This document shows positions 1 to 64,000 of a stretch of 64,000 nt of DNA, piece by piece. Both the position numbers and the translations under genes were made by a program. The DNA lies in the NCBI GenBank assembly GCA_019357535.2, contig CP079955.1, positions 496,001 through 560,000 on the forward strand, written 5' to 3'. Source of the stretch: Macrococcus sp. 19Msa1099 (GTDB lineage: Bacteria; Bacillota; Bacilli; Staphylococcales; Staphylococcaceae). The notes under the pieces are model-generated. The model made no database searches. It was not told where the DNA came from and saw only the letters and a list, made by a program, of their open reading frames with translations. How positions within the stretch are numbered: position 1 is the first letter of the stretch; each line of letters starts with the position of its first letter.

Positions 1-142
1 AGAACGTAAGCTTGCGATGAATATTGAAACAAAGTTACAAAATATGCCGATTCAAGATATTCTGAAAAATACAAAATATATCCAGTCAATCGATGATGAA
101 TATTATGAAGCATTAGGAAAGCTAGAAGAAAAAAATAAATGA
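1..142 (+). CDS. 3' end of an unrecognised gene (partial)
   Basis: An open frame enters from the left edge (first full codon at base 2) and ends at TGA 140-142, giving the last 46 residues of a protein. The tail is charged and helical-looking, ends in a Lys/Glu-rich stretch, and carries no motif I recognise. A strong hairpin starts at its stop codon. The upstream part is outside the window, so the family cannot be named. Confidence 0.6.
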   Translation, partial: ERKLAMNIETKLQNMPIQDILKNTKYIQSIDDEYYEALGKLEEKNK

Positions 143-170
143 TACCATTATAAGGTATCATTTATTTTTT
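131..170. terminator. Bidirectional terminator hairpin
   Basis: A near-perfect inverted repeat with A-rich left and T-rich right flanks (stem arms about 131-146 and 154-170) separates the plus-strand partial gene from the minus-strand small gene that ends at 162. It can serve both convergent genes. Confidence 0.8.
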
Positions 171-377
171 TAAATATTGTTGTTCCTTCTGTTTCTTTGA
201 TATGATGATGTTTTTAGAAATTACTGTAAGCACCCAGATGATAAATGCAGCAATAATGATGAATGAAAGTCCGCTATGATTTTTGAAATCAATGACAAAC
301 AATACTACGTAAATAAACAGACATAAATTAATGGTATCTACGAAAGTCCAGCGTTTTAATGGATATTTTTGATTCAT
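162..377 (-). CDS. Small two-helix membrane protein, unknown function
   Basis: This 71-residue protein starts at the ATG at 377, which has a good ribosome binding site (GGAGG at 383-387 on the minus strand). An in-frame TTG further upstream lies on top of that site and is unlikely to be used. The sequence shows a short basic N-terminus, two hydrophobic segments of about 17-20 residues separated by a short polar loop, and a Lys/Gln-rich C-terminal tail. It is likely an integral membrane protein. I do not recognise the family. It is convergent with the partial gene at the left edge. Confidence 0.6.
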   Translation of the reverse strand: MNQKYPLKRWTFVDTINLCLFIYVVLFVIDFKNHSGLSFIIIAAFIIWVLTVISKNIIISKKQKEQQYLKK

Positions 378-521
378 TATAACCTCCAATAAAGATATTT
401 ATTTCATTATATCATGTGTATTATATTAAGATAGGGGTATAATAAATATTAATGCGATTGCTAAATACGTAGAAGCGTGATATATTTTATCTTTGAAGGC
501 ACAGATAGGTGGAAAAATAAG

Positions 522-842
522 ATGATGATTAAAATTAATACAATCGAGCAGTTCGAGAAGTTATTAGAAGAACATACGAATGTATATTTCCTGAAACACT
601 CTGACACTTGTCCAATCTCTGCAAGTGCATATGACCAGTTCGAGAACTTTATGTATGAAAGAGATATTAATGGTTATTACTTAATTGTTCAGCAGGCTAG
701 AGAACTTTCAGACTATATTGCTGATTTAACTAAAGTAAAGCATGAATCTCCTCAAGCTTTTTATTTCTCAGATAAAACTGTGAAATGGCATGACAGTCAT
801 AGAAATATTACAATAGCAAATCTTTCTAAAGCAGAAGAATAG
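522..842 (+). CDS. brxC: Bacillithiol-system redox protein, BrxC/YtxJ type
   Basis: A 106-residue thioredoxin-fold protein of the YtxJ family. The motif TCPIS, with its single active-site Cys at residue 30, is the hallmark of BrxC/YtxJ, a monothiol bacilliredoxin thought to act on protein-bacillithiol mixed disulfides in the cytoplasm. I chose the ATG at 522 (a second ATG follows at 525) because AGGTGG at 507-512 lies at the right distance; an upstream in-frame start would add residues not seen in the family. The gene stands alone between divergent and terminator elements. Family assignment is firm from the motif; the physiological partner is inferred from the family. Confidence 0.8.
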   Translation: MMIKINTIEQFEKLLEEHTNVYFLKHSDTCPISASAYDQFENFMYERDINGYYLIVQQARELSDYIADLTKVKHESPQAFYFSDKTVKWHDSHRNITIANLSKAEE

Positions 843-870
843 AATGTACGATGCTTTATCAAAACAATCG

Positions 871-898
871 ATAACTAATAGAATTTCTATTAGTTATT
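871..898 (+). terminator. Terminator-like hairpin after brxC
   Basis: Perfect inverted repeat ATAACTAATAGAA/TTCTATTAGTTAT with a minimal loop, ending in a T-rich run, placed 29 bases after the brxC stop and just before the ribosome binding site of the next gene. Confidence 0.6.
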
Positions 899-914
899 TA
901 TTTTGGAGGAAACG

Positions 915-1985
915 ATGAAGATATTAATAGCGATGGATACTTTCTTTAATACGTTGTATTCTCAACATGCGAATCAGTATGTATATGACGGGATAGAGAC
1001 AGAAGATGCAAATGTAGTGATGGTACCATTATTTGAGAGCGATAAAAATATGATTGATGCTCTGCTCACATGGGAAAAAGGTGCGAAACTCTCACAGCAA
1101 GTATATAATGGCAATTTGGTTGAAACAGATATTCAAGTCGCACGTGTTGCTCACGATACAATGCTAATTGATGCAGGACAGTTCTTAAATAGTGAAGTGC
1201 CTGAAGAAACGTCAAGTTACGGACTTGGTCAGATGCTGATGAATGGTTTGGATATGGGAATGACATCGTTTATTATCTCGTTAGGAAATGTTGCAGTATT
1301 CGATGCAGGTGCAGGGATGCTACAGGCATTAGGTGCTAAGTTCTATGATCGAGATCATCAGTTGATTGATAGTGTGATGCATCAAGGGCTGCTTAAATTT
1401 GTACGTTACATGCATTTTGATGATATGGATTCAAGATTAAAACATGTGAACTTCAAAATTATTTCTGACCATAAATATCATAATTACGGAAAAAAAAGTC
1501 AAGTCAGTGCGCAGGACTATGCTTTTGACGTTAAGCAACGAGTAGATAATAGTATATGGTATATGCTACAGCAATTTAAAAAGCACGGCTTAGATTATAC
1601 ATACTCTCCATATGGAGGGGATGGTGGAGCGCTTAGAACAATCTTTGAACAATACTTTAAAGCAGATATCAGAACTTCCGCACAACTCATCTTTGAACGA
1701 ACGCATATTGAATCTTTATTAGAAGAAGCAGATGTGATTATTTATGGTGGAGGAAGTAACGAAGAGACATCAGGCTCATTGATTGTCAGTGAAATCAACA
1801 ACCGCATCGATGAAAGTAAGCAATATATTTATCTTTCTGCAGGTAAACAATTTCTTGCGCATCATATAAAGGATAGCGTCGTACCACTAAATGTCTATCC
1901 AGAAGTTACTGAGCTTACAGAAGATATACAGATCGGATTACAGTTGCAGCAAGCTATTCAAAGTATCATGAAATTAAGTAAGTAA
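915..1985 (+). CDS. Divergent glycerate-kinase-family protein
   Basis: A 356-residue protein starting at the ATG at 915 with GGAGGA at 905-910. The overall pattern fits the GlxK/GarK glycerate kinase family: an N-terminal 'KILIAMD' strand, a central SSYGLGQML segment, GAGMLQALGAKF, a YGGDGGALR segment and YGGGSNEETSGSL near the C-terminus. Family members phosphorylate D-glycerate with ATP. Several normally invariant motifs are changed: the usual SFKGSLS near the N-terminus reads FFNTLYS, and the usual GGSATNDGG reads GNVAVFDAG. Catalytic activity is therefore uncertain. It is convergent with pepT. A glycerate-kinase-like gene next to pepT also occurs in staphylococci as far as I recall. Confidence 0.6.
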   Translation: MKILIAMDTFFNTLYSQHANQYVYDGIETEDANVVMVPLFESDKNMIDALLTWEKGAKLSQQVYNGNLVETDIQVARVAHDTMLIDAGQFLNSEVPEETSSYGLGQMLMNGLDMGMTSFIISLGNVAVFDAGAGMLQALGAKFYDRDHQLIDSVMHQGLLKFVRYMHFDDMDSRLKHVNFKIISDHKYHNYGKKSQVSAQDYAFDVKQRVDNSIWYMLQQFKKHGLDYTYSPYGGDGGALRTIFEQYFKADIRTSAQLIFERTHIESLLEEADVIIYGGGSNEETSGSLIVSEINNRIDESKQYIYLSAGKQFLAHHIKDSVVPLNVYPEVTELTEDIQIGLQLQQAIQSIMKLSK

Positions 1986-1988
1986 TAT

Positions 1989-2037
1989 AAGACCCGAACA
2001 GTGTAGACATAAATTATGCCTGCGTTGTCCGGGTCTT
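1989..2037. terminator. Terminator between convergent genes
   Basis: AAGACCCG (1989-1996) pairs with CGGGTCTT (2030-2037), followed by T-rich sequence. The flanks suit termination of the plus-strand kinase-like gene and possibly of pepT from the other side. Confidence 0.7.
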
Positions 2038-2062
2038 GTTATAGTGATGAGGATGTTGAAGA

Positions 2063-3286
2063 TTAAGCTTTCTCTTCAAACTTCTGTAATATACCAACGA
2101 TATTCATAACAGCACGTTCCATATCATCAACAGAGACGTATTCATATGGGCCATGATAATTTTCTCCACCTGTAAATAAGTTTGGTGTAGGTAAACCCAT
2201 ATATGATAACTGACTGCCATCAGTACCCCCACGAATCGGTTCAACAATTGGTTCTATGTTTAATGATTTCATTACTTCAAGTGGGATATCTATAAGCTGT
2301 GGATGTGGTGTAATTTTCTCGCCCATATTATAATACTGATCATTAATCTCGATATGCGCAGCTTGTTCACCATATTCTTTCTGTATAGACGTTATGATGT
2401 CACGCATCGTTACTTTACGTGCTTCAAACTGCTCACGAGAATGATCTCTTATAATATATGAAAGTTGTGCACGTTCAACATTTCCATTCAACTCCATCAA
2501 ATGGAAGAAGCCTTCATAACCTTCTGTATGTTCCGGTACTTCGTTTGCCGGTAAAGAAGACTGGAAGCGTACTGCAAGGTTGAGCGCATTCACCATTTTA
2601 TCTTTAGCGCTTCCCGGATGCACATTTACCCCGTTAAACGTAATATTGACGCCTGCTGCATTAAAACTTTCATATTGTAGTTCTCCACGACGGCCTCCGT
2701 CGATCGTATATGCAAAATCACAACCAAAACGTTCTACGTCAAATTTATGCGGCCCGCGTCCGATTTCTTCATCTGGAGTAAAGCCGAAACGAATCTTGCC
2801 GTGTTTGATTTCAGGGTGGGCAATCAAGTATTCTATTGCTGTCATAATTTCAGCGATACCTGCTTTGTTATCCGCCCCAAGCAATGTAGTACCATCTGTC
2901 GTAATTAATGTGTGCCCTTTGTAAAGCGAGAGTTCCGGAAACTTTTCAGTTTCAATCTTAAGCCCACTCTTTAAAGTGATAGCATCACCATTATAAGATT
3001 GAATAATCTGAGGATTAACATTTGTTCCAGTGAAATCTGTAGCTGTATCTACATGCGCTAACAGACCGATAACAGGAACTTCTTTATCAGTATTGGATGG
3101 CAATGTTGCAAATAAGTAACCAAATTCATCGATATCCGTTTCAAGACCTAATTGCTCAATCTCCTGTTTAAGCTGATTAAGAAGATTCCACTGTTTATCC
3201 GTTGATGGTGTTGTTGTAATAGAAGCATCGGACTGTGTATCGATAACAACATAAGAAGTAAGTCTATCAATTAGTTTTTCTTTCAT
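2063..3286 (-). CDS. pepT: Peptidase T (tripeptide aminopeptidase)
   Basis: A 407-residue M20-family metallopeptidase that removes N-terminal residues from tripeptides in the cytoplasm. Diagnostic motifs are HVDTA (first zinc ligand), [14 protein letters not shown] (bridging Asp), TPDEEIGRG (catalytic Glu and zinc ligand), [17 protein letters not shown] in the dimerisation lid, and [18 protein letters not shown] with the final ligands near GGENYHG. The start is the ATG at 3286, preceded by AGGAGG (3294-3299 on the minus strand); upstream in-frame Met codons would add an N-terminus not typical of PepT. Length matches the family (about 405-410). Confidence 0.96.
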
Positions 3287-3374
3287 CTGTATTCCTCCTG
3301 TCTTCATTAATATTATTCTATACTTAAAATGAATATGTGTCATGAATAAACTACGAAATCCGAAAGAAAAATTT

Positions 3375-3420
3375 TAAAAAACTAGGAACGTTTATTTAAC
3401 ATCAAACGTTCCTAGTTTTT
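3375..3420 (-). terminator. Terminator of the yitT-gdpS-thrE operon
   Basis: A long perfect stem (ACTAGGAACGTTT paired with AAACGTTCCTAGT) flanked by A and T runs overlaps the stop codon of the last operon gene. Read on the minus strand it ends in a T tract ahead of pepT, so pepT is likely transcribed separately. Confidence 0.85.
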
Positions 3421-3866
3421 TTATTCTTATGTTTAAAATGTTTATACATTTTCATAGACGTTAAAAATAGCATTTCCGCAATCAATAGACCAAATGCAAT
3501 TGCGCCAGAAGATAATGTCGCCTGACTACCTTTAATAATTGCTTCACTAAAATCAGAGATAATCAGGTTCTTTGTTGCATCGTAAGCGACACCACCGGGA
3601 ACGAGTGGTATGATACCTGATACATTAAAGATGATAACAGGACGTTTATAAATTCGTGCAAGAATATGTGCACATAGACTAAGAGCGAAGCTTCCAAGGA
3701 ATATACTCACAGCATCAGATAATCCATTTGAATTCGCAATGTAATAGACAATCCAGCCAATGGCACCAACAAATCCGCAAGCAATAAGTAATTTTCTTGG
3801 CGCATTAAAGATAATCGAAAAGAATAAAGTCGCGAAAAAACTGATGAAAGTTTGAAAAATAATCAT
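3402..3866 (-). CDS. Threonine/serine exporter, C-terminal-type subunit (ThrE/YjjB)
   Basis: A 154-residue membrane protein with about five hydrophobic segments. The motif FNVSGIIPLVPGGVAYDATKN, seen here as the IIPLVPGG core, is the signature of the DUF3815/YjjB half of ThrE-type exporters. The family exports threonine and serine and is often split into two genes in Firmicutes. Its ATG overlaps the TGA of the upstream subunit in an ATGA arrangement (3863-3866), which implies translational coupling and a two-subunit transporter. Substrate is inferred from the family. Confidence 0.8.
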   Translation of the reverse strand: MIIFQTFISFFATLFFSIIFNAPRKLLIACGFVGAIGWIVYYIANSNGLSDAVSIFLGSFALSLCAHILARIYKRPVIIFNVSGIIPLVPGGVAYDATKNLIISDFSEAIIKGSQATLSSGAIAFGLLIAEMLFLTSMKMYKHFKHKNKKTRNV

Positions 3867-4633
3867 ATTGTACCTCCAAAGATGATGAAGATCACGCCGA
3901 CACCTGCACCAATTGCGAAAGCGGTAAGCGCCGCTTCTACACCTTTAGTAATACCGGCAATGAGCTGACCTGCCATCATATCACGAATTGCATTTGTGAT
4001 TGGGACCCCTGGTACAAGGGGCATAACACCCGATATGATGATTTTATCGAGCGATTCACTGAAAAAGTACTGCACACATGCGATGGCAATTAAAGCAATC
4101 ACGACTGAACCTGCAAACTCAGCGAAAAAACGAATCTTAAAATATGCTCCTATACGCTCACAAATATAATATCCAGCGAGTCCGCTAATAAATGCAGGTA
4201 TTGCATCTGACGGGCTACCGTCAAACATAAATAGAAACAGTAAGGATACAATACCTGAAGACAAAACTTTAAGCCAGAATTTGTATTGAAGGTTTTCTTT
4301 ATCTAATATAGACAGTGCCATCTTTGCGGATTCTAAAGAAACTTTTCCTGATGTAATCGCTCGTGAGATTTCATTGACTTCTGAAATCTTTTCGAGGTCG
4401 GTAGTACGGTCTGATACACGATATAAGCGTGTCGAACTCTTTTCGTTAAGAGAGAAGATGATCGCAGTAGGTGTTACAAAACTATGCGTGTTATGAAGTC
4501 CGTAAAATTCTGCGATTCGCGTCATCGTATCTTCCACCCGATAGGTTTCTGCTCCTGACTCGAGAAGGATTCTACCTGCAAGCATTGCAACATCTTTTAC
4601 TTTTTGTTCATCGTAAAGTTGATTTGAAAGCAT
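3863..4633 (-). CDS. Threonine/serine exporter, N-terminal-type subunit (ThrE/YjjP)
   Basis: A 256-residue protein with the DUF1212/ThrE N-terminal domain: a soluble first part containing LLESGAETYRVEDTM and a 'SFVTPTAI' strand, then about five membrane segments with the GVMPLVPGVPITNAIRDM motif. The start is the ATG at 4633 with AGGAG just upstream on the minus strand; the frame is open further upstream into gdpS, but no suitable start is supported there. It begins 13 bases after the gdpS stop and overlaps the next gene by four bases, so gdpS and both exporter subunits look co-transcribed. Confidence 0.82.
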   Translation of the reverse strand: MLSNQLYDEQKVKDVAMLAGRILLESGAETYRVEDTMTRIAEFYGLHNTHSFVTPTAIIFSLNEKSSTRLYRVSDRTTDLEKISEVNEISRAITSGKVSLESAKMALSILDKENLQYKFWLKVLSSGIVSLLFLFMFDGSPSDAIPAFISGLAGYYICERIGAYFKIRFFAEFAGSVVIALIAIACVQYFFSESLDKIIISGVMPLVPGVPITNAIRDMMAGQLIAGITKGVEAALTAFAIGAGVGVIFIIFGGTI

Positions 4634-4646
4634 CTTTTTCTCCTTT

Positions 4647-5711
4647 TTACTTAATGATAGGGTTGAACATAATCGTATTTGCTCCTTGTTTTTTCGCAGC
4701 ATGCAACATTTCATCTGCTTCTTTAAAGATTTTACGATGTGTCTTAATTTCAGATCTTGGAATATATCCGACTCCAATTGTTACTGTAAGATGAATCGTT
4801 TCTCTATTTTGCAGGTGGAACGTAGAGTTTATTACGCCGTTTTTTATGCTTTCTGCAATCTTTACTGTATCATTTAATGACTTGTCATTAAAGATAACTG
4901 AGAATTCTTCGCCGCCATTTCTGAAGATTTTAGATTGATCAGGAACATAGTTGTTTAGAACTTGCGACATTTGTTTTAATACTGCATCTCCAGCATCATG
5001 ACCAAACTTATCATTGACCTCTTTAAAGTCATCGATATCGATAAGTAATAGTGAAAGTGACTGTTTTTGCTCAGAGGACTGGCGGCTGATGACGTTTAAA
5101 TATCTGTCAAATGCACGCACATTTCCTAAGCCGGTTAAATAATCCACGACATGTTCTTTGTTGAAGCGACTCAGCATTTTCTGTACACGCCATATATCCA
5201 CAAACATCACGCTCGAACTTAAAGATAGTATGAAACTGGAAATAATCAAAAGTATCATCTCATTAATGATAAACATCTGTTTAATCCAGGTATATACTGC
5301 GATGATTAAGATACTGATTAAATTCAGCACTTGAATAGCTTGTATGTCCTGTAATTTGATGAACGGTCCAATCATGCTCACTACAGTAGCGATGATCAGC
5401 AAATAGAGTGAAGAAGGAAATGACGTTCCTAATAGATATATATCTACTACAACAATAATGCATGCACTTAAAAATGTATAAAAAAAGTTTGTAAATCTAC
5501 CGAGAAAAAGTAGAGGAACAAAGGCAAGGTTGAACGAAATTTCTTTATAGCCAATCGGATACGTCAATAACAGTATAGCGATAGTGGTCATGAGTAGTGC
5601 GATATAAGGTTTCTTGAAGATAATTTCCCTATCTTCAAAAAACTGAATTCTATGGAATAAGTAAATACCACTGACAGTTACAGCGATATTATAGATAATT
5701 GCTTCAATCAT
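4647..5711 (-). CDS. gdpS: Membrane GGDEF-domain protein GdpS
   Basis: A 354-residue protein. Residues 1 to about 175 hold six or so hydrophobic segments (5TM-type sensor region). The GGDEF domain follows: DYLTGLGN at 190-197, LLLIDIDDFKEVND at 222-235 and the active-site signature GGEEF at 266-270. This layout matches GdpS, the conserved staphylococcal GGDEF protein. Published work on the staphylococcal homologue reports effects on biofilm genes that do not depend on cyclic di-GMP synthesis. No EAL or PilZ protein is visible in this window. It lies 14 bases after the yitT-type gene and 13 before the exporter, so it is probably part of the same transcript. Confidence 0.85.
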   Translation of the reverse strand: MIEAIIYNIAVTVSGIYLFHRIQFFEDREIIFKKPYIALLMTTIAILLLTYPIGYKEISFNLAFVPLLFLGRFTNFFYTFLSACIIVVVDIYLLGTSFPSSLYLLIIATVVSMIGPFIKLQDIQAIQVLNLISILIIAVYTWIKQMFIINEMILLIISSFILSLSSSVMFVDIWRVQKMLSRFNKEHVVDYLTGLGNVRAFDRYLNVISRQSSEQKQSLSLLLIDIDDFKEVNDKFGHDAGDAVLKQMSQVLNNYVPDQSKIFRNGGEEFSVIFNDKSLNDTVKIAESIKNGVINSTFHLQNRETIHLTVTIGVGYIPRSEIKTHRKIFKEADEMLHAAKKQGANTIMFNPIIK

Positions 5712-5725
5712 ATAAATTCCCCTTC

Positions 5726-6583
5726 CTATTTTGAACGGTATATTTTTGCAGCGCTGAACCCTCGTCCTATTATTTCAGAAGTGTTAATAAAGATTACGAA
5801 AGAATCTGGTTCTTCTTCTGTTATCAGATTTTTAAAATAAATTGCTTCTGTTTGTTCCATGACAGAAAACAATATGGTTTTACCATTGCGGTCAAAGCCA
5901 CCAAAGGCATTGACAGAGGTTACACCACGTTCAATTTTATTGTGAATAATATCTATCACTTGTGCTTCCTTTGAAGTAATGATAAAAACAAGTTTGTTGT
6001 CACCAGTTCTAAGTTGAACGATATCTATTACTTTACTTGTAACAAATATAGAAATTAATGCATATAATGCAAGTTCGAAATTAAATACGAAAGCACTGAA
6101 AATTACGACAAACGCATCGACAACGAGTTGTGCATATCCACTTGATAGACCGCTATACTTTCTGACGATCTGAGCAAGGGTCGCTGTCCCACCTGTAGAA
6201 CCGTTTCCTCTATAGACAAGTCCAAGCCCGATACCGAGCACGATACCACCATAGAGTGAAGCTAATAATGCATCTTTAGTGCCGTATTGTACAATATCTT
6301 GTGTTAAAAAAATTGTAAGTGGCACGAGGAACGTTGCAATTAAAGTCTTCAGGCTAAACGAACGGCCTAATGCAAACCAACCAATTATAAAAATAGGTAA
6401 GTTGAAGACAAACTGCACAATCGACGGGTCTAGATGGAATAGGTGATTAAGGATTGTACTTAAACCTGAAATCCCACCTGCAGCAATCTTGCCAGGTAAC
6501 AAAAATAGATTGTAGCTTATGCCTACAATAATCGACCCGATTAAAGTATAGAGAATATCCATTATTGTTCTGTTCAATTGCAT
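5726..6583 (-). CDS. YitT-family membrane protein
   Basis: A 285-residue protein with five or six membrane segments in the first two thirds (YitT_membrane domain, with KIAAGGISGLSTIL and GNGSTGGTATLAQI motifs) and a cytoplasmic C-terminal DUF2179 domain (GVTSVNAFGGFDRNGKTILF, then DSFVIFI). The biochemical function of the family is not established. The start is the ATG at 6583 with GAGAGGA upstream; an ATG 18 bases earlier lacks a site. It is first in the yitT-gdpS-thrE operon. Its leader carries a promoter with an overlapping palindrome and a terminator-like hairpin, so expression may be controlled at two steps. Confidence 0.85.
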   Translation of the reverse strand: MQLNRTIMDILYTLIGSIIVGISYNLFLLPGKIAAGGISGLSTILNHLFHLDPSIVQFVFNLPIFIIGWFALGRSFSLKTLIATFLVPLTIFLTQDIVQYGTKDALLASLYGGIVLGIGLGLVYRGNGSTGGTATLAQIVRKYSGLSSGYAQLVVDAFVVIFSAFVFNFELALYALISIFVTSKVIDIVQLRTGDNKLVFIITSKEAQVIDIIHNKIERGVTSVNAFGGFDRNGKTILFSVMEQTEAIYFKNLITEEEPDSFVIFINTSEIIGRGFSAAKIYRSK

Positions 6584-6611
6584 ATTATCCTCTCCATCCA
6601 TTAAAAAATAA

Positions 6612-6630
6612 GCAAAGCAAGATGCTTTGC
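6612..6630 (-). promoter_or_regulatory. Terminator-like hairpin in the yitT leader
   Basis: On the minus strand GCAAAGC-atctt-GCTTTGC is followed directly by TTATTTTTTAA, a compact stem plus U-rich tail. It sits between the predicted transcription start (about 6658) and the yitT start codon at 6583, so it could act as an attenuator. No alternative antiterminator pairing is obvious by eye. Confidence 0.5.
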
Positions 6631-6635
6631 GTAAA

Positions 6636-6674
6636 TAATTTCATAATTAGACCTTAACCGTCTTATTATGAAAT
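6636..6674. promoter_or_regulatory. Palindrome overlapping the yitT promoter -10 and start region
   Basis: Two 17-base arms (about 6636-6652 and 6660-6676) match as an inverted repeat with two mismatches around a seven-base centre (CTTAACC). The core arms read TTTCATAAT and ATTATGAAA with AGAC/GTCT flanking the centre. The right arm covers the predicted -10 of the minus-strand promoter, a typical place for a repressor operator. The regulator is unknown. Confidence 0.5.
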
Positions 6675-6693
6675 AAATAAAATGCATAGTCAA
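6665..6693 (-). promoter_or_regulatory. Predicted sigma-A promoter of the yitT operon
   Basis: On the minus strand TTGACT (6688-6693) and CATAAT (6665-6670) are separated by 17 bases. Confidence 0.6.
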
Positions 6694-6716
6694 TTATTAC
6701 TTATTATAGAAATTAA

Positions 6717-6744
6717 TTGATAACATCACTAATTGTGATATTAT
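6717..6744 (+). promoter_or_regulatory. Predicted sigma-A promoter of tarO
   Basis: TTGATA (6717-6722) and TATTAT (6739-6744) are 16 bases apart, with the -10 about 30 bases before the tarO start codon. Confidence 0.5.
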
Positions 6745-6773
6745 TAAGAAGAATGAATTCAAGAGGTGTACAC

Positions 6774-7820
6774 ATGCTCACATTAAAACTAATCATTATA
6801 ACAGCATTATTCTCTTTCGTACTTACACCTATAATTATCAGATTTTCATACTTCATTGGTGCTGTCGATAAACCCAATTACCGTAAAGTACATACTAAAC
6901 CAGTATCGATGCTGGGTGGGGTGATAATCCTATGTGCATTTTTGTTCGGTTTATGGATTGGACAGCCAGTTGAAAAAGAAATATATCCAATTATTATCGG
7001 TGCGATACTCATACAAATAACGGGCCTTATTGATGATTTTATTGATCTTCCGGCTATAATCAAGCTCATTGCACAAATCGGGGTTGCAACAATCGTCGTC
7101 TATCACGGAATTACGTTAGACTTGATTACTTTACCATTCGGTATCGTCATTGAATTTGGAATATTTAGTATTCCAATGACAATACTATGGATTGTAGCTG
7201 TAACAAATGCAATCAATCTTGTTGATGGTCTAGATGGTCTTGCAGCAGGAGTTTCCGGTATTGCCTTAGCGACGATAGGGTTTATCGCCATCATTCAGCA
7301 GAATATATTTATCATGATGCTCTGTAGTGTACTCATCGGAGCATTACTCGGCTTCTTGAAATATAACTTTTATCCGGCACGTATCTTTCTTGGAGATAAC
7401 GGTGCGTTAATGCTAGGATTTATTATCGGTGTCCTTAGTCTTCTTGGGTTTAAGAATATCACGTTAATTTCTCTGTTCTTCCCTGTCATTATCCTTGCAG
7501 TGCCGTTTATCGATATGTCGTTTGCAATGATTCGTAGATATAGACAAGGCAAGCCGATTATGCAGGCAGATAAGTCACATCTGCATCACAAATTACTGCA
7601 GCTTGGTTATACGCATCCTCAGACAGTGATGCTCATCTATTCAATTGCAGCATTGTTTAGCGTTGCCTCAGTCATCTTATATCTATCCTCAGTGTGGGGT
7701 GCGATATTAATCGTGCTGCTGTTGATTATCACGATTGAATTAATCGTTGAATTTACTGGATTAATAGATGATACCCATCAGCCATTACTCAACTTCATGC
7801 GCAGCATTATAAAGAAATAA
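6774..7820 (+). CDS. tarO: Undecaprenyl-phosphate GlcNAc-1-phosphate transferase TarO/TagO
   Basis: A 348-residue polytopic membrane protein of the MraY/WecA/TagO family that transfers GlcNAc-1-phosphate from UDP-GlcNAc to undecaprenyl phosphate, the first step of wall teichoic acid synthesis. Visible motifs are DKPNYRKVH (32-40), the double Asp at 87-88 (LIDDFIDL), NAINLVDGLDG (145-155), FLGDNGAL (206-213) and the HLHHKLL metal-site motif near 269-275. About ten hydrophobic segments are present. The start is the ATG at 6774 with AAGAGGTG upstream. Its place next to gdpS matches the staphylococcal llm/tarO locus. Confidence 0.93.
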   Translation: MLTLKLIIITALFSFVLTPIIIRFSYFIGAVDKPNYRKVHTKPVSMLGGVIILCAFLFGLWIGQPVEKEIYPIIIGAILIQITGLIDDFIDLPAIIKLIAQIGVATIVVYHGITLDLITLPFGIVIEFGIFSIPMTILWIVAVTNAINLVDGLDGLAAGVSGIALATIGFIAIIQQNIFIMMLCSVLIGALLGFLKYNFYPARIFLGDNGALMLGFIIGVLSLLGFKNITLISLFFPVIILAVPFIDMSFAMIRRYRQGKPIMQADKSHLHHKLLQLGYTHPQTVMLIYSIAALFSVASVILYLSSVWGAILIVLLLIITIELIVEFTGLIDDTHQPLLNFMRSIIKK

Positions 7821-7846
7821 CATCTAGAGCACTCTAGATGTTATTT
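7815..7846. terminator. Bidirectional terminator between tarO and the YigZ-type gene
   Basis: A 15-base perfect inverted repeat (AAATAACATCTAGAG with its complement) around 7830-7831 spans the ends of both convergent genes, with A/T runs on each side. Confidence 0.8.
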
Positions 7847-8472
7847 CTGATGTCGAATGGGAGCATCAGTTCAGATTTCACTTGGATAACTGGGAGGCCT
7901 TGTGTGAGTTCTGTAACAAAGTTAATGAATTCATCTTTATCTTCAGAAACAAGTTGTACGTCATATATCACTTTATCTGTATATGTTTGATTTATGATGA
8001 TAAATTTGTCGTCGATGGCGTGTTCAAACTTTCCCGAGAGCTCATATGGTAATGTTACCTGAATCATCAGCCCGTTTTTATAGATTACTTTACCAGCTAG
8101 CTGAATCGCTTCAGACACCCTACCTTGATAAGCGCGGATTAAACCACCACTGCCAAGCTTGATGCCACCGAAGTAACGTGTGACAATGGCCACAACGTTA
8201 TGGATGTCATTTTTCTTCAAAGATTCTAACATCGGTACGCCTGCAGTACCACTAGGTTCGCCATCATCATTTGCTTTTTGAATCTGGTGGCTGTCACCGA
8301 CTGTATAAGCTGAGCAATTGTGAGTAGCATCTTTATGCAATGCTTTTATCTCGTCAATCTTTGCCTTTGCCTCATCTTCGTTTTCGACTTTAAATAGATA
8401 TGTAATAAATCGTGATTTATTAATCACTGTTTCTTGTTCAATATTCTGCTTAATTGTGATAAAGTTTTTCAA
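7834..8472 (-). CDS. YigZ/IMPACT-family protein (YvyE-like)
   Basis: A 212-residue protein of the UPF0029/IMPACT family. Recognisable stretches are INKSRFI near the start, DATHNCSAY, the DDGEPSGTAGVPML loop and VTRYFGGIKLGSGGLIRAY, followed by a ferredoxin-like C-terminal domain. The molecular role in bacteria is not settled; eukaryotic IMPACT regulates Gcn2. I place the start at the TTG at 8472 because AGAGGTG lies at good distance; a GTG nine bases upstream would overlap that site. Synteny with tarO and degV/fakB is as in staphylococci. Confidence 0.85.
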   Translation of the reverse strand: MKNFITIKQNIEQETVINKSRFITYLFKVENEDEAKAKIDEIKALHKDATHNCSAYTVGDSHQIQKANDDGEPSGTAGVPMLESLKKNDIHNVVAIVTRYFGGIKLGSGGLIRAYQGRVSEAIQLAGKVIYKNGLMIQVTLPYELSGKFEHAIDDKFIIINQTYTDKVIYDVQLVSEDKDEFINFVTELTQGLPVIQVKSELMLPFDIRNNI

Positions 8473-8605
8473 GTAGGTCACCTCTTTATATTATAATCAT
8501 TATTTTAACAAAAATTTTAAAATTCTATCATATATCTTTATCCTTTATTTTTATTTATAAACTGTATAGAATATAAAATGGGATGTATTGGAATGGAGGG
8601 TATAA

Positions 8606-9457
8606 ATGAAAACGGCAATAATTACTGATTCAACGAGCTATCTTTCACAGGAAATGATCGATCGTTATGATATACGCGTAATTTCACTGAATGTAATATT
8701 CAAAGATCAAGTCTTTGTTGAAGCTGAATATGCTGCAACGCAGTTCTACGAGCGTATGCGTTCTGAGAGACAGCTTCCTACGACAAGTCAGCCAACAACA
8801 GGCGAATATATTACATTACTAGAACAGCTGAAATCTGATGGTTATACGGATTGTATTGCGATACATTTATCAAGCGGGATCAGTGGAACATATCAGAATG
8901 CAATTACTGCAGGAGAGATGGTAGAAGGCATCAATATGCATGCCTTTGACAGTGAAATTGCGTGTATGGTAGCAGGTATGTATACACTTCGTGCAGCTGA
9001 GCTTAAGGATATATTATCACCACAACAAATTATCGAAGAATTAAAGCTGTTAAGAGCACATTCAAATGCTTATCTTCTGGTTGATGACTTGAAGAATCTT
9101 CAAAAAGGTGGTCGGCTTAATGGTGCACAGGCAATTATAGGAAGTATGCTGCAAGTAAAACCGATATTATATTTTGAAGATAAGATCATAGTTCCTTATG
9201 ATAAAGTTCGCACGAAGAAAAAAGCAGTGCAGTTCGTCCAGAATAAAATTAAACAAGAAGTAGTTGCACCAGCTACACTTGTAGTCATACATGCCAACGC
9301 AGAGGAAGAAGCAGAAGTGATCATGCAACATTTGAAATCTCAGTTTCCGGATGCAGATGTCATTAAAAGTTATTTCGGTCCGGTTATCGGTACGCATGTT
9401 GGAGAAAAAGCACTTGGTATTGGCTATGTACACCATAAGTTTGAATTTTTTCAGTAA
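8606..9457 (+). CDS. fakB1: DegV-family fatty-acid-binding protein (FakB1-like)
   Basis: A 283-residue DegV-domain protein. The N-terminal 'TAIITDSTSYL', LPTTSQPTTGEY, HLSSGISGTYQNA and DLKNLQKGGR segments are characteristic. Staphylococcal DegV proteins are FakB subunits that hold a fatty acid for phosphorylation by the kinase FakA, feeding exogenous fatty acids into phospholipid synthesis. The position immediately upstream of comFA matches FakB1, the form preferring saturated fatty acids, in S. aureus; the assignment of type 1 rests on synteny. It has GGAGGG and its own terminator, so it is monocistronic. Confidence 0.8.
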   Translation: MKTAIITDSTSYLSQEMIDRYDIRVISLNVIFKDQVFVEAEYAATQFYERMRSERQLPTTSQPTTGEYITLLEQLKSDGYTDCIAIHLSSGISGTYQNAITAGEMVEGINMHAFDSEIACMVAGMYTLRAAELKDILSPQQIIEELKLLRAHSNAYLLVDDLKNLQKGGRLNGAQAIIGSMLQVKPILYFEDKIIVPYDKVRTKKKAVQFVQNKIKQEVVAPATLVVIHANAEEEAEVIMQHLKSQFPDADVIKSYFGPVIGTHVGEKALGIGYVHHKFEFFQ

Positions 9458-9481
9458 AGTCTTTCATATTATTATTATTTC

Positions 9482-9510
9482 AGCACACTTATTTAAGTGT
9501 GCTTATTTTT
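9482..9510 (+). terminator. Terminator after fakB1
   Basis: AGCACACTT-attt-AAGTGTGCT followed by TATTTTT. It ends only three bases before the GGAGGT of comFA, so any comFA transcript starting upstream must cross it. Confidence 0.85.
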
Positions 9511-9522
9511 ATGGAGGTAAAT

Positions 9523-10740
9523 ATGCTGCAATATATAACTGATAATGCTGATATTCCTTCTGTAATAAAAAAAGGAAATAAATATCACTGTAACTATTGT
9601 CTGAACGATAAACAATATTTGTTTCATAGCTATTATCACGAAGGAATAGAGAAGGAGATTGTATATTGTCGCACCTGTCTCTCTCATTATGCGACAACGG
9701 AAAACTTTATAGCACTTGAACCATGTCAGAAGAAGGCGGAAGTTGTAACACTACATCTCCCGTTCGAACTTACAGCCCAGCAAAAGCGTGCGAGTGATTA
9801 TATTGTAGGACAGTTTCATAAGAATCAAGATAGTCTGCTCTATGCTGTGACAGGTGCAGGTAAGACAGAAATGATGTTGCAGGCAGTTGTTGAAGCTAGA
9901 AAGGAAGGATGTAACGTTGCGATTGCAGCACCGAGAACTGACGTTGTAAAAGAATTAGCACTACGCATGCAGGAATATATGCCAAGAATACAGATTGATG
10001 TGCTGTACGGAGGTCATCAGGGGCTAACAGCAGGTCGCCTCGTCGTTACAACTGTGCAGCAGCTTATTCAGTTCAATGAGCATTTTGAATTAATTATCGT
10101 GGATGAAATTGATGCCTTCCCGATGAGCTACGATCCACGCCTGTCAGAAGTACTTAAACGAGCTATGCATGAAAAAGGAACAATCATCTATCTGTCAGCC
10201 ACACCACCAGCACATTTAATGAAGCTCCCTCATATTTATTTACCGTCACGATATCATAATCGTCCCTTGCCGCTACCGAAACTTCACTATTACAAAATTA
10301 ATAGCAGATCGTTAGAACAGAAACTTAAAGATATTGTTAATACGACGCTCATCTTCTTTAATGATATTAAGCAAATGGAAAAATATTATGCTGCACTTCC
10401 TGAATCTCTACAAGCGGATGGGACGATTGTTTACTCAAATGATGATGAACGCCATGATAAGGTAGAAGCCATTCGATGTGGAGAATATCGCTTCATATTT
10501 ACAACGACCATATTGGAGCGTGGATTTACGCAAGAGAACTTATCGGTCTGGGTCATCAATAGTGAACGGTTCACGTGGGACAGCCTCGTACAGATTGCAG
10601 GCAGGGTCGATAGAAAAGGGGCAAGTATGAATGGAGAAGTCGTCTTCTTTCACGAAGGCCTAAGCGGCCATATGACGAGAGCGATACAAACAATTAAAAG
10701 GATGAATAAAAAGCATGGTCAATCGATGTCTGCAGTGTGA
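9523..10740 (+). CDS. comFA: DNA uptake helicase/translocase ComFA
   Basis: A 405-residue superfamily 2 ATPase that drives single-stranded DNA import during transformation. A Zn-binding four-Cys cluster (Cys 23, 26, 49, 52) precedes the helicase core, as in ComFA. Helicase motifs: TGAGKT (110-115), VDEIDAFP (motif II), SATPP (motif III) and QIAGRVDRKG (motif VI). The start is the ATG at 9523 with GGAGGT at 9513-9518. Its end overlaps comFC by 26 bases, implying coupled translation. No competence sigma-factor promoter could be identified with confidence, and the gene follows a terminator by a few bases. Confidence 0.93.
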   Translation: MLQYITDNADIPSVIKKGNKYHCNYCLNDKQYLFHSYYHEGIEKEIVYCRTCLSHYATTENFIALEPCQKKAEVVTLHLPFELTAQQKRASDYIVGQFHKNQDSLLYAVTGAGKTEMMLQAVVEARKEGCNVAIAAPRTDVVKELALRMQEYMPRIQIDVLYGGHQGLTAGRLVVTTVQQLIQFNEHFELIIVDEIDAFPMSYDPRLSEVLKRAMHEKGTIIYLSATPPAHLMKLPHIYLPSRYHNRPLPLPKLHYYKINSRSLEQKLKDIVNTTLIFFNDIKQMEKYYAALPESLQADGTIVYSNDDERHDKVEAIRCGEYRFIFTTTILERGFTQENLSVWVINSERFTWDSLVQIAGRVDRKGASMNGEVVFFHEGLSGHMTRAIQTIKRMNKKHGQSMSAV

Positions 10741-11395
10741 AGAGCTGATACCACTCACCCTTACAATTAATACATTATTCCATAAGCCGAAGTTTTTATG
10801 TGAACAGTGTACCGCATCATTTACGAAGATGGATACGAGACGTTGTGAACACTGTCATAAAAAACTTGCTGAGGATGAAATGGAATGCAGAGACTGCCTA
10901 TTTCTTGCAAAATTAAATGTAAAAATAGAAAAAATTTATACTATTGCTGATTACACGCCCTTTGTAAAATCTATGATCTTACAGTATAAAGGACTGGGTG
11001 ACTATATCCTTAGCAAGGCATTTGCGGAAATATTATTACTCCATTACTCAGCGCACTTCTTTAAAAAGTATGACCATATCATCGCGATGCCGATATCAAA
11101 AACGCGACTGCACGATAGAGGATTCAATCAAGTTGCTGCAATATTAGACGCAGCACAAATACTCCATCATGATGTGTTAGGAACGCATTATCGCGATAAG
11201 CAGTCCAGAATGACGAAGAAAGAACGCCTGCAGCAAACCAACCCTTTCTATATGAAACAACCGCTAAAACCAGGAGCACGTATATTACTAATAGATGATA
11301 TTTATACGACAGGTTTAACTGTGCATCAGGCAGCAAGTGTATTATTATCCAATAAAGATTGTCGAGTAGAGGTGTTAGCGTTTGCAAGAGCCTGA
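10715..11395 (+). CDS. comFC: Competence protein ComFC (phosphoribosyltransferase-like)
   Basis: A 226-residue protein with two N-terminal Cys-pair Zn ribbons (Cys 5/8, 29/32, 44/47 and 58/61) and a type I phosphoribosyltransferase fold whose PRPP loop reads ILLIDDIYTTGLT. The family is needed for DNA uptake and interacts with ComFA. It starts inside the comFA 3' end (26-base overlap). Intact comFA and comFC suggest that the uptake apparatus is maintained in this organism, although the rest of the machinery lies elsewhere. Confidence 0.9.
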   Translation: MVNRCLQCEELIPLTLTINTLFHKPKFLCEQCTASFTKMDTRRCEHCHKKLAEDEMECRDCLFLAKLNVKIEKIYTIADYTPFVKSMILQYKGLGDYILSKAFAEILLLHYSAHFFKKYDHIIAMPISKTRLHDRGFNQVAAILDAAQILHHDVLGTHYRDKQSRMTKKERLQQTNPFYMKQPLKPGARILLIDDIYTTGLTVHQAASVLLSNKDCRVEVLAFARA

Positions 11396-11409
11396 ATATT
11401 TGGTAAAAT
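11382..11409 (+). promoter_or_regulatory. Predicted promoter of hpf
   Basis: TTGCAA (11382-11387) and TAAAAT (11404-11409) with 16-base spacing, overlapping the end of comFC and 50 bases before hpf. Confidence 0.45.
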
Positions 11410-11459
11410 AGAGTTAGGAAGAAACATCATAAGAATAGTTTCAAAAGGAGCGATGCTTT

Positions 11460-12020
11460 ATGTTTAGATTTGAAATTCATGGTGACAACATCACTGTAAC
11501 GGATGCAATCAGAAATTATATCGAGGAGAAGCTTAGCAAACTTGAAAGATACTTCACGAACGTGCCGGAAGCGAATGCACATGTGAAGATTAAAACTTAT
11601 CAAGACGGTAAATCTAAAGTAGAAGTTACGATTCCTCTTAAAAATGTGACATTGCGTGCAGAAGAACGTCATAATGATTTGTATGCTGCAGTCGACTTAA
11701 TCGTTGAGAAATTAGAACGTCAAATGCGTAAACATAAAACGAAAGTAAATCGTAAATTCCGTGAAAAAGGTGTGGAAAATGATATTTTCCCTGTATTGCC
11801 TGGTACTGAACCTGAAGAGGAAAAAGGGGATGAAATCGAAATCATTCGTTCTAAGCAATTTGATCTTAAACCGATGGATGCAGAAGAAGCCGTGTTGCAG
11901 ATGAATATGTTAGGTCATGATTTCTTTATCTTCAATGATGGTGAAACAAACGAAACAAATATTGTTTACAAACGTAAAGATGGTAAGTATGGATTAATTG
12001 AGACATCAGTTGAGCGATAG
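11460..12020 (+). CDS. hpf: Long-form ribosome hibernation promoting factor
   Basis: A 186-residue protein with an N-terminal S30AE domain (residues 1 to about 100, beta-alpha-beta-beta-beta-alpha, with [16 protein letters not shown] and the basic [14 protein letters not shown] helix end) and a C-terminal dimerisation domain (about 128-186, [22 protein letters not shown]). Long HPF binds the 30S decoding region and dimerises 70S ribosomes into 100S particles in stationary phase. AAAGGAG precedes the ATG, and a strong terminator follows. The location upstream of secA is conserved in Bacillales. Confidence 0.95.
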
Positions 12021-12026
12021 TGAGTG

Positions 12027-12066
12027 AAGAAAGAAGTCGGAACTTCAGTTCCGGCTTCTTTCTTTG
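12027..12066 (+). terminator. Terminator of hpf
   Basis: A stem of about 16 base pairs (AAGAAAGAAGTCGGAAC with its near complement) with a TTCA-like loop and T-rich downstream tail. Confidence 0.88.
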
Positions 12067-12232
12067 CATGTCCTGTATTTTGCTATAGCTCATAACGCTT
12101 TTGTCATAACCTTGTTGACGGTATTCCAAAAGCTGAGCTTACGACAGAATCCAGGCCATGCAGAAAACACAAACCATTTTCTTTGCATATCCTGTATTTT
12201 GCTATAGCTCATAACGCTTTTGTCATAACCTT
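12061..12232. repeat. Two-copy 53-bp direct repeat between hpf and secA
   Basis: Copy one is 12061-12113 and copy two 12180-12232, a 119-base period. The copies differ at one position (GCATGTCC against GCATATCC). The 66 bases between them are not repeated and show no gene. The stretch 12021-12312 otherwise contains only the hpf terminator and the region upstream of secA. Confidence 0.85.
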
Positions 12233-12312
12233 TATATTTCAATTACAATTAAATACATGCTATAGTTATATGTTGTATACAAATGTACTTTGTAACTAAA
12301 GGAGAGAACACG

Positions 12313-14841
12313 ATGGGATTTATTAAGAAGATGTTTGACGGCAACAAGAAGGAAGTAAAATCCTTGAGAAAAGTTGCTGATCAAGTGCAGGCTTTCGAAG
12401 AAGAGATGAAATCTTTATCAGATGAAGCATTGCAGAATAAAACGAAAGAATATCAAGTAGAATTACAAAATATAGAAGAATATAAACAACAAGAAGCTTA
12501 TTTAAATAAGATTTTACCTGAAGCATACGCAGTAGTGCGTGAAGCATCACGTCGTGTTTTAGGAATGTTCCCTTTCCCGGTACAAATTATGGGGGGAGTG
12601 GCAATTCATCGCGGTGACATTGCAGAGATGAGAACCGGTGAAGGTAAGACGTTAACGGCGACGATGCCGGTTTATTTAAATGCGCTTACAGGTCGTGGTG
12701 TACATGTTGTTACAGTCAATGAGTATCTAGCAAGTGTACAAGCAGAAGAAATGTCTCACCTATATAATTTTTTAGGACTAACGGTAGGTGTTAATTTAAA
12801 TAGTTTAACTACGGAAGAAAAACGTGCAGCCTATGCTTGTGATATTACATATAGTACGAATAATGAACTTGGGTTTGATTATTTGCGTGATAACATGGTG
12901 ACATATAAGGAAGAACGTGTTATGCGTCCACTGAACTTCGCGATTATTGATGAGGTTGACTCAATCTTAATTGACGAAGCGCGTACGCCTTTAATTATTT
13001 CGGGTCAAGCGGAGAAATCGACGAGCATGTACATTCAGGCCAATGTCTTTGTTAAGATGCTTAAAGATGAAGTTGATTACAACTATGATGAGAAGACAAA
13101 AGGTATTCAGTTAACTGAAAATGGTATCGATAAAGCAGAACGTATGTTTAAGGTTGATAATTTATATGATGTAAAGAATGTTAACTTAATGCATCATATT
13201 AACATTGCTTTAAAGGCACAACGCGCTATGTTAAAGGATATCGACTATGTTGTAGAGGATGGCGAGATTGTCATCGTTGATCAGTTTACAGGCCGTACAA
13301 TGCCGGGTCGTCGATTCTCTGAAGGGTTACACCAGGCGATTGAAGCGAAAGAAGCAGTTGAAATTCAAAATGAATCTAAGACGATGGCTTCTGTTACATT
13401 CCAGAACTTCTTCCGTATGTATAATAAACTATCGGGGATGACCGGGACTGCAAAAACCGAAGAAGAAGAATTATTAAATATCTATAATATGGCCGTTACT
13501 CAGATCCCTACTAACAAACCCGTACAACGTATTGATGGTGCTGATTTGATCTACGCTTCAGAAAAAGGGAAGTTCCATGCTGTTGTGGATGAAGTGATTC
13601 GTCGTCATAAAGAAGGACAACCTGTCTTATTAGGTACTGTGGCAGTTGAAACAAGTGAATATATTTCAGAGTTGCTAAAGAAAAAAGGGATACGCCATAA
13701 CGTATTGAATGCGAAAAACCATGAACGAGAAGCTGAAATTGTACAAAATGCAGGTCAAAAAGGTGCTGTGACCATCGCAACGAATATGGCAGGTCGTGGT
13801 ACGGATATCAAGCTCGGAGAGGGCGTTAAAGAACGCGGTGGCTTAGCAGTTATCGGTACCGAACGCCATGAGTCTCGCCGTATTGACGATCAGTTACGTG
13901 GTCGTGCAGGACGTCAAGGAGACCCGGGTTATTCTAGATTCTATTTGTCGTTACAAGATGAACTGATGGTTCGTTTTGGTTCGGAACGTATGTCTACGAT
14001 GATGACAAAGCTCGGCATGAATGATGATCAGCCGATTGAATCTAAGATGGTGTCGCGCGCTGTAGAATCTGCTCAAAAACGTGTTGAAGGAAATAACTAT
14101 GATAGCCGTAAACGTACGTTAGAATATGATGATGTATTGCGTAAGCAACGTGAGATCATCTATGCGGAACGTAATGAAATCCTTGAGAAAGATGATTGTT
14201 CAGATCAAGTGAAAGCAATGATTGAACAATCTGTGCGTCGTGCAGTGGACTACCACTTTACCGGTGATGAGAGTACACATGATTATGAAGCTTTTAAAAA
14301 TTATGCAGAAGATATGTATCTGACAGAAGGCGCACTATCAGTTGACGAGATTAGTCGACGAGATAACGAAGAAATCTATGACATTGTAATGAGTAAAGTT
14401 ATGGCGCAATATGAACATCAAAAAGTAGAATTGCAGGAGCAGTTCCATGAGTTTGAACGCATGATCATGTTACGTACGATTGATATGAAATGGACAGATC
14501 ATATCGATACGATGGATCAGTTACGTACAGGAATTCACCTGCGTAGTTATGGTCAGATTAACCCACTTCGTGAATATCAGAACGAAGGATTAACTTTGTT
14601 TGATACAATGCTTGAATCTATTGAAGATGATGTTTCGAAATACATTCTGAAATCAATCGTTGATAGAGGAGAACAAGTAGAACGAGAACAAGTCGGTAAA
14701 GGTGAAGCGATGGTTGCAAATGATGGCAAAGAAAAAGTGAAGCAACAGCCAAAAGTTAAATCAGAACCAGATATCGGTCGTAATGAACCTTGTCCTTGTG
14801 GTAGTGGAAAGAAATATAAAAATTGTCACGGAAGAGGGTAA
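12313..14841 (+). CDS. secA: Protein translocase ATPase SecA
   Basis: An 842-residue preprotein translocase motor that pushes secretory proteins through SecYEG. Motifs: MRTGEGKT (106-113, Walker A), [43 protein letters not shown] (DEAD motif), [13 protein letters not shown] and [13 protein letters not shown], then the preprotein-binding and helical scaffold regions and a C-terminal Zn motif [17 protein letters not shown]. The start is the ATG at 12313 after GGAGAG; an in-frame start 30 bases earlier lacks a site. Length fits SecA1 of staphylococci. prfB begins six bases after the stop. Confidence 0.97.
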
Positions 14842-14847
14842 ATTGAT

Positions 14848-15949
14848 TTGGAACAATTTGAAATAAAAAATACACTTGAAACTTTGACTGAAAAGATTGA
14901 TAGTTTCAGGGGGTCTCTTTGACTTAGAAGAAAAAGAGACGAATATTAAGGAATACGAAGAAATGATGTCTGACCCGGATTTCTGGAATGATGGAGATAA
15001 GGCTCAAGATATCATCAATAAGAATAATGCACTTAAATCAGTTGTTCAGGAGTTTAGTACACTCGAAGAAGGACTGGAAAACAGTGAAGTGCTGTTTGAG
15101 ATGTATAAAGAAGAAACAGATGAGGATACACATCAGGAACTCATCGAGCAGCTCAATACACTCCAGCAAATTGCGAATGACTTTGAACTTAAGATGTTAT
15201 TGAGTGGAGAATTTGATGCGAATAATGCAATATTAGAATTGCATCCAGGTGCTGGTGGTACAGAATCACAGGACTGGGGAGAAATGCTGTTAAGGATGTA
15301 TCAACGATTTGCGGATAAAAAGGGTTTCAAAGTTGAAACTGTAGATTACTTACCGGGGGATGAAGCGGGGATTAAAAGTGTGACCTTACTGATTAAAGGA
15401 CATAATGCTTACGGCTATTTAAAGGCTGAAAAAGGTGTTCATCGTCTCGTAAGGATTTCTCCCTTTGACTCATCCGGACGCCGTCATACTTCATTCGTTT
15501 CATGTGATGTTACACCAGAGTTTGACAATGACAATATTGAGATTGAAATTAATACAGAAGACATTAAGATCGATACGTATCGTGCAAGTGGCGCTGGAGG
15601 GCAGCACGTTAATACAACGGATTCAGCCGTGCGTATTACGCATCAGCCGACAGGTATTGTAGTAACCTGTCAGAATGAACGTTCTCAAATAAAGAATAGA
15701 GAGCAAGCAATGAAGATGCTTAAAGCGAAACTTTATCAAAAGAAAATAGAAGAACAAGAAGCAGAGCTTGCAGCCATCCGTGGTGAACAAAAAGAGATTG
15801 GCTGGGGAAGCCAGATCCGTTCATACGTATTCCACCCGTATGCTATGGTAAAAGACCATAGAACAAACGCTGAAACCGGAAATACAAATGCGGTAATGGA
15901 TGGCGATATAGATTTATTTATCGATGCATACTTAAAGAGTCAGTTGTAA
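14848..15949 (+). CDS. prfB: Peptide chain release factor 2 (programmed +1 frameshift)
   Basis: RF2 recognises UAA and UGA and releases the finished peptide. The gene is split: a first reading frame from TTG 14848 codes 24 residues and ends at an in-frame TGA (14920-14922); the main frame continues +1 from GAC at 14921, giving 366 residues in total. The body shows RF2 features: [14 protein letters not shown], the SPFDSSG region (tripeptide anticodon SPF), and the catalytic GGQ in [15 protein letters not shown] lies upstream of the TTG. It is likely co-transcribed with secA. A single-frame call from about 14897 would miss the true N-terminus. Confidence 0.95.
14908..14923 (+). promoter_or_regulatory. 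prfB programmed frameshift site
   Basis: The sequence AGGGGGTCTCTTTGAC has the internal Shine-Dalgarno-like AGGGGG three bases ahead of the slippery CTT codon and the UGA-C stop context. This is the classical autoregulatory site: low RF2 favours slippage and more RF2. Confidence 0.95.
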
Positions 15950-15988
15950 GATTATTTTATAAATTTTCCTTTTTTATGAATTATAAGC

Positions 15989-15994
15989 TATAAT
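15989..15994 (+). promoter_or_regulatory. Candidate -10 box of cccB
   Basis: A consensus TATAAT lies 31 bases before the cccB start. The matching -35 region (around 15966-15971) is poor, so this is only a partial promoter call. Confidence 0.4.
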
Positions 15995-16024
15995 TAAAGT
16001 AATCATAAATTAGGGGGCTGACCA

Positions 16025-16336
16025 ATGAAAAAATTATATGCAGGTATCATTACTTTATCGTTATTAGGTCTTGCAGCATGCGGATCAGATGAAGCGGAGA
16101 AGAAGACTACTTCATCTGATCCGGGACAAGAAATTTATGCAAATAATTCCTGTGTAGGGTGTCATGGACGTAACCTTGAAGGTGCAAGCGGGCCGAATCT
16201 ACAAGAGGTAGGCAGCAAATACTCTGAGCAGCAAATTCATGATATCATCATTAAAGGTAAAGGGAATATGCCAGCAAAAGTAGTCGATGGCGAAGATGCA
16301 AAAAAAGTTGCAGCATATTTAGCAAAACAGAAATAA
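16025..16336 (+). CDS. cccB: Cytochrome c551-type lipoprotein
   Basis: A 103-residue exported lipoprotein. A signal peptide ends in the lipobox LAAC with lipidated Cys 19; the mature part has one class I cytochrome c domain with the haem-binding motif CVGCH (43-47) and an axial Met in GNMP (Met 82). It resembles Bacillus CccB, a membrane-anchored electron carrier to a cytochrome c oxidase, and sits after prfB exactly as in Bacillus subtilis. AGGGGG at 16012-16017 precedes the ATG. S. aureus, to my knowledge, lacks c-type cytochromes, so this gene helps place the organism outside that species group. Confidence 0.9.
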   Translation: MKKLYAGIITLSLLGLAACGSDEAEKKTTSSDPGQEIYANNSCVGCHGRNLEGASGPNLQEVGSKYSEQQIHDIIIKGKGNMPAKVVDGEDAKKVAAYLAKQK

Positions 16337-16341
16337 TAATA

Positions 16342-16381
16342 TAAAGTAGGTGAAATGATTAATATTTCATCTACTTTTTTC
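16342..16381 (+). terminator. Terminator of cccB
   Basis: AAAGTAGGTGAAAT pairs with ATTTCATCTACTTT (one G-T wobble) and is followed by a T run. Confidence 0.8.
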
Positions 16382-16436
16382 GTTATGAAATGATATTTCT
16401 GAAAATTACGTTCTATGATAGAAGCATAACGATTAC

Positions 16437-16453
16437 ATTACAAAAATATTACA
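16437..16453 (-). promoter_or_regulatory. WalR (YycF) box upstream of the LysM-NlpC/P60 gene
   Basis: ATTACA-AAAAT-ATTACA, which on the minus strand reads TGTAAT-N5-TGTAAT, fits the WalR consensus TGTWAH-N5-TGTWAH exactly. It lies 86 bases before the start codon of a secreted wall hydrolase, a classical WalKR target type. A third ATTACA half overlaps at 16432-16437. Confidence 0.8.
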
Positions 16454-16538
16454 TTGGTAGATATTGTGTAAGGATATGGTATATTATGTCTTGTAGAAAT
16501 TTACTAAGAACACTAAAACTCAGGAGGCAACACATATA

Positions 16539-17558
16539 ATGAAAAAAGCATTAGTTACGATTGCGGGAATCACGGCAGTTACAGGAGTAGCTTCACAAGC
16601 ATACGCAAGTGAACATCATGTTCAAGCAGGTGACACATTATGGGCGATTGCACAAGAGAATGGTACAAGCGTAGATGCACTTAAAACATTAAATAATTTA
16701 AATAGCGATCTTATCTTAGTGGGACAAACATTAAAGGTAGAGAATACTGATACTTATACAGTTAAAAAAGGCGATACATTACACACAATCGCATCTCAAT
16801 TTGATTTAACAGTGAATGATATTATGTCATGGAACAACTTAACTTCAGATACGATTGAAGTAGGTACAAAGTTAAACTTGACAGCACCTATTGCTAAAGT
16901 TCAATCAGAAACAGTTCAACCTGTTACACAAGCGAACGCACCAGTAGCACAACAAGCTGAAGCACCAGCGCAACAAACATACGAAGCACCAGTACAACAA
17001 TCATACCAAGCACCAGCGCAACAAACGGCAGCGCCAGCACAACAGTCATACCAAGCGCCAGCACAGCAAACGGCAGCACCAGCACAACAGTCATACCAAG
17101 CACCAGCACAGCAAACGGCAGCACCAGCACAACAGTCATACCAAGCACCAGCACAGCAAACGGCAGCACCAGCGCAACAGTCATACCAAGCACCAGCAAA
17201 GAGCTATAAAGCACCTGTAAATGGTAATGTAGCGCAAGTCGCAAATGGTATAGCGGCAGGAAAATCTTATGTTTACGGTGCGAATTCTGCTAGTGCAGTA
17301 GATTGTTCAGCATTTGCTCAACAAGTACTCGCTGCTCAAGGGAAATCAATTCCACGTACAACATATGCACAAATGGCTGCAGGAACACGTGTTTCAACAC
17401 CTCAAGCAGGAGATTTAGTATATTTCAATGGTGGAAGCCACGTTGGGGTATACATTGGTAACGGTCAAATGATCGATGCTTTAAATCCATCTGAAGGTAT
17501 TGGGCAACGTCCAGTAAGTTACGTAAATGGTTCAGTAGCAGGATATTACAGATTCTAA
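16539..17558 (+). CDS. Secreted LysM-NlpC/P60 cell-wall endopeptidase
   Basis: A 339-residue protein. A signal peptide is cleaved about after AYA (residue 23). Two LysM domains (about 26-69 and 72-115) bind peptidoglycan; a Gln/Ala/Pro linker follows with four copies of a 15-residue repeat (SYQAPAQQTAAPAQQ) plus a partial fifth; the C-terminal NlpC/P60 domain (about 235-339) has the nucleophile Cys 256 in VDCSAF and catalytic His 301 in GSHVGVYIG. The enzyme likely cuts stem peptides during wall growth or daughter-cell separation. CAGGAGG precedes the ATG, a WalR box lies upstream and a terminator follows. Confidence 0.92.
   Translation: MKKALVTIAGITAVTGVASQAYASEHHVQAGDTLWAIAQENGTSVDALKTLNNLNSDLILVGQTLKVENTDTYTVKKGDTLHTIASQFDLTVNDIMSWNNLTSDTIEVGTKLNLTAPIAKVQSETVQPVTQANAPVAQQAEAPAQQTYEAPVQQSYQAPAQQTAAPAQQSYQAPAQQTAAPAQQSYQAPAQQTAAPAQQSYQAPAQQTAAPAQQSYQAPAKSYKAPVNGNVAQVANGIAAGKSYVYGANSASAVDCSAFAQQVLAAQGKSIPRTTYAQMAAGTRVSTPQAGDLVYFNGGSHVGVYIGNGQMIDALNPSEGIGQRPVSYVNGSVAGYYRF
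17001..17198 (+). repeat. 45-bp tandem repeat in the LysM-NlpC/P60 linker
   Basis: Units start at 17001, 17046, 17091 and 17136, with a partial fifth copy at 17181-17198. All keep frame and differ by a few synonymous changes. Such tracts expand and contract readily; it is a coding repeat, not CRISPR. Confidence 0.9.
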
Positions 17559-17562
17559 TAAG

Positions 17563-17592
17563 TCATGGGACAACTTGTCCCATGATTTTTTT
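17563..17592 (+). terminator. Terminator of the LysM-NlpC/P60 gene
   Basis: TCATGGGACAA-ct-TTGTCCCATGA followed by seven T residues, five bases after the stop codon. Confidence 0.9.
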
Positions 17593-17668
17593 AATTTTAA
17601 CAATTAACTTGGAGCTGCAATCATTATGTAATAATCAAATTATTATATGTTAGTTGTATTAACCATAT

Positions 17669-17685
17669 ATTACATGTAAGTTACA
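17669..17685 (-). promoter_or_regulatory. WalR (YycF) box upstream of the CHAP gene
   Basis: ATTACA-TGTAA-GTTACA fits the WalR consensus read on the minus strand (TGTAAC-N5-TGTAAT). It lies 66 bases ahead of the CHAP-protein start and just upstream of a TTGAAT (17686-17691) that could serve as the -35 box. Confidence 0.75.
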
Positions 17686-17751
17686 TTGAATTTTTCGATT
17701 TTTCTATATGGTAATATCTATTTAGCTAATAAAACAACCGGAGGATATTAC

Positions 17752-18192
17752 ATGAAAAAAGTTATACTTTCAATAATTGCAATAATCATGCTGGGGACTA
17801 CAACTGAAGCAATTTATCCAAATAGTCAACAGGCACATGCTTACAATAATCCTGTAAAGAAAGCTGGATACAATTATTATTATAAAGGAAGCTGTGTATA
17901 TTATGCGTTTAATAGACGTGCACAACTTAAACGTCCTGTAAGTAACAATTGGAACAGTGCAAAATACTGGCCATCGAATGCACGAAGAATGGGATATAAA
18001 GTGAGACGTACACCTGTATATGGTGCAGTCATGATTTCTCAAAAAGGTTATCATGGTCATGCAGCAGTTGTAGAACGTATCAATCGCAATGGAAGTATAC
18101 TCGTCTCTGAAATGAACTATCCACGTAGCGGCGTGAAGACTTATAGAACAATTTCAAAAGCACAGCGCTCTCAGTTTGAATATATTTACTAA
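17752..18192 (+). CDS. Secreted CHAP-domain amidase/endopeptidase (SsaA-like)
   Basis: A 146-residue protein with a signal peptide (cleavage about after AHA, residue 30) and essentially only a CHAP domain: nucleophile Cys 48 in KGSCVYYAFNRR, His 103 in YHGHAAVVE and an acidic/Asn partner in SEMNY. It resembles the catalytic half of staphylococcal SsaA/SceB proteins, with no separate wall-binding domain. CHAP enzymes hydrolyse peptide or amide bonds in peptidoglycan. The ATG at 17752 follows GGAGG at 17740-17744. Its WalR box and its neighbour suggest it belongs to the WalKR wall-turnover regulon. Confidence 0.88.
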   Translation: MKKVILSIIAIIMLGTTTEAIYPNSQQAHAYNNPVKKAGYNYYYKGSCVYYAFNRRAQLKRPVSNNWNSAKYWPSNARRMGYKVRRTPVYGAVMISQKGYHGHAAVVERINRNGSILVSEMNYPRSGVKTYRTISKAQRSQFEYIY

Positions 18193-18217
18193 TAAAATAA
18201 TATTAAAATGATTAAAT

Positions 18218-18249
18218 CTTACACACCGTTCGTGTTGTAAGGTTTTTTT
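18218..18249 (+). terminator. Terminator of the CHAP gene
   Basis: CTTACAC and GTGTTGTAAG flank a short loop and are followed by TTTTTTTG; the stem is imperfect but the T run is clear. Confidence 0.65.
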
Positions 18250-18274
18250 GTTATAATATGTCATGAGGTGTCCT

Positions 18275-18814
18275 ATGAGAAGATTGATAACAATTCTGTT
18301 AGCTGCTATATTTGTTGCACTAGCAACTTATTCAATTTATACTGTAATACAATTTAATAAAGGCAATGAGGAGCCCGGTAATATTGTGACACATAATCAC
18401 CCGCTTAATAATAAGCAGATTGGTGATATAGCTGTTACAGATATGAATGGTCAGAAAAAAGAAATTGCATCACTTTTAAAACATGATATTACGATAATCA
18501 ATGTTTGGGCATCGTGGTGCGAGCCGTGTAAGAAAGAGATGCCTGAGCTTGTGACGTATGGAAAAGAGAAACCTAATCATGTCGGTCTTATTGGATTCAA
18601 CGTGCAGGATAAAATAGAAAAAAGAGACGCGTTTATCGATAACTATAAACCGACATATCCGATGTACACGTTAGATGAAGCGTCGATGAAACGATATAAA
18701 ATCTACAATATTCCTACGACGGTATTCGTCGATAAACAAGGTAAAGTGTTGAAGACATATGTAGGCGAACTTAATCAACAGAAAATAGAAGAAATTATCA
18801 TGCAGATTCAATAG
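18275..18814 (+). CDS. Membrane-anchored TlpA/ResA-like thiol-disulfide protein
   Basis: A 179-residue protein with an uncleaved N-terminal membrane anchor (residues 4 to about 27) and an extracytoplasmic thioredoxin fold: VWASWCEPCKKEMPEL carries the CEPC active site (Cys 82 and 85), and the cis-Pro loop is YNIPTTVFVD. ResA-type proteins keep apocytochrome c cysteines reduced before haem attachment; others repair secreted-protein disulfides. A cytochrome c551 gene two genes away makes the ResA role plausible but does not prove it. The ATG at 18275 follows GAGGTG; TATAAT at 18252-18257 may be its promoter. The HD-domain gene follows after ten bases. Confidence 0.82.
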   Translation: MRRLITILLAAIFVALATYSIYTVIQFNKGNEEPGNIVTHNHPLNNKQIGDIAVTDMNGQKKEIASLLKHDITIINVWASWCEPCKKEMPELVTYGKEKPNHVGLIGFNVQDKIEKRDAFIDNYKPTYPMYTLDEASMKRYKIYNIPTTVFVDKQGKVLKTYVGELNQQKIEEIIMQIQ

Positions 18815-18824
18815 GAGGGATTCA

Positions 18825-19469
18825 ATGGGTGTCCATCAATATTTCAAAAGTTTGTCGGATCTAGAAAAGTTAATACGATGTCCCGGAAAATTTAAATACC
18901 AGGAACATAATGTTGCCGCACATTCATTTAAGGTCACTAAGATTGCACAATACTTAGCAACTGTCGAGGAGTATCATGGCGCAGAGATTAACTGGAAAAA
19001 TGTATATGAGAAAGCATTAAACCATGATTACCCTGAAATCTTCACCGGAGATATAAAGACGCCTGTTAAATATGCGTCGAAAGAATTGAAACGCTTATTC
19101 AGTGAAGTTGAAGAAGAAATGATCGGTAAGTTTATTGATAGTGAGTTTCCGGAAGCTTATAGAGAAATATATCGAGAACGCTTAAAAGAAGGTAAAGACG
19201 ATACGCTTGAAGGTCAGATTCTGTCTGTAGCAGATAAGATTGATTTGTTATATGAATCTTTTGGAGAGATTCAAAAGCGGAACCCAGAACCATTATACTT
19301 TGAAATTTATGACAAAAGTTTAAGAACGATTATAAAATTCAAGCACCTTTATTGTGTGCAGGATTTTCTGGATAATATTCTTCCGGATATGCTTCAGGAG
19401 AAATTTATTCCAAGATCTGAACTGCGTGAAATAACGATGGCAATCTTGCAGCAAAAGGACAATATATAA
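18825..19469 (+). CDS. HD-domain phosphohydrolase (YfbR-like)
   Basis: A 214-residue cytoplasmic HD-superfamily protein. Metal-binding residues are visible: His 33 in AAHSFKV, His-Asp at 67-68 in NHDYPEIFTGD and a later Asp in SVADKIDLLYE. The architecture resembles YfbR-type 5'-deoxynucleotidases, which remove phosphate from deoxynucleoside monophosphates; substrate is inferred only. It overlaps the csbA start by one base (TAATG), so these genes are translated together. Confidence 0.78.
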   Translation: MGVHQYFKSLSDLEKLIRCPGKFKYQEHNVAAHSFKVTKIAQYLATVEEYHGAEINWKNVYEKALNHDYPEIFTGDIKTPVKYASKELKRLFSEVEEEMIGKFIDSEFPEAYREIYRERLKEGKDDTLEGQILSVADKIDLLYESFGEIQKRNPEPLYFEIYDKSLRTIIKFKHLYCVQDFLDNILPDMLQEKFIPRSELREITMAILQQKDNI

Positions 19470-19702
19470 TGACGATATGGTATATATTAGCATGTACATT
19501 ACCTGCATTTCTGGTGATTTGTTTCAGTATGATTGTACGTAATAAATATACAGGATTACTGTTGTCGGTTATTGTTATCGGCGTATCTGTTTACAAAGGA
19601 TTCTTTCATTCACAGATGATTGTGTTTTTAGATACGCTGAGCCTGATAGTCGGCTATTTGTTCGTAGAGATGTACAACCTGGATAAAGATAATCAAACAT
19701 AG
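19469..19702 (+). CDS. csbA: CsbA-family small membrane protein
   Basis: A 77-residue protein with three hydrophobic segments, LPAFLVICFSMIVRN at the first, and an acidic tail. Length, composition and position directly upstream of uvrB match Bacillus CsbA (DUF2198), a sigma-B-controlled protein in Bacillus whose function is unknown. No sigma-B promoter is evident here because the gene is coupled to the HD-domain gene. Confidence 0.82.
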   Translation: MTIWYILACTLPAFLVICFSMIVRNKYTGLLLSVIVIGVSVYKGFFHSQMIVFLDTLSLIVGYLFVEMYNLDKDNQT

Positions 19703-19738
19703 GAAGTTGAATACTAAAGACGACTTTTCAAAATAGAA

Positions 19739-19787
19739 TCCGGTAAATGCAAGACATTTAATAGTGTCTATACGTTTATCGGGTTTT
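19739..19787 (+). terminator. Terminator after csbA
   Basis: CCGGTAAA pairs with TTTATCGG around an inner GACA/TGTC stem, followed by GTTTTG. The T run is short, so efficiency may be moderate. Confidence 0.55.
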
Positions 19788-19821
19788 GTCATATGATGCA
19801 CATTAAACGAATGAAGATTTA

Positions 19822-19835
19822 CGAACAAATGTTTG
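19822..19835 (+). promoter_or_regulatory. LexA (SOS) box upstream of uvrB
   Basis: CGAACAAATGTTTG matches the Gram-positive LexA consensus CGAAC-N4-GTTCG with one change in the right half. It overlaps the predicted -35 box (TTGTAC, 19833-19838; -10 TAAAAT, 19857-19862; 18-base spacing), so LexA binding would block transcription of uvrBA. Confidence 0.9.
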
Positions 19836-19885
19836 TACCTTAAGCGTATATTTTGGTAAAATGTAAATCGATGAGGAGGGGACGT

Positions 19886-21859
19886 ATGGAACATCATGAC
19901 TTTAAGATACATTCAGACTATCAGCCAGCAGGAGATCAGCCTGATGCGATAGAGAAAATCGTACAAGGAATCAAAGAAGGTAAACGCTATCAGACGTTAT
20001 TGGGTGCTACTGGTACAGGGAAGACGTTTACGATGAGTAATGTCATTGAACGTATCGGTAAACCTACGCTGATCATGGCGCATAATAAAACATTAGCAGG
20101 TCAGCTCTATAGTGAGTTTAAAGAGTTTTTCCCAGAGAACAGAGTTGAATATTTTGTAAGTTACTATGATTATTATCAGCCCGAAGCTTATGTGCCTTCT
20201 ACAGATACATTTATAGAGAAAGACGCATCGATTAACGATGAAATTGATAAGTTACGTCACTCAGCGACAAGTGCCTTATTTGAGCGTGATGATGTGATTA
20301 TTATTTCTTCCGTCAGCTGTATATATGGTTTAGGGAACCCAGAAGAGTATCGGGATCTTGTTGTCAGCGTACGTGTAGGTATGGAGATGGAACGCAACCA
20401 ATTATTACGCAAGCTTGTAGATGTGCAGTATACGCGTAATGATATAGATTTTCGTCGTGGTACATTTCGTGTTCGAGGAGATGTTGTGGAAATCTTTCCT
20501 GCATCTCGTGATGAGCAGTGTATACGTATCGAGTTCTTCGGTGATGAGATAGAACGCATACGTGAAATCAATTATTTAACAGGTGAAGTGCTGAAAGAAC
20601 GAGAGCACTTTGCGATATTCCCGGCAAGTCACTTCGTCACACGTGAAGAGAAGATGAAGCTTGCGATTGAAAGAATAGAGAAGGAACTAGAGGAACAACT
20701 GAAGAAGTTTCGTGACGAAGGGAAGCTGCTTGAGGCACAGAGACTTGAACAACGTACGAATTACGATCTTGAAATGATGCGAGAAATGGGCTTTTGCTCA
20801 GGAATTGAAAACTATTCTTTACATCTGACTTTAAGACCTAGAGGGTCGACGCCATATACGTTGCTGGATTATTTCGGTGACGACTGGCTGATCATGATGG
20901 ATGAGTCTCATGTTACGGTGCCACAAGTTCGTGGTATGTATAATGGGGATCAGGCGAGAAAGAATGTTCTCGTAGAGCATGGTTTCAGATTGCCGAGCGC
21001 GCTGGATAATCGTCCGCTGAAGTTTGAAGAGTTCGAACAAAAAGGACATCAGTTTCTCTATGTTTCTGCTACACCTGGTCCTTATGAGATTGAGCATACA
21101 GACGAGATGGTGGAACAAATTATCCGACCGACAGGATTGCTGGATCCTATTATAGAAGTGCGACCATCACAACATCAGATAGATGATTTGATGGAAGAGA
21201 TTCGTGTGCGTATCGAAAAGAATGAGCGTGTACTTATTACGACACTTACTAAGAAAATGAGTGAAGACTTAACAATTTACTTAAAAGAAGCTGGAATAAA
21301 AGTTAATTACCTGCATTCAGAGATTAAGACGTTAGAGCGTATAGAGATTATCCGTGATCTAAGACTAGGTGTATTTGATGTATTGGTCGGCATCAACCTG
21401 CTTAGAGAAGGTCTGGATATTCCCGAAGTGTCGCTCGTCGCGATATTAGATGCGGACAAAGAAGGATTTTTGCGCAGTCAGCGTTCATTGATTCAGACGA
21501 TTGGACGTGCTGCCCGAAATGAACAGGGGCGCGTCATTATGTATGCAGATAAGATAACAGAGTCTATGCAGTTTGCGATTGATGAAACATCACGTCGTCG
21601 TTCGTTACAAGAAGCATATAATGAAGAACATGGAATAACTCCGACAACCATCAATAAGAAGATTCGTGATGTCATCAGTGCCACATTAGAAACAGATGAA
21701 GAACAAAAACCCGTACAGAAGAAGAAATTAACGAAGAAGGAAAGAGCACGTACAATAGAGCAGCTTGAACATGAAATGAAAGAAGCGGCAAAAGCTTTAG
21801 ATTTTGAACGTGCTACAGAACTCAGAGATGCACTGTTTGAGTTAAAAGCAGAAGGGTGA
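19886..21859 (+). CDS. uvrB: Excinuclease ABC subunit B
   Basis: A 657-residue DNA-damage-verifying helicase of nucleotide excision repair. Motifs: GATGTGKT (40-47), the beta-hairpin region [30 protein letters not shown] (motif II), SATPGPYE, the [16 protein letters not shown] and QTIGRAARN helicase motifs, and a C-terminal UVR domain ([20 protein letters not shown]) that contacts UvrC. The start is the ATG at 19886 after GAGGAGG. uvrA follows after four bases, forming an SOS-regulated operon. Confidence 0.97.
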
Positions 21860-21863
21860 GCGG

Positions 21864-24683
21864 ATGAAGAATAAATCTATTATCGTCAAAGGCGCAAGAG
21901 CGCATAATTTAAAGAATGTTGATATTGAAATTCCGAGAGATAAACTCATTGTTATGACAGGATTATCAGGTTCAGGTAAATCTAGTCTCGCATTCGATAC
22001 TATCTATGCTGAAGGTCAGCGTAGATATGTGGAATCATTGAGTGCATATGCCAGACAATTCTTAGGACAGATGGATAAACCGGATGTGGATACGATAGAA
22101 GGTTTATCCCCTGCAATTTCGATTGACCAGAAGACAACAAGTAAGAACCCGAGAAGTACAGTTGCAACTGTTACAGAAATTTATGATTATTTAAGACTGC
22201 TATATGCTAGAATCGGCACACCTTATTGTCCGAATCATGGTATCCCTATCGAGTCACAGACGGTACAGCAGATGGTGGATCAAGTTATGGCATTAGAGGA
22301 AAGAACAAAGATACAAGTTATGGCTCCAATAGTGCAGGGCCGAAAGGGAACGCACAAGAAACTCATAGAAGAGATCTCAAAAAAAGGATATGCACGTATC
22401 ATGGTAGATGGTGAAGTTTATGATGCTTCTGAAACAATCGATCTCAATAAAAATACAAATCATGATATCCATGTTATCGTAGACCGACTTGTTGTGAAAC
22501 CAGGCATTGAGACCCGCCTGGCAGATTCTCTCGAAAATGCATTGAAACTTGCAGAAGGTAACGTTGTCATCGATTTGATCGACGGAGATGAGTTGAAGTT
22601 TTCAGAGCATCATGCCTGTCCAATTTGTGGATTTTCAATAGATAAGCTAGAACCTCGAATGTTCTCGTTTAATAGCCCGTTTGGTGCATGTCCCGATTGT
22701 GATGGACTAGGTACAAAATTAACAGTCGATTTAAATCTTGTCATTCCTGATGATAGCAAATCATTAACAAATGGTGCATTAGTGCCATGGGAGCCCATCA
22801 GTTCGAACTATTATCCGACATTACTCAAGCAGGCATGTAAACATTTTGGGATTTCTATGAAAGCACCTTTTAGAGATTTATCTAAGAAAGATCAGGACAT
22901 CATCCTGTATGGACATTCAGATGATATTTCCTTTACATTCAGACAGGATAATGGTGTAACACGTAAACGTGTAATGAAGTTTGAAGGTATTGTGAATAAT
23001 ATTGAACGTAGATACAAGGAAAGTCCTTCAGAATATACACGTGAACAGATGAAGAAATATATGGTGGATGAGGTCTGTGATACGTGTCATGGCTATCGTC
23101 TTTCTGAAGAAGCGATGAGTGTTAAGATTAATAGTCAGCATATAGGAGAAGTTGTAACGTTATCTATCAGAGAGGCATTACAATATTTCAGTAAGCTTGA
23201 ACTTTCAAAGAAAGAACAGCAAATTGCTGAACTCGTTCTGAAAGAAATCACTGAAAGGTTGACATTCTTATATAATGTAGGGCTGGAATACCTCACTTTA
23301 AATAGAACAGCAGGAACGCTTTCTGGTGGAGAAGCCCAACGTATCCGACTTGCAACGCAGATTGGTTCAAGATTAACAGGTGTAATGTATGTTCTGGATG
23401 AACCGTCCATAGGTCTGCATCAGAGAGATAACGACCGTCTCATTGATACATTGAAATCGATGAGAGATATTGGGAATACCCTTATTGTCGTTGAACATGA
23501 TGAAGATACGATGCTTGCCGCTGATTATTTGATTGACATTGGTCCAGGAGCCGGCGTGCACGGAGGAGAGATTGTCGCACAAGGTACACCTAAGCAAGTG
23601 ATGAAGAACAAGAAATCGCTGACAGGTCAGTATTTGAGCGGTGCAAAAAAAATAGAGCTTCCTGAAAAAAGACGTACACCGGATGGAAGATTCTTATCGG
23701 TAGAAGGTGCAATAAGTAATAACTTGAAGGACGTGGACGTTCAGATTCCACTGGGTATGATGACGGTGGTAACCGGAGTCTCCGGTTCCGGAAAGAGTAC
23801 GCTTGTTAACGATGTGCTGTATAAGGCACTTGCTCAGAAGCTATATAAATCGAAAGAAAAACCGGGACCTCATAAAGCGGTAAAGGGGATAGAGCATATT
23901 GATAAGATAATCGATATTGATCAATCTCCTATAGGTAGAACACCACGTTCAAATCCTGCGACGTATACGAGTCTCTTTGATGATATACGTGATGTCTTTG
24001 CGCAGACGAATGAAGCGAAGTTAAGAGGCTATCAAAAAGGTCGATTCAGCTTTAACGTTAAAGGCGGACGCTGTGAGGCTTGTCACGGAGACGGCATTAT
24101 CAAGATAGAGATGCACTTTCTTCCTGACGTCTACGTGCCATGCGAAGTCTGTCATGGCAAACGCTATAATCGTGAAACGCTGGAAGTGAAATATAAAGAT
24201 AAGAATATTGCAGATATACTCGAGATGACGATAGAAGATGCGTATCATTTCTTTGAGAATATTCCTAAGATTAAGCGTAAACTTAAGACCATCATGGATG
24301 TTGGATTAGGGTATATTCAGCTTGGACAACCTGCTACAACACTTTCAGGGGGTGAGGCACAACGTGTCAAATTAGCTTCGGAACTGCATAAACGCAGTAC
24401 AGGTAAAACGTTATATATTCTAGATGAACCGACGACTGGATTACACGTTGATGATATTGCAAGGCTACTGAAAGTTTTACAGCAACTTGTTGACAATGGG
24501 GATACGGTTCTGATCATCGAGCATAATCTGGACGTCATCAAGATGGCCGATTACATTGTTGACCTCGGTCCAGAAGGTGGAGATAACGGTGGACAGATTA
24601 TCGCAAGCGGCACTCCAGAACAGATTATGCAAGTGCGTGAGTCATACACAGGTCAATATTTAAAACATCATATAGAGAAATAA
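21864..24683 (+). CDS. uvrA: Excinuclease ABC subunit A
   Basis: A 939-residue ABC-type ATPase that finds bulky DNA lesions and loads UvrB. Two ATPase modules are present: GLSGSGKS near residue 31 and GVSGSGKST near residue 640, with two LSGGEAQR signatures. Zn-binding Cys clusters lie at CPICGFS...CPDCDG and at CEACHGDG...CEVCHG. Length matches the family (about 940-950). A terminator follows. Confidence 0.97.
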
Positions 24684-24715
24684 CTGTTGAGGTCATTGTC
24701 AGATCATCTCTAGCT

Positions 24716-24768
24716 AAACCCGGGCGCTGTAGAAATTGTTAATAATTTTCTGCAGTGCTCGGGTTTTG
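24716..24768 (+). terminator. Terminator of uvrBA
   Basis: A long imperfect stem (AACCCGGGCGCTGTAGAAA with its near complement) ends in TTTTGTT. Confidence 0.85.
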
Positions 24769-24838
24769 TTGGTGATTATGAATTGTAAATTGATATAAAG
24801 TTATTTAATATAAATGATAAGAGAAAGTGAGGAAAACT

Positions 24839-25768
24839 ATGATAACAAGTATAGAACTAATTGATAAATTTGACCTTAAGTTTTTAGCGGGCAATGTCGC
24901 AATAGAAATCCCGGTGGCTAATGCAGACATTTCGCGACCGGGCCTTGAGATGGCAGGCTTCTTCTCTCACTATTCTTCCGATCGCATACAAATACTGGGG
25001 ACGACTGAGATGTCTTTCTTTGAAACGTTGTCGAAGGAAGAACGTGCAGAAAGAATGGTAAAGCTTTGTCGTAAGGAAACACCGTGTATTATCCTAACAA
25101 GAAACATTCCGGCCCCGCAGGAACTAATCGATGCATGTAATCGTAAAGGGACACCACTCCTTCAGAGCAAAGAAGCGACGACAAGTTTAATCAGCAAGAT
25201 TACATCTTATCTTGAGAGTGAGCTTGCGCCTGAAACGACGATGCACGGAGTTCTGGTCGATGTATATGGGGTAGGTGTATTGATTACCGGTGATTCTGGA
25301 GTAGGTAAGAGTGAGACAGCACTAGAACTTGTCAAGCGTGGACATCGACTTGTTGCAGATGACAATGTGGAGATAAAGGAAGTTTCACGTAATGTACTGA
25401 TGGGCAAAGCACCAAAGCTGATAGAACATCTTCTTGAAATTAGAGGACTAGGAATCATCAATGTAATGACCTTATTTGGCGCAGGGAGTGTCCTTCCAGA
25501 GAAACGTCTAATGCTCAATATTAACCTAGAAACATGGGATAAAGATAAAGTTTACGACCGCATAGGATTAATCGAAGAAAAATTATCGATCCTTGATTCT
25601 CAAATTACGAAGAAGACGATCCCTATCAGACCAGGGCGTAACTTAGCGGTAATCATAGAAGTTGCTGCGATGAACTATCGTCTCAATAAGATGGGAACAA
25701 ACACCGCAAAAGATTTTAATGAACGCCTGAATGAACAAATTAGAAAGCAGTCGATAAAGGAGATTTAA
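24839..25768 (+). CDS. hprK: HPr kinase/phosphorylase
   Basis: A 309-residue enzyme that phosphorylates and dephosphorylates Ser-46 of HPr, linking glycolytic intermediates to CcpA-dependent carbon catabolite repression. Motifs: the N-terminal [14 protein letters not shown], Walker A GDSGVGKS (151-158), the VADDNVEI region and the HprK signature [12 protein letters not shown]. The start is the ATG at 24839 behind GTGAGG. It is separated by one base from lgt, giving an hprK-lgt-acetyltransferase operon as in Bacillus (there with ppaX, absent here). Confidence 0.96.
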
Positions 25769-25769
25769 C

Positions 25770-26609
25770 ATGACACCATTTAATCCAGTTGCATTCGAGC
25801 TCTTTGGCTATCCTGTAAGATGGTACGGTATTATTATTGCATTTGGTATTTTAGTCGGATATCTTATCGCTCAAAAAGAGACAGAAAAAAAGCATTTTAA
25901 AGAAGATACGTTGATCGATATTGTCATGTGGTCTATCATTTCGGGGATAATTTGTGCTCGTATCTATTATGTATTATTTAAATGGGATTATTATCAGGAT
26001 CATTTTTCTGAAATTCCGTTGATTATGAACGGTGGCATAGCAATACACGGTGGTTTGATCGGTGCAATTGGTATGGCATATTTCTTATGTAAAAAGAAAG
26101 GAATATCGTTTTTTCAGCTTGGAGATATTGCGGCACCGAGTATCATTCTCGGACAGGCAATTGGTAGGTGGGGAAACTTTATGAATCAGGAAGCTCATGG
26201 TGGTATGGTTTCAAGAGATTTCCTGGAGTCATTGCATTTACCAAAATTTATAATCGATCAGATGAATATTGGTGGAGCATATTATCATCCGACCTTCCTC
26301 TATGAATCGTTATGGAGCTTCACAGGATTTGTTATATTATTATTGATACGTAAACGCCTGAAGATTGGTCAGACATTTCTTTTATATACGATATGGTATT
26401 CGATTGGGCGTGTGTTTGTGGAAGGATTAAGAACAGATAGTTTGATGCTCACATCAAATCTGCGTATTGCCCAAGTGATTTCGATCGTGATTATGATTGC
26501 AGCGACTTTAATATGGCTCTATCGTAATTATAAATATCGACTGCCGCGTTATGGTGAAGTAAATGAACCTATAAGGAGCTCCGCTTATGCGTCAGTTAAA
26601 TCGCTATAG
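25770..26609 (+). CDS. lgt: Prolipoprotein diacylglyceryl transferase
   Basis: A 279-residue polytopic membrane enzyme that moves diacylglycerol from phosphatidylglycerol to the lipobox Cys of prolipoproteins. Seven hydrophobic segments are visible, with [14 protein letters not shown] (essential His) and [14 protein letters not shown] as Lgt signature motifs, plus [11 protein letters not shown]. It overlaps the downstream acetyltransferase by 23 bases. Lipoproteins encoded in this window (CccB, MetQ) are among its expected substrates. Confidence 0.96.
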
Positions 26610-27060
26610 ATTAGAGGGGCCTAACCCGTTATGGCAGATGTATAAGACGGTCTCATTCTTTAAGGTTTGCCGTAACTTTGTTGTTATTGAATTGTGTCGC
26701 ATTCTGCCATCAGTGAAATGGAAACATTACCTGTTCAGTAAATGTCTGAAGATGCAGCTCGGACATCATGTGTCATTTGCTTATAAGGCGATGCCTGATC
26801 TGATGTTTCCTGAACTGATAAAAATAGGGGATAACTCAATCATTGGGTATAATGCAACGTTACTTGCACATGAATATTTGACGGACGAGTATCGCACTGG
26901 AAAGATTACGATTGGTAGAAATGTATTAATTGGTGCAAATGTTACAGTCTTGCCGGGGGTCACAATAGGTGATGGTGCGAAGGTTGGCGCAATGACAGTT
27001 GTATCGAAAGATATTCCTGCGAATGCCTTTGTATACGGTAATCCGATGCACATAAAATAA
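26587..27060 (+). CDS. Hexapeptide-repeat acetyltransferase (YvoF-like)
   Basis: A 157-residue left-handed beta-helix protein. Hexapeptide repeats run from about residue 75 to 150 ([52 protein letters not shown]), with a His in LLAHEYLT as the likely catalytic base. It resembles YvoF, found in the same place after hprK-lgt in Bacillus. The acceptor is unknown. AAGGAG lies before the ATG within the lgt coding region. Confidence 0.82.
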
Positions 27061-27081
27061 TAACGAACGGAGGTGAGATGG

Positions 27082-28500
27082 ATGAGTAATGTTATCCGTT
27101 TTCCAGCAACTGAAGATGAATATTATCAAATTGGAGTAAAGAAGCAGAGTGAACATCATTACGAAGAGGCCATCTCATTCTTCATAAAATCACTGGATTT
27201 AAATCTCAGATACGATACAGTACAGCACATTGCTTTTTGTTTTTCGGAACTTGGTAATTTCGATAAAGCACAGCATTATCTAATAGATTATTTTAAAGAT
27301 GATTTTAATGAAGAAGATGTCTTCTATGATCTGAGCCAGCTCTTTATTAGACAACGTGATCCTAATAAAGCCTTTTTATTCGGTATGTATTATTGTCTGC
27401 TCACAGATGACCATGTATATCTTGACGAGCTGAAAAAAATGTTTGAAGTCGTTTATAATGACGTCACTAAAGTAGAGATAGAAAGTGAAAACTTTGTCGT
27501 CCATTACATCTTTCAGTATTTTTTTGAGCATATGAATTATGATCTTGCCTTAGAATGGATTGATTTTCAGCCTTATAATATTCAGATGCGTACTGAAGTG
27601 CGCAATTTGAAGGCCATGACTTTACTATTTAATAGCAAGTACCATGAAGCGGCAAAGATATTAAAGCAATTACTTGAGGAAAATCCTGCTGATATTAATG
27701 CGCTCTGTCACTATACTTTACTGCTATACAATACACATCAGACGAAAACTTATGAATCCTATTTGAAGAAACTTAGAACGATTATCCCGATTAACGATGA
27801 CGAAAAATTTAAACTGGGTATCGTACTTAGTTTCCTGAAGGAATATACAGAATCCTATCAACTGCTGTTTCCACTATATCAAAAAGGAAAGTTTCACAGT
27901 TCACAGATGCTGCATGCGTTAAGTTATTCAAGCTATGCACTTGGCTATGTATCGCAGTCTGATATGTTCTTTCAGCAGCTCGGTGAGATTGTAAGCCACC
28001 CTGGTGTAAGTCCACGTAAGATGGCTGAAGGTGAAGCCTATATTATGGATGATGTTATGCCGCTTTTAAATAGTGAAGATCAGCACCGTCGTATTATTGG
28101 CATCTTTCTGTTATCGCGTCTCAAGGATAAGACGTTGATGATCAATCAGAAAGTATGGAATCAGCTTGAAGAGATGGGAGATTACGAAAAGTTATATCTC
28201 TCTTATATCTTTCATAATATTCAGCTTGTTAAACTAGACTTCATTCATAGAGGTCTTGAATTAATCTATGATCAGGATGGCAGGCTGGAGCTGATGGAGC
28301 GATGGATTGATATGGCAGAGGCCATCATAGACAAAAAATTAAATCTTAAGCAGATCAATGCATATACAGCGGTTTGCTACTTCTTATTTGAAAGAGCACG
28401 AAATGAAAAATTATCAAAACGTGCGGTGATAGAAAAATTTAACACGACGCGCTACCATTTTATGAAGGTGTATGAACAGTTCAAGCAAAATAATATTTAA
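27082..28500 (+). CDS. Tetratricopeptide-repeat protein
   Basis: A 472-residue cytoplasmic protein built of TPR-like helical pairs; the first is clear (DEYYQIGVKKQSEHHYEEAISFF, residues about 11-33, shown only in part by its YEEAISFF core), followed by FDKAQHYL and further weaker repeats. No catalytic motif is visible. A homologous TPR gene precedes trxB in staphylococci; its role is not known to me. The ATG at 27082 follows GGAGGTGA. It is 21 bases after the acetyltransferase gene and probably in the same transcript. Confidence 0.75.
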   Translation: MSNVIRFPATEDEYYQIGVKKQSEHHYEEAISFFIKSLDLNLRYDTVQHIAFCFSELGNFDKAQHYLIDYFKDDFNEEDVFYDLSQLFIRQRDPNKAFLFGMYYCLLTDDHVYLDELKKMFEVVYNDVTKVEIESENFVVHYIFQYFFEHMNYDLALEWIDFQPYNIQMRTEVRNLKAMTLLFNSKYHEAAKILKQLLEENPADINALCHYTLLLYNTHQTKTYESYLKKLRTIIPINDDEKFKLGIVLSFLKEYTESYQLLFPLYQKGKFHSSQMLHALSYSSYALGYVSQSDMFFQQLGEIVSHPGVSPRKMAEGEAYIMDDVMPLLNSEDQHRRIIGIFLLSRLKDKTLMINQKVWNQLEEMGDYEKLYLSYIFHNIQLVKLDFIHRGLELIYDQDGRLELMERWIDMAEAIIDKKLNLKQINAYTAVCYFLFERARNEKLSKRAVIEKFNTTRYHFMKVYEQFKQNNI

Positions 28501-28526
28501 AAATCTGGAATTCATGTATATTATAA

Positions 28527-29483
<957 letters not shown>

Positions 29484-29488
29484 TATAT

Positions 29489-29532
29489 TCATAAAAATAG
29501 ATACGCATTTTGTGCGTGTCTATTTTTATGAA
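29489..29532 (+). terminator. Terminator of trxB
   Basis: A long stem with outer A/T runs (AAAAATAGATACGCA with its near complement) and a short TTTTG loop. Confidence 0.88.
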
Positions 29533-29569
29533 TTCATGTAGAATGAAATTAAGATGAGGAGGAATGTAT

Positions 29570-30472
29570 ATGTCGAACGAAGATACATATAAACGACTGG
29601 TTGTTGTCACTGGAATGAGCGGTGCGGGGAAAAGTGTAGCAATTCAATGTCTTGAAGACTTAGGTTATTTCTGTGTTGATAACCTGCCCCCTATATTGCT
29701 GCCGAAGTTTATCGAACTGATGAATAATAATACAGAATCTCTGTCACGCGTAGCTATCGGGATTGACTTGCGTGGGAAAGATTTCTTTAATAGTTTACAA
29801 GAAGAAATTCAAAATATTATCAATCTAAATGAAGTACTCGTACAAGTTTTATTCGTCGAAGCAAGCGATCAAATATTAGTTTCTCGTTATAAAGAAACAA
29901 GACGTACACATCCGCTTCAGGATAACATTTCATTGATTGATGCGATTCAGGAGGAGAGAATGCTGCTTGCTGATTTAAGAGGGGTTGCAACACACATTAT
30001 TGATACCTCTGAGTATAAGCCAAAAGCATTGCGCTCTAAAGTGATTGAAATCTTTGGATCTGGCAAAGATAATATATTCACGATTAATGTGATGAGTTTC
30101 GGCTTCAAGCATGGATTGCCCATCGATGCTGATATCGTATTCGATGTGAGGTTTTTACCGAATCCATATTACATAGAAGAAATGAGAAAATTAACAGGTC
30201 TCGATCCCCTTGTATATGACTATGTCATGAAATGGAAAGAGACTGAAATGTTCTACCAGAAATTAATCGATCTGCTGAAGTTCGTCATTCCTGGTTATAT
30301 GCGCGAAGGTAAAAGTCAGGTTGTCATCGCTATCGGATGTACAGGTGGACAGCACCGTTCAGTTGCATTAAGTGAACGTATCAGTAATGAATTAAAGGAC
30401 TTCTTTGACTTTGAGCTTCATACTCGCCACAGAGATGCACTTATTGAGGGAACGATCAATGAAAAGGCTTAA
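29570..30472 (+). CDS. rapZ: RapZ/YvcJ-family nucleotide-binding protein
   Basis: A 300-residue P-loop protein with Walker A GMSGAGKS (15-22) and the family's C-terminal [26 protein letters not shown] region (core SFGFKHGLP) and CTGGQHRSV motif. In enterobacteria RapZ delivers GlmZ RNA for cleavage; in Bacillus YvcJ hydrolyses nucleotides and affects competence, so the role here is uncertain. I chose the second ATG (29570) because AGGAGG ends only one base before the first. It overlaps yvcK by 14 bases in the conserved rapZ-yvcK-whiA operon. Confidence 0.93.
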
Positions 30473-31451
30473 AGTCTGTCTTATCGGTGGAGGTACAGGT
30501 CTTTCAGTTATGGCGAGAGGACTTAAAGAATATCCTGTTGATATCACCGCCATTGTAACTGTTGCAGATGATGGAGGAAGTACAGGTAAGATAAGAGATG
30601 TCATGGACATCCCTGCACCTGGAGATATTAGGAATGTACTTGCAGCCTTAAGTGACGTAGAACCCATGCTTGAGAAATTATTTCAGTATCGCTTTAATTC
30701 GGATACACTCGGAGGGCATCCTGTAGGCAACTTAATGATTGCAGCAATGACAGACGTCACGGATGATTTCGGTCATGCTGTCAAAGAACTAAGTAAAATA
30801 TTGAACGTTAAAGGGACGGTGATTCCTTCGACAAATACAAGTCCGATATTGAATGCCGTAATGGAAGACGGTGAAATTGTTGTCGGGGAATCTCTTATTC
30901 CTTTAAAGTTCAAAAGAATAGATAGTGTCTTCTTGACACCTGGATATATCAAACCGATGCAAGAAGCTATAGATGCAGTTCTGGAGGCGGATCTCATTGT
31001 ATTGGGACCAGGCAGTCTTTATACAAGTATCATTCCAAACTTAGTCATCCGTGAACTAGGGGACGCTGTTATTGAAAGTAAAGCGAAGAAGCTCTACGTT
31101 TCTAATATTATGACACAACCAGGTGAAACGACAGATTACTCGGTATCAGACCATATAGAAGCGATTCATAAACATGTTGCCTCCCCATTTATTCAGTTTG
31201 TCATTGCCAATGAAATTGTACTTCAAAATAAGATTAACGAGAATTATGAAAAGCGTAATTCAAAATTTGTAACGTGTGACTCTGAGAATATTAAACGTTT
31301 GGGAGTCACGCTTATCACAGATGATAATCTCGTTGAAATCAACGAGGAAGGTGCGGTACGTCATAATAATGAAGTGCTCGCTGAAATGATTTATGAATTA
31401 GCATTAAGTGAAATCAGTACAATTGAATTCACTCAGAAAGAGGGAGAATAA
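30459..31451 (+). CDS. yvcK: YvcK/CofD-like gluconeogenesis/morphogenesis factor
   Basis: A 330-residue protein of the CofD/YvcK family. The glycine-rich [14 protein letters not shown] binding loop near residue 9, [27 protein letters not shown] and [13 protein letters not shown] are typical; the family binds UDP-sugars. In Bacillus YvcK is needed for growth on gluconeogenic carbon sources and for proper PBP1 localisation. It starts inside rapZ with GAGGG upstream, and whiA follows after one base. Confidence 0.93.
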
Positions 31452-31452
31452 A

Positions 31453-32403
31453 TTGTCATTTGCTTCAGAGATGAAGAATGAATTGACGCGGATAGAGACA
31501 GATCTCTGCTGTAGTAAAGCAGAACTTGCCGCGCTCATTCGGATGAACGGAAATTTAAATATACAGAATATGCAGTGGGTGATTAATGTACAATCAGAAA
31601 ACGCAGCCATTGCACGACGTGTATATAGTTTGACAAAGAAAATATTCGGTGTTGATATTGAATTACTCGTACGTAAGAAAATGAAATTAAAGAAAAATAA
31701 TGTCTATATTTGCCGCATCAAGATGAAGACAAAAGAAATTCTTGATGAACTAAGCATATTGCAAGATGGCCAGTTTGTGCAGCATATCGATCAATCACTG
31801 ATCAAAGAGGAATGTTGTAAACGCAGCTATTTAAGAGGGGCATTTTTAGCAGGAGGATCTGTGAATAACCCAGAGACATCTTCGTATCATCTTGAAATAT
31901 TCTCGTTATATGAAAGTCATTCTGAAGGATTAACAGAAATGATGAATGGTTATGGACTGAATGCGAAGACTTTGGAACGTAAGAAAGGATATATTTCGTA
32001 CTTAAAAGAAGCGGAAAAAATCTCAGACTTTCTGAGTATTATAGGTGGATATCAGGCATTACTTAAGTTTGAAGATGTGAGGATTGTCAGAGATATGCGA
32101 AATTCCGTGAATCGTCTTGTCAATTGTGAAACGGCCAACTTAAATAAGACGATTGGTGCTGCGATGCGCCAAGTAGAGAATATTCGATTGATTGATGAAG
32201 AAGTTGGTATCGATGAACTTCCAGAACGATTAAGAGAGATTGCGAGACTGCGTGTGCAACATCAGGATATCTCCTTGAAAGAACTTGGCGAGATGGTTTC
32301 TACCGGTGTGATATCGAAGTCGGGAGTGAATCATCGATTAAGAAAGATAGATGAGATTGCTGAGAAATTAAGAAATGGGGAACATATTGAATTGAAGAAA
32401 TAA
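31453..32403 (+). CDS. whiA: WhiA DNA-binding regulator
   Basis: A 316-residue protein with two LAGLIDADG-like repeats in the N-terminal part ([13 protein letters not shown] marks one) and a C-terminal helix-turn-helix ([27 protein letters not shown], core [11 protein letters not shown]). WhiA influences cell division and chromosome segregation in Firmicutes and sporulation in Streptomyces. The start is TTG at 31453, one base after the yvcK stop, with AGGGAG upstream; the N-terminus [12 protein letters not shown] agrees with family members. Confidence 0.93.
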
Positions 32404-32431
32404 AATATTAGTTATTTTCCATTTTAACTAC

Positions 32432-32480
32432 AAAAAAATAGCGTGTACTAAGAGCTTTTACTTAGTACACGCTATTTTTA
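32432..32480. terminator. Bidirectional terminator between whiA and clpP
   Basis: A 19-base perfect inverted repeat (AAAAATAGCGTGTACTAAG) around an eight-base loop separates these convergent genes. Confidence 0.92.
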
Positions 32481-32485
32481 TATCT

Positions 32486-33070
32486 TTATTCTGCTGGATG
32501 CATAACTTCGTCGATCAAGCCATAAGCTTTCGCTTCATCAGCTGTTAAGAAATTATCACGATCTGTGTCTTTTTCAATCTTTTCGATAGGTTGACCTGTA
32601 CGTTCAGCTAAGATGCGATTTAATTTTTCGCGAGTTTTTAAAATGTGTCGTGCAGCAATTTCAATTTCGGTTGCTTGCCCTTGTGCGCCACCTAATGGCT
32701 GATGAATCATAACTTCAGCATTCGGTAGAGCGAATCTTTTTCCTTTTTTACCCGCTGCGAGTAGGAATGATCCCATCGATGCTGCCATACCGATACAGAT
32801 TGTCTGTACATCAGGTTTGATGTGCTGCATTGTATCATAGATAGCCATACCAGCAGTCACGCTACCACCTGGTGAGTTGATGTATAGGTAGATATCTTTC
32901 TCAGCATCTTGTGCTTGTAGGAATAATAATTGAGATACGATAGAGTTTGCCACGTTGTCATCGATAGCCGATCCTAACATAATGATACGGTCCTTTAACA
33001 GACGTGAATAAATATCATATGCGCGTTCTCCGCGATTTGTTGATTCAATTACTGTAGGTATTAAGTTCAT
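32486..33070 (-). CDS. clpP: ATP-dependent Clp protease proteolytic subunit
   Basis: A 194-residue serine protease subunit that forms a tetradecameric barrel with ClpX or ClpC. The nucleophile lies in [14 protein letters not shown], the His in MIHQPLGG and the Asp later in the handle region ([13 protein letters not shown]). AGGAGG precedes the ATG. Its promoter overlaps a CtsR box, so it should be induced by heat and other protein-damaging stress. Confidence 0.97.
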
Positions 33071-33112
33071 TAGTAAATCCTCCTTAAGATTCGTTTAAAG
33101 TTCGTTAAAATT

Positions 33113-33142
33113 AATATACACTATAAAGTCAAAGATAGTCAA
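33113..33142 (-). promoter_or_regulatory. Predicted promoter of clpP
   Basis: On the minus strand TTGACT (33137-33142) and TATATT (33113-33118) have 18-base spacing; the -35 box is part of the CtsR operator. Confidence 0.65.
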
Positions 33143-33143
33143 A
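33127..33143 (-). promoter_or_regulatory. CtsR operator at clpP
   Basis: AGTCAAAGATAGTCAAA is a tandem heptad exactly matching the CtsR consensus (A/G)GTCAAA-NAN-(A/G)GTCAAA, lying over the clpP -35 region. Confidence 0.93.
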
Positions 33144-33231
33144 AAAAGCGCTCATATCATTCATATTTTTAACGTTACTGCTAATATTATAGTATTATTT
33201 AGGTCGAAATCACATTAAAAGGAGTGTATTT

Positions 33232-33471
33232 ATGAAAGAACTTACTTTATTAGTAGGAAATCAATGTGGACTTTGTAATGATGCAAAGATTCAAATTGCC
33301 CTAGCACAAGAAGATATTGATTTCACTGTGAACGAAATCAATATTACGAGCGATCCAGCATTAGAAGTGCAATATTTCATGTCGATTCCAGTGCTATTAC
33401 ATAATGATGTTGTGATACAGGAAGGCCAGATTGATTTTGTGACCATTCTGGAATATTTAAGCGATAACTAA
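33232..33471 (+). CDS. Glutaredoxin-like small thiol protein
   Basis: A 79-residue thioredoxin-fold protein with the active-site pair CGLC (residues 12-15), a cis-Pro loop in FMSIPVLLHNDVV and a typical beta-alpha-beta-alpha-beta-beta-alpha order. It belongs to the glutaredoxin/DUF836-like group; the reductant is unknown. AAAGGAG lies before the ATG. It is divergent from clpP and stands upstream of cggR; a similar gene occupies this place in staphylococci. Confidence 0.78.
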   Translation: MKELTLLVGNQCGLCNDAKIQIALAQEDIDFTVNEINITSDPALEVQYFMSIPVLLHNDVVIQEGQIDFVTILEYLSDN

Positions 33472-33507
33472 AGAAAGCGTATTCATTATTTTTTTAGGAG
33501 TTTTTAC

Positions 33508-33536
33508 TTGCTTACTATAGATGGACTTGCTATTAT
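33508..33536 (+). promoter_or_regulatory. Promoter of the cggR-gap glycolytic operon
   Basis: TTGCTT (33508-33513) and TATTAT (33531-33536) with exactly 17 bases between. The CggR operator follows directly downstream. Confidence 0.7.
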
Positions 33537-33548
33537 GTATGTGTAACG

Positions 33549-33586
33549 CAAGTTACTTTTTGACCCGAGCGGGACAAATTTTGTCC
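33549..33586 (+). promoter_or_regulatory. CggR operator
   Basis: The right half (33570-33586) reads CGGGAC-N6-TGTCC exactly. The left half (33549-33565, CAAGTT-N6-TGACC) is degenerate but sits at the four-base spacing known from Bacillus subtilis (CGGGACN6TGTCC-N4-CGGGACN6TGTCC). It lies just downstream of the promoter, so bound CggR would block elongation; fructose 1,6-bisphosphate relieves this in Bacillus. Confidence 0.85.
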
Positions 33587-33610
33587 ATAACTAATTGAGG
33601 AGGGATGTAT

Positions 33611-34627
33611 TTGAATGCTTTATTTGAGGTTCAAAAGAAGCTTGTCCCTGATTTAGTTGACAAGATGTACCGAAGATTTCAAATACTCTCTGCAATTGAG
33701 CTGCATCAGCCGATTGGCAGACGGGCACTTAGTGAAACGGTTCACCTCAGTGAACGCATCCTTAGAACTGAGACGGATATATTAAAAACACAGGGTTTGA
33801 TTATCATTACGTCTAAAGGAATGTCAGTAACTGAAAGTGGCGAAGATGTGCTTTACAAGATGAAAGCTTCTATGGATAGTTTGACTAGGCTAGAACATAT
33901 TGCACATGCAATTGAAAGTCGTTTTGCTATTCAAAAGGTGATCGTTGTAAGTGGTGATGCAGACATTGATGATGAAGTGAAGCTTAGGATGGGTCAGGCG
34001 ACAAGCGAGTATCTAGAAAGCTGTTTTGAAGATGGGACTAGAGTAACTGTAACTGGAGGATCCACAATGGCGCACATTGCGCGTTCAATGCGTCCTACAG
34101 ATAAATCTATCAATTTTATTCCTGCGCGTGGCGGATTAGGTGAAGAAGTTTCTTTTCAAGCTAATGCGATAACGCATTTGATGGCTGAACAGACGGGTGG
34201 GACGTTCGAAGTTCTTTATGTCCCGGACCAAGTAAGTGAAGCAGGTTATAATGCACTTCTTGAAGAACAGTCTGTTAGACGTGTATTACATCATATTCAA
34301 CAGGCAGATATTGTACTGCACGGCATTGGTTCAGCTCAGAAGATGGCGGAACGAAGACACTCGTCACCACAAGTTATGGAGAAACTGATGGATGGCAATG
34401 CTGTTGCCGAAGCTTTCGGTTATTATTTTGATGAGGATGGCAACATCGTTTATCGTGTAAGAACAATTGGTATACATCTTGATGATCTTACTGAAGATAA
34501 AAGAATCATTGCTGTAGCAGGAGGAAATAGTAAGAAAGAAGCGATAGCTTCCTATCTGAAGATAGCTCCGAAGCATACAGTATTGATTACAGATTCAGTT
34601 GTAGGTAACTGGCTGATGAATCAGTAG
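33611..34627 (+). CDS. cggR: Central glycolytic genes regulator CggR
   Basis: A 338-residue SorC-family repressor with an N-terminal winged helix-turn-helix (about residues 18-70, RRALSETVHLSERILRTETD core) and a C-terminal sugar-phosphate-binding domain with VTGGSTMAHIA, PARGG and LHGIGSAQKM motifs. It controls its own operon with gap and downstream glycolytic genes. Two starts are possible, ATG 33605 or TTG 33611; I prefer TTG because AGGAGGG ends immediately before the ATG. Confidence 0.92.
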   Translation: MNALFEVQKKLVPDLVDKMYRRFQILSAIELHQPIGRRALSETVHLSERILRTETDILKTQGLIIITSKGMSVTESGEDVLYKMKASMDSLTRLEHIAHAIESRFAIQKVIVVSGDADIDDEVKLRMGQATSEYLESCFEDGTRVTVTGGSTMAHIARSMRPTDKSINFIPARGGLGEEVSFQANAITHLMAEQTGGTFEVLYVPDQVSEAGYNALLEEQSVRRVLHHIQQADIVLHGIGSAQKMAERRHSSPQVMEKLMDGNAVAEAFGYYFDEDGNIVYRVRTIGIHLDDLTEDKRIIAVAGGNSKKEAIASYLKIAPKHTVLITDSVVGNWLMNQ

Positions 34628-34764
34628 TTTCAAAGGAAATCTTAATATCAGAAGTGTAATATTTTTATTTTTCTGTGTATTTTGATTATAATAAGGATGT
34701 ATGATGAAGTTGGTAGTAAAGGGTATACCCCTTAAAAATAGACATTTAAAGGAGGCCATACATT

Positions 34765-35778
34765 ATGGCAGTAAAAGTAGCAATTAACGGGTTTGGTAGA
34801 ATCGGACGTTTAGCATTCAGAAGATTACAAGAGGTAGAAGGTATTGAAGTAGTAGCGGTTAACGATTTAACAGACGATAAAATGTTAGCGCATTTATTAA
34901 AATATGATACAACACAAGGGCGTTTCAAAGAAGAAGTTGAAGTTATTGAAGGTGGATTCCGTGTCAACGGTCGCGAAGTTAAATCATTCGAAAATCCTAA
35001 CCCTGCTGAATTACCATGGGGCGAACTTGGAATCGACGTAGTTTTAGAATGTACTGGTTTCTTCACAGATAAAGAAAAAGCTCAAGCGCATATCGAAGCA
35101 GGCGCTAAAAAAGTATTAATTTCAGCGCCAGCAAAAGGTGACTTAAAAACTGTAGTATATAACGTTAACCATGACGTATTAGATGGTTCAGAAGAGATCG
35201 TTTCAGGAGCTTCATGTACTACAAACTGTTTAGCACCAATGGCTAAAGTATTAAACGACGAATTCGGAATTATCGAAGGTTTAATGATGACAGTTCACGC
35301 ATTCACTGGTGATCAAAACACATTAGATGCACCACACGCAAAAGGTGACTTCCGTCGTGCACGTGCAGCAGCGAACAACATCGTACCTAACTCAACAGGT
35401 GCTGCAAAAGCAATCGGTTTAGTTATCCCTGAATTAAAAGGTAAATTAGACGGATCAGCGCAACGTGTTCCAGTTCCAACAGGTTCAGTAACTGAGTTAA
35501 CTACAATCTTAGAAAAAGAAGTTTCAGTTGAAGAAGTAAATGCTGCAATGAAAGCTGCTTCTAACGAATCATTCGGTTACACTGAAGACGAAATCGTATC
35601 ATCAGACATCATCGGTATTACTTACGGTTCATTATTCGATGCAACACAAACACGTGTAATGACTGTTGGTGAACACCAAATGGTTAAGACAGTTGCTTGG
35701 TACGATAACGAAATGAGCTACACTGCACAATTAGTTCGTACATTAGAATTCTTAGCTGAACAAGCACAAGCTAAATAA
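34765..35778 (+). CDS. gap: Glyceraldehyde-3-phosphate dehydrogenase (NAD, glycolytic)
   Basis: A 337-residue glycolytic enzyme. The NAD-binding INGFGRIGR is at 7-15 and the catalytic Cys 151 lies in [11 protein letters not shown]. Asp 33-34 context (VNDLTDD) fits NAD use. Codon use is strongly biased towards common A/T-ending codons, as in highly expressed genes. AAAGGAGG precedes the ATG. It follows cggR by 137 bases and a strong terminator follows it. Confidence 0.97.
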
Positions 35779-35794
35779 TAGTTTATTCACGCGT

Positions 35795-35829
35795 AAGCGG
35801 GGGAAGATTTCGCTTCTCCTGCTTTTTTT
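35795..35829 (+). terminator. Terminator between gap and pgk
   Basis: AAGCGGGGGAAG pairs with CTTCTCCTGCTT and a run of T follows. Partial read-through would still feed pgk, which also has a likely own promoter. Confidence 0.85.
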
Positions 35830-35840
35830 AATAAGTTATT

Positions 35841-35849
35841 TGGTATAAT
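35841..35849 (+). promoter_or_regulatory. Extended -10 element upstream of pgk
   Basis: TGGTATAAT is a consensus TGN-TATAAT extended -10, 36 bases before the pgk start. The expected -35 position falls in the gap terminator tail and is poor, which an extended -10 tolerates. Confidence 0.55.
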
Positions 35850-35884
35850 TATATTGTAAGAATATATTATTAGGAGGCCGTAAC

Positions 35885-37075
35885 ATGGTTAAAAAGGTTG
35901 TTTCAGATTTAGAGTTAAAAGATAAAAAAGTACTCGTGCGTGCTGATTTCAATGTACCGATGAAAGATGGGAACATTACGAACGATAATCGTATCGTTGA
36001 AGCATTACCTACTATTAAATATATTATCGAGCAAGGCGGGAAAGTGATATTATTCTCTCACCTTGGTAAAGTGAAAACCGAAGAAGATAAGGCGAATTTA
36101 TCACTTCAACCTGTAGCAAATCGTTTATCAGAACTACTCGAAAAAGATGTTCAGTTTGTAGCTGAAACACGTGGAGAAAAGTTAGAATCAGCAATTAATG
36201 CATTACAATCAGGTGAAGTATTATTATTCGAAAACACACGTTTCGAAGATGTTGATGGTAAGAAAGAAAGTAAGAACGATGCGCAACTTGGGAAGTATTG
36301 GGCATCACTTGGAGATGTATTTGTGAATGATGCGTTCGGTACTGCCCACCGTGAGCATGCATCGAACGTTGGTGTTGCGACACATATAGATACTGCTGCA
36401 GGATTCTTGATGGAAAAAGAAATTAAGTTTATCGGTGGTGTCGTTGAAAAACCAGAACGTCCTTTTGTTGCCATTTTAGGTGGTGCGAAAGTATCAGATA
36501 AAATCGGTGTTATCGAGAACTTATTAGAAGTAGCTGATAAAGTATTGATCGGTGGCGGCATGGCGTACACTTTCTTAAAAGCGCAAGGTAAAGAAATCGG
36601 TCATTCATTATTAGAGGAAGATAAAATTGACTTAGCGAAAGATTTAATGGAACGTGGTAAAGATAAACTTGTTTTACCTGTTGATGCGAAAGTGACAAAA
36701 GAGTTCTCAAATGATGGAGAAATCGAAGCAGTAGCAATCGACCACATTCCAGCTGATTTACAAGCTTTAGATATCGGTCCTAAAACAGTTGAATTATTTG
36801 GCAAAGAACTTGAAGGCGCTAAAACTGTCGTATGGAACGGACCGATGGGTGTATTCGAAATGAGTAATTTTGCGAAAGGTACCGTAGGAGTATGTAAAGC
36901 AATTGCTGAACTGAAAGACGCGACTACAATTATCGGCGGTGGAGATTCAGCAGCAGCAGCAATGGACCTTGGATTCGCAGATAAGTTCACGCATATCTCA
37001 ACAGGCGGCGGCGCTTCGTTAGAGTACTTAGAAGGTAAAGAACTGCCAGGTATTAAATCAATTTCTGACAAATAA
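35885..37075 (+). CDS. pgk: Phosphoglycerate kinase
   Basis: A 396-residue glycolytic kinase making ATP from 1,3-bisphosphoglycerate. The PGK signature [11 protein letters not shown] is at the N-terminus; [15 protein letters not shown] and the nucleotide-site GGGDSAAAA near the C-terminus are intact. GGAGG precedes the ATG; tpiA follows after 16 bases. Confidence 0.97.
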
Positions 37076-37091
37076 AAAGGAGTTTTTATAA

Positions 37092-37837
<746 letters not shown>

Positions 37838-37838
<1 letters not shown>

Positions 37839-39373
37839 TGAAAAGCCCGACAGCTTTAATCATTTTAGATGGTTTTGCAAACCGTAAAGAAACATTTGGG
37901 AATGCAGTCGCTCAAGCACATAAACCAAATTTTGACCGTTACTACAATCAATATCCACATAGCGAACTGAAAGCATGTGGATTGGATGTAGGATTGCCTG
38001 AAGGACAGATGGGGAATTCTGAAGTGGGCCATTTAAACATTGGAGCAGGCCGTGTTGTCTATCAGTCTTTGACACGTATCAATAAATCGATTGAAGATGG
38101 TGACTTCTTTAAGAATCAGGTGCTGCTAGACGCAATGCAGCATGTGAAAGAGAATCATACAGTGCTGCACTTAATGGGATTACTCTCTGATGGTGGCGTG
38201 CACAGTCACTATGAACATTTATTTGCGTTACTTAAACTTGCGAAAGAGCAAGGAGTAGACAAGGTTTATGTGCATGCGTTTTTAGATGGTCGCGATGTCG
38301 GTCAGCAGACAGCGCTTAAGTATATCGAGGCAACTGAAAAGCAGTTTAAAGAGATTGGTATCGGTCAATTTGCTTCTGTTTCTGGTCGTTACTATGCGAT
38401 GGATAGAGACAAACGCTGGGATCGTGAGCAATTAGCATATGATGCTATGACATACGGTAAAGGTGTAGAATATAGTTCAGCCGCTGCAGGTGTAGAAGCA
38501 AGTTATGCAGAAGGTGTAAATGATGAGTTCGTTGTTCCGTTTGTGGTTAAAGACCACGAAAAAGGAGAAGAGAACACGGGTGTAAACGACGGAGATGCAA
38601 TGATTTTCTTCAACTTCAGACCTGACCGTGCAGCACAGCTTTCAGAAGTATATACGAATGAAGAATTTGACGGCTTCAAGATGGATAAGCGTCTAATCGG
38701 GATTAAGTTCGTAACATTTACTAAGTACAACGATCAAGTGAAAGCAGATGTTGTATTTGAAAAGGTAGATTTAGTGAACACAATCGGTGAAGTCGCAGCA
38801 AGTAACAACTTGACACAACTGCGTATCGCTGAAACAGAAAAGTATCCGCACGTCACTTACTTTATGAGTGGTGGACGTAATGATGAGTTTCCAGGCGAAC
38901 GTCGTGTGTTAATAAATTCACCGAAAGTTGCAACCTACGACTTACAGCCTGAAATGAGTGCATATGAAGTACGCGATGCATTGCTTGCTGAACTTGATAA
39001 AGGCGATTTAGATTTAATTATTTTAAACTTTGCTAATCCTGATATGGTTGGACATTCTGGCATGCTAGAACCAACGATTAAAGCGATTGAAGCGGTGGAT
39101 GAATGTCTAGGTGCAGTAGTAGACAAGATCTTGGAAATGCAAGGGACAGCGATTATTACAGCTGATCACGGTAATTCGGATGAAGTGGTAAAGCTTGATG
39201 GTAGTCCGATGACGGCACATACAACAAATCCAGTACCTGTGATTGTGACGCGTGAAGGTGTTACGTTGCGTGACGGCGGCCGTCTAGCTGATCTAGCACC
39301 GACATTAGTCGATTTATTGGGTGTTGAACAACCTGAAGATATGACTGGTGAGTCGTTGATTCAAAAAGGTTAA
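37838..39373 (+). CDS. gpmI: 2,3-bisphosphoglycerate-independent phosphoglycerate mutase
   Basis: A 511-residue Mn-dependent mutase of the alkaline phosphatase superfamily. The phosphoserine nucleophile lies in [17 protein letters not shown] (core GNSEVGH), and metal ligands in [14 protein letters not shown] and [10 protein letters not shown]. It converts 3- to 2-phosphoglycerate. Translation is coupled to tpiA by the one-base overlap. Confidence 0.97.
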
Positions 39374-39464
39374 TGTGATACAGAAAATGAAATACAAATA
39401 ATTGATTATTTCAATTAAATCAATAATAATAAATAAGAACACAAATTGAGAGGAGTTTTTATAA

Positions 39465-40769
<1,305 letters not shown>

Positions 40770-40780
40770 TTGCATTTATA

Positions 40781-40813
40781 AGGAGAGACGTGACGACGTC
40801 TCTTCCTTTTTTT
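40781..40813 (+). terminator. Terminator of eno
   Basis: AGGAGAGACG pairs with CGTCTCTTCCT around a TGACGA loop and is followed by seven T residues. Confidence 0.92.
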
Positions 40814-40861
40814 ATGTATATATGGTAAAATGTTAAGAGTTATCATATAGGAGGACCACTC

Positions 40862-41095
40862 ATGAATACGCTATTAACCGTTTTATTAATCATAGATTGT
40901 TTCGTATTAATCACAGTTGTACTTTTACAAGAAGGTAAGAGCAGCGGTTTATCAGGTGCCATCAGTGGCGGTGCTGAGACACTTTTCGGTAAACAAAAAC
41001 AACGTGGTGTAGAATTAATATTAAATAGAATCACAATTGTTGCATCGGTATTATTATTCTTAATTACTATTGCTATTGGTTACTTTAATATTTAA
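40862..41095 (+). CDS. secG: Preprotein translocase subunit SecG
   Basis: A 77-residue membrane protein with two transmembrane helices separated by a Gly/Ser-rich loop ([21 protein letters not shown], core [11 protein letters not shown]) typical of SecG. It assists SecYEG translocation. AGGAGG precedes the ATG; a likely -10 (TAAAAT) is about 35 bases upstream. Confidence 0.93.
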
Positions 41096-41100
41096 AACAG

Positions 41101-41128
41101 GTCCGGACAATCGCGTTCGGGCTTTTTT
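41101..41128 (+). terminator. Terminator of secG
   Basis: GTCCGGAC pairs with GTTCGGGC (with G-T wobbles) and a TTTTTT run follows. Confidence 0.75.
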
Positions 41129-41191
41129 ATTTTAAATCTGTTCCTAAAAAACTTACAATAGTAGATGAGGTTATTAAAAGGAGAATGTATT

Positions 41192-41932
41192 ATGAAAATA
41201 AGATTACCAGAACCGTTCTTTTTTGAAGAGGGAAAAAGAGCAGTCCTATTATTACATGGGTTTACAGGAAATTCATCAGATGTGAGACAACTTGGAAGAT
41301 TCCTGCAGAAAAAAGGTTATACAAGTTATGCACCGCACTATGAAGGTCACGGGGTACCCCCGGAAGAACTGCTTGCATCTAGTCCACACGTATGGTGGAG
41401 CCAAGTCCTAGAAGCTTATGATTTCTTAGTTGAAAAAGGGTATAATGAAATTGCAGTAGCAGGACTATCGCTTGGTGGTGTCTTCGCTTTGAAGCTGGCG
41501 CAATATCGTGATGTGTTAAGTGTAGCTACAATGTGCAGTCCGATGTATATTAAGACAACTGGCAATATGTATGAAGGTGTCCTGGCATATGCGCGTGAAT
41601 TTAAGAAGCGTGAAGGTAAACCTGAAACTCAGATTAATCAGGAAATGGAAAATTTCCATCCGACAGATATGCTTGTAGATTTACAAATGACGATTCAAGA
41701 TGTCCGAGATACAGTAGATAATGTATACGCACCACTGTTTGTAGCTCAAGGTAGACTAGATACGATGATTAATCCAGATTCAGCGAACATCATCTATAAT
41801 GAAGCAGAAAGCGATGACAAAGAAATGCATTGGTATGAACAAAGTGGTCACGTTATAACAATAGATAAAGAAAAAGAACAGTTATTTGAAGATTATCATC
41901 AGTTTTTAGAACAATTAGACTGGTCAAATTAA
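41192..41932 (+). CDS. est: Carboxylesterase (Est/YvaK type)
   Basis: A 246-residue alpha/beta hydrolase. The oxyanion [11 protein letters not shown] motif, nucleophile Ser in AGLSLGGVF, Asp in [10 protein letters not shown] and His in SGHVITID form the triad. It matches the small carboxylesterase lying between secG and rnr in Bacillus and staphylococci; natural substrates are short-chain esters, probably including monoglycerides. The ATG at 41192 follows AAAAGGAG; an upstream in-frame start lacks a site. Confidence 0.9.
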
Positions 41933-41944
41933 AGGAGGAATTAT

Positions 41945-44269
41945 ATGCATCTGTATGAACATGAAGTAATTGCATATTTAAAATCATTAAAGGGTAGTGC
42001 AGTTACGATAGAAGCAATAGAAGCGCATCTAAATCTTGAGAGTGCAGATGCATTTAAAGATTTAGTTAAAACGCTTGTACATTTAGAACAAACAGGAAAA
42101 TTGAGTCGCACGAAAAACGATAAGTACTACATTGCATTTGATGGTAGTAAAGCACTCGTAAAAGGAACGCTGAGTCAGCATAAGAAAGGTTTTGCATTCG
42201 TAAGAGCAGAGGACGAAACAGTAGATGATGTATTTATTCCACCGAATAAGATTAATCGTGCTATGGATGGAGATACGGTACTCGTGAGCGTATCAAAGGC
42301 GCGAGATGGTCGTAATGAAGGTGAAGTAAAGGCAATTGAAAAGCGTGCAATTACTCAAGTTGTCGGTACTTATACTGAAGCGAAACATTTCGGTTTTGTA
42401 TTACCCGACGACTCAAGAATTACACAAGATATCTTTATTCCAAAAGGTAAAAATTTAGGGGCAGTTGAAGGTCATAAAGTACTCGTAGAACTTACGCAGT
42501 ATGCTGATGGTACGAATAATCCTGAAGGTATGGTAAAAGCCATTCTTGGTCATAAAAATGATCCAGGCGTTGATATATTATCGATAATTTATCAACACGG
42601 GATTAATATTGAATTCAATCCAGCGACGATTGAAGAAGCTAATAATGTACCAGATGAAATCAGTCCCTCAGAAATCACAGGAAGAACGGATTTACGTGAC
42701 GTTCTGACGATTACAATTGATGGAGCTGACGCAAAGGACTTAGATGATGCAATCAGCGTTGATAAGCTGGATAATGGGAACTACCGTTTAATCGTCTCTA
42801 TTGCTGATGTCAGTCACTATGTAACAGAAGGATCTAGTCTTGATGCAGATGCATATGAACGTGGCACAAGTGTGTATCTAGTGGACCGCGTAATTCCGAT
42901 GATACCACATCGACTCAGCAATGGTATTTGTTCACTTAATCCACACGCAGACCGTTTAACATTAAGCTGTGAGATGGAAATCACACCAAATGGACATACT
43001 GTAAATCATAAGATCTATGAAAGTGTTATACATTCGGACGAACGTATGACTTATGATGACGTGAATGCAATATTAGAGGATAAGGATGAAGCTTTAATCA
43101 ATAAATATGCACATATTCATGAACTACTATTACACGCCAAAGATTTAGCAGCGATTCTTAAACGTATGCGCGAAGCACGTGGAGAGATTGATTTCGATTT
43201 AAAAGAAGCAAAGATATTAGTAGATGAAGACGGCGTTCCTAGAGAAGTAGTGATAAGAGATAGAGGGCTCGGTGAGCGCTTGATTGAATCCTTTATGCTT
43301 GCAGCAAATGAAACAGTTGCAGAACACTTTGCAAAGATGAAAGTACCGTTCATCTATCGCGTACATGAAGAACCGAAAGCGGATCGCCTGAAACGTTTCT
43401 TTGAGTTTATTACAAACTTCGGTATATTAGTTAAGGGTGGCACAGAGAATATTCATCCGAAAACGTTGCAGAATATCGGTAACGAAATTCATGGTAAACC
43501 TGAAGAACTCGTTATCTCGACACTTATGCTGCGCTCGATGCAACAGGCGAAGTATTCAGAAGAAAACTTAGGTCACTTTGGATTATCAGCTGAATATTAT
43601 ACGCACTTCACATCCCCGATACGACGTTATCCAGATTTAATCGTGCACAGACTGATTCGTAAATATTTGTTCGAGAAATCTATGGACGATAAAGCACAGG
43701 ATTTCTGGGCAGAAGCATTGATCGAGATTAGTGAACATACTTCTAAACGAGAACGCCGTGCCATCGATGCCGAACGTGATACAGATGATCTGAAGAAGGC
43801 GGAATACATGGTGCAGCATATCGGTGAAGAATTTGACGGGATTATCAGCAGTGTTGCAAACTTCGGTATGTTCGTTGAACTTGAGAATACAATCGAAGGT
43901 ATGGTTCATAATTCAAACATGACAGACGATTACTATAACTTTGATGAACGTCATATGGCGATGATTGGTGAACGTCACGGTAAAGTATACAGAATCGGTC
44001 AGAAAGTGCGCGTAAAAGTTGTGAATGTCAACGTTGATGAACGCATGATTGACTTTGCGATTGTTGGTATGGATATGAAGAAGATTGAAGATAAGATTCG
44101 CGAAGTGAAAATTAAAGCGAAAAGGAACACAAAATCATCTGATGAAAAACCGCAAAAAAAAGGACGCGGTAAAGCGCGTGGCACAGAAATGAGTAAGAAG
44201 CATAAAAATAAGAAACCGTTCTATAAAGCGAAAGCGGTGAAAAATTCAGGGCGTAGAAAGAAGAAGTAG
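41945..44269 (+). CDS. rnr: Ribonuclease R
   Basis: A 774-residue 3'-5' exoribonuclease of the RNB family. Domains in order: N-terminal helix-turn-helix, two cold-shock OB folds (the first with [11 protein letters not shown]), the RNB core with the Asp-rich site [14 protein letters not shown], a C-terminal S1 domain ([18 protein letters not shown]) and a Lys-rich tail. RNase R works with SmpB/tmRNA to destroy non-stop mRNA, and the genes adjoin here. AAAGGAGG precedes the ATG. Confidence 0.97.
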
Positions 44270-44279
44270 AGGTGACGTT

Positions 44280-44741
44280 ATGCCTAAAGGAACCGGAAAA
44301 GTATTAGCACAAAATAGAAAAGCGAGTCACGATTATACGATTGAAGAAACGATAGAAGCGGGAATCGAACTTAAAGGAACAGAAATTAAGTCCATTCGAC
44401 GTGGAAGCGCAAACTTACGTGATTCCTATGCACGCGTGTATAATGGTGAAATGTATGTCTACAATATGCACGTTGCACCTTATGAAGAGGGTAATCGATT
44501 TAACCATGATCCACTTAGAACACGCAAGTTACTATTGAAAAGAAAACAGATCGATAAACTGTTTGGACAGACTCGTGAACAAGGCTACACGCTTGTACCA
44601 CTGAAGCTATATATTAAAAACGGCTACTGCAAGATGCTGATCGGTGTAGCGAAAGGTAAGAAAGACTACGACAAGCGTCATGCCCTAAAAGCAAAAGAAG
44701 CGAAACGTGAAATGGACCGTGCAATGAAAGAAAGATATTAG
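44280..44741 (+). CDS. smpB: SsrA-binding protein SmpB
   Basis: A 153-residue protein that loads tmRNA onto stalled ribosomes. Family motifs: [20 protein letters not shown] (partly shown), [33 protein letters not shown] and the C-terminal helix [18 protein letters not shown]. It lies ten bases after rnr; its RNA partner is 250 bases downstream. Confidence 0.97.
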
Positions 44742-44747
44742 AATAAG

Positions 44748-44778
44748 TACGACCTGCTTATGTGGCAGGTCGTATTTT
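44748..44778 (+). terminator. Terminator of smpB
   Basis: TACGACCTGC pairs with GCAGGTCGTA around a seven-base loop and TTTTG follows. Confidence 0.88.
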
Positions 44779-44807
44779 GATGTGTGAGATTAAGATGAAG
44801 TAGCGAT

Positions 44808-44918
44808 TACTGCTGAGGATGGCCCATAAATAAAAAACATGGGCCAAGATGAATGCCGAGATGAGGGTATACTGCTGAAGATGGCCCATAAATAAAAAAC
44901 ATGGGCCATCTTCAATGC
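44808..44918. repeat. Tandem duplicated hairpin upstream of ssrA
   Basis: Two 49-base copies (44808-44856 and 44870-44918; 62-base period). Each has an ATGGCCCAT/ATGGGCCA inverted repeat around an A-rich AAATAAAAAAC loop. The second copy has a 13-base perfect stem (GAAGATGGCCCAT with its complement); in the first the right flank differs (AGATGA in place of TCTTCA), shortening the stem. They lie between the smpB terminator and the ssrA promoter. Confidence 0.85.
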
Positions 44919-44929
44919 AATCATTTTTC

Positions 44930-44958
44930 TTGATACTCCCTTATAATTTTGTTATATT
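44930..44958 (+). promoter_or_regulatory. Promoter of ssrA
   Basis: TTGATA (44930-44935) and TATATT (44953-44958) with 17-base spacing, about 30 bases before the mature tmRNA 5' end. Confidence 0.75.
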
Positions 44959-44988
44959 AGAAAATGCTAGTTAGAAAATACTAACCAC

Positions 44989-45344
44989 GGGGGCGTTACG
45001 GATTCGACAGGGGTCACTTGGGCTGGTATAGCGTGTCGGAGGGTTGTCTTCGTCATCAACACAACAGTTTATAATAACTGGCAAAACAAACAATTTCGCA
45101 GTAGCTGCCTAATCGCACTCTGCACCTCTCTCAAGCATCGCCTATGTGCCTGATGTAGAGGTTCAACTTAAGTAGGATACGCTGTACACCTCCGCTTGCG
45201 GTCTGTACAGAAGAGATTAATCGAGCTAGCTATTAACCAGGATGTCCGTTTTCAGGTTAATAGCGAAACTTAATAACAGGACTACACACGTAGAAGTATC
45301 AGCTGCAGGATCCTTGGACGCGGGTTCGACTCCCGCCGTCTCCA
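44989..45344 (+). ncRNA. ssrA: Transfer-messenger RNA (tmRNA)
   Basis: The 5' end GGGGGCG (44989-44995) pairs with CGTCTCC (45337-45343) to form the acceptor stem, and the T arm GGGTTCGACTCCC lies at 45322-45334. The 5' part (GGATTCGACAGGGG, GTGTCGGAGGGTTGTC) matches other staphylococcal tmRNAs. The tag frame reads GKTNNFAVAA from GGC 45080 to the TAA at 45110-45112; with the charged Ala the tag is AGKTNNFAVAA. The CCA end is not encoded. It rescues ribosomes on broken mRNA with SmpB. Confidence 0.97.
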
Positions 45345-45350
45345 TACATT

Positions 45351-45383
45351 AGCCTATAACACCAAGTGTTATAGGCTTTTTTT
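45351..45383 (+). terminator. Terminator of ssrA
   Basis: AGCCTATAACAC-caag-TGTTATAGGCT followed by a run of seven T residues. Confidence 0.95.
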
Positions 45384-45420
45384 GTGCTATATTGGTTATA
45401 GACGAACAAAGGAGGATGTT

Positions 45421-45582
45421 ATGAATAATTTTATGAATGGTCTAGCGGTTATATTGTTTATTGCATTTTTGCTGTCATTTGTTATACCGTCAATCGATGA
45501 TTATAAGTATTATTTCTTAGGATTGTCAGTATTGTTATCGATATTAACATTATCACAAGAAGTGAAACGGTCTGATAAATAG
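45421..45582 (+). CDS. Small two-helix membrane protein, unknown function
   Basis: A 53-residue peptide starting at the ATG at 45421 with an excellent AAAGGAGG site. It has two hydrophobic stretches (LAVILFIAFLLSFVIP and YYFLGLSVLLSILTL) separated by a short acidic loop, and a charged tail. No family recognised. The strong ribosome binding site and the clean composition favour a real gene, but 53 codons are too few for certainty. Confidence 0.55.
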   Translation: MNNFMNGLAVILFIAFLLSFVIPSIDDYKYYFLGLSVLLSILTLSQEVKRSDK

Positions 45583-45661
45583 GTGGGTATAAGCAAGGTG
45601 GCGCGTGTATAAATTTACGAGCCACCTCGAGACATCACATCATCAACCGAATGCATAAATT

Positions 45662-45693
45662 AATAACCGTTAATCACGCGGGTTAACGGTTAT
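45662..45693. terminator. Inverted repeat at the 3' end of the 84-residue gene
   Basis: AATAACCGTTAA and TTAACGGTTATT form a 12-base stem covering the stop codon of the minus-strand gene at 45670. The T tracts on either side are short, so terminator function is likely but not strong. Confidence 0.55.
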
Positions 45694-45924
45694 TTCTTTC
45701 GTGTCATGACTAATTGCTATAGCAATCTGGTTACTGTTGTTCGGGTTGGTGAAAGCAACAGGTTCTCCATTATTAAATTCAATGATATCAAGAATACTAT
45801 GACTTTTGTAAATAGGTTTCGTTACTGCGATATAAGATTTATTTTCTACTAATCGAATCGGAATTTTAGTATTATTCGTTAATGACCAGCCTGGTAAATA
45901 TTTAAGATTGAATGTATTTTTCAT
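45670..45924 (-). CDS. Hypothetical protein, 84 residues
   Basis: A soluble, beta-rich-looking protein with no signal peptide or membrane segment. The ATG at 45924 follows AAAGGTGAT on the minus strand. It contains LKYLPGWSLTNN and a Val/Ile-rich strand pattern, and ends in TVNPRD. I do not recognise it, and it is not part of the usual ssrA-aroD neighbourhood I know. It stands alone on its strand between the tmRNA region and aroD. Confidence 0.55.
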   Translation of the reverse strand: MKNTFNLKYLPGWSLTNNTKIPIRLVENKSYIAVTKPIYKSHSILDIIEFNNGEPVAFTNPNNSNQIAIAISHDTKEITVNPRD

Positions 45925-46101
45925 AGTATCACCTTTAAGTTAAATTTGTGTTCCGTCATTTAAATTGAGATACAAATTTAAAATGAGGTTATTTTCATGT
46001 AATAAAGAACAAAGATGTTGTAGAATGGAGAAAACAGCTCGTTTCAAACACATATATACATTTTACCACAGTTTCGGGCTTTCATTTGAGGAGGATTTAA
46101 A

Positions 46102-46824
46102 TTGAGTGATAAAGGTTTAGCGATTCCAAAGATTATCGTTACATTATCAGATGTGCAAAATAAGAATAATATTCATGTGAAAGAGGCTGAGGAAAACAGT
46201 GCTTTCTTTGATATTATTGAGTACCGTGCAGATTTAAAGGTGATGACACTAGCGGATTATAAAGATGAACTTCTATATATTAGAAGCCATTTTCCAAATA
46301 AGAAGATGCTGTTTACATATCGTATGTTCGATGATAGAGACCGAGCAACGATAGAAGCTGCAGATTACTATGAGATTATTAAGTTTATAATCTCAAATGA
46401 CCTCTGTGATATTATTGATATTGATTTAATGATCTATGAACAATACATGACAGATTTATTACAGCTCGCGCGTCAGCATCAAATTGAAGTGCTGATCAGT
46501 CATCATGAATTTCAGTACACACCTCGTATAAAAGATATGCTTGCGATGTACAAGAAGATGATTACACTAGATGCAGATTACTGTAAACTTGCAGTAATGC
46601 CTCATGATGGTAAAGATGTGCTGAATCTAATGGATGCAGTGTATGAAACGAAGCAAGCTTATGATACGAATGTTATTGGTATAGCGATGGGTGAAATCGG
46701 TAAGATAACACGACTTGCATGTGGTGTATTTGGTTCGTCAATGACGTTTGGCTATGTAGGTGAACCTGTAGCACCAGGACAGATTCATGTACGTGATCTG
46801 CATCATCGGCTTGCACTGTATTAA
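46102..46824 (+). CDS. aroD: 3-dehydroquinate dehydratase, type I
   Basis: A 240-residue TIM-barrel enzyme of the shikimate pathway. Substrate-binding IIEYRAD (38-44), the catalytic His in ISHHEF (132-137), Schiff-base Lys 162 in ADYCKLAVMP and the GIAMGEIGKITR and GSSMTFGYV segments agree with class I AroD. The start is TTG at 46102 behind GAGGAGG. The gene is monocistronic by layout. Confidence 0.94.
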   Translation: MSDKGLAIPKIIVTLSDVQNKNNIHVKEAEENSAFFDIIEYRADLKVMTLADYKDELLYIRSHFPNKKMLFTYRMFDDRDRATIEAADYYEIIKFIISNDLCDIIDIDLMIYEQYMTDLLQLARQHQIEVLISHHEFQYTPRIKDMLAMYKKMITLDADYCKLAVMPHDGKDVLNLMDAVYETKQAYDTNVIGIAMGEIGKITRLACGVFGSSMTFGYVGEPVAPGQIHVRDLHHRLALY

Positions 46825-46892
46825 GTTTACAAATGAACATCCTTTTACTATAATTGATAATAGTTATCAATTAGTGTGAGAGGATGTTTTTT

Positions 46893-47426
46893 ATGGAATT
46901 AAAACAGGCAATTAAAGAGAGAAGAAGTATTAAGCAATATGAAGATACGACAGTTGACGACAGCGTGGTTAAGGCTTCTATTGAACTCGCGACATATACA
47001 CCAAACCATGGTATGCGTGAACCGTGGCGTGTAGTATGGGTGAAGAAAGAACGCTTAACTGATTTTGGACAATTGTTTGCTGATATCGCATTTAAAAATA
47101 ATGAAGAGAAGTATCAGACGCATATTGAAACAGTTAAAAAGTTAGCTGGAGTACTCGTCATAGTTGGAAAACGTGATCGCCGTCAGAAAGAAAACTTTGA
47201 AGATTTACTTGCAGTTGGCGGGTTTATGCAGACACTATCACTCGCTCTATTTGAAAACGGTGTTGGTAGCTGCATAAAAACACAGCCCCCCTATCTAAAT
47301 CCAAAAATGAACGATGCACTAAATGTTCAAGATGATGAAATAATCTATGGTGTGATTTATTTAACGGCACAAACTGAAGCACCGCACAAGGAGAGAAAGA
47401 AAGAAAACTTGATTACGCTATTTTAA
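46893..47426 (+). CDS. Nitroreductase-family flavoprotein
   Basis: A 177-residue FMN oxidoreductase. The N-terminal IKERRSIKQYED and the YTPNHGMREPWRVVWV segment are the FMN-binding hallmarks; LLAVGGFMQTLSLALFENGVGS is the family's helix (core GGFMQTLSLA). Substrate is not predictable. The ATG at 46893 is at better distance from GAGAGG than the ATG at 46884. Confidence 0.85.
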   Translation: MELKQAIKERRSIKQYEDTTVDDSVVKASIELATYTPNHGMREPWRVVWVKKERLTDFGQLFADIAFKNNEEKYQTHIETVKKLAGVLVIVGKRDRRQKENFEDLLAVGGFMQTLSLALFENGVGSCIKTQPPYLNPKMNDALNVQDDEIIYGVIYLTAQTEAPHKERKKENLITLF

Positions 47427-47429
47427 AAT

Positions 47430-47468
47430 AAAAACTGCGCATCCAGTTAACCGGACGCGCAGTTTTTT
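47430..47468. terminator. Bidirectional terminator
   Basis: AAAACTGCGC pairs with GCGCAGTTTT in an extended, G+C-rich stem, flanked by A and T runs, between convergent nitroreductase and thioredoxin-like genes. Confidence 0.88.
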
Positions 47469-47469
47469 G

Positions 47470-47793
47470 TTATTTTGTTAAATGTTCTGCTAGAAATGCT
47501 TTCACTGATTCAGGTGTTTTGGCGTTCGCTGAATGCAAGTGTGCTAGCTTTTCACTATTCTTAAAAATTAAGATGCTTGGAATACCCATAACGTCGTTTT
47601 CATCTGCTGCTTCAGGCACTTGGTCACGATTAATCTTATACCAGTTATAGTTGTGATATTCGTCAACAATTGGATCGATCCAAAAGTCCATACGCGTACA
47701 GTCTGGGCACCAATCTGCGAAGAACTTGATAACAACAGGTTCCTCACTTGCAATAATTTCTTTAAACTCTTCGTATTGACTAATTGTTCTCAC
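47470..47793 (-). CDS. Thioredoxin-family protein (YtpP-like)
   Basis: A 107-residue cytoplasmic thioredoxin fold with the active site FFADWCPDCTRM (CPDC) and cis-Pro loop GIPSILIFKN. CPDC instead of CGPC marks it as a thioredoxin-like protein rather than the main TrxA. The start codon is GTG at 47793 with AAGGAG upstream. A homologue occurs at the same place in staphylococci. Confidence 0.85.
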   Translation of the reverse strand: MRTISQYEEFKEIIASEEPVVIKFFADWCPDCTRMDFWIDPIVDEYHNYNWYKINRDQVPEAADENDVMGIPSILIFKNSEKLAHLHSANAKTPESVKAFLAEHLTK

Positions 47794-47920
47794 TTTTATT
47801 ACTCCTTATATACTTTTCTTATATTATACTTCTTTTTAAGAAGTAAAGAAAAGAAAACGCTTAGTTGTCGTAATCTTACAAAGTTGTTATGATTGAGGTA
47901 TCACATTCAGGAGGTTACAT

Positions 47921-48274
47921 ATGATTAAATTTTATCAGTTACCCAGCTGTACAACCTGTAGAAAAGCAGCAAAATACCTTGCGGATAATGGTGTGAGTTT
48001 CGAGCCGATTCACATTGTGGAACATACACCCACTGCAAAAGAGTTTGATACAATTATTAAGAATACTGGTGTTGATGTGGATTTATTATTCAACAGGCTA
48101 GGCACAAAGTATAAGGAGCTTGATTTAAAGGAAACATTGCCGGATAAATCGTATGAAGAGAAATTAGAGCTTCTTGCCTCAGATGGAATGCTTGTAAAAC
48201 GTCCTTTAGCTGTAAATAAGGATAGAATCACTTTAGGATTCAAAGAAGCGGACTATAAACAAACTTGGTTATAA
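47921..48274 (+). CDS. ArsC/Spx-family protein (YusI-like)
   Basis: A 117-residue ArsC-like thioredoxin-fold protein. CTTC at residues 10-13 is a Cys pair as in Spx-type proteins, followed by LFNRLGTKYKEL and a KRPL motif (residues about 92-95) typical of the family. It is YusI-like by its position upstream of gcvH; the function is unknown. AGGAGG precedes the ATG. Confidence 0.85.
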   Translation: MIKFYQLPSCTTCRKAAKYLADNGVSFEPIHIVEHTPTAKEFDTIIKNTGVDVDLLFNRLGTKYKELDLKETLPDKSYEEKLELLASDGMLVKRPLAVNKDRITLGFKEADYKQTWL

Positions 48275-48347
48275 AAAAGATTGAAGATACGCTTACATTA
48301 TGTCATTATAAAAGTGTTAAGTATTTTATTTATATGGAGGGCTTATA

Positions 48348-48716
48348 ATGTCGAACTTAAAATTTTCAAAAGATCATGAGTGGGTTAAATTAGAAGATAA
48401 CGTAAAAGTAATCGGAATTACAGACTTTGCACAATCAGAACTAGGGGATATCGTATTCGTTGAACTTCCTGAAGTAGGCGATGAAATTACTACTGGTTCA
48501 CCATTTGGTAGCGTTGAGTCGGTTAAAACTGTTTCTGAATTATATGCTCCAATCTCAGGCAAAGTTGTTGAAGTTAACTCTGAATTAGAAGATTCTCCTG
48601 AATTAGTAAATGAATCTGCTATGGATCAAGCATGGATGATCAAAGTTGAAGCAGATGACAGCGAACTTGATGAATTAATGGATCAAGCGCAATATGATGA
48701 AATGATTAATGCATAA
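48348..48716 (+). CDS. gcvH: Glycine cleavage system H protein
   Basis: A 122-residue lipoyl carrier protein. The lipoylated residue is Lys 60 in [10 protein letters not shown]. Beyond glycine cleavage, GcvH acts as an obligatory relay for lipoyl transfer in Firmicutes; lipA, lipoate synthase, begins at 63.5 kb in this window. TGGAGG precedes the ATG. Confidence 0.96.
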
Positions 48717-48727
48717 ATGATATACTT

Positions 48728-48758
48728 TCCTTGATAATAAATTTATCAAGGATTTTTT
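48728..48758 (+). terminator. Terminator of gcvH
   Basis: TCCTTGATAA-taaat-TTATCAAGGA followed by TTTTTT. Confidence 0.9.
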
Positions 48759-48783
48759 AATATGACGAAAAAGGTGATGGAAA

Positions 48784-49173
48784 ATGTCTGTAATTCAGAA
48801 GGTCATCGTGGTAGAGGGTAAGCGAGACAAGAAAAGATTACAAGAAGTATTAACGGAACCTGTACATATTATTTGCACGAATGGCACAATGGGCATCGAG
48901 AAGTTAGATGCCATGATTGAAGACTTGTATCATCATAAAGTGTATATCATGACCGACAGTGATAAAGCAGGGCGCAAGATCAGAGCGTGGTTTAAGCGTC
49001 ATTTAAGCGAAGGACATCATATTTATATCGATTCAAAGTATGGTGAGGTGAGTAATTGTCCGCTTGATTACTTAGCGAAAGTTGTCAGTCGTCATGACTT
49101 TGAAATTAAAGAACAGTTTGAATGGAAAGGTAAGTCGCAACCTTATGAGTATCAGAACGCATTTGCAATCTAA
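48784..49173 (+). CDS. Toprim-domain protein (YusF-like)
   Basis: A 129-residue small toprim protein. The catalytic Glu lies in VIVVEGKRDKKRL and the DxD motif in MTDSDKAGRK, as in RNase M5 and primases. The family is predicted to handle nucleic acids; no specific role is known to me. Its 3' end overlaps the next gene by 29 bases. In Bacillus the same pair (yusF-yusE) lies between gcvH and the methionine transporter. Confidence 0.85.
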   Translation: MSVIQKVIVVEGKRDKKRLQEVLTEPVHIICTNGTMGIEKLDAMIEDLYHHKVYIMTDSDKAGRKIRAWFKRHLSEGHHIYIDSKYGEVSNCPLDYLAKVVSRHDFEIKEQFEWKGKSQPYEYQNAFAI

Positions 49174-49456
49174 AGATCTAGAAAGAATACAAGACAATTA
49201 TATTATTTTTGGCTACACCCCTTTTTGTGGCACATGTAAACTCGCAGAAAAGATGCTGGATATCGTTAACATGTCACTGAAGCTGGATATATTAAAGCTT
49301 GATTTGAATTATTATGAATCCCTCAGTACACAGTATAAGATTTCAAGTGTACCTGTATTGCTCATCGTCAAAGACAATGAAGTCGTTGACACGATATTTC
49401 GATTTGAGTCTGTTACTTCAATATACGAAATTTTATCGAAATCTATTGACGAATAA
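49145..49456 (+). CDS. Thioredoxin-like protein (YusE-like)
   Basis: A 103-residue thioredoxin fold with TPFCGTCKLAEKML (CGTC active site) and cis-Pro loop ISSVPVLLIVKD. I start it at the ATG at 49145 inside the toprim gene, because the frame upstream of that reads through the toprim coding sequence; AAGGT lies ten bases before. The arrangement mirrors yusF-yusE of Bacillus. Confidence 0.8.
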   Translation: MSIRTHLQSKDLERIQDNYIIFGYTPFCGTCKLAEKMLDIVNMSLKLDILKLDLNYYESLSTQYKISSVPVLLIVKDNEVVDTIFRFESVTSIYEILSKSIDE

Positions 49457-49505
49457 TTCAATCTGCTTTATTATAAAAATCATTAACAAAACAATTTAAT
49501 AGTTG

Positions 49506-49665
49506 CTCTTATCAAGAGAGGTGGAGGGATGTGCCCTTTGAAGCCCGGCAACCGTCTGAAAAGAAATGGTGCCAATTCACATAAAGTGTAAACTTTAGAA
49601 GATGAGAGAGTCGAATATATCACTATGTCGTCTTTCTTATGTATTTAAGGAAGACGACTTTTTAT
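49506..49665 (+). promoter_or_regulatory. SAM-I riboswitch (S-box) with terminator
   Basis: Conserved S-box elements appear in order: CTTATCAAGAGAGGTGGAGG (49508-49527), GAAGCCCGGCAACC (about 49540-49553), AATGGTGCCAATTC (49565-49578) and GATGAGAGAG (49601-49610). A terminator stem GTCGTCTT/AAGACGAC with T run follows at 49628-49663. S-adenosylmethionine binding should terminate transcription before metN. Confidence 0.95.
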
Positions 49666-49680
49666 TTTAGGAGGATGCAC

Positions 49681-50709
49681 GTGATTAAGTTAAATAATGT
49701 TGTAAAGACTTTTACAACGAAAAAAGGTGACATCACTGCTGTAGATCGTGTTTCACTGGATATTACGCAAGGTGAAATCTATGGAATCATCGGCTTTAGT
49801 GGTGCGGGTAAAAGTACGTTAATCCGTATGTTTAACGGTTTAGAAAAACCGACGTCTGGTGAAGTGGTGGTTGATAATGATATTATCAATCAACTTGATC
49901 AGAAAACATTGAATATGAAACGCCAGAAGATCTCGATGATCTTCCAGCACTTTAACTTGTTATGGTCGCGTACAGTGTATGACAATATTGCGCTGCCACT
50001 GGAAATTGCAGGTGTTAAGAAATCAGATATCGATGGTAAGGTGAAGTCATTAATCAATCTTGTTGGACTCAATGGTCGAGAAAATGCATATCCTTCCGAA
50101 CTGTCTGGGGGTCAAAAACAGCGTGTAGGTATCGCGCGTGCACTGAGTAACGATCCGAAAGTACTGTTATGTGACGAAGCAACAAGTGCACTTGACCCTC
50201 AGACGACAGACGAAATTCTTGAACTGCTCGTTGATATCAACAAGAAGCTGAACTTAACAATCGTGCTGATTACACACGAGATGGAAGTTATCCGTAAAAT
50301 CTGCCATCGTGTCGCAGTGATGGAACACGGTAAGGTCGTTGAAGAAGGTTCAGTATTAAGTGTATTCAACAATCCACAGACGAACATTACGAAGCGCTTC
50401 GTAAAAGATGATATCTCTGACGAAGAACTGGAAGCTTCTATCAAGGAGATTAAAGCAGAGTATCCTGTAGGGGCACTGCTTCGACTTAAGTTCATCGGTT
50501 CTGCTACAGGACAGCCGATTGTCAGTCAGGTGATACAGAAGTATGGTCTGGATATGAATATTCTGGCAGGTAACGTAAAGCATACACAAGCAGGCTCATT
50601 TGGACATTTAATCGTCCATTTAACGTCGGTGAATGGTGATCTTACGAAAATTGCGGATGAACTTAAGCGTCACGGTGTAGAAGTGGAGGTAGAACAAGAT
50701 GCAAACTAG
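49681..50709 (+). CDS. metN: Methionine ABC transporter ATP-binding protein
   Basis: A 342-residue ATPase with Walker A GFSGAGKS (38-45), signature LSGGQKQRVGIARAL and Walker B VLLCDEATSALDP, and a C-terminal NIL ligand-sensing domain (about 265-342). It powers methionine uptake. The start is GTG at 49681; the ATG six bases before it is too close to AGGAGG. Its 3' end overlaps metI by 11 bases. The operon is controlled by the S-box upstream. Confidence 0.95.
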   Translation: MIKLNNVVKTFTTKKGDITAVDRVSLDITQGEIYGIIGFSGAGKSTLIRMFNGLEKPTSGEVVVDNDIINQLDQKTLNMKRQKISMIFQHFNLLWSRTVYDNIALPLEIAGVKKSDIDGKVKSLINLVGLNGRENAYPSELSGGQKQRVGIARALSNDPKVLLCDEATSALDPQTTDEILELLVDINKKLNLTIVLITHEMEVIRKICHRVAVMEHGKVVEEGSVLSVFNNPQTNITKRFVKDDISDEELEASIKEIKAEYPVGALLRLKFIGSATGQPIVSQVIQKYGLDMNILAGNVKHTQAGSFGHLIVHLTSVNGDLTKIADELKRHGVEVEVEQDAN

Positions 50710-51394
50710 TTTTTTAGATACGCTTAAAGAGATGCTGAGCTTCAAAAATGTAATTTGGGCAGATGTATGGACAGCAACGGTAGAAACGTTGCAAATGACA
50801 TTGATTGCAACCTTCTTTACATTTTTCTTCGGGTTGATTATCGGGATTATCTTATTCCTCACATCACGCAGTAACAATAAAGGAGTGCGCATCTTTTATT
50901 CCATCACTGCATTTTTAGTGAATTTATTCAGAGCGATACCATTTATCATTTTAATCTTGCTCCTGTTCCCGTTTACTAACTTAATTATGCAGACAATTAG
51001 TGGTGTAAAAGGCGCATTGCCGGCACTCATCATCGGAGCTTCACCATTTTATGCGCGACTCGTTGAAATTGCGATGAAAGAAATTGATAAGGGTGTTATT
51101 GAAGCGGTGCAGTCAATGGGTGCAAATACCTTTACATTAGTTCGTAAAGTATTGATTCCTGAAAGTTTACCGGCACTTGTGTCTGGTATTACAGTAACAG
51201 CAATCGCTTTAGTAGGGTCTACTGCCATTGCCGGGGTTATCGGTGCAGGTGGATTAGGGAACTTAGCTTATTTAGTAGGGTTCACTAGAGCACAGAATGA
51301 TGTCATCTTAGTTTCGACAGTGTTAATATTACTGCTTGTATTTGCGATACAATTTATCGGTGATATAATCACAAAACGTATTGATAAACGATAA
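50699..51394 (+). CDS. metI: Methionine ABC transporter permease
   Basis: A 231-residue inner-membrane permease with five or six transmembrane helices and the MetI-type coupling loop EAVQSMGANTFTLVRKVLIPES (core QSMGANTF). It overlaps metN and precedes metQ by 54 bases. In Bacillus it is named metP. Confidence 0.94.
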   Translation: MQTSFLDTLKEMLSFKNVIWADVWTATVETLQMTLIATFFTFFFGLIIGIILFLTSRSNNKGVRIFYSITAFLVNLFRAIPFIILILLLFPFTNLIMQTISGVKGALPALIIGASPFYARLVEIAMKEIDKGVIEAVQSMGANTFTLVRKVLIPESLPALVSGITVTAIALVGSTAIAGVIGAGGLGNLAYLVGFTRAQNDVILVSTVLILLLVFAIQFIGDIITKRIDKR

Positions 51395-51448
51395 TCAGTT
51401 CCAATGGAATTTGACTATAAATTAAATAACGGAAAGAGAGTGAATTAA

Positions 51449-52273
51449 ATGAAAAAGTTTATATCATTATTATTCGTAGCTACATTAGTACTTGTACTTG
51501 CAGCTTGTGGAGACAACGAAAAGAAAGCTTCTAAAGAAGACGATAAGACGATTACTGTCGGCGCTTCACCAGCACCGCATGCGGAATTACTTGAACAAGT
51601 TAAACCAGTATTAGAAAAAGAAGGCTATACTTTAAAGATTAAGACAATCAATGACTACACAACTCCGAACCGTTTCTTAGATGCAGGTGAGCTTGATGCA
51701 AACTTCTTCCAGCATACACCATACTTAGACACTGAGAAGAAAGCAAAAGGATATAAAATTGAATCAGCAGGTAACATCCATATCGAACCGATGGCTATCT
51801 ACTCAAAGAAATATAAATCATTAAAAGAGCTTCCAGAAAACGCTGAAGTATTTGTATCAAATAACCCAGCTGAAGAAGGGCGTTTCTTATCATTCTTTAC
51901 TGAAGCTGGATTAATCACATTGAACGATGGCGTAGATCCAGTAAAAGCTACGTTTAAAGATATTAAAGAAAATAAGAAGAACATTAAATTCAACAACAAG
52001 CAAAGTGCTGAATTCTTACCGAAATCATATAACAATGGTGAAGGTGATGCAGTGATCATTAACTCTAACTTTGCACTTGAAAATAAACTGAATCCATTAA
52101 AAGATTCAATTGCGATTGAAAAGAGTGATTCACCTTACGCAAACTTGATCGCGGTACAAGAAGGACACAAAGGTGATGCTAAAATTAAAGCTTTAGTGAA
52201 AGCATTACAATCTAAAGAAACACAAGATTTTATCAATAAAAAATATAATGGTGCTGTAATCCCGGCGAAATAA
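51449..52273 (+). CDS. metQ: Methionine-binding lipoprotein
   Basis: A 274-residue NlpA/MetQ-family solute-binding lipoprotein. Signal peptide with lipobox LAAC (lipidated Cys 20); then ITVGASPAPHAELLEQVKPVL (core GASPAPHAE), NFFQHTPYLD and a C-terminal region typical of MetQ. It is the surface receptor for the MetNI importer; terminator downstream. Confidence 0.95.
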   Translation: MKKFISLLFVATLVLVLAACGDNEKKASKEDDKTITVGASPAPHAELLEQVKPVLEKEGYTLKIKTINDYTTPNRFLDAGELDANFFQHTPYLDTEKKAKGYKIESAGNIHIEPMAIYSKKYKSLKELPENAEVFVSNNPAEEGRFLSFFTEAGLITLNDGVDPVKATFKDIKENKKNIKFNNKQSAEFLPKSYNNGEGDAVIINSNFALENKLNPLKDSIAIEKSDSPYANLIAVQEGHKGDAKIKALVKALQSKETQDFINKKYNGAVIPAK

Positions 52274-52280
52274 TATTAGA

Positions 52281-52318
52281 AAAGATGAATGTTCCTATAG
52301 GAATATTCATCTTTTTTT
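52281..52318 (+). terminator. Terminator of metNIQ
   Basis: AAAGATGAATGTTCC pairs with GGAATATTCATCTTT (one mismatch) and is followed by a T run. Confidence 0.9.
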
Positions 52319-52461
52319 ATTATTTAATCTCATTTAATTCATATTCGTTCTCAATTACGTTATAATTAAAACTGTGATTTATGTCATAGGCCTTTGACCT
52401 TAGATTAAAATTATTATAAACTAGATGAGATGAAAATTTTATATAAATGGAGGACATCAAT

Positions 52462-53238
52462 ATGGTATCAGTATTAGAAATTAAAGATTTACACGTTGAG
52501 ATAGAAGGTAAGGAAATTTTAAAAGGTGTGAACCTGACAATTAAGCAAAATGAAATACATGCAATCATGGGTCCTAACGGTACAGGTAAATCAACTTTAT
52601 CTGCTGCAATCATGGGTCATCCGAAATATACAGTGACTCAAGGTGAAGTATTACTTGATGGTGAGAACGTATTAGAGATGGAAGTTGACGAACGTGCGCA
52701 AGCAGGTCTTTTCTTAGCAATGCAGTATCCATCAGAAATTTCAGGTGTGACAAACGCGGACTTCTTACGTTCAGCAATTAATGCAAAACGTGAGGAAGGT
52801 AAGGAAATCAACTTAATGCAATTTATCAAGAAATTAGATAAAAACATGGAGTTCTTAGAAATGGATCTTGATATGGCACAACGTTATTTAAACGAAGGAT
52901 TCTCTGGTGGGGAAAAGAAACGTAACGAAATTCTTCAGTTAATGATGTTAGAACCTAAATTCGCGATTTTAGATGAAATTGACTCAGGTTTAGATATCGA
53001 TGCGCTTAAAGTTGTATCAAAAGGAATCAACGAGATGCGCGGAGAAAACTTCGGCTGCTTAATTATCACGCATTACCAACGTCTATTAAACTATATTACT
53101 CCAGACCACGTTCACGTAATGATGCAAGGTCGCGTTGTAAAATCAGGTGGAGAAGAACTTGCACAACGTCTTGAAAAAGAAGGATACGACTGGATTAAAC
53201 AAGAGTTAGATATTCAAGATGAAACTGTAGACGCATAA
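52462..53238 (+). CDS. sufC: Fe-S cluster assembly ATPase SufC
   Basis: A 258-residue ABC-type ATPase with GPNGTGKS (37-44), [13 protein letters not shown] and [16 protein letters not shown], all SufC-typical. It forms the SufBCD scaffold on which Fe-S clusters are built. The ATG at 52462 follows TGGAGG. It opens the sufCDSUB operon. Confidence 0.96.
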
Positions 53239-53268
53239 ACCTGATTAAACATATAGGAGGATATATTC

Positions 53269-54573
53269 ATGAGCAATACGATAGATTTTACACAAGAAAT
53301 ATTAACGGATCTTTCAGCAGCACGTAAAGAACCATCATGGATGCAAAATTTACGTCAAGATGCACTTAATAAATTAAATACAATCGAAATGCCAAAGCCA
53401 GATAAAACGAAACTGGATAAATGGAATTTCGATGTGCATCATAAAGTAGTAGAAAGCGAAACTTTTACGTCTAAAGAAGCGTTACCTGAATCTGTTAAAG
53501 CATTAATCGATTTAGAGAACACGCATAACTTAATTGTTCAACATAACAACACACCTGCGTTCATTGAAATTGAGGAGAAACTTCAATCTCAAGGTGTTAT
53601 CATTACCGATATACAAACAGCGCTTACAGAACACGGTGAACTTGTAGAGCAATATTATATGACAGATGCTGTTAAAGTTGATGAGCATCGTTTAACGGCT
53701 CTTCATGCCGCTATGATGAATGGTGGATTATTTATCTATGTGCCACGTAACGTCGTTATTGAACATCCTGTTCAATACATCGTGCTACACGATAATGAAG
53801 ATGCGAACCTGTTCAACCACGTTATAATCGTAGCTGAAGAAAGTTCAGAAGTAACATACGTTGAAAATTACTTATCTGGTGTTACATCAGCTAAAGGTCA
53901 CCTTAACATCATTTCAGAAGTTATCGCTAAAGATAATGCGAAAGTAAACTACGGTGCAGTAGACTTCTTGAATAAAGATTTAGTTGGACATGTCATTCGT
54001 CGTGGTATTGCAAGTCGTGACGCAGTTATTGACTGGGCACTAGGATTGATGAATGATGGTGATACGATTCATGATAATACGACTTACTTAATGGGAGATG
54101 ACTCTAAGAGCCACCTTAAAATTGTAGTTGTTGGTCGCGGTTCACAAAAATTAAACTTTACATCACAAATTATTCAGTACGGCAAACGTTCTGAGGGTCA
54201 TATTTTAAAACATGGTGTAATGAAAGACAGCGCATCATCTATCTTTAACGGTATCGGACACATTAAACACGGTGGAACGAAAGCGGATGCACAACAAGAA
54301 TCACGTGTATTAATGCTCTCTGAGAAAGCCCGTGGAGATGCAAATCCAATTCTATTAATTGATGAAGATGATGTAACAGCAGGACACGCGGCATCTGTTG
54401 GTCGTGTTGATCCGCTGCAACTCTTCTACTTGATGAGTCGAGGTATTTCTAAACAAGAAGCAGAGCGTCTCGTAATTCATGGATTCTTAGCGCCTGTTGT
54501 TAATGCATTACCGATTGAAGCAGTTAAGAAACAATTAACAGAAGTAATTGAGTCTAAAGTTACTGGTAAATAA
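53269..54573 (+). CDS. sufD: Fe-S cluster assembly protein SufD
   Basis: A 434-residue beta-helix protein of the SufB/SufD family. The C-terminal part shows SIFNGIGHIKHGGTKADAQQESRVL (core GIGHIKHGGTKADAQQ), DEDDVTAGHAASVGRVD and [17 protein letters not shown]. It partners SufB and SufC. AGGAGG precedes the ATG. Confidence 0.95.
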   Translation: MSNTIDFTQEILTDLSAARKEPSWMQNLRQDALNKLNTIEMPKPDKTKLDKWNFDVHHKVVESETFTSKEALPESVKALIDLENTHNLIVQHNNTPAFIEIEEKLQSQGVIITDIQTALTEHGELVEQYYMTDAVKVDEHRLTALHAAMMNGGLFIYVPRNVVIEHPVQYIVLHDNEDANLFNHVIIVAEESSEVTYVENYLSGVTSAKGHLNIISEVIAKDNAKVNYGAVDFLNKDLVGHVIRRGIASRDAVIDWALGLMNDGDTIHDNTTYLMGDDSKSHLKIVVVGRGSQKLNFTSQIIQYGKRSEGHILKHGVMKDSASSIFNGIGHIKHGGTKADAQQESRVLMLSEKARGDANPILLIDEDDVTAGHAASVGRVDPLQLFYLMSRGISKQEAERLVIHGFLAPVVNALPIEAVKKQLTEVIESKVTGK

Positions 54574-56287
<1,714 letters not shown>

Positions 56288-56307
56288 AATAAAAGGAGTG
56301 ACGTCAA

Positions 56308-57705
56308 TTGGCTAAAAAAGCACCTGAAGTTGGAGATTACAAATATGGTTTCCACGATAAAGACGTATCGATTTTCCGTTCAGAAAGAGGATTAACAGAG
56401 GATATTGTACGTGAAATTTCAAAGATGAAAGAAGAACCACAGTGGATGCTAGATTTCCGCTTAAAATCATTAAAGCAGTTCTATAAGATGCCAATGCCTA
56501 CATGGGGTGGAGATCTATCAGAACTTAACTTCGATGAAATTACGTATTACGTAAAACCATCTGAACATACAGAGCGTTCATGGGATGAAGTACCTGAAGA
56601 AATTAAACAGACATTTGATAAATTAGGTATTCCAGAAGCTGAACAGAAGTATCTTGCAGGGGTATCAGCACAATATGAATCAGAAGTTGTATATCACAAT
56701 ATGCAAGAAGACCTTGAAGACCAAGGGATTATCTTTAAAGATACAGATTCAGCATTACGTGAAAACGAAGATATCTTTAAAGAACACTTTGCGTCAGTAA
56801 TTCCACCTGCAGATAATAAGTTCTCTGCATTAAACTCAGCAGTATGGTCTGGTGGATCGTTTATCTATGTACCTAAAAACGTTAAACTTGAAACGCCGCT
56901 ACAAGCTTACTTCCGTATTAACTCTGAAAATATGGGACAATTTGAACGTACATTAATCATTGTTGACGAAGGGGCAAGTGTACATTACGTTGAAGGTTGT
57001 ACAGCACCCGTTTATACGACGAATTCATTGCACTCAGCAGTCGTTGAAATTATCGTTAAAAAAGATGCTTACTGCCGTTATACAACAATTCAAAACTGGG
57101 CGAACAACGTATTCAACTTAGTTACGAAACGTACTTTCGTCTATGAGAATGGAACGATGGAATGGATTGATGGGAACATCGGTTCTAAACTTACGATGAA
57201 ATATCCAGCATGTTACCTACTAGGTGAAGGTGCACGTGGTATGACATTATCTATTGCTTTAGCAGGTAAAGGACAAGTTCAGGATGCTGGAGCGAAGATG
57301 ATGCATATGGCACCGAATACTTCTTCTACAATTGTTTCGAAATCAATTTCAAAACAAGGTGGTAAAGTAGTATACCGTGGTATCGTTCACTTCGGACGTA
57401 AAGCGACGGGTGCACGTTCAAACATCGAATGTGATACATTAATTATGGATAACGAGTCAACATCAGATACAATTCCATATAATGAAATGTTAAACGATAA
57501 CATTTCATTAGAGCATGAAGCTAAAGTTTCAAAAGTATCTGAAGAACAACTATTCTATTTAATGAGTCGTGGTATATCTGAAGAAGAAGCGACTGAAATG
57601 ATCGTAATGGGCTTCATTGAGCCATTCACGAAAGAATTACCGATGGAATATGCAGTTGAGATGAACCGTTTGATCAAGTTTGAGATGGAAGGCTCGATTG
57701 GATAA
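56308..57705 (+). CDS. sufB: Fe-S cluster assembly scaffold SufB
   Basis: A 465-residue beta-helix scaffold protein. SufB-typical segments include [10 protein letters not shown]-like [10 protein letters not shown] near the start, [28 protein letters not shown], the Cys-containing [12 protein letters not shown] and the [23 protein letters not shown] end (core [13 protein letters not shown]). The start is TTG at 56308 after AAAGGAGTG. It closes the operon. Confidence 0.96.
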
Positions 57706-57716
57706 TCTTCACATAT

Positions 57717-57746
57717 AAAAAGATTGGGGTAACCCAATCTTTTTTA
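57717..57746 (+). terminator. Terminator of the suf operon
   Basis: AAAAGATTGGG-gtaa-CCCAATCTTTT and further T residues. Confidence 0.92.
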
Positions 57747-57821
57747 TTTTTTCTAATTATCTATAGATTTTAAATGGAAGTTATTATAAGATTTTAATGT
57801 TGATATCACGGAGGTGGGCAA

Positions 57822-58748
57822 ATGATTACTACATATATTAATTCAGAAGAAGGCACAATTATTAAAACAGAGAAGTATCAACTGAATAACTGGGTTAATC
57901 TTGTCATGCCTTCCCGTGAAGAAATGGAAGAAGTTGCTGAAGCATTTGAAGTTCCTATAGAGTTTCTCGAGGATCCACTTGATCCAGAGGAAGGGGCACG
58001 TATAGAATATGATGAAGATTCTAACAGTACATTAGTGATAACGGATTTTCCGGTACTGGATAAGAATATAAGGCAGACAGAATCGTATATTACAGTGCCT
58101 ATCGGTATCATATTAAGCAAAGGTTATATTATAACGATTTGTTCAAGAGAAAACGATCTATTCAATAAGATTGTGAATCTGACCTTTGATCTTCGGATGA
58201 AATCTCGATTCTTGCTAGAAGTGATGCTTACAGTTGCAACGAAATATAATAACACATTGAAGAAGATAAATCGTGAGCGTATTAAGATTGAAGCAAACTT
58301 AAGACACTCCTTAACGAATAAGCAGCTGTATGAATTAATGGAGATTGAGAAAAGTTTAGTCTATTTCTTGACGTCACTTACTGCAAATGGAGATACGATA
58401 AAAAAAATATTCAGATCACGTTCACTTAAACTTTACGAAGAAGATAAAGAATTGCTAGAAGATTTAATGATTGAGAATACACAGGCCTTAAATACGACAG
58501 AGCTTTATACACGCATATTAGAAAGTATTACAGGATCTTATTCATCATTAATTGCGAATGAAATGAATAATATTATGCGGATATTAACACTGTTTACAGT
58601 ATTTTTAACGCTTCCGACACTTGTGTTCAGCTTCTTCGGAATGAATGTAGATTTACCGAAACTAACTTGGTATGGAACAATTGGTGTGGCATTAACGTTA
58701 ATGCTTGTAACGTTTATCACACTCTATAAAAGGAAAATGTTTAAATAA
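57822..58748 (+). CDS. CorA-type divalent metal transporter
   Basis: A 308-residue protein with a long cytoplasmic N-terminal domain, coiled helices and two C-terminal transmembrane segments. The channel signature GMN is at 273-275 (FFGMNVDLP). The family moves Mg2+ or other divalent cations; the periplasmic loop here (VDLPKLTWYG) differs from the classic MPEL loop, so the substrate is open. GGAGGTG precedes the ATG. Confidence 0.85.
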   Translation: MITTYINSEEGTIIKTEKYQLNNWVNLVMPSREEMEEVAEAFEVPIEFLEDPLDPEEGARIEYDEDSNSTLVITDFPVLDKNIRQTESYITVPIGIILSKGYIITICSRENDLFNKIVNLTFDLRMKSRFLLEVMLTVATKYNNTLKKINRERIKIEANLRHSLTNKQLYELMEIEKSLVYFLTSLTANGDTIKKIFRSRSLKLYEEDKELLEDLMIENTQALNTTELYTRILESITGSYSSLIANEMNNIMRILTLFTVFLTLPTLVFSFFGMNVDLPKLTWYGTIGVALTLMLVTFITLYKRKMFK

Positions 58749-58780
58749 AAGGTCGAGACTCTATGTCTCGACCTTTTATA
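58745..58780. terminator. Bidirectional terminator
   Basis: ATAAAAGGTCGAGAC pairs with GTCTCGACCTTTTAT between the convergent corA-like and fetB-like genes. Confidence 0.92.
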
Positions 58781-58802
58781 AATTCTGCATAAGCAATATA
58801 GA

Positions 58803-59564
58803 TTACGATTTTGAATATTTGCCTATGTATTGCTCACGGTCATTAAATAAGGTTGGATAGCTTAAGAATCCGACAAGGACACTTGATAACGTTGCTGCAG
58901 TCATTAACAGGAAGATTATTATAAGCTGTAGCTGTGCGGCAACAAGAGGATCAGCTCCCCCGATAATCTGGCCACTCATCATACCAGGAAGCTGAACGAG
59001 TCCCATCGTCTTTGTGCTTTCGATTGTTGGTATCATCGAATTTTTAATGCTTGTCATCAATACTCTGTGAATTGCTTGTTTTGGAGTACCCCCAAGTGAC
59101 AGGATTAATTCAATCTGTTCGTCATTCTGGTCCAATTCACTTAAGAAACGATTTAAGAATAAAAGTGAAAGCACCATCGCATTACCAATCATCATTCCAC
59201 TGATCGGTATAACATATCTTGGTTCAAATGGAATAATACGAAATCCCGTCAGAATACCGATTGTCAATACTTCCACAACGATAAGCGTAAGGACAATTTT
59301 CCAGGTGATTCCTCTGATTCCTTGTCCTTTTTTAATGATGTTCTGAGTTGCTGCTACGATCATAAGTAAGATCATTAAAAACATATAAATAGGATGATTG
59401 CCTTCAAAGACAAAGGTCAATATATATCCTACAATCATCAGCTGGATTGTACTTCGTACTGCAGCGATGATAACATCTTTCTCAAGACCTAGCTTGAGCA
59501 CAGCGCTCATCACTAACGGTATAATTACAAATATAAATGCGAGTGAAATTTGAAAAAGTGTCAT
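58803..59564 (-). CDS. fetB: FetB-family ABC permease (UPF0014)
   Basis: A 253-residue integral membrane protein with about seven transmembrane segments. The UPF0014/YbbM motifs RSTIQLMIVGYIL, PISGMMIGNAM and GLVQLPGMMSGQIIGGADP (core QLPGMMSGQI) are clear. In E. coli FetAB is linked to iron export and peroxide resistance; the substrate here is inferred. Its start overlaps the ATPase stop by four bases (ATGA). Confidence 0.87.
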   Translation of the reverse strand: MTLFQISLAFIFVIIPLVMSAVLKLGLEKDVIIAAVRSTIQLMIVGYILTFVFEGNHPIYMFLMILLMIVAATQNIIKKGQGIRGITWKIVLTLIVVEVLTIGILTGFRIIPFEPRYVIPISGMMIGNAMVLSLLFLNRFLSELDQNDEQIELILSLGGTPKQAIHRVLMTSIKNSMIPTIESTKTMGLVQLPGMMSGQIIGGADPLVAAQLQLIIIFLLMTAATLSSVLVGFLSYPTLFNDREQYIGKYSKS

Positions 59565-60277
59565 TCTATTTCTCCTTTCAAGAATGCTTTTAATACAGGA
59601 TGTTCTGTCGTTTCTAGTTCTGAAGAATGGCCTGCTACGATAAATTGTCCATCCTTTAACATACAGTAATCATCTGTGATGCGTTTTGCCTGTTCTACAT
59701 CATGCGTAATCCATATAATGGTCACACCGAACTGAACACAGATTTTGCGTATGAGGGCTTCTGCTTCCTTGACGCTTCTTGGATCCAGACTAGACGTAAT
59801 CTCATCCAGTAATAATACTTCCGGTTGATTAACAAGCGTTCTGGCAATCGATAGACGTTGCCTTTGTCCGCCAGATAATGATTTAACATCAGTCGTTAGC
59901 TCCGTTGTCTCCAGATTTACCTGATCCAGCAGTTCCATTGCTTTATGTTCATCAAGCGTGTCCCCGAAAATCGAGCGCGGTAGATTAAGGTTGTCATATA
60001 CTGTCCCTTGAATCATCGGTGCGCTTTGAAGTGCCATTCCAATCTGCTGCTTCAGCTTGATAAGGTCGAATGATTGAATCTCTTTTTCACCGATATAGAT
60101 ATTACCGGAATCCGGACTTCTCAGACCATTGATCAGTTTCAGCAATGTTGTTTTGCCCGCTCCAGAGGGTCCGATAAGTGCTGTAATCTTACCTGAATGA
60201 AAGGTTGTCGTAATGTCTTTTAAGATTTGTTTATTATCAACAGAAAAGTTGATATGTTCTAATTTGATATCAGTCAT
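59561..60277 (-). CDS. fetA: FetA-family ABC ATP-binding protein
   Basis: A 238-residue ABC ATPase with Walker A GPSGAGKTT, signature LSGGQRQRLSIARTL and Walker B VLLLDEITSSLDP. It is paired with the FetB-type permease by a four-base overlap. AAGGAG precedes the ATG. The gene pair is divergent from the DUF72 gene. Confidence 0.87.
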   Translation of the reverse strand: MTDIKLEHINFSVDNKQILKDITTTFHSGKITALIGPSGAGKTTLLKLINGLRSPDSGNIYIGEKEIQSFDLIKLKQQIGMALQSAPMIQGTVYDNLNLPRSIFGDTLDEHKAMELLDQVNLETTELTTDVKSLSGGQRQRLSIARTLVNQPEVLLLDEITSSLDPRSVKEAEALIRKICVQFGVTIIWITHDVEQAKRITDDYCMLKDGQFIVAGHSSELETTEHPVLKAFLKGEIE

Positions 60278-60349
60278 AAGTGCTCCTTCTTAGTTCAGTT
60301 TTCTCATCGTTTTCCTTACTTTATGATAAGATTGTAAATGGGTGATGAT

Positions 60350-61198
60350 ATGATATATATTGGATTAACAGGATGGGGCGACCACGATTTATTATATGAA
60401 GATTTAACGAATAAATCAGAGAAGCTTTTTAACTATGCTGCACATTTTCCCATCGTTGAATTAGATGCGACGTACTATTCACTGCAGCCGGAACGTAATA
60501 TTCGTAAATGGATCAGTGAGACGCCGGACAACTTTAAGTTTATCGTGAAGATTCATCAGGCATTAACAGGACATAATGATATCAGCAAGTTTGCTGCCAA
60601 TAAAGAAGAACTGATCCGCCAGTACAAACAGATGATTCAGCCACTCTTTGCAGCGGGAAAGCTCGGTTGTATATTAATTCAGTTTCCACCTTGGTATGAA
60701 TGTTCTACTATTAATATTAACTATATCATCTATTTAAAACAACACCTTAAACCATTTCCACTCTGTATCGAGTTTAGAAATGATAGCTGGTTTACAGATG
60801 ATATGAAAGAGCATACGTTACAGTTTCTTTATGAACATGAACTGATGCATTCTGTGTGTGATGAACCCCAGGCGGGGCATGGCTCTATTCCTTTCGTCAA
60901 TAGAGTTACTTCAAATACAGCGTTGATGCGACTTCACGGAAGAAATATTGCTGGATGGACAAAGAAAGACTTAACAGATGATGAATGGCGAGATGTCAGA
61001 TATTTGTACGATTATAATGAGACGGAACTCAAGCACATTGCACAATCGCTAAAGATACTAGATCATAAAGCGAAAGACGTCTATTGTCTATTCAACAATA
61101 ATTCCGGGGGTCATGCAGCTAAAAATGCTAAACAGATATGTGAGTTATTAGGTATTGAATATACAGGGCTGAATCATAAACAGCTGAAATTATTTTAG
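60350..61198 (+). CDS. DUF72-family protein (YecE/YunF-like)
   Basis: A 282-residue TIM-barrel-like protein of the DUF72 family: IGLTGWGDHD at the N-terminus, the FPIVELDATYYSLQ segment, FKFIVKIHQALT, CIEFRNDSW and a C-terminal YCLFNNNSGGHAAKNA. Function is unknown. I start at the ATG at 60350 with GGGTGAT upstream. It is followed by a TSUP permease after eight bases; the same three genes occur near lipA in Bacillus as the yun cluster. Confidence 0.82.
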   Translation: MIYIGLTGWGDHDLLYEDLTNKSEKLFNYAAHFPIVELDATYYSLQPERNIRKWISETPDNFKFIVKIHQALTGHNDISKFAANKEELIRQYKQMIQPLFAAGKLGCILIQFPPWYECSTININYIIYLKQHLKPFPLCIEFRNDSWFTDDMKEHTLQFLYEHELMHSVCDEPQAGHGSIPFVNRVTSNTALMRLHGRNIAGWTKKDLTDDEWRDVRYLYDYNETELKHIAQSLKILDHKAKDVYCLFNNNSGGHAAKNAKQICELLGIEYTGLNHKQLKLF

Positions 61199-61206
61199 GA
61201 AGTGAC

Positions 61207-62043
61207 ATGATGACAATTCAAGCAATTATTATATTAATTATTCTCGGTTTATTCTCAAGTATTATCGGCGCTATCGTTGGAATTGGTGGCGGTATAATCA
61301 TTGTTCCTGCACTCATATATCTTGGGATGGATGCTGGGATTATTGATGGTATTACACCGCAAAAGGCAATCGGGACTTCTACAGTGATTTTAATCTCTAC
61401 TGGACTGACCGCTGCAATTGGATATATGAAGAATAAACAGGCAGATCTGAAGAACGCAGTCATCTTTATGATCGGTATCATTCCTGGTGCATTAATTGGT
61501 GCACATTTAAGTAAGTATTTAACATTACATAGCTTCAATCTATACTTTGGAATATTTCTCATTATCATGAGTATTGTTCTTTTGGTGAGAGATAAGATAA
61601 AACCGATAAGACTTTTTCAGAATAAAGCACATGAGAAGACATTTACGGACAAGGAAGGTGTGACATATCATTATAGCATTGCACCTGTTCCGGCTGTAAT
61701 TGCGACTTTCTTCGTAGGTTGTCTGACAGGGTTATTCGGCATTGGTGGTGGTGCCCTGATGACCCCTTTGATGATCATTATCTTTAGATTTCCGCCTCAT
61801 ATTGCAGTAGGTACAAGTATGATTATGATTTTTGTGTCTAGTGTGACAGGAGCAGTGAGTCATATCGCTCAAGGTAATATTATATGGCCCTATGCACTCA
61901 TCTTGATTGCTGCCAGCTATGTTGGCGCACGTATCGGTGTACGTATCAATAAATCAATGAAATCCTCAACGGTCGTTATGATGCTCAGAGTAATCTTGAT
62001 GCTGTTAGGAATATATTTAATAATTAAGAGTACGATAAGCTAA
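61207..62043 (+). CDS. TSUP/TauE-SafE family permease (YunE-like)
   Basis: A 278-residue membrane protein with eight hydrophobic segments and two copies of the family's glycine-rich motif, GAIVGIGGGIIIVPALIY (core GIGGGIIIVP) and GLFGIGGGALMTPLMII (core GIGGGALMTP). The family exports sulfite, sulfoacetate or related anions in various bacteria; the substrate here is unknown. It is 15 bases before the metallophosphatase gene. Confidence 0.85.
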   Translation: MMTIQAIIILIILGLFSSIIGAIVGIGGGIIIVPALIYLGMDAGIIDGITPQKAIGTSTVILISTGLTAAIGYMKNKQADLKNAVIFMIGIIPGALIGAHLSKYLTLHSFNLYFGIFLIIMSIVLLVRDKIKPIRLFQNKAHEKTFTDKEGVTYHYSIAPVPAVIATFFVGCLTGLFGIGGGALMTPLMIIIFRFPPHIAVGTSMIMIFVSSVTGAVSHIAQGNIIWPYALILIAASYVGARIGVRINKSMKSSTVVMMLRVILMLLGIYLIIKSTIS

Positions 62044-62058
62044 GAGAGGTGAAGCGAC

Positions 62059-63375
62059 ATGGAAGTGAAATTATTTCATACGAACGATATACATAGCTAT
62101 TTATCCAACTATCATAAAATTAGTCGTTATCTCAATGATAGACGTGAAGAACACACAGATATGATTTATTTTGACCTGGGGGATCATGTGGACAGAAGTC
62201 ATCCGCTGACTGAGGCAACATTAGGAAAAGCGAATATAGAATTACTGAATGATGCACAAGTAGATGTAGTGACGATCGGAAATAATGAGGGAATCACGCT
62301 CGATCATGATGCGTTCAATCAACTTTATCAAGATGCACGGTTCGAAATTACATGCTGTAATCTATTTGATGAACAAGGCAATCTTCCAGAAAACATTCGC
62401 ACATCCGTTATTATGGAAAGACAAGGAATCACTTATGGTATCATCGGTGCTACAGCTGAATTTACACCTTTTTATAAAGCGCTAGGCTGGGAGGTTACGG
62501 ATCCGATGTCTGCCATTATTCGTGAAGTACATCGCATTCATGAACATGTAGATGTCGTGATTATTCTGAGCCATCTCGGAAAGTTCTTTGATCGACAGCT
62601 TGCTGAAGCTTGTCCGCAAATTGATATTATACTAGGTGCACATACACATCATTTCTTCCAGCAAGGAGAAGTTGTAAATGATGTACTTATCGGTGCTGCT
62701 GGTAGATATGGTGAGTACATCGGAGAGATGACTTTAATATTTGAAGGGCGAAAGCTTATCCGTAAAAGTGCAAGGTTGATTGATACGAACGACCTCAGAC
62801 CAACAGGAGAAGACTTCTTTGAAGCAGGTGCAGCGCTGCTCAGCCAAAAAGTTTCAGACAAGCAGCTGGATTTGCCGAGACGCCTTTACAGTGCATCCTA
62901 TACAACAGATCTGCTCTCACAAGCTTTGATGGATTTCACAGGTGGGGACTGTGCTCTGATTAATTCTGGTCTTATTGTAAAAGGATTTGAAGGTAGAGGT
63001 TTTTCATATTTCGATTTACATACGATGCTGCCACACCCGATTAACCCAGTTAAGATTACGCTCTCAGGACGTGAACTAAAAGAAATTATCAATATGAGTA
63101 TGCTGCATGATTACCGCGATGACATTGTCAAAGGTTTCGGATTCAGAGGGGATATCTTTGGAATGTATGTATGGAAGAATATTGGTTATATACAGTCACA
63201 GCAACGCTATTTCATTGGTACAGAGGAAATAGATAATCATAAGAAATATTATTTAGCGACACTCGATATGTATACTTTCGGAAGATTCTTTCCTCAGTTT
63301 ACGCAAAATGAAAAGCGCTATTATATGCCAGAATTTTTACGTGATATTATGGAAACAGCAGTGAAAAAAATATAA
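62059..63375 (+). CDS. 5'-nucleotidase-like metallophosphatase (YunD-like)
   Basis: A 438-residue cytoplasmic-looking protein (no signal peptide). The N-terminal calcineurin-like phosphatase domain shows the metal-site motifs FHTNDIHS, DLGDHVDRS, GNNEG, ILSHLGKFFD and GAHTHHFF; a C-terminal 5'-nucleotidase substrate domain follows (about 250-438). It matches YunD by size and position next to lipA. Substrate, a nucleotide or related phosphoester, is inferred. GAGAGGTG precedes the ATG. Confidence 0.87.
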   Translation: MEVKLFHTNDIHSYLSNYHKISRYLNDRREEHTDMIYFDLGDHVDRSHPLTEATLGKANIELLNDAQVDVVTIGNNEGITLDHDAFNQLYQDARFEITCCNLFDEQGNLPENIRTSVIMERQGITYGIIGATAEFTPFYKALGWEVTDPMSAIIREVHRIHEHVDVVIILSHLGKFFDRQLAEACPQIDIILGAHTHHFFQQGEVVNDVLIGAAGRYGEYIGEMTLIFEGRKLIRKSARLIDTNDLRPTGEDFFEAGAALLSQKVSDKQLDLPRRLYSASYTTDLLSQALMDFTGGDCALINSGLIVKGFEGRGFSYFDLHTMLPHPINPVKITLSGRELKEIINMSMLHDYRDDIVKGFGFRGDIFGMYVWKNIGYIQSQQRYFIGTEEIDNHKKYYLATLDMYTFGRFFPQFTQNEKRYYMPEFLRDIMETAVKKI

Positions 63376-63397
63376 TACACATGCTGAGTTTATAAAT

Positions 63398-63427
63398 TTG
63401 ACAATAATGGCATCTTACATATATGTT
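63398..63427 (+). promoter_or_regulatory. Predicted promoter of lipA
   Basis: A consensus TTGACA (63398-63403) with TATGTT (63422-63427) at 18-base spacing; a TATAAT five bases later is too far for standard spacing. Confidence 0.55.
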
Positions 63428-63461
63428 ATAATGAAATCATCAGAATTTTGGAGGGATTAGT

Positions 63462-64000
63462 TTGGCTACAAAAAATGAAGAAATACTAAGAAAACCCGAA
63501 TGGCTAAAGATAAAATTAAATACTAATAAAAGTTACACTGGTCTAAAAAAAATGATGCGCGAGCACAATTTAAATACAGTATGTGAAGAAGCAAAATGTC
63601 CGAATATCCATGAATGCTGGGGTGAAAGAAAGACTGCGACAATCATGATATTAGGTGCAATCTGTACACGTGCATGTCGTTTCTGTGCAGTTAAGACAGG
63701 ATTGCCGAATGAACTTGACTTAAACGAACCAGAACGTGTTGCAGAATCTGTTCGTCTAATGAATCTAAAGCACGTCGTTATCACAGCAGTTGCTCGTGAT
63801 GACCTAAAAGACGGTGGTGCACATGTTTATGCGGAAACAATTCGTCAAGTACGTGAAGTCAATCCATATACAACAATTGAAGTATTACCATCTGATATGG
63901 GTGGCAGCATTGAGAACTGGGAAACGTTGATGGCAGCAAAACCAGATATCTTAAACCATAATATTGAAACGGTAAGACGCCTTACGCCAAGAGTTCGTGC
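63462..64000 (+). CDS. lipA: Lipoyl synthase (partial, 3' end outside window)
   Basis: The first 179 codons of a radical SAM enzyme that inserts sulfur into protein-bound octanoyl groups. The auxiliary cluster Cys set (Cys 41, 46 and 52 in [14 protein letters not shown]) and the radical SAM motif CTRACRFC (Cys 68, 72, 75) are both present, as LipA requires. The start is TTG at 63462 with GGAGGG upstream. The frame runs off the right edge. Confidence 0.95.

Follow-up and report, generated by a model that had tools for sequence, protein, structure and literature searches.

Palindromic operators are recognized by symmetry above chance, by conservation of that symmetry at orthologous promoters and by further copies in the genome, as well as by protein binding or a copy at the gene of the regulator itself. 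Transcription attenuators have an anti-terminator that excludes the terminator, or belong to a known riboswitch or T-box class. Vegetative promoters of the sigma-A (sigma-70) type keep their hexamers and a 17-nt spacing under constraint, intrinsic terminators keep a stem-loop and a T-tract in relatives, and proteins of the LytR-CpsA-Psr (LCP) family of glycopolymer transferases match TIGR00350 above its curated cut-off. Symmetry can also have a mutational origin, and template switching has been proposed, in at least one account, as a source of hairpins (PMC8794818).

The locus that we compare with these systems lies in a 64,000-nt stretch (the window) of Macrococcus sp. 19Msa1099 (G000 in our genome set, a 2.36-Mb Macrococcus-group genome whose nearest relative is G004). 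We consider it probable that an inherited LCP promoter now serves yitT and gdpS here, with a leftover terminator in the leader, and that the left arm of the palindrome on this promoter is young and lineage-specific. The genes and the divergent promoter are:

4647-5711, minus strand: GGDEF membrane protein gene (gdpS-like), 14 nt after yitT
5726-6601, minus strand: yitT (Pfam domains YitT_membrane and DUF2179)
6717-6744, plus strand: predicted tarO promoter, TTGATA-16-TATTAT, outside the repeat
6774-7820, plus strand: tarO/tagO-like glycosyltransferase gene (Glycos_transf_4), divergent

The names tarO and gdpS, and yitT beyond its Pfam family, are our assumptions, in part from homology, as are the labels sigma-A promoter and ribosome site. 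NCBIfam returned no match for the yitT protein and three for the tarO protein, all under cut-off. Translation of yitT likely starts at 6583 rather than 6601, with a putative ribosome site (GGAGAGG) read by eye, and the gdpS-like gene is presumably co-transcribed with it. A text search for literature on yitT with tarO and promoter together found none.

Form and spread of the inverted repeat

A repeat search of the window returned an inverted repeat at 6638-6674, in which 14 of 15 bp pair (93% complementary) across a 7-nt spacer:

6638-6652, no strand: left arm (leader half), recognizable only in G000, G004 and G006
6660-6674, no strand: right arm (promoter half), conserved

The repeat lies across the -10 and the predicted start site of a promoter, TTGACT-17-CATAAT, that reads into yitT. 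The initial annotation had described a 17-bp palindrome on the -10 and start region of a good promoter at this site. The palindrome is real, 17-bp arms pairing at 15 of 17 positions (one mismatch more than the 15-nt arms), and the promoter that was seen there is likewise predicted by us and kept in 16 of 16 genomes. The symmetry exceeds chance: the 35-nt repeat pattern, with up to 3 mismatches, matched once in the window against 0.00 expected, 60 first-order Markov copies of the whole window held a mean of 0.03 comparable repeats (largest, 1), and a comparable repeat arose in 11 of 5000 Markov copies of the intergenic stretch. Twelve further repeats in the real window reach the same threshold, eight of them with a terminator-like tail (5 or more T within 8 bases, on one or both strands), so that repeats of this kind are no rarity in real sequence.

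Genera g1, g5 and g2 contribute 16 of the 108 family genomes, one per species, and the locus was compared in every one of them. Counted at the fixed arm positions of G000, 14 (G000), 12 (G004) and 11 (G006) of the 15 pairs form. The other 13 genomes pair at 2-8 of 15 positions, where shuffles average 3.5-5.0, and we took the pairing in G027 (7 of 15, P 0.036) and G002 (8 of 15, P 0.061), the lowest P values among 13 tests, as chance. Since pairing is high only in G000, G004 and G006, which form one clade in the tarO tree (support 100/99), the palindrome is a feature of one small clade. Symmetry at orthologous promoters is therefore confined to 3 of 16 genomes, sister species only.

In the 2.36-Mb G000 genome we found no second copy of the palindrome with up to 3 mismatches, and only four of the 108 family genomes match: G000, G004 and G006 at the yitT/tarO locus and G027 elsewhere, inside a 227-codon open frame, which we judged a chance match. 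The palindrome core, allowing up to 2 mismatches, occurs at 3 sites in G000 (2 for the reversed control) and at 16 sites in nine genus genomes (11 for the control), 3 of the 16 being the yitT/tarO locus. Viral contigs gave no exact match. Hence exact and degenerate searches of G000 and of the family and genus genomes found no regulon for the palindrome; an operator with a single target would leave no further copies.

The left arm, the part that varies, is probably young and lineage-specific, to judge from its distribution, with the palindrome as a young by-product. By parsimony, three substitutions in the 37 bp are private to G000 and raised its pairing from 12 to 14, a gain with P ~0.001 under random change, at a site that had been picked for its symmetry. 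Such a gain favors either selection for symmetry or a template-switch mutation. The two helpful changes lie one in each arm, so a single template switch is not enough, and one of them introduced the same base that is carried by four genomes without the palindrome.

The conserved promoter half

The right arm belongs to a block that is shared far more widely than the palindrome:

6665-6693, minus strand: yitT-gdpS core promoter (-35 TTGACT at 6693-6688, 17-nt spacer, -10 CATAAT at 6670-6665), in 16 of 16 genomes
6654-6670, minus strand: conserved 17-mer CATAATAAGACGGTTAA, covering the -10, discriminator, predicted start and first transcribed bases

The first 11 bases of the 17-mer fall within the right arm. 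From spacing, transcription is predicted to start at 6659/6658, within the 7-nt spacer of the repeat, and the first bases of the yitT-gdpS transcript would be the GG of ACGGTTAA. TTGAC, the 17-nt spacing and CATAATARKACRGTTAA adjoin tarO in all 16 genomes, so both hexamers and their spacing are under constraint, as in a sigma-A promoter, and retention across the whole set shows that the promoter matters. Conservation continues through the nearly invariant 11 nt past the -10 (ARKACRGTTAA): mean pairwise identity over the 16 genomes is 1.00 in the -10 and 0.94 in these 11 nt, against 0.51 in the spacer, 0.37 upstream and 0.35 downstream.

Neither the 17-mer nor its 15-mer core shows any sign of a regulon in the family and genus genome searches against controls. 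With at most one mismatch, CATAATARKACGGTTAA adjoins tarO in 16 of 16 Macrococcus-group genomes and is present in 11 of the other 92 family genomes, always with one mismatch. Stray sites number 14 in the 108 genomes (one in G027), against 19 control matches, and G000 has no other site within one mismatch. For the 15-mer core, nine genus genomes yield 41 sites, including 9 at the yitT/tarO locus, against 31 control matches. The only other exact copy of this core in G000 is inside an open reading frame.

In a five-genome comparison of 29 upstream regions of the window, a list that contains this block twice (once per divergent gene), the block scored 64/68 and ranked seventh. Because six regions outscore it, the block is well conserved but not exceptional. 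Other conserved upstream blocks in the window lie at approximately 19821-19837 and 33127-33143, and resemble a LexA box and a CtsR box, respectively. The window also carries a SAM riboswitch (49506-49608, upstream of the open reading frame at 49639) and a tmRNA gene (44989-45347).

A probably lost LCP gene and a terminator-like hairpin

In some relatives the same promoter reads into a different gene. An intact LCP gene stands behind it in G008 (M. epidermidis), G001 (M. goetzii) and the more distant G015, and the order in G008 and G001 is promoter, LCP, hairpin with T-tract, yitT. The G008 protein, the one scanned, scores 136 bits against TIGR00350 (cut-off 62.3), which places it in the LCP family. 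In G015 (locus L059, 3674-4044), as read from the sequence, yitT is missing here, and LCP seems to be followed immediately by a GGDEF gene. Behind the promoter of G007 (M. bohemicum) the LCP gene is broken, and in G009 all that is left is a C-terminal scrap, in which 25 residues align (score 74, against 44 for the best of 200 shuffles). The LCP genes or remains beside tarO are:

L045, 1489-2445
L046, 1486-2443
L059, 2710-3674
L048, 1933-2407
L061

No LCP gene lies between promoter and yitT in the window genome, which has four LCP-like matches elsewhere. Among the 13 leaders without an intact LCP gene, 11, including that of G000, hold no LCP remains above shuffles; loss in those genomes therefore rests on the tarO tree, whose support is modest at two deeper forks (83/97 and 85/90). 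Because intact or broken LCP genes occur in all three genera of this tree, an ancestral LCP gene with repeated loss is the simpler history, and repeated gain the less simple one. Thus, Macrococcus-group genomes seem to have lost the LCP gene next to tarO more than once.

What remains in G000 between the promoter and yitT includes a hairpin that lies directly before the likely ribosome site:

6612-6630, minus strand: hairpin GCAAAGCATCTTGCTTTGC, then TTATTTTTTA, resembling an intrinsic terminator

It is the counterpart of the hairpin found 3' of the LCP gene in G008 and G001. By reading, 11 of 16 genomes carry the hairpin and T-tract upstream of yitT, with or without LCP. Seven of them (G000, G004, G006, G005, G002, G003 and G024) keep it with no LCP remains, and G027, G018, G012 and G021 have neither LCP nor hairpin, though the promoter is present. 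The 7-bp stem forms at 56 of 56 pair cells over 8 distinct sequences standing for the 11 genomes, with energies of -7.7 to -12.4 kcal/mol, and slid controls pair at most 57%. Covariation itself is weak, with a single compensated pair besides two wobble changes, and 98 of 500 shuffles reach as much; the case for the hairpin is therefore built on its retention and the slid controls. One leader was folded whole: over its first 100 nt the predicted transcript folds no better than shuffles (z 0.25), and we found no competing anti-terminator. A scan of the window and six relatives' loci yielded no Rfam family at gathering score at this locus. SSRC38, tsr26 and Hrs12, which surfaced at a permissive threshold, were rejected as far below gathering score (E 0.045 and worse).

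These observations suggest the following history. Opposite tarO, a sigma-A type vegetative promoter would originally have driven a divergent gene for a cell-wall transferase of the LCP family. This LCP gene was apparently deleted in the lineage of the window, and the promoter and the gene's intrinsic terminator were left in place. With both retained, yitT-gdpS transcription would start at about 6659/6658, reach the hairpin after about 30 nt and have to read through it; expression of the two genes would then be set by a well-formed promoter combined with partial termination, presumably at a lowered level. The right arm of the repeat belongs to the conserved promoter itself. The left arm would be fast-evolving leader sequence that the promoter does not need. 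Only in the common ancestor of the three sister species would it have become an inverted copy, whether by chance or through template switching in replication.

Rival readings and comparison with known systems

The initial annotation had read the palindrome as a repressor operator and named a regulon search and conservation in relatives among its checks. An operator compatible with our data would be lineage-specific: a dimeric repressor on the 37-bp repeat (about -15 to +22) would block yitT-gdpS in the M. caseolyticum clade only. The position of the repeat suits a repressor, three sister species keep 14, 12 and 11 of 15 pairs, and two of the three substitutions private to G000 raised the symmetry. 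Yet the repeat is absent from 13 of 16 genomes with the same promoter, which largely confirms the absence in relatives that had been named beforehand as evidence against an operator. Further, G000 has no second copy, degenerate copies are not clearly above control, and one of the helpful changes is a base also found in palindrome-free genomes. We regard the repressor operator as weakly supported and this lineage-specific form of it as unlikely. The suggested effect on tarO is unsupported: a separate promoter is predicted for that gene, 42 bp away from the repeat. We think it quite unlikely that the regulatory site is instead the conserved 17-mer itself, reaching from the -10 to about +5 or further (including AAGACGGTTAA), through regulator binding or sensitivity to the starting nucleotide, acting first on LCP and now on yitT-gdpS. 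The identity of the 11 nt after the -10 stands well above that of spacer and flanks, and the block ranks seventh in a list headed by the region at the SAM riboswitch; against this, the stray sites point to no regulon, six window regions score higher, and promoter strength alone could account for the conservation.

The repeat could also act as RNA, as a stem in the leader or in a small RNA. It folds as RNA at -12.5 kcal/mol, and promoter and terminator could together yield a transcript of about 50 nt. However, the first arm is untranscribed from the predicted start, Rfam gave only the weak matches described above, and the leader between promoter and hairpin is not conserved, so that we find this very improbable. 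As for a conserved small RNA, we rejected it since promoter and hairpin are the only parts of the leader that align. A more elaborate scenario, which we hold to be improbable, would have ARKACRGTTAA, present in 16 of 16 genomes, act as a start-site element regulating initiation at the site where teichoic-acid attachment by LCP is coupled with tarO. It would then have passed to yitT-gdpS after loss of LCP, with the terminator turned attenuator and a new symmetric operator forming over it in the M. caseolyticum clade. An LCP promoter inherited by yitT-gdpS, with a leftover terminator and a young left arm, remains the reading that we favor. A palindrome on a promoter can thus combine one arm of conserved promoter with one of recent sequence, and for that reason symmetry alone is no proof of an operator. 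The locus would also be a small case of promoter capture, in which a cell-wall gene is lost and its promoter and terminator stay to control a neighboring GGDEF-containing unit.

Compared with known systems, the yitT promoter resembles sigma-A (sigma-70 type) vegetative promoters in its TTGAC(T/G), 17-nt spacer and CATAAT, kept in 16 of 16 genomes, and differs in that conservation does not stop at the -10 but takes in the next 11 nt and with them the predicted start. Like the template-switch quasi-palindromes described in PMC8794818, the repeat is a short reverse-complement copy beside its source, with private changes that raise pairing; its helpful changes lie in both arms, which a single switch does not explain. 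Relatives carry an LCP glycopolymer transferase gene beside tarO behind this promoter, whereas the window genome has none at this place and four matches elsewhere. Finally, a hairpin and T-tract between promoter and ribosome site recall a leader terminator or transcription attenuator. The yitT leader departs from that type in that we found no anti-terminator or Rfam family for it and in that its hairpin seems to have served formerly as the terminator of a gene since deleted.
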